Below, piece after piece: positions 1 to 10,122 of a stretch of DNA of 10,122 nucleotides. Source of the stretch: Gemmatimonadota bacterium (GTDB taxonomy: Bacteria > GCA-2686955). The DNA is taken from positions 1 to 10,122 of the forward strand of contig NYZA01000128.1 of NCBI GenBank assembly GCA_002686955.1, written 5' to 3'. Below the pieces are notes generated by a model. It worked only from the letters and a program-made list of their open reading frames with translations, did no database searches and was not told where the DNA came from. Each line of letters opens with the position of its first letter. Within the stretch, counting starts at the first letter, position 1. The translations under genes were made by a program, and so were the position numbers.

Positions 1-458
1 CTAATTGCGGGATGGGAAAATGTCTCACGCATGTTGGCAGAGAGGGCCGGCCGAGCGTCTGAAGAGCTCCTCTATGAAGAAAAGCGATGCGACCGATTTC
101 GATCACGACAAGATTCCAGTCTAACCTCGACCGCCCTTGCGATTCTCTCCGGGCCGCGGCTCGATGCCTCCGCCCTCAATCCATGTAGCCGCCTCAGGTG
201 TCGAAACCGCGTAGGATTCGAGCAAGACAGCTCGCCGCTTCGTCGAAGCGGAGCCATTGGGCGGGCCTGGCTACGAAAAGCGGCGACCAGATTCCCAATG
301 CGCGGTCCCCCCGGGTGGGATGTTCCGGAGGTTTCGTGCGTCATCAAGCCGGGTGCCGTCGCCGCCGCCATCGGGTAATCTCGGGAGATACTCAGGCGGA
401 TCCAAAATCTCGAACGCCCTTCCGCCGAACGCCTTCCCAGGCAGAGAGGAACCGACCG
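1..458. other. Stretch upstream of ybaB without a recognisable gene
   Basis: No protein family can be recognised here on either strand. One + frame is open from base 1 to a stop at 376-378, so the tail of an upstream gene entering from the left edge cannot be excluded. However, its translation has no familiar motif and runs straight through the dispersed repeat at about 199-312, which argues against coding. In many bacteria dnaX lies directly before ybaB-recR, but no DnaX tail or signal-recognition-particle RNA motif was seen. No convincing promoter was found between the repeat and ybaB. Confidence 0.5.
199..312 (+). repeat. Dispersed intergenic repeat, copy D
   Basis: This copy belongs to a family of about 55-135 bp with four members in the window (the others are at 2000-2124, 2218-2354 and 2812-2868). 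It ends in GTCCCCCC at 305-312. Its centre (AAGCGGAGCCATTG at about 245-258, then GGGCCTGGCTACG) matches the reverse complement of the 2000-2124 copy at about 30 of 34 positions. The 5' part (about 199-240) resembles the 2218-2354 copy, sharing a CTTGCTC / GAGCAAG block. It lies about 145 bp before the ybaB start. No transposase is present. The outer boundary at the 5' side is uncertain. Confidence 0.7.
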
Positions 459-785
459 ATGCGCGGAATGCCGAACATGGGCAAGCTGATGAAGCAGGCC
501 CAGCAGATGCAGACCAAGATGGCCGAGATACAGGAAGATATGAAGAAGATGCGCTGCGAGGGGCAGGCTGGAGGCGGTGCGATCAAGGCGGTGCTGAACG
601 GAAACAACGAGGTGCTTGAGATCACGATCTCGCCCGAAGTGGTCGATCCCGAGGACGTCGAGATGCTTCAAGATCTTGTCCTGGCGGCGATTCGCGGGGC
701 GCGGCAGCAGTCCGACGCACAGCAGCAAGAGGCGATGAAGCAGGTGACGGGGGGAATGGGGCTTCCGCCGGGGATGGGGATCTAG
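459..785 (+). CDS. ybaB: YbaB/EbfC family nucleoid-associated DNA-binding protein
   Basis: Small (108 aa) nucleoid-associated protein of the YbaB/EbfC family, which forms dimers that bind DNA and is nearly always found beside recR. The start MRGMPNMGKLMKQAQQMQ is the family's typical N-terminus: a Met- and Gln-rich helix (residues about 7-33), followed by a short beta region containing GGGAIKAVLNG (38-48) and LEITISPEVV (53-62), and then a C-terminal helix (about 64-90). The tail is Gly/Met/Pro-rich (98-108). I chose the ATG at 459 because GAGAGGA (444-450) lies 8 nt upstream and the protein then has the usual length. Longer in-frame readings from 198 have no family match and run through the repeat. 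The stop codon (783-785) is immediately followed by the recR GTG, so the two are surely co-transcribed. The identification is secure. The exact cellular role of the family is less so. Confidence 0.95.
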   Translation: MRGMPNMGKLMKQAQQMQTKMAEIQEDMKKMRCEGQAGGGAIKAVLNGNNEVLEITISPEVVDPEDVEMLQDLVLAAIRGARQQSDAQQQEAMKQVTGGMGLPPGMGI

Positions 786-1394
786 GTGCAGCGCGCTCAG
801 TTCGCCGCGCCGCTCGAGCGGATGGTTCGCGGACTGAGCTCACTGCCCGGCATCGGGCGGCGGGCGGCGGAGCGGATCGCGCTTCACCTCGCGGCGAGCC
901 CGGCGGCCGTGGTGCGGGAGCTCTGCGAGACGCTGGTTCGCGGACGCGAAGCGCTCGGCATCTGCGAAATCTGCGGCAATCTGTCGGAGGCTACCCCTTG
1001 TGCGATCTGCTCCGATTCCGCGCGTGATAGCGAGGTGGTCTGCGTCGTGGAGGGGCCGCGCGAGGTCGCCGTGATCGAGCGCTCGCGGGCGCATCAGGGC
1101 CGCTACCACGTGCTCGGTGGGCTTCTGGCTCCACTCGACGGCGTCGGACCGGAACAGCTTCGAATCGCGCCGCTGGTCGAACGAATTCGCGCCGGCGGGG
1201 TGGATGAAGTGGTGCTCGTCCTCAGCCCCAGCCTCGAGGGGGACGCGACGGCGCTGCTCCTGCAACGCGATCTCGCGCCGACCGGGGTGCGCATCAGTCG
1301 CGCGGCTCGGGGGATTCCGGCGGGCGGCAGCCTCGACCACCTCGACGAAGTGACCTTGGGCAACGCCTTCGAGGGACGGCGAGAGATGCAATGA
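786..1394 (+). CDS. recR: Recombination mediator protein RecR
   Basis: RecR (202 aa, the usual length) works with RecO/RecF to load RecA onto SSB-coated gaps during recombinational repair in the cytoplasm. All domains are visible in order: a helix-hairpin-helix (LSSLPGIGRRAAERIALHL, 18-36), a four-cysteine zinc finger (C60, C63, C72, C75), a Toprim domain starting VVCVVEGP (84-91) with the conserved Glu89, and the C-terminal GIPAGGSLDHLDEVTLGNAFEGRR (176-199), the family signature. The Toprim segment reads LSPSLEGDATALLL (146-159), where TNPTxEGEATA is more usual, a conservative variation. The start is GTG at 786, directly after the ybaB stop. The purine-rich ybaB end (GGGGATGGGG) can serve as the ribosome binding site. 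The stop overlaps the pgsA start by 4 nt (ATGA). Confidence 0.97.
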   Translation: MQRAQFAAPLERMVRGLSSLPGIGRRAAERIALHLAASPAAVVRELCETLVRGREALGICEICGNLSEATPCAICSDSARDSEVVCVVEGPREVAVIERSRAHQGRYHVLGGLLAPLDGVGPEQLRIAPLVERIRAGGVDEVVLVLSPSLEGDATALLLQRDLAPTGVRISRAARGIPAGGSLDHLDEVTLGNAFEGRREMQ

Positions 1395-1972
1395 ACCTGC
1401 CGAACGCCCTGACGCTCTCGCGAATGGCGATCGCCCCGATCTTCATCGCCTGTTTGCTGATGGGGGGGTTCAAGGCGAGGCTGGCGGCCCTGCTCCTCTT
1501 CGCTGGGGCGTCGCTGACCGACTGGTTCGACGGCTATCTCGCCCGCAGTCGCGGCGCGGTCACCGACGTGGGCAAGCTGATCGATCCACTGGCCGACAAA
1601 CTCCTCACTTCGCTCGCTTTCATCGCCCTCGTGTGGCTCGGAATGGTCCACGCCGTGCCGGTCATGATCATTCTGGGGCGCGATCTGTTGGTCACTTCGC
1701 TGCGTGCCCTGGCGGGAGACAAGGGTGTCGTGATCGCGTCGTCGAATCTCGCCAAGTGGAAGACCGCCGTGCAGATGTTCGCGATCAGCGCGGCCTTGGC
1801 TTATCTGGTGGTGCGGGCCTGGGGTGTGCGGAATGGTGTCGTTCCGCTGAGCGAATCGTTCGATAGGTTCTGGCTTTTGTCGGTGCAAGTAATGGTGTTG
1901 CTCACCGCGGGCATGGCGTTGATTTCTGGCGTCCGATATGTTGTTGCTAGTTGGGGGGCGGTGCGGGGGTAG
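1391..1972 (+). CDS. pgsA: CDP-diacylglycerol--glycerol-3-phosphate 3-phosphatidyltransferase
   Basis: Integral membrane enzyme (193 aa) that makes phosphatidylglycerophosphate from CDP-diacylglycerol and sn-glycerol-3-phosphate, the committed step to phosphatidylglycerol. The CDP-alcohol phosphotransferase signature is complete: D44, D47-G48, A51-R52, G61, D65 and D69, in the spacing D(x2)DG(x2)AR(x8)G(x3)D(x3)D. The N-terminus NLPNALTLSRMAIAP is typical of PgsA. Hydrophobic membrane segments lie at about 10-25, 29-42, 72-98 and 125-190. The gene overlaps recR by the ATGA at 1391-1394, so it is probably translated by coupling. Among CDP-alcohol transferases the N-terminus favours PgsA over phosphatidylserine or cardiolipin synthases, but substrate cannot be proved from sequence. 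The next enzyme of the pathway, PgpA, is 1.04 kb downstream. Confidence 0.93.
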   Translation: MNLPNALTLSRMAIAPIFIACLLMGGFKARLAALLLFAGASLTDWFDGYLARSRGAVTDVGKLIDPLADKLLTSLAFIALVWLGMVHAVPVMIILGRDLLVTSLRALAGDKGVVIASSNLAKWKTAVQMFAISAALAYLVVRAWGVRNGVVPLSESFDRFWLLSVQVMVLLTAGMALISGVRYVVASWGAVRG

Positions 1973-1999
1973 GGCCAACGACGAAGAAAACAACGACCC

Positions 2000-2124
2000 G
2001 GGGGGACTGAATACTGGTCAGCCGAGCTCCGCCATTCGCAGCCAGGCCTGCGCAATGGCTCCGCTTCCCCGAACCTCTCGCCCTCTTTGCCGGTGGAATG
2101 AGAAGGCCAGATGCGCCCCACGTC
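2000..2124 (-). repeat. Dispersed intergenic repeat, copy A
   Basis: On the + strand the copy begins GGGGGGACTG (2000-2009) only 27 bp after the pgsA stop and ends near GCGCCCCACGTC (2113-2124). It aligns without gaps to the 2218-2354 copy over about 77 bp at roughly three quarters identity, both starting GGGGGACT and both ending with GCGCCCCACGTC. CGCCATTCGCAGCCAGGCC (2030-2048) recurs with one change in the 2812-2868 copy on the opposite strand. It contains a strong internal hairpin: GCCATTCGCAG (2031-2041) pairs with CTGCG-c-AATGGC (2048-2059), an 11-bp stem with one bulged C and the 6-nt loop CCAGGC. This stem is not conserved in the other copies. Confidence 0.75.
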
Positions 2125-2217
2125 GCTCGACCCGGCGTCAAAGCGTGCCTTTTCTCCTTCCGTGGCCCTATTCGAGAGCTGTCAATGGCCGGCCTTCGGC
2201 GGCTGAGGTTTCGACAT

Positions 2218-2354
2218 GGGGGACTCTCTGGAGGACCGAGCACTGATTCGCCGAGCGCCGCCCTTCCCTTCCAGGCAAGCCCCACCGCTCCGCTCCCCCG
2301 AGCTTCCCGCTCTGCTTGCTCTCGAGATACCGCGGCACGACGCGCCCCACGTCA
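2218..2354 (-). repeat. Dispersed intergenic repeat, copy B
   Basis: Same orientation as the 2000-2124 copy and about 95 bp from it. It starts GGGGGACT (2218-2225), carries GCCGAGCGCCGCC (about 2250-2262) and CCGCTCCGCTCCCCCGA (about 2285-2301), which match the corresponding blocks of copy A, and ends at GCGCCCCACGTCA (2342-2354). It is more diverged from the two + strand copies (199-312, 2812-2868), but it shares the CTTGCTC block with copy D. Base composition is extremely C-rich on the + strand. Confidence 0.65.
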
Positions 2355-2409
2355 CGCACCGATCACGCGCGCCAACGTTTTCGGCCGCCACGCGCACCTG
2401 CCGCCCGCG

Positions 2410-2500
2410 CCCCCCTCCGGTCGATCGGTGAGTTCCGAAATCACCGGTGTAGCAGCGCTACGTCGCGGATTTCGGGGCTTGCCGATCGGCCGGAGATGGG
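2410..2500 (+). ncRNA. Candidate structured RNA: 91-nt collinear hairpin
   Basis: Bases 2410-2453 pair with 2457-2500 around the 3-nt loop AGC with no bulges. In the core (2417-2453 with 2457-2493), 28 positions are Watson-Crick, 7 are G-U wobbles if transcribed as + strand RNA, and only 2 (2443/2467 and 2444/2466) mismatch. Clear perfect blocks are CCGAAATC (2435-2442) with GATTTCGG (2468-2475), GTAGC with GCTAC around the loop, and CCGGTCGATCGG (2417-2428) with CCGATCGGCCGG (2482-2493, one wobble). The stem continues less perfectly with TC/GA and CCC/GGG to 2410/2500. The wobbles would be A-C mismatches in the opposite-strand RNA and G-T mismatches in a DNA cruciform, so + strand RNA is the best-fitting form. 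No known RNA family was recognised. It could also be a hairpin of a small mobile element. The pairing is seen directly; transcription is inferred. Confidence 0.45.
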
Positions 2501-2533
2501 GTGCAGATGGGATGCGAAACTCGCTAGTTGTTC

Positions 2534-2556
2534 TTGCGGGGACCCATAGGTCGCAA
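2534..2556 (+). other. Small stem-loop downstream of the long hairpin
   Basis: TTGCG (2534-2538) pairs with CGCAA (2552-2556), and ACC (2542-2544) pairs with GGT (2549-2551) around the loop CATA, with a 3-nt GGG bulge on the left arm. It may be part of a larger folded RNA together with the neighbouring hairpins. A stem this short could be chance. Confidence 0.25.
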
Positions 2557-2658
2557 CTCCCGGTTCCCGATGCAGAGATCCAACTTGTGACGCAGGGCAC
2601 CGGCGGATCCTCTCTTCCCGGCGTCGGAGATGGGCCCGTCCGCTCGTGCCCTTCGTCC

Positions 2659-2711
2659 CGCCCTCGCCGGCGCCCCGACCGCACGGGGCCCGCGGCGAAC
2701 AACCGAGGGCG
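2659..2711 (+). other. Nested GC-rich stem-loop
   Basis: An outer 8-bp stem, CGCCCTCG (2659-2666) with CGAGGGCG (2704-2711), encloses a perfect 6-bp hairpin, GCCCCG (2672-2677) with CGGGGC (2684-2689), loop ACCGCA. The inner part may extend by CGCCG/CGGCG as an alternative to the outer two base pairs. The very high GC makes such pairings more likely by chance than usual, but the nested arrangement is notable next to the 2410-2500 hairpin. Confidence 0.35.
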
Positions 2712-2742
2712 AGCTCAAGCCGGCGAAGACCCTATGTCGAGA

Positions 2743-2781
2743 CGTCGGTTCGGCGGCACCGCTCCGCCAACATGGGCGACG
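2743..2781 (+). other. Nested stem-loop before repeat copy C
   Basis: CGTCG (2743-2747) pairs with CGACG (2777-2781). Inside it, GTT-c-GGCGG (2748-2756) pairs with CCGCCAAC (2764-2771) with one bulged C and the 7-nt loop CACCGCT. The 5-nt ATGGG (2772-2776) is unpaired on the right arm. This is the third strong stem-loop of the 2410-2781 stretch and is compatible with one long folded transcript. Confidence 0.35.
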
Positions 2782-2811
2782 CCGCCAACCCCTCGCGACG
2801 AAAGTTGGTGA

Positions 2812-2868
2812 GAAATGCGGCCTAGCTGCGAATGGCGGGGACCAGCTTCGCAGTGCGCAGTCCCCCCC
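2812..2868 (+). repeat. Dispersed intergenic repeat, copy C (short)
   Basis: This copy shares GGCCTAGCTGCGAATGGCGG (2819-2838) with the reverse complement of the 2000-2124 copy (one change in that block), then GACCAG, and ends AGTCCCCCCC (2859-2868). It is in the same orientation as the 199-312 copy and opposite to the copies at 2000 and 2218. Only the 3' half is clear; the upstream part has diverged or is missing. GGGGAC (2836-2841) can pair with GTCCCC (2860-2865), and a GAC...GTC pair in the equivalent place is also possible in copies A and D. Confidence 0.65.
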
Positions 2869-2895
2869 TTCTTCTGAATTCTCCATTATCCGCGG

Positions 2896-2927
2896 GTCGC
2901 CGACACTTGATCGGCGACTTCGGTTTT
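2896..2927 (+). terminator. Possible intrinsic terminator
   Basis: A perfect 8-bp stem, GTCGCCGA (2896-2903) with TCGGCGAC (2911-2918), has the 7-nt loop CACTTGA and is followed by TTCGGTTTT (2919-2927). The U-tract is interrupted by CGG, so termination may be weak. The T-rich side exists only for + strand transcription. It would end any + strand transcript of the repeat/hairpin gap before pgpA. Confidence 0.45.
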
Positions 2928-2954
2928 GCGAGGGGGCGGGCGGCGCTCTACTCT
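2926..2954 (+). promoter_or_regulatory. Weak sigma70-like promoter candidate for pgpA
   Basis: TTGCGA (2926-2931) and TACTCT (2949-2954) are 17 bp apart. This matches the -35 and -10 consensus at 4 and 3 of 6 positions. It lies just after the terminator-like hairpin and 58 bp before the pgpA start, a sensible position, but the -10 match is poor and chance is a real possibility. Confidence 0.2.
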
Positions 2955-3001
2955 CGCCATTGGTGTCCTTATCGATCGCGCGCCCGCGCGGGTGCTTCAT
3001 C

Positions 3002-3007
3002 AGGAGG
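3002..3007 (+). promoter_or_regulatory. Strong Shine-Dalgarno that decides the pgpA start
   Basis: AGGAGG at 3002-3007 is a perfect ribosome binding core 4 nt before the in-frame TTG at 3012. No ATG or GTG in this frame is suitably placed, so this site is the main reason for the TTG start call. Confidence 0.7.
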
Positions 3008-3011
3008 CGAA

Positions 3012-3482
3012 TTGGATCCTGTTTCCGGCACGAACCCCTCCCCGGCCGAGCGCCTCGCCACTCTCGGGGGCGTGGGCCGACTCAAGCCCGCTCCTGGGAC
3101 CTGGGGCACGGCTCTTGCTGCCGGCGTTCTCTGGCTCCTGCTTCCCGAGGGGGGGCTGATCGCGGCGATGGTGGCCCTGCTCCTCTTCGTCGTCGCGGTG
3201 CCGATCTGCGCGGTGGCCGAGCATGAGTCCCGGGAGCGAGACCCTGGCTGGATCGTGCTCGATGAGGCGGTTGGAATGGCCGTGGCCGTGGTGGCTCTGC
3301 CGCACTCCCCGGCTCCTTGGCTCGTCGCCTTCTTGGCCTTTCGAGCCTTCGACATAGCCAAACCTCTTGGCATCGATCGCGCCCAGGGGCTCCCCGGCGG
3401 GTTGGGCGTGGTTGCCGACGATGCTCTCGCCGGACTCTACGCGAATCTGCTCACCCATGTGCTCCTCATCATCTTCAACTGA
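3012..3482 (+). CDS. pgpA: Phosphatidylglycerophosphatase A
   Basis: Membrane phosphatase (156 aa from this start, close to the family's usual length) that converts phosphatidylglycerophosphate to phosphatidylglycerol, the step after PgsA. Conserved PgpA blocks are present in order: GVGRLKPAPGTWGT (20-33), a hydrophobic segment (34-66), ERDPGWIVLDEAVGM (75-89) with acidic D84-E85, a second hydrophobic segment (90-110), FRAFDIAKPLGI (110-121) and GGLGVVADDALAGLYANL (129-146) with D136-D137. The acidic pairs are the expected metal-binding residues. The start is TTG at 3012 behind AGGAGG; the frame is open further upstream but shows no family similarity there. The 3' end overlaps the likely cinA start by 26 nt. 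Separation from pgsA by the repeat-rich gap is unusual for an otherwise compact region. Confidence 0.92.
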   Translation: MDPVSGTNPSPAERLATLGGVGRLKPAPGTWGTALAAGVLWLLLPEGGLIAAMVALLLFVVAVPICAVAEHESRERDPGWIVLDEAVGMAVAVVALPHSPAPWLVAFLAFRAFDIAKPLGIDRAQGLPGGLGVVADDALAGLYANLLTHVLLIIFN

Positions 3483-4728
3483 GCTCGCCACGGGGCCAGC
3501 CCGCCGAAACGCCCGGATCGTGGCGGTGGGCGACGAGCTGACTTGTGGGTCACGGATCGACACGAACTCGGCGGAGCTGGGTCGGGCGCTGACCACATGG
3601 GGGTATCGAACGCTCGGCTCGCGCAGTGTCGGTGACGAGATCGAGCGGATCGTCGCGGCGATCGAAGAGGCGGTGGCGGAGGCCGATGTCGTTTTGGTGA
3701 CTGGAGGGCTCGGGCCGACACCCGACGACCGTACGCGGGAGGCGCTGGCGGCTTGGTCGGGGGGGGCGCTGGAGGAAGATCCGGCGGTCGTGGACTGGCT
3801 GAGGGAGCTCTTTCGGCAATTCGGCCGGCCGATGGCGGAGTCGAATCGACGGCAGGCGATGGTGCCGAGGGGGATGCGTCCGATTCTGAATCCGGCGGGC
3901 ACGGCGCCGGCGCTGGTGGGGGAACGCGAGGGAACACTGCTGATCTCGTTGCCGGGGGTGCCGAGTGAGGTGAGGGCTTTCTTGGGCGGGGAGGTTGGCG
4001 AGGTCTTGCGGGCTGGAAGTGGAGTGGCTCCGCTCGAGGTGGCGCGTCTGCTCACGACCGGGATTACGGAATCGAAGCTCGCGGATCTTGTGGGGGAGCT
4101 ACCGGCGGACCCCGCGCGGTTGGCCTTTTTGCCGGCGCTGGGCGGGGTAGAGCTGGTCCTGAGCGCTCCGAGCGCGGCCGTGCTCGAGGGGGCGAGGGGG
4201 GCGCTTCGTGAGCGCTTGGGCGATCTGGTCTACTCCGAAGACGGGGAACGGCTCGAAGAGGTCGTGGGGCGGATGCTGGTCGATGCGGGGGCGACGGTGG
4301 CGGTGGCCGAGTCGTGCACCGGAGGGCTGGCGCTCAGTCGACTCACCGACGTGCCGGGGGCGTCTCGCTACGTTCTCGAGGGGGTCGTGACCTACTCGAA
4401 TGAAGCGAAGACGCGGATTCTCGGGGTGGAGGCGGAAACTCTGAAGGCGGAGGGAGCGGTGAGTGAGGCCGTCGCCCGGAAGATGGCGGAAGGGGTGAGA
4501 GAGATTTCGGGGGCGAGCTTTGGGCTCGCATCGACGGGGATCGCGGGGCCGGCTGGGGGAACGGAAGAGAAGCCTGTGGGGACGGTGTGGATCGCGATCG
4601 CCGGGGGGGATGGGACCGAGGCTCGGCGTGTGCGGATTCCGGGCGATCGCGGTGTGATCAAGTTCAGGGCCGCGCAGGCGTTGATCGACGGGCTGCGGCG
4701 CCTTCTGGGTCGCGGCCGAAGCCCGTGA
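3457..4728 (+). CDS. cinA: CinA family protein (CinA N-domain plus PncC-type C-domain)
   Basis: Full-length CinA (423 aa). The N-terminal MoaB-like domain starts at ARIVAVGDELTCGSRIDTNS (19-38) and includes VTGGLGPTPDDRTREAL (81-97) and LISLPGVPSEV (162-172). In some bacteria this domain has ADP-ribose/NMN-related pyrophosphatase activity. The C-terminal domain (about 265-415) is of the PncC nicotinamide-nucleotide amidase type: VAESCTGG (283-290) carries the presumed catalytic Ser286, followed by GASRYVLEGVVTYSNEAK (301-318) and STGIAGPAGG (359-368). It recycles NMN from NAD use, and cinA is classically linked to competence and often precedes recA, as here. The ATG at 3457 has no clear Shine-Dalgarno and adds about 18 residues before the conserved start, but the next in-frame start (GTG 3520) would cut the first beta strand. 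It probably relies on coupling with pgpA. An 8-G run at 3759-3766 lies in the N-domain. Confidence 0.93.
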   Translation: MCSSSSSTELATGPARRNARIVAVGDELTCGSRIDTNSAELGRALTTWGYRTLGSRSVGDEIERIVAAIEEAVAEADVVLVTGGLGPTPDDRTREALAAWSGGALEEDPAVVDWLRELFRQFGRPMAESNRRQAMVPRGMRPILNPAGTAPALVGEREGTLLISLPGVPSEVRAFLGGEVGEVLRAGSGVAPLEVARLLTTGITESKLADLVGELPADPARLAFLPALGGVELVLSAPSAAVLEGARGALRERLGDLVYSEDGERLEEVVGRMLVDAGATVAVAESCTGGLALSRLTDVPGASRYVLEGVVTYSNEAKTRILGVEAETLKAEGAVSEAVARKMAEGVREISGASFGLASTGIAGPAGGTEEKPVGTVWIAIAGGDGTEARRVRIPGDRGVIKFRAAQALIDGLRRLLGRGRSP

Positions 4729-4756
4729 TTCCTGCTTGCTTCGATCGAAACCAAGA

Positions 4757-4806
4757 CCGAGATCGCGAGCGGAGCCGCCGCCGCGATATCCTTGTAGAGA
4801 TCTCGG
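4757..4806 (+). promoter_or_regulatory. Nested inverted repeats in the cinA-recA spacer
   Basis: CCGAGAT (4757-4763) is complementary to ATCTCGG (4800-4806). Between them, ATCGCG-a-GCGG (4762-4772) pairs with CCGCCGCGAT (4778-4787) around the loop AGCCG, a 10-bp stem with one bulged A. The two stems share only AT at 4762-4763. No U-tract follows, so it is not a standard terminator. It may be a recA leader structure or a protein-binding site. No SOS box of a known type and no clear sigma70 promoter was identified in the 143-bp spacer. Confidence 0.4.
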
Positions 4807-4871
4807 GCGTCCGATCGGCCCGCCGGCCCGTCCGCGGCGTTCGAGAGCATTGAAAAACGAAAGAGCGCGAC

Positions 4872-5936
<1,065 letters not shown>

Positions 5937-5955
5937 TCAGAATCCAGGGAGAGAC

Positions 5956-8571
5956 ATGAGAACGAGCGGCGATGTCCGGCGGCAGTTTCTGAGCTATTTC
6001 GAGAGCAAGGGGCATGTGGTCGTGCCGAGCGCTCCGCTCGTTCCGCACGGCGCCCCGACTTTGCTCTTCAGCAACGCCGGCATGAACCAATTCAAGAACG
6101 TGTTTCTCGGCAACGATGCTCGGGACTACACCCGGGCTACGTCATCGCAGAAATGTGTTCGGGCCGGGGGAAAACACAACGACCTCGAGAATGTCGGACG
6201 AACCGCTCGCCACCACACTTTCTTCGAGATGCTCGGAAATTTCTCGTTCGGCGACTACTTCAAGGAAGAGGCGATCGTCTACGCATGGGAATTGCTGATC
6301 GATCGGTTTTCTCTCGATCGGGAGCGACTCTGGATCACGGTGTTCGAAGAGGATGACGAGGCCGCTGAGCTGTGGAAGAAGATCGCGGGATTGCCCGACG
6401 GACGCATTCAAAAGATGGATGAACGGGACAATTTCTGGGCCATGGGCGAGACCGGCCCCTGTGGGCCCTGTTCCGAGATCCATTACGATTTTGGTGAGGG
6501 GGCGGGGCTCGGCTCTTCGCCCGCGGACCCGAAATCGGATGGGAACCGATTCGTTGAGATCTGGAACCTGGTCTTCATGGAATCGGATCGGGCGGCCGGC
6601 GGCGCGCTCTCACCGCTGCCGCGCCCGTCGATCGATACGGGGATGGGCCTGGAGCGGATGTGTTGCGCCTTGCAGGGGGTCACAACGACCTGGCAAACCG
6701 ACCTTTTCGCTTCGCTTTTCTCGGGGATTTCGGAACTGGTTGGAGAGCCTTATCGGCCTGATATCGAGGAAGGATTCTATTTCCGGGTCATCGCCGACCA
6801 CATCCGAACGGCGTCGTTTCTGGTCGCGGACAATGTCTTCCCGTCGAACGAGTGGCGTGGCTATGTTCTCCGGCGAATCTTGCGCCGCGCCATCAGCCAC
6901 TCGTATTTCCTTGGGCTTCGAGAGCCGGCGCTTCATCGGCTGGTCGCCAACGTGGTCGAATCGATGGGCGAGGCCTACCCGGAGCTCGGTGAGCGTGCCG
7001 ACCACATCGAGCGGATCGTGCGCGCCGAAGAGGAGGGCTTCGGTCGCACACTCGAACGAGGAATCGACAATTTGGAACGTTGGCTCGACCGCGAGGGCGG
7101 AGATCAGCTCGACGGCGCCACCGCCTTTAGGCTCTCCGATACCGACGGTCTGCCCGTCGACGTGATTCAAGAGATCGCGCAGAAGAGGTCGATCTCCGTC
7201 GATATGGTGGGGTTCGAGGCCCACTTGGAAGCGCAGCGAGCCCGGTCGCGCGCCGCCGCCAAGTTAGGCGCGGTGGCCATGGAGGGGTTCGAATGGAACG
7301 AGCTGGAACCTGGCGAGGGCTCGGGCTTCTGTGGCTACGAAAAGGAGAAAACGGATTCTCGCGCCTTGCGTTGGCGGAAGGAAGGCAGCGACGAGATTTG
7401 GATCGTGCTCGAAGAGACACCTTTCTATGCCGAGTCCGGAGGGCAAGTTGGTGATACAGGCATGATAACCGGCGACTCCTGGAGTCTGAGTGTCGGCAAC
7501 ACTTTCTACATAGAGAAGATGATTGTTCACTCAGGCCGCCTTGAAGGAGATGGGCCAAGCGCTGGAGCGAACGGCGTCGTCGCAGAGGTGGACGGAAAGC
7601 GACGCGACGATATAAAGCGCAACCATACCGCGACACATTTGTTACAAAGCTATCTGCGCACGAATCTGGGCGAGCACGTGAACCAAGCGGGATCGCTCGT
7701 CGCTCCGGATCGGCTGCGTTTCGACTTCACGCACTACGAAGCTGTATCGAAGGAAGAGCTGACACGTATCGAGCGAGACGTAAACGAAGCGATCATGAGC
7801 GGACATGCGGTGAGCCCGCGAACAATGAAGTATGACGAGGCCATCGAAGGCGGCGCTACGGCTCTTTTCGGGGAGAAGTACGGAGACGAGGTACGGGTTG
7901 TGCGAATCGGGGACGGCGTCAGCGCCGAGCTCTGCGCTGGAACACACTGTCGCTTCACGGGAGAGATCGGACCATTTCTTCTATTGTCGGAAGGGGGCAT
8001 TGCGGCCGGCGTCAGGCGAGTCCAGGCGCTGACGGGGCGGGCCGCGCTCGATCACTTTCAGCTGTCCCGCGGAAGCCTCGAAGAGACCGCGACGATGCTC
8101 AAGGCGGGGATCGAAGAAGTTCCCGGGCGGGTCGAGACCTTGCTCACGCAGAATCGGCAGCTGAGCAAGAGGATCGACGAGCTGCAGATCGAGGCCGCGA
8201 GCGGCTCGGCGAATCAGGCCCTTCAGACCGATACTTGGGAGGGGCTGGAATTCGTCTGCGGCGTCGTGGAGGGATTCACGAGTGTGCCGGCGTTTCGGGA
8301 TTTTGTAGATCGTGAGCGGAAAAGCCGTTCGGGCACGATCGGAACCGTAGTGGACGACAAACCAGTGGTCATTTCGTTCCTGAACGACGCCGGAATCGCG
8401 GCCGGCCTGAACGCGAGCCCTTTGGCCAAGGAGCTTGGTGGATTGATGGGGGGTGGAGGCGGTGGCAAGCCGCAAATGGCGCAATCCGGCGGGAAAGACG
8501 CGTCACGCCTTCCCGAGGTGATCGCAATGGCGAGAAATCGATGGAGGGCTGCTACGGGGGAAGCGAGATGA
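5956..8571 (+). CDS. alaS: Alanine--tRNA ligase
   Basis: Full-length class II alanyl-tRNA synthetase (871 aa; E. coli 876), which charges tRNA-Ala in the cytoplasm and hydrolyses mischarged Ser/Gly. The aminoacylation core (1 to about 240) includes FSNAGMNQFKNVFLG (38-52), ARHHTFFEMLGNFSFGDYFK (84-103) and DTGMGLERM (227-235). The editing domain carries the metal-binding H557-x3-H561 and C660-x3-H664. A C-Ala/DHHA1 domain with LGGLMGGGGGGKPQMAQSGG (827-846) closes the protein. CAGGGAGAG (5945-5953) is a good ribosome binding site for the ATG at 5956. One deviation is SDTDGLPVDV (394-403), where most AlaRS have DTYGFPxDL. Codon use between about 7440 and 7870 is less GC-rich (several ATA and a TTA codon) than at the start of the gene. 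The stop overlaps the next gene by 4 nt. Confidence 0.98.
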   Translation: MRTSGDVRRQFLSYFESKGHVVVPSAPLVPHGAPTLLFSNAGMNQFKNVFLGNDARDYTRATSSQKCVRAGGKHNDLENVGRTARHHTFFEMLGNFSFGDYFKEEAIVYAWELLIDRFSLDRERLWITVFEEDDEAAELWKKIAGLPDGRIQKMDERDNFWAMGETGPCGPCSEIHYDFGEGAGLGSSPADPKSDGNRFVEIWNLVFMESDRAAGGALSPLPRPSIDTGMGLERMCCALQGVTTTWQTDLFASLFSGISELVGEPYRPDIEEGFYFRVIADHIRTASFLVADNVFPSNEWRGYVLRRILRRAISHSYFLGLREPALHRLVANVVESMGEAYPELGERADHIERIVRAEEEGFGRTLERGIDNLERWLDREGGDQLDGATAFRLSDTDGLPVDVIQEIAQKRSISVDMVGFEAHLEAQRARSRAAAKLGAVAMEGFEWNELEPGEGSGFCGYEKEKTDSRALRWRKEGSDEIWIVLEETPFYAESGGQVGDTGMITGDSWSLSVGNTFYIEKMIVHSGRLEGDGPSAGANGVVAEVDGKRRDDIKRNHTATHLLQSYLRTNLGEHVNQAGSLVAPDRLRFDFTHYEAVSKEELTRIERDVNEAIMSGHAVSPRTMKYDEAIEGGATALFGEKYGDEVRVVRIGDGVSAELCAGTHCRFTGEIGPFLLLSEGGIAAGVRRVQALTGRAALDHFQLSRGSLEETATMLKAGIEEVPGRVETLLTQNRQLSKRIDELQIEAASGSANQALQTDTWEGLEFVCGVVEGFTSVPAFRDFVDRERKSRSGTIGTVVDDKPVVISFLNDAGIAAGLNASPLAKELGGLMGGGGGGKPQMAQSGGKDASRLPEVIAMARNRWRAATGEAR

Positions 8572-9356
8572 GCAAGCGTAGAGCAGGTCGGCGCTCGTTC
8601 GACGTTTTCGCGGACCGATCGTTGCCGCAACAAAAGGGTGGAGTGTTGCTTCTGGTCGATCCCGATCGCCACCAGATTCCGGAAATCGAAAAACGTGTTT
8701 CTCATGCGGCCGCATCCGGCGTCAAAGCGATCTTGGTCGGGTCCAGCTTCATGGCCTCCGCCGGCTTTCAGAAGACCGTTCGCGCTTGTCGCAAGGCTTG
8801 TGATCTACCGGTCGTCCTCTTTCCCGGGTCCGGCGCTCAGCTCTCCGACGATGCGGACGCCATTCTCTTGCTCTCGCTGATTTCCGGGCGCAACCCGGAG
8901 CTCTTGATCGGCGAACATGTGCGCTTCGCGCCGGCGATCAAGCGCCTCGGGCTCCAGGTGCTGCCGACGGGCTATATGCTGATCGACTCCGGTGGGATCA
9001 CGTCGGTACAGTTCATGAGCAACACGATGCCGCTGCCGAGAGACAAGCCCGATCTTGTGGCGGCACATGCCTTGGCGGGAGAGCTTCTGGGGCTGAAGCT
9101 GATCTATATGGATGCCGGCAGCGGAGCAAAGCAATCGATACCGATAGAGCTGATCCGCGCGGTCGCAAAGACGATCGAGATTCCCCTGATTGTCGGGGGG
9201 GGAGTTCGTTCTCCAAGACAGGTCGAGGCGACTGTAGGAGGAGGAGCCTCTTTTGTCGTGGTCGGAACGGCTATCGAGGAGGCGCCGGATAGATCGGGGC
9301 TTCTTGCTGAGCTGGTCGCCGCCGCGACCGTCTCGCGGCTACTGGTCTCGAGATGA
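8568..9356 (+). CDS. Geranylgeranylglyceryl-phosphate synthase family (GGGPS/PcrB-like)
   Basis: A 262-aa TIM-barrel prenyltransferase of the GGGPS/PcrB family. Members link a polyprenyl diphosphate to sn-glycerol-1-phosphate, giving the first ether bond of archaeal lipids; Bacillus PcrB uses a longer chain and Bacteroidetes members also exist. Visible motifs are LLLVDPDR (27-34, metal-binding Asp), ILVGSSFM (55-62), VVLFPGSGAQLS (82-93), SLISGRNPELLIGEHV (103-118), LPTGYMLIDSGGITSVQFMS (132-151), NTMPLPRDKP (152-161), IYMDAGSGA (179-187), IVGGGVRSP (208-216) and VVGTAIEE (231-238), the last two forming the phosphate-binding sites. The SNTMPLPRDKP and GYxLIxSGG patterns look like the group found in archaea and Bacteroidetes rather than Bacillus PcrB (inference). 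The ATG at 8568 has GGGGGAAG upstream and overlaps the alaS stop as ATGA. It also overlaps DUF523 by ATGA. Chain length and activity cannot be read from sequence. Confidence 0.9.
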   Translation: MSKRRAGRRSFDVFADRSLPQQKGGVLLLVDPDRHQIPEIEKRVSHAAASGVKAILVGSSFMASAGFQKTVRACRKACDLPVVLFPGSGAQLSDDADAILLLSLISGRNPELLIGEHVRFAPAIKRLGLQVLPTGYMLIDSGGITSVQFMSNTMPLPRDKPDLVAAHALAGELLGLKLIYMDAGSGAKQSIPIELIRAVAKTIEIPLIVGGGVRSPRQVEATVGGGASFVVVGTAIEEAPDRSGLLAELVAAATVSRLLVSR

Positions 9357-9820
9357 ACGACCGCGCCGGGCGCACCGACGAGGCCGGACCGGTCATCGTG
9401 AGCGCCTGTCTTCTCGGTGTGCGTTGCCGCTACGACGGCGCCCACTCGGAAGATCGGCCTCTGCGCGAATCCCTGCGTGACCTCCCCGCGGTCGCCATCT
9501 GCCCAGAGGAGTTGGGCGGGTTGCCCACTCCGAGACCCGCCGCTCAGCTGATAGACGGAGAAGGCGACGATGTTTGGAGCGGCAGCGCGCGCGTCGTCCG
9601 TGTTCACGATGGAGAGGATGTGACAAAGGAGTTTAAGCGTGGAGCACACAGGGTGCTGGAGGCCGCTCTCGAATCCAGCGCACAACGGGCGATTCTGAAA
9701 GAAGGCTCGCCCTCCTGTGGATCGTCGCACGTTATGAGAGAAGGGATTCGTGTTAGGGGGCGCGGGGTAACAACAGCGTTATTGCTTGAAAACGGAGTGG
9801 TAGTGGAGGCGGCCGGGTGA
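9353..9820 (+). CDS. DUF523 family protein
   Basis: A 155-aa protein of the DUF523 family, whose biochemical function is not known to me. Conserved blocks are VSACLLGVRCRYDG (16-29), ICPEELGGLPTPRPAAQ (49-65), DGEDVTKEFKRGA (86-98), AILKEGSPSCGSS (113-125) and GRGVTTALLLENG (136-148). The four conserved cysteines are C19, C25, C50 and C122, suggesting a bound metal or a redox role (inference). It is the stand-alone form, without the DUF1722 extension seen in some homologues. It begins with ATG in an ATGA overlap with the GGGPS stop and has only a weak GAG upstream, so coupled translation is likely. Its stop overlaps the next start (GTGA). Nothing in the window shows a functional link to its neighbours beyond the operon. 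Confidence 0.9.
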   Translation: MNDRAGRTDEAGPVIVSACLLGVRCRYDGAHSEDRPLRESLRDLPAVAICPEELGGLPTPRPAAQLIDGEGDDVWSGSARVVRVHDGEDVTKEFKRGAHRVLEAALESSAQRAILKEGSPSCGSSHVMREGIRVRGRGVTTALLLENGVVVEAAG

Positions 9821-10122
9821 GGGCTCTACAGCCGGGCAACAAGGGGATATTGATCGCCTCGATCTTCATTGCGGTTGTTTTGTGGCTCCACATCGCGACA
9901 GAGAGGATCGCCGAGACAGCGATTCGACTTCAGCCTCGAATCATAGGGTTGACGGATGAACAAATTGTAACGGTCTCGCCTCCAGCCAAGTGGAAGCTGC
10001 GGGTCGAAGGAACAGGGAAATCGCTATTGCGCCATTCGACCGACGAGCTTCCGTTGATTATCGACGTATCGGCGCTCGGTGCCGGAATGCATCGCTTTTC
10101 GCCGGTCTCGACGCATCTCGTA
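9817..10122 (+). CDS. YbbR-like membrane-anchored protein, N-terminal part (runs off the window)
   Basis: An open frame of 102 codons without a stop before the window end. It starts with GTG at 9817, overlapping the DUF523 stop as GTGA, with GGAGG (9805-9809) 7 nt upstream. Residues about 9-25 (KGILIASIFIAVVLWLH) form one membrane segment, followed by an ATER stretch and then an extracytoplasmic beta-rich region with the YbbR-repeat pattern: a QPRIIGLTDEQIVTVSPP strand pair, W-K-L-R-V-E-G-TG, then a LIIDVSALGAG block. In many bacteria YbbR-domain proteins are encoded next to the diadenylate cyclase cdaA and glmM and regulate c-di-AMP synthesis. Here the usual cdaA is not directly upstream, where DUF523 sits instead. 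The rest of the gene, and any glmM or cdaA, lie beyond the window. Confidence 0.7.
   Translation, partial: MRALQPGNKGILIASIFIAVVLWLHIATERIAETAIRLQPRIIGLTDEQIVTVSPPAKWKLRVEGTGKSLLRHSTDELPLIIDVSALGAGMHRFSPVSTHLV

Follow-up and report, generated by a model that had tools for sequence, protein, structure and literature searches.

What is the strong hairpin that lies in a gene-free gap of this Gemmatimonadota genome, and why does it fold better on one strand than on the other? The window, i.e. the whole stretch of 10,122 nucleotides analysed here (contig C128), encodes what we take from the translations to be ybaB, recR and pgsA, then, beyond the gap, pgpA, cinA, recA, alaS and others. As the first-pass annotation had stated, the hairpin sits between genes: pgsA ends at 1972 and the next gene starts at about 3010. 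The hairpin itself, reported at 2410-2500, is real according to both RNAfold and its pair list, which give 37 bp including seven G-U pairs. Its core (2415-2495, + strand) consists of 28 bp, a 2x2 internal loop, 9 bp and a 3-nt loop, running from pair 2415-2495 to pair 2453-2457, and the G-U pairs are 2421-2489, 2429-2481, 2430-2480, 2433-2477, 2434-2476, 2447-2463 and 2448-2462. When both strands of 2400-2510 were folded against shuffled controls, a comparison the annotation had advised, the + strand reached -81.3 kcal/mol (z -8.4, with 0 of 200 shuffles as good) and the - strand -67.2 kcal/mol (z -7.1). At the Rfam gathering score the window had no match; the annotation had not recognised the hairpin as RNase P, tmRNA, SRP or 6S RNA.

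The best explanation, to which we assign a probability of about 0.78, is that the hairpin is the remnant of a 179-bp non-autonomous IS-type MITE carrying a one-strand-folded module, with an IS5-like mobilisation and a benefit of the fold that we infer. A profile of the element aligns to 2416-2545 on the + strand (nhmmer, E 8e-34) and covers element positions 51-179, so that the left end and the left outer arm are absent; covariance model R1 matches at 2406-2505. Within this truncated copy, copy alignment and the cross-phylum motif place the apical module at 2438-2472 (+ strand), as a diverged local variant of that motif (AAACCGGAGGCGTAGC...GCTACGTCGAGGATTT). The 3' arm (2491-2514, + strand) contains the family's two AGATG tandem-G.A sites (2494 and 2505), at positions conserved in relatives. 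It leads into the right terminal inverted repeat (2514-2545, + strand), which is delimited by copy alignment and the element profile and ends in GGGGACCC. Judging from the target-duplication statistics of full-length copies, the adjoining ATA (2546-2548) is the probable right half of a 3-bp target duplication whose left half has been lost. Part of another dispersed repeat (2202-2418; 86-90% matches on contigs C139, C171, C55, C96 and C188) abuts and truncates the MITE, and the right-hand continuation of that repeat follows at 2549-2746 (89% match on C139). This second repeat is GC-rich, and the MITE seems to be inserted into it. Likely, the MITE first entered the other repeat and then suffered a deletion at a TCC microhomology; having lost its left end, the window copy should be immobile. 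Besides, inverted repeat arms of the GGGGGGACTG... type flank the gap at 1996-2073 and 2819-2867 (78% complementary) and also occur at 239-316 upstream of ybaB, possibly as the ends of another small element family.

A search of the own genome located about 40 copies at 75-95% identity, and almost every intact copy aligned over the 95-nt core without gaps; model R1 found about 55 long copies. These numbers are lower bounds, as many contigs end inside an element copy (e.g. C266, C156, C244, C62, C138, C158). The repeat fragments the assembly. Most of the other copies extend outward into a second arm pair, which makes up the 179-bp element GGGTCCGCGCAAGAATAACTTGTCAT...ATGACAAGTTATTCTTGCGCGGACCC. 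Its terminal inverted repeats span 26-30 bp, and the end sequence occurs 97 times in the genome when up to three mismatches are allowed, compared with 0 for the reversed control. A 3-bp target duplication borders 22 of 42 full-length copies (permutation mean 7, maximum 14 over 1000), their commonest left flanks being TAA, TTA, TCA or AAA and the target mostly TNA. Short (below about 500 bp), non-coding, multi-copy and accompanied by no linked recurring gene, with terminal inverted repeats and with target duplications as tested in the own genome, the repeat is a MITE by every test run. The suggestion that the hairpin might belong to a small non-autonomous element was thus borne out.

About 20 further places hold a hairpin-less short form of about 87 bp (e.g. 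L127 225-311, L130 2557-2643, L139 2496-2582), which apparently arose by deletion between AGATGTG repeats and may either move on its own or form in place at each site; the existence of such forms may mean that the core is dispensable for movement. A second, diverged subfamily of three to four copies (L123, L124 and L125, on own-genome contigs C16, C14 and C214) has ends GGGTCCGGAAAGAAACAAACGTGTC and the same apical motif on different stems. At L137, an element at 2575-3993, whose 362-aa product we take from its translation to be an IS110-like transposase, begins within a MITE hairpin, just past position 102 of the MITE.

As to what moves the MITE, neither an autonomous partner nor a transposase with the MITE ends was found in its own genome, in an assembly that is 84.5% complete and split into 270 contigs, many of them broken inside the repeat. 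The PF01609 matches of the own genome were rejected as partners, one being an IS701-type element with other ends and one a fragment. Among the open reading frames near 120 motif places, no transposase or partner gene recurred. A MITE from Selenomonas (162 bp, with TA on both sides) terminates in TAGGGCGTGTT, as does a deleted element of the IS5 family. The Selenomonas ruminantium locus L276 carries, at 1428-2093, an internally deleted element of the IS5 family that ends in TAGGGCGTGTT like the local MITE. This Selenomonas element is the only one with a match to NF033580 (E 1.4e-26), which stays below the curated cut-off because the gene is a fragment. We propose that the 179-bp element would be moved in trans by an IS5-like DDE transposase.

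Why the fold favours one strand can be asked of the copies themselves. A palindrome that has no function as a single strand should contain as many G-U as A-C opposites, because each becomes the other on the complement. Under a pairing scheme that treats the two alike, the inner hairpins of 51 own copies showed 314 G-U to 18 A-C, and the outer ends (30 nt) of the same copies 56 to 38. Counted by site, variants present in at least three copies gave 20:2 for the inner hairpin (p 1e-4) and 9:6 for the outer ends (p 0.6); when variants from even single copies were included, the inner excess dropped to 36:17. As shared variants are polarised and rare ones much less so, most of the polarity belongs to the source lineages, and changes accumulated after insertion look closer to neutral. 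For the same reason we place a putative action of the inner module in source copies, where, as a folded single strand, it might help the element to multiply or to be tolerated. Double changes that keep a pair exceeded those in 500 of 500 shuffles, in cell counts that overstate independent events since the copies are related.

Beyond the own genome, similar repeats in at least eight other bacterial groups carry the apical motif CCGGAGGNRTAG...CTAYNTCGAGGATT, where it tops covarying stems and is joined to different outer ends. A scan for the pattern CCGGAGGNRTAGN{5,7}CTAYNTCGAGGATT in one genome per species (84,980 species) located it at no fewer than 113 loci in Myxococcales, Selenomonas/Veillonellaceae, Desulfobacterota, Fermentibacteria, Phycisphaerae, Acidobacteria, Nitrospira and Bdellovibrionales. 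In a set of 386 diverse genomes, three including the own one had the motif and control matches numbered 0, so its distribution is patchy. Across 44 representatives with flanks less than 75% alike, the + strand folded better in all 44, an advantage that stems in part from the motif's built-in G-U. The four pairs directly below the motif each occur in three or four Watson-Crick combinations. In the cross-phylum alignment, 53 cells carried double changes vs 12.3 in shuffles, and the covariation score was 0.302 vs 0.096; counted by pair, double changes (5 pairs) were not above the level of the shuffles (4.5). Conserved in the relatives are the internal loops flanking a CC/GG pair step, as well as tandem G.A mismatches of the form AGAT/AGAT. 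Their 3' arm has AGATG at offsets 21-23 and again at 32-33, a spacing of roughly one helical turn. In-helix G-U:A-C ratios were 98:25 in Desulfobacterota and 151:12 in the remaining groups; Myxococcales copies showed no such polarity (28:30). G.A exceeded C.T in all groups.

With a cross-phylum model (R2), each of 13 genomes had between 3 and 149 matches, the complete genome of Desulfosarcina alkanivorans PL12 having 81; these are rough counts, capped at 150 scored candidates and possibly including both strands. Most hosts are MAGs, and gene calls follow a simple codon-usage or longest-frame heuristic. At loci L322-L361 (Desulfosarcina alkanivorans and Deltaproteobacteria MAG100), conserved CAAGGCCGCAG and CGAGAACGCC form a large internal loop below a variable stem, and the outer stems differ among copies and are mostly still paired. 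Since the outer ends differ between groups, the core has apparently been combined with different ends, or else the ends have changed beyond recognition. Elements at 20 external or own loci had no Rfam match at the gathering score, and a permissive search gave low-scoring matches only, mostly to eukaryotic miRNA hairpins. Phages, plasmids and viral contigs yielded no match, and a literature search on the motif and on strand-polarised folds in MITEs returned no paper.

The first-pass annotation had read the G-U polarity as a fold kept in one strand, and had named missing compensatory changes, lost pairing in homologues and absence elsewhere as signs to the contrary. About 50 copies with unpolarised outer ends as a control, compensatory changes and divergent relatives in other phyla support that reading, and each of these checks spoke for the fold. 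Covarying pairs and strand-polarised G-U, the hallmarks asked of a structured RNA, are both present, and folded single-stranded DNA would give the same signal. The fold is conserved in one strand, as RNA or as single-stranded DNA; its function we only infer.

Placement relative to genes bears on these two forms. Own-genome copies have a sense upstream gene in 23 cases and an antisense one in 21, i.e. insertions show no orientation bias towards genes, and edges within 6 nt of a stop codon number five on the left and nine on the right. Copies in Desulfobacterota and Myxococcales have the stop codon of an antisense gene at their right edge (right:left 26:4, 13:0 and 16:2), and the mRNA of that gene carries the poorly folding strand. 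This antisense placement counts against the element serving as an mRNA 3' hairpin and leaves room for single-stranded DNA or for the purging of harmful orientations.

As to the folded strand itself, read-through RNA is the most likely candidate, at what we would call an even bet, and single-stranded DNA comes close behind, somewhat short of even. Our slight lean towards RNA comes from the asymmetric conserved internal loops and the wide tolerance of G-U, both typical of RNA. G.T and tandem G.A pairs stabilise single-stranded DNA, too, and DNA parameters likewise favour the + strand (-38.8 vs -31.7). One may go further and regard single-stranded DNA as the functional form, the + strand folding during replication, repair or transfer to become the substrate of a strand-selective recombinase or transposase, as the attC bottom strand does. 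The stop-codon placement with an antisense folding strand has the geometry of attC sites, and the indifference of the own-genome copies to the orientation of transcription fits as well. However, the attC core boxes R'' (RYYYAAC) and R' (GTTRRRY), which mark the two ends of such sites, were found on either strand in 0 of 54 own and 1 of 32 Desulfobacterota copies, so that membership in this class of sites was rejected; a linked recombinase gene was not seen, and the own-genome copies carry the marks of DDE transposition, namely inverted ends and target duplications. We therefore consider this form conceivable and rather doubtful.

Two further accounts fare worse. The core might be a neutral passenger of an ordinary MITE palindrome, its polarity reflecting a few founders multiplied by transposition; the copies do go back to a small number of sources, the family has several fixed G-U pairs, and the excess weakens once single-copy variants are admitted. 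Yet the outer ends of the same copies are unpolarised next to a strong site-level excess in the inner hairpin, other groups show polarity of their own, and the apical motif and loops are conserved across phyla on covarying stems, which already makes such passive descent improbable. The other account, a locus-specific structured small RNA gene as the first-pass annotation had entertained, draws on the strong fold and the strand polarity and is effectively refuted. What stands at this locus is a truncated MITE copy cut short by another repeat, and the presence of over 50 copies, which have inverted ends and target duplications, rules out a single-copy RNA gene. The sequence is also missing from 59 other genomes, among them G001 of the same family: R1 found no match in any of them, and a DNA similarity search with the gap gave chance-level matches only.

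The remnant of a MITE with a one-strand-folded module thus remains our preferred reading, and it raises the matter of what the fold is for. MITE hairpins are usually seen as passive palindromes. A tip that is shared across phyla and folds well in one strand only suggests a shared job. As the one-strand fold is kept, the outer ends are unpolarised and the tip is common to several phyla, something probably recognises the hairpin. Tentatively, and with the balance slightly against it, we suggest a transferable, one-strand-folded hairpin module that rides mobile elements with different ends across phyla, engages a widely conserved factor and is sometimes placed at gene ends. Candidates for this factor may include an RNA-binding protein, a polymerase, the ribosome or a strand-selective DNA enzyme. 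If true, this would represent a new class of mobile structured nucleic acid. Desulfosarcina alkanivorans PL12, an isolate with a complete genome, makes transcription, protein binding and stop-codon insertion directly testable. A scan confined to a single genome can mistake such repeats for new small RNA genes.

Several known systems share individual traits with the element. Integron attC sites are imperfect palindromes with one strand preferred for folding (Ref. PMC2727003), and the Desulfobacterota and Myxococcales copies resemble them in lying directly after stop codons with an antisense folding strand. However, attC sites lack sequence conservation (Ref. PMC2727003), whereas the apical sequence of the element is conserved, and no cassette array was seen. 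MITEs derived from the IS5 family are likewise small, with inverted ends and 3-bp TNA or TA target sites, yet no IS5 transposase with the present ends was found in the own genome and the core is not explained as an IS5 remnant. Some MITEs are known to give transcripts that fold stably and are processed by RNase III, and Correia and ERIC elements are dispersed palindromes whose transcripts fold and can be cut by RNase III or alter mRNA levels (Ref. PMC10969869). They differ in sequence and ends, and the text searched in this MITE review describes no apical motif conserved across phyla for them. The BOX elements of Streptococcus pneumoniae, composed of boxA-boxB-boxC, are MITEs with inverted ends, an optional inner folded module and a predicted RNA fold of the whole element, and in S. 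suis the same inner module sits between different outer modules (Ref. PMC3049150). While BOX varies in length and hardly occurs outside the streptococci (Ref. PMC3049150), the core described here is near-constant in length in its own genome, polarised to one strand and topped by an apical motif common to many phyla. With its optional inner module, the pneumococcal BOX is nevertheless the nearest architecture.
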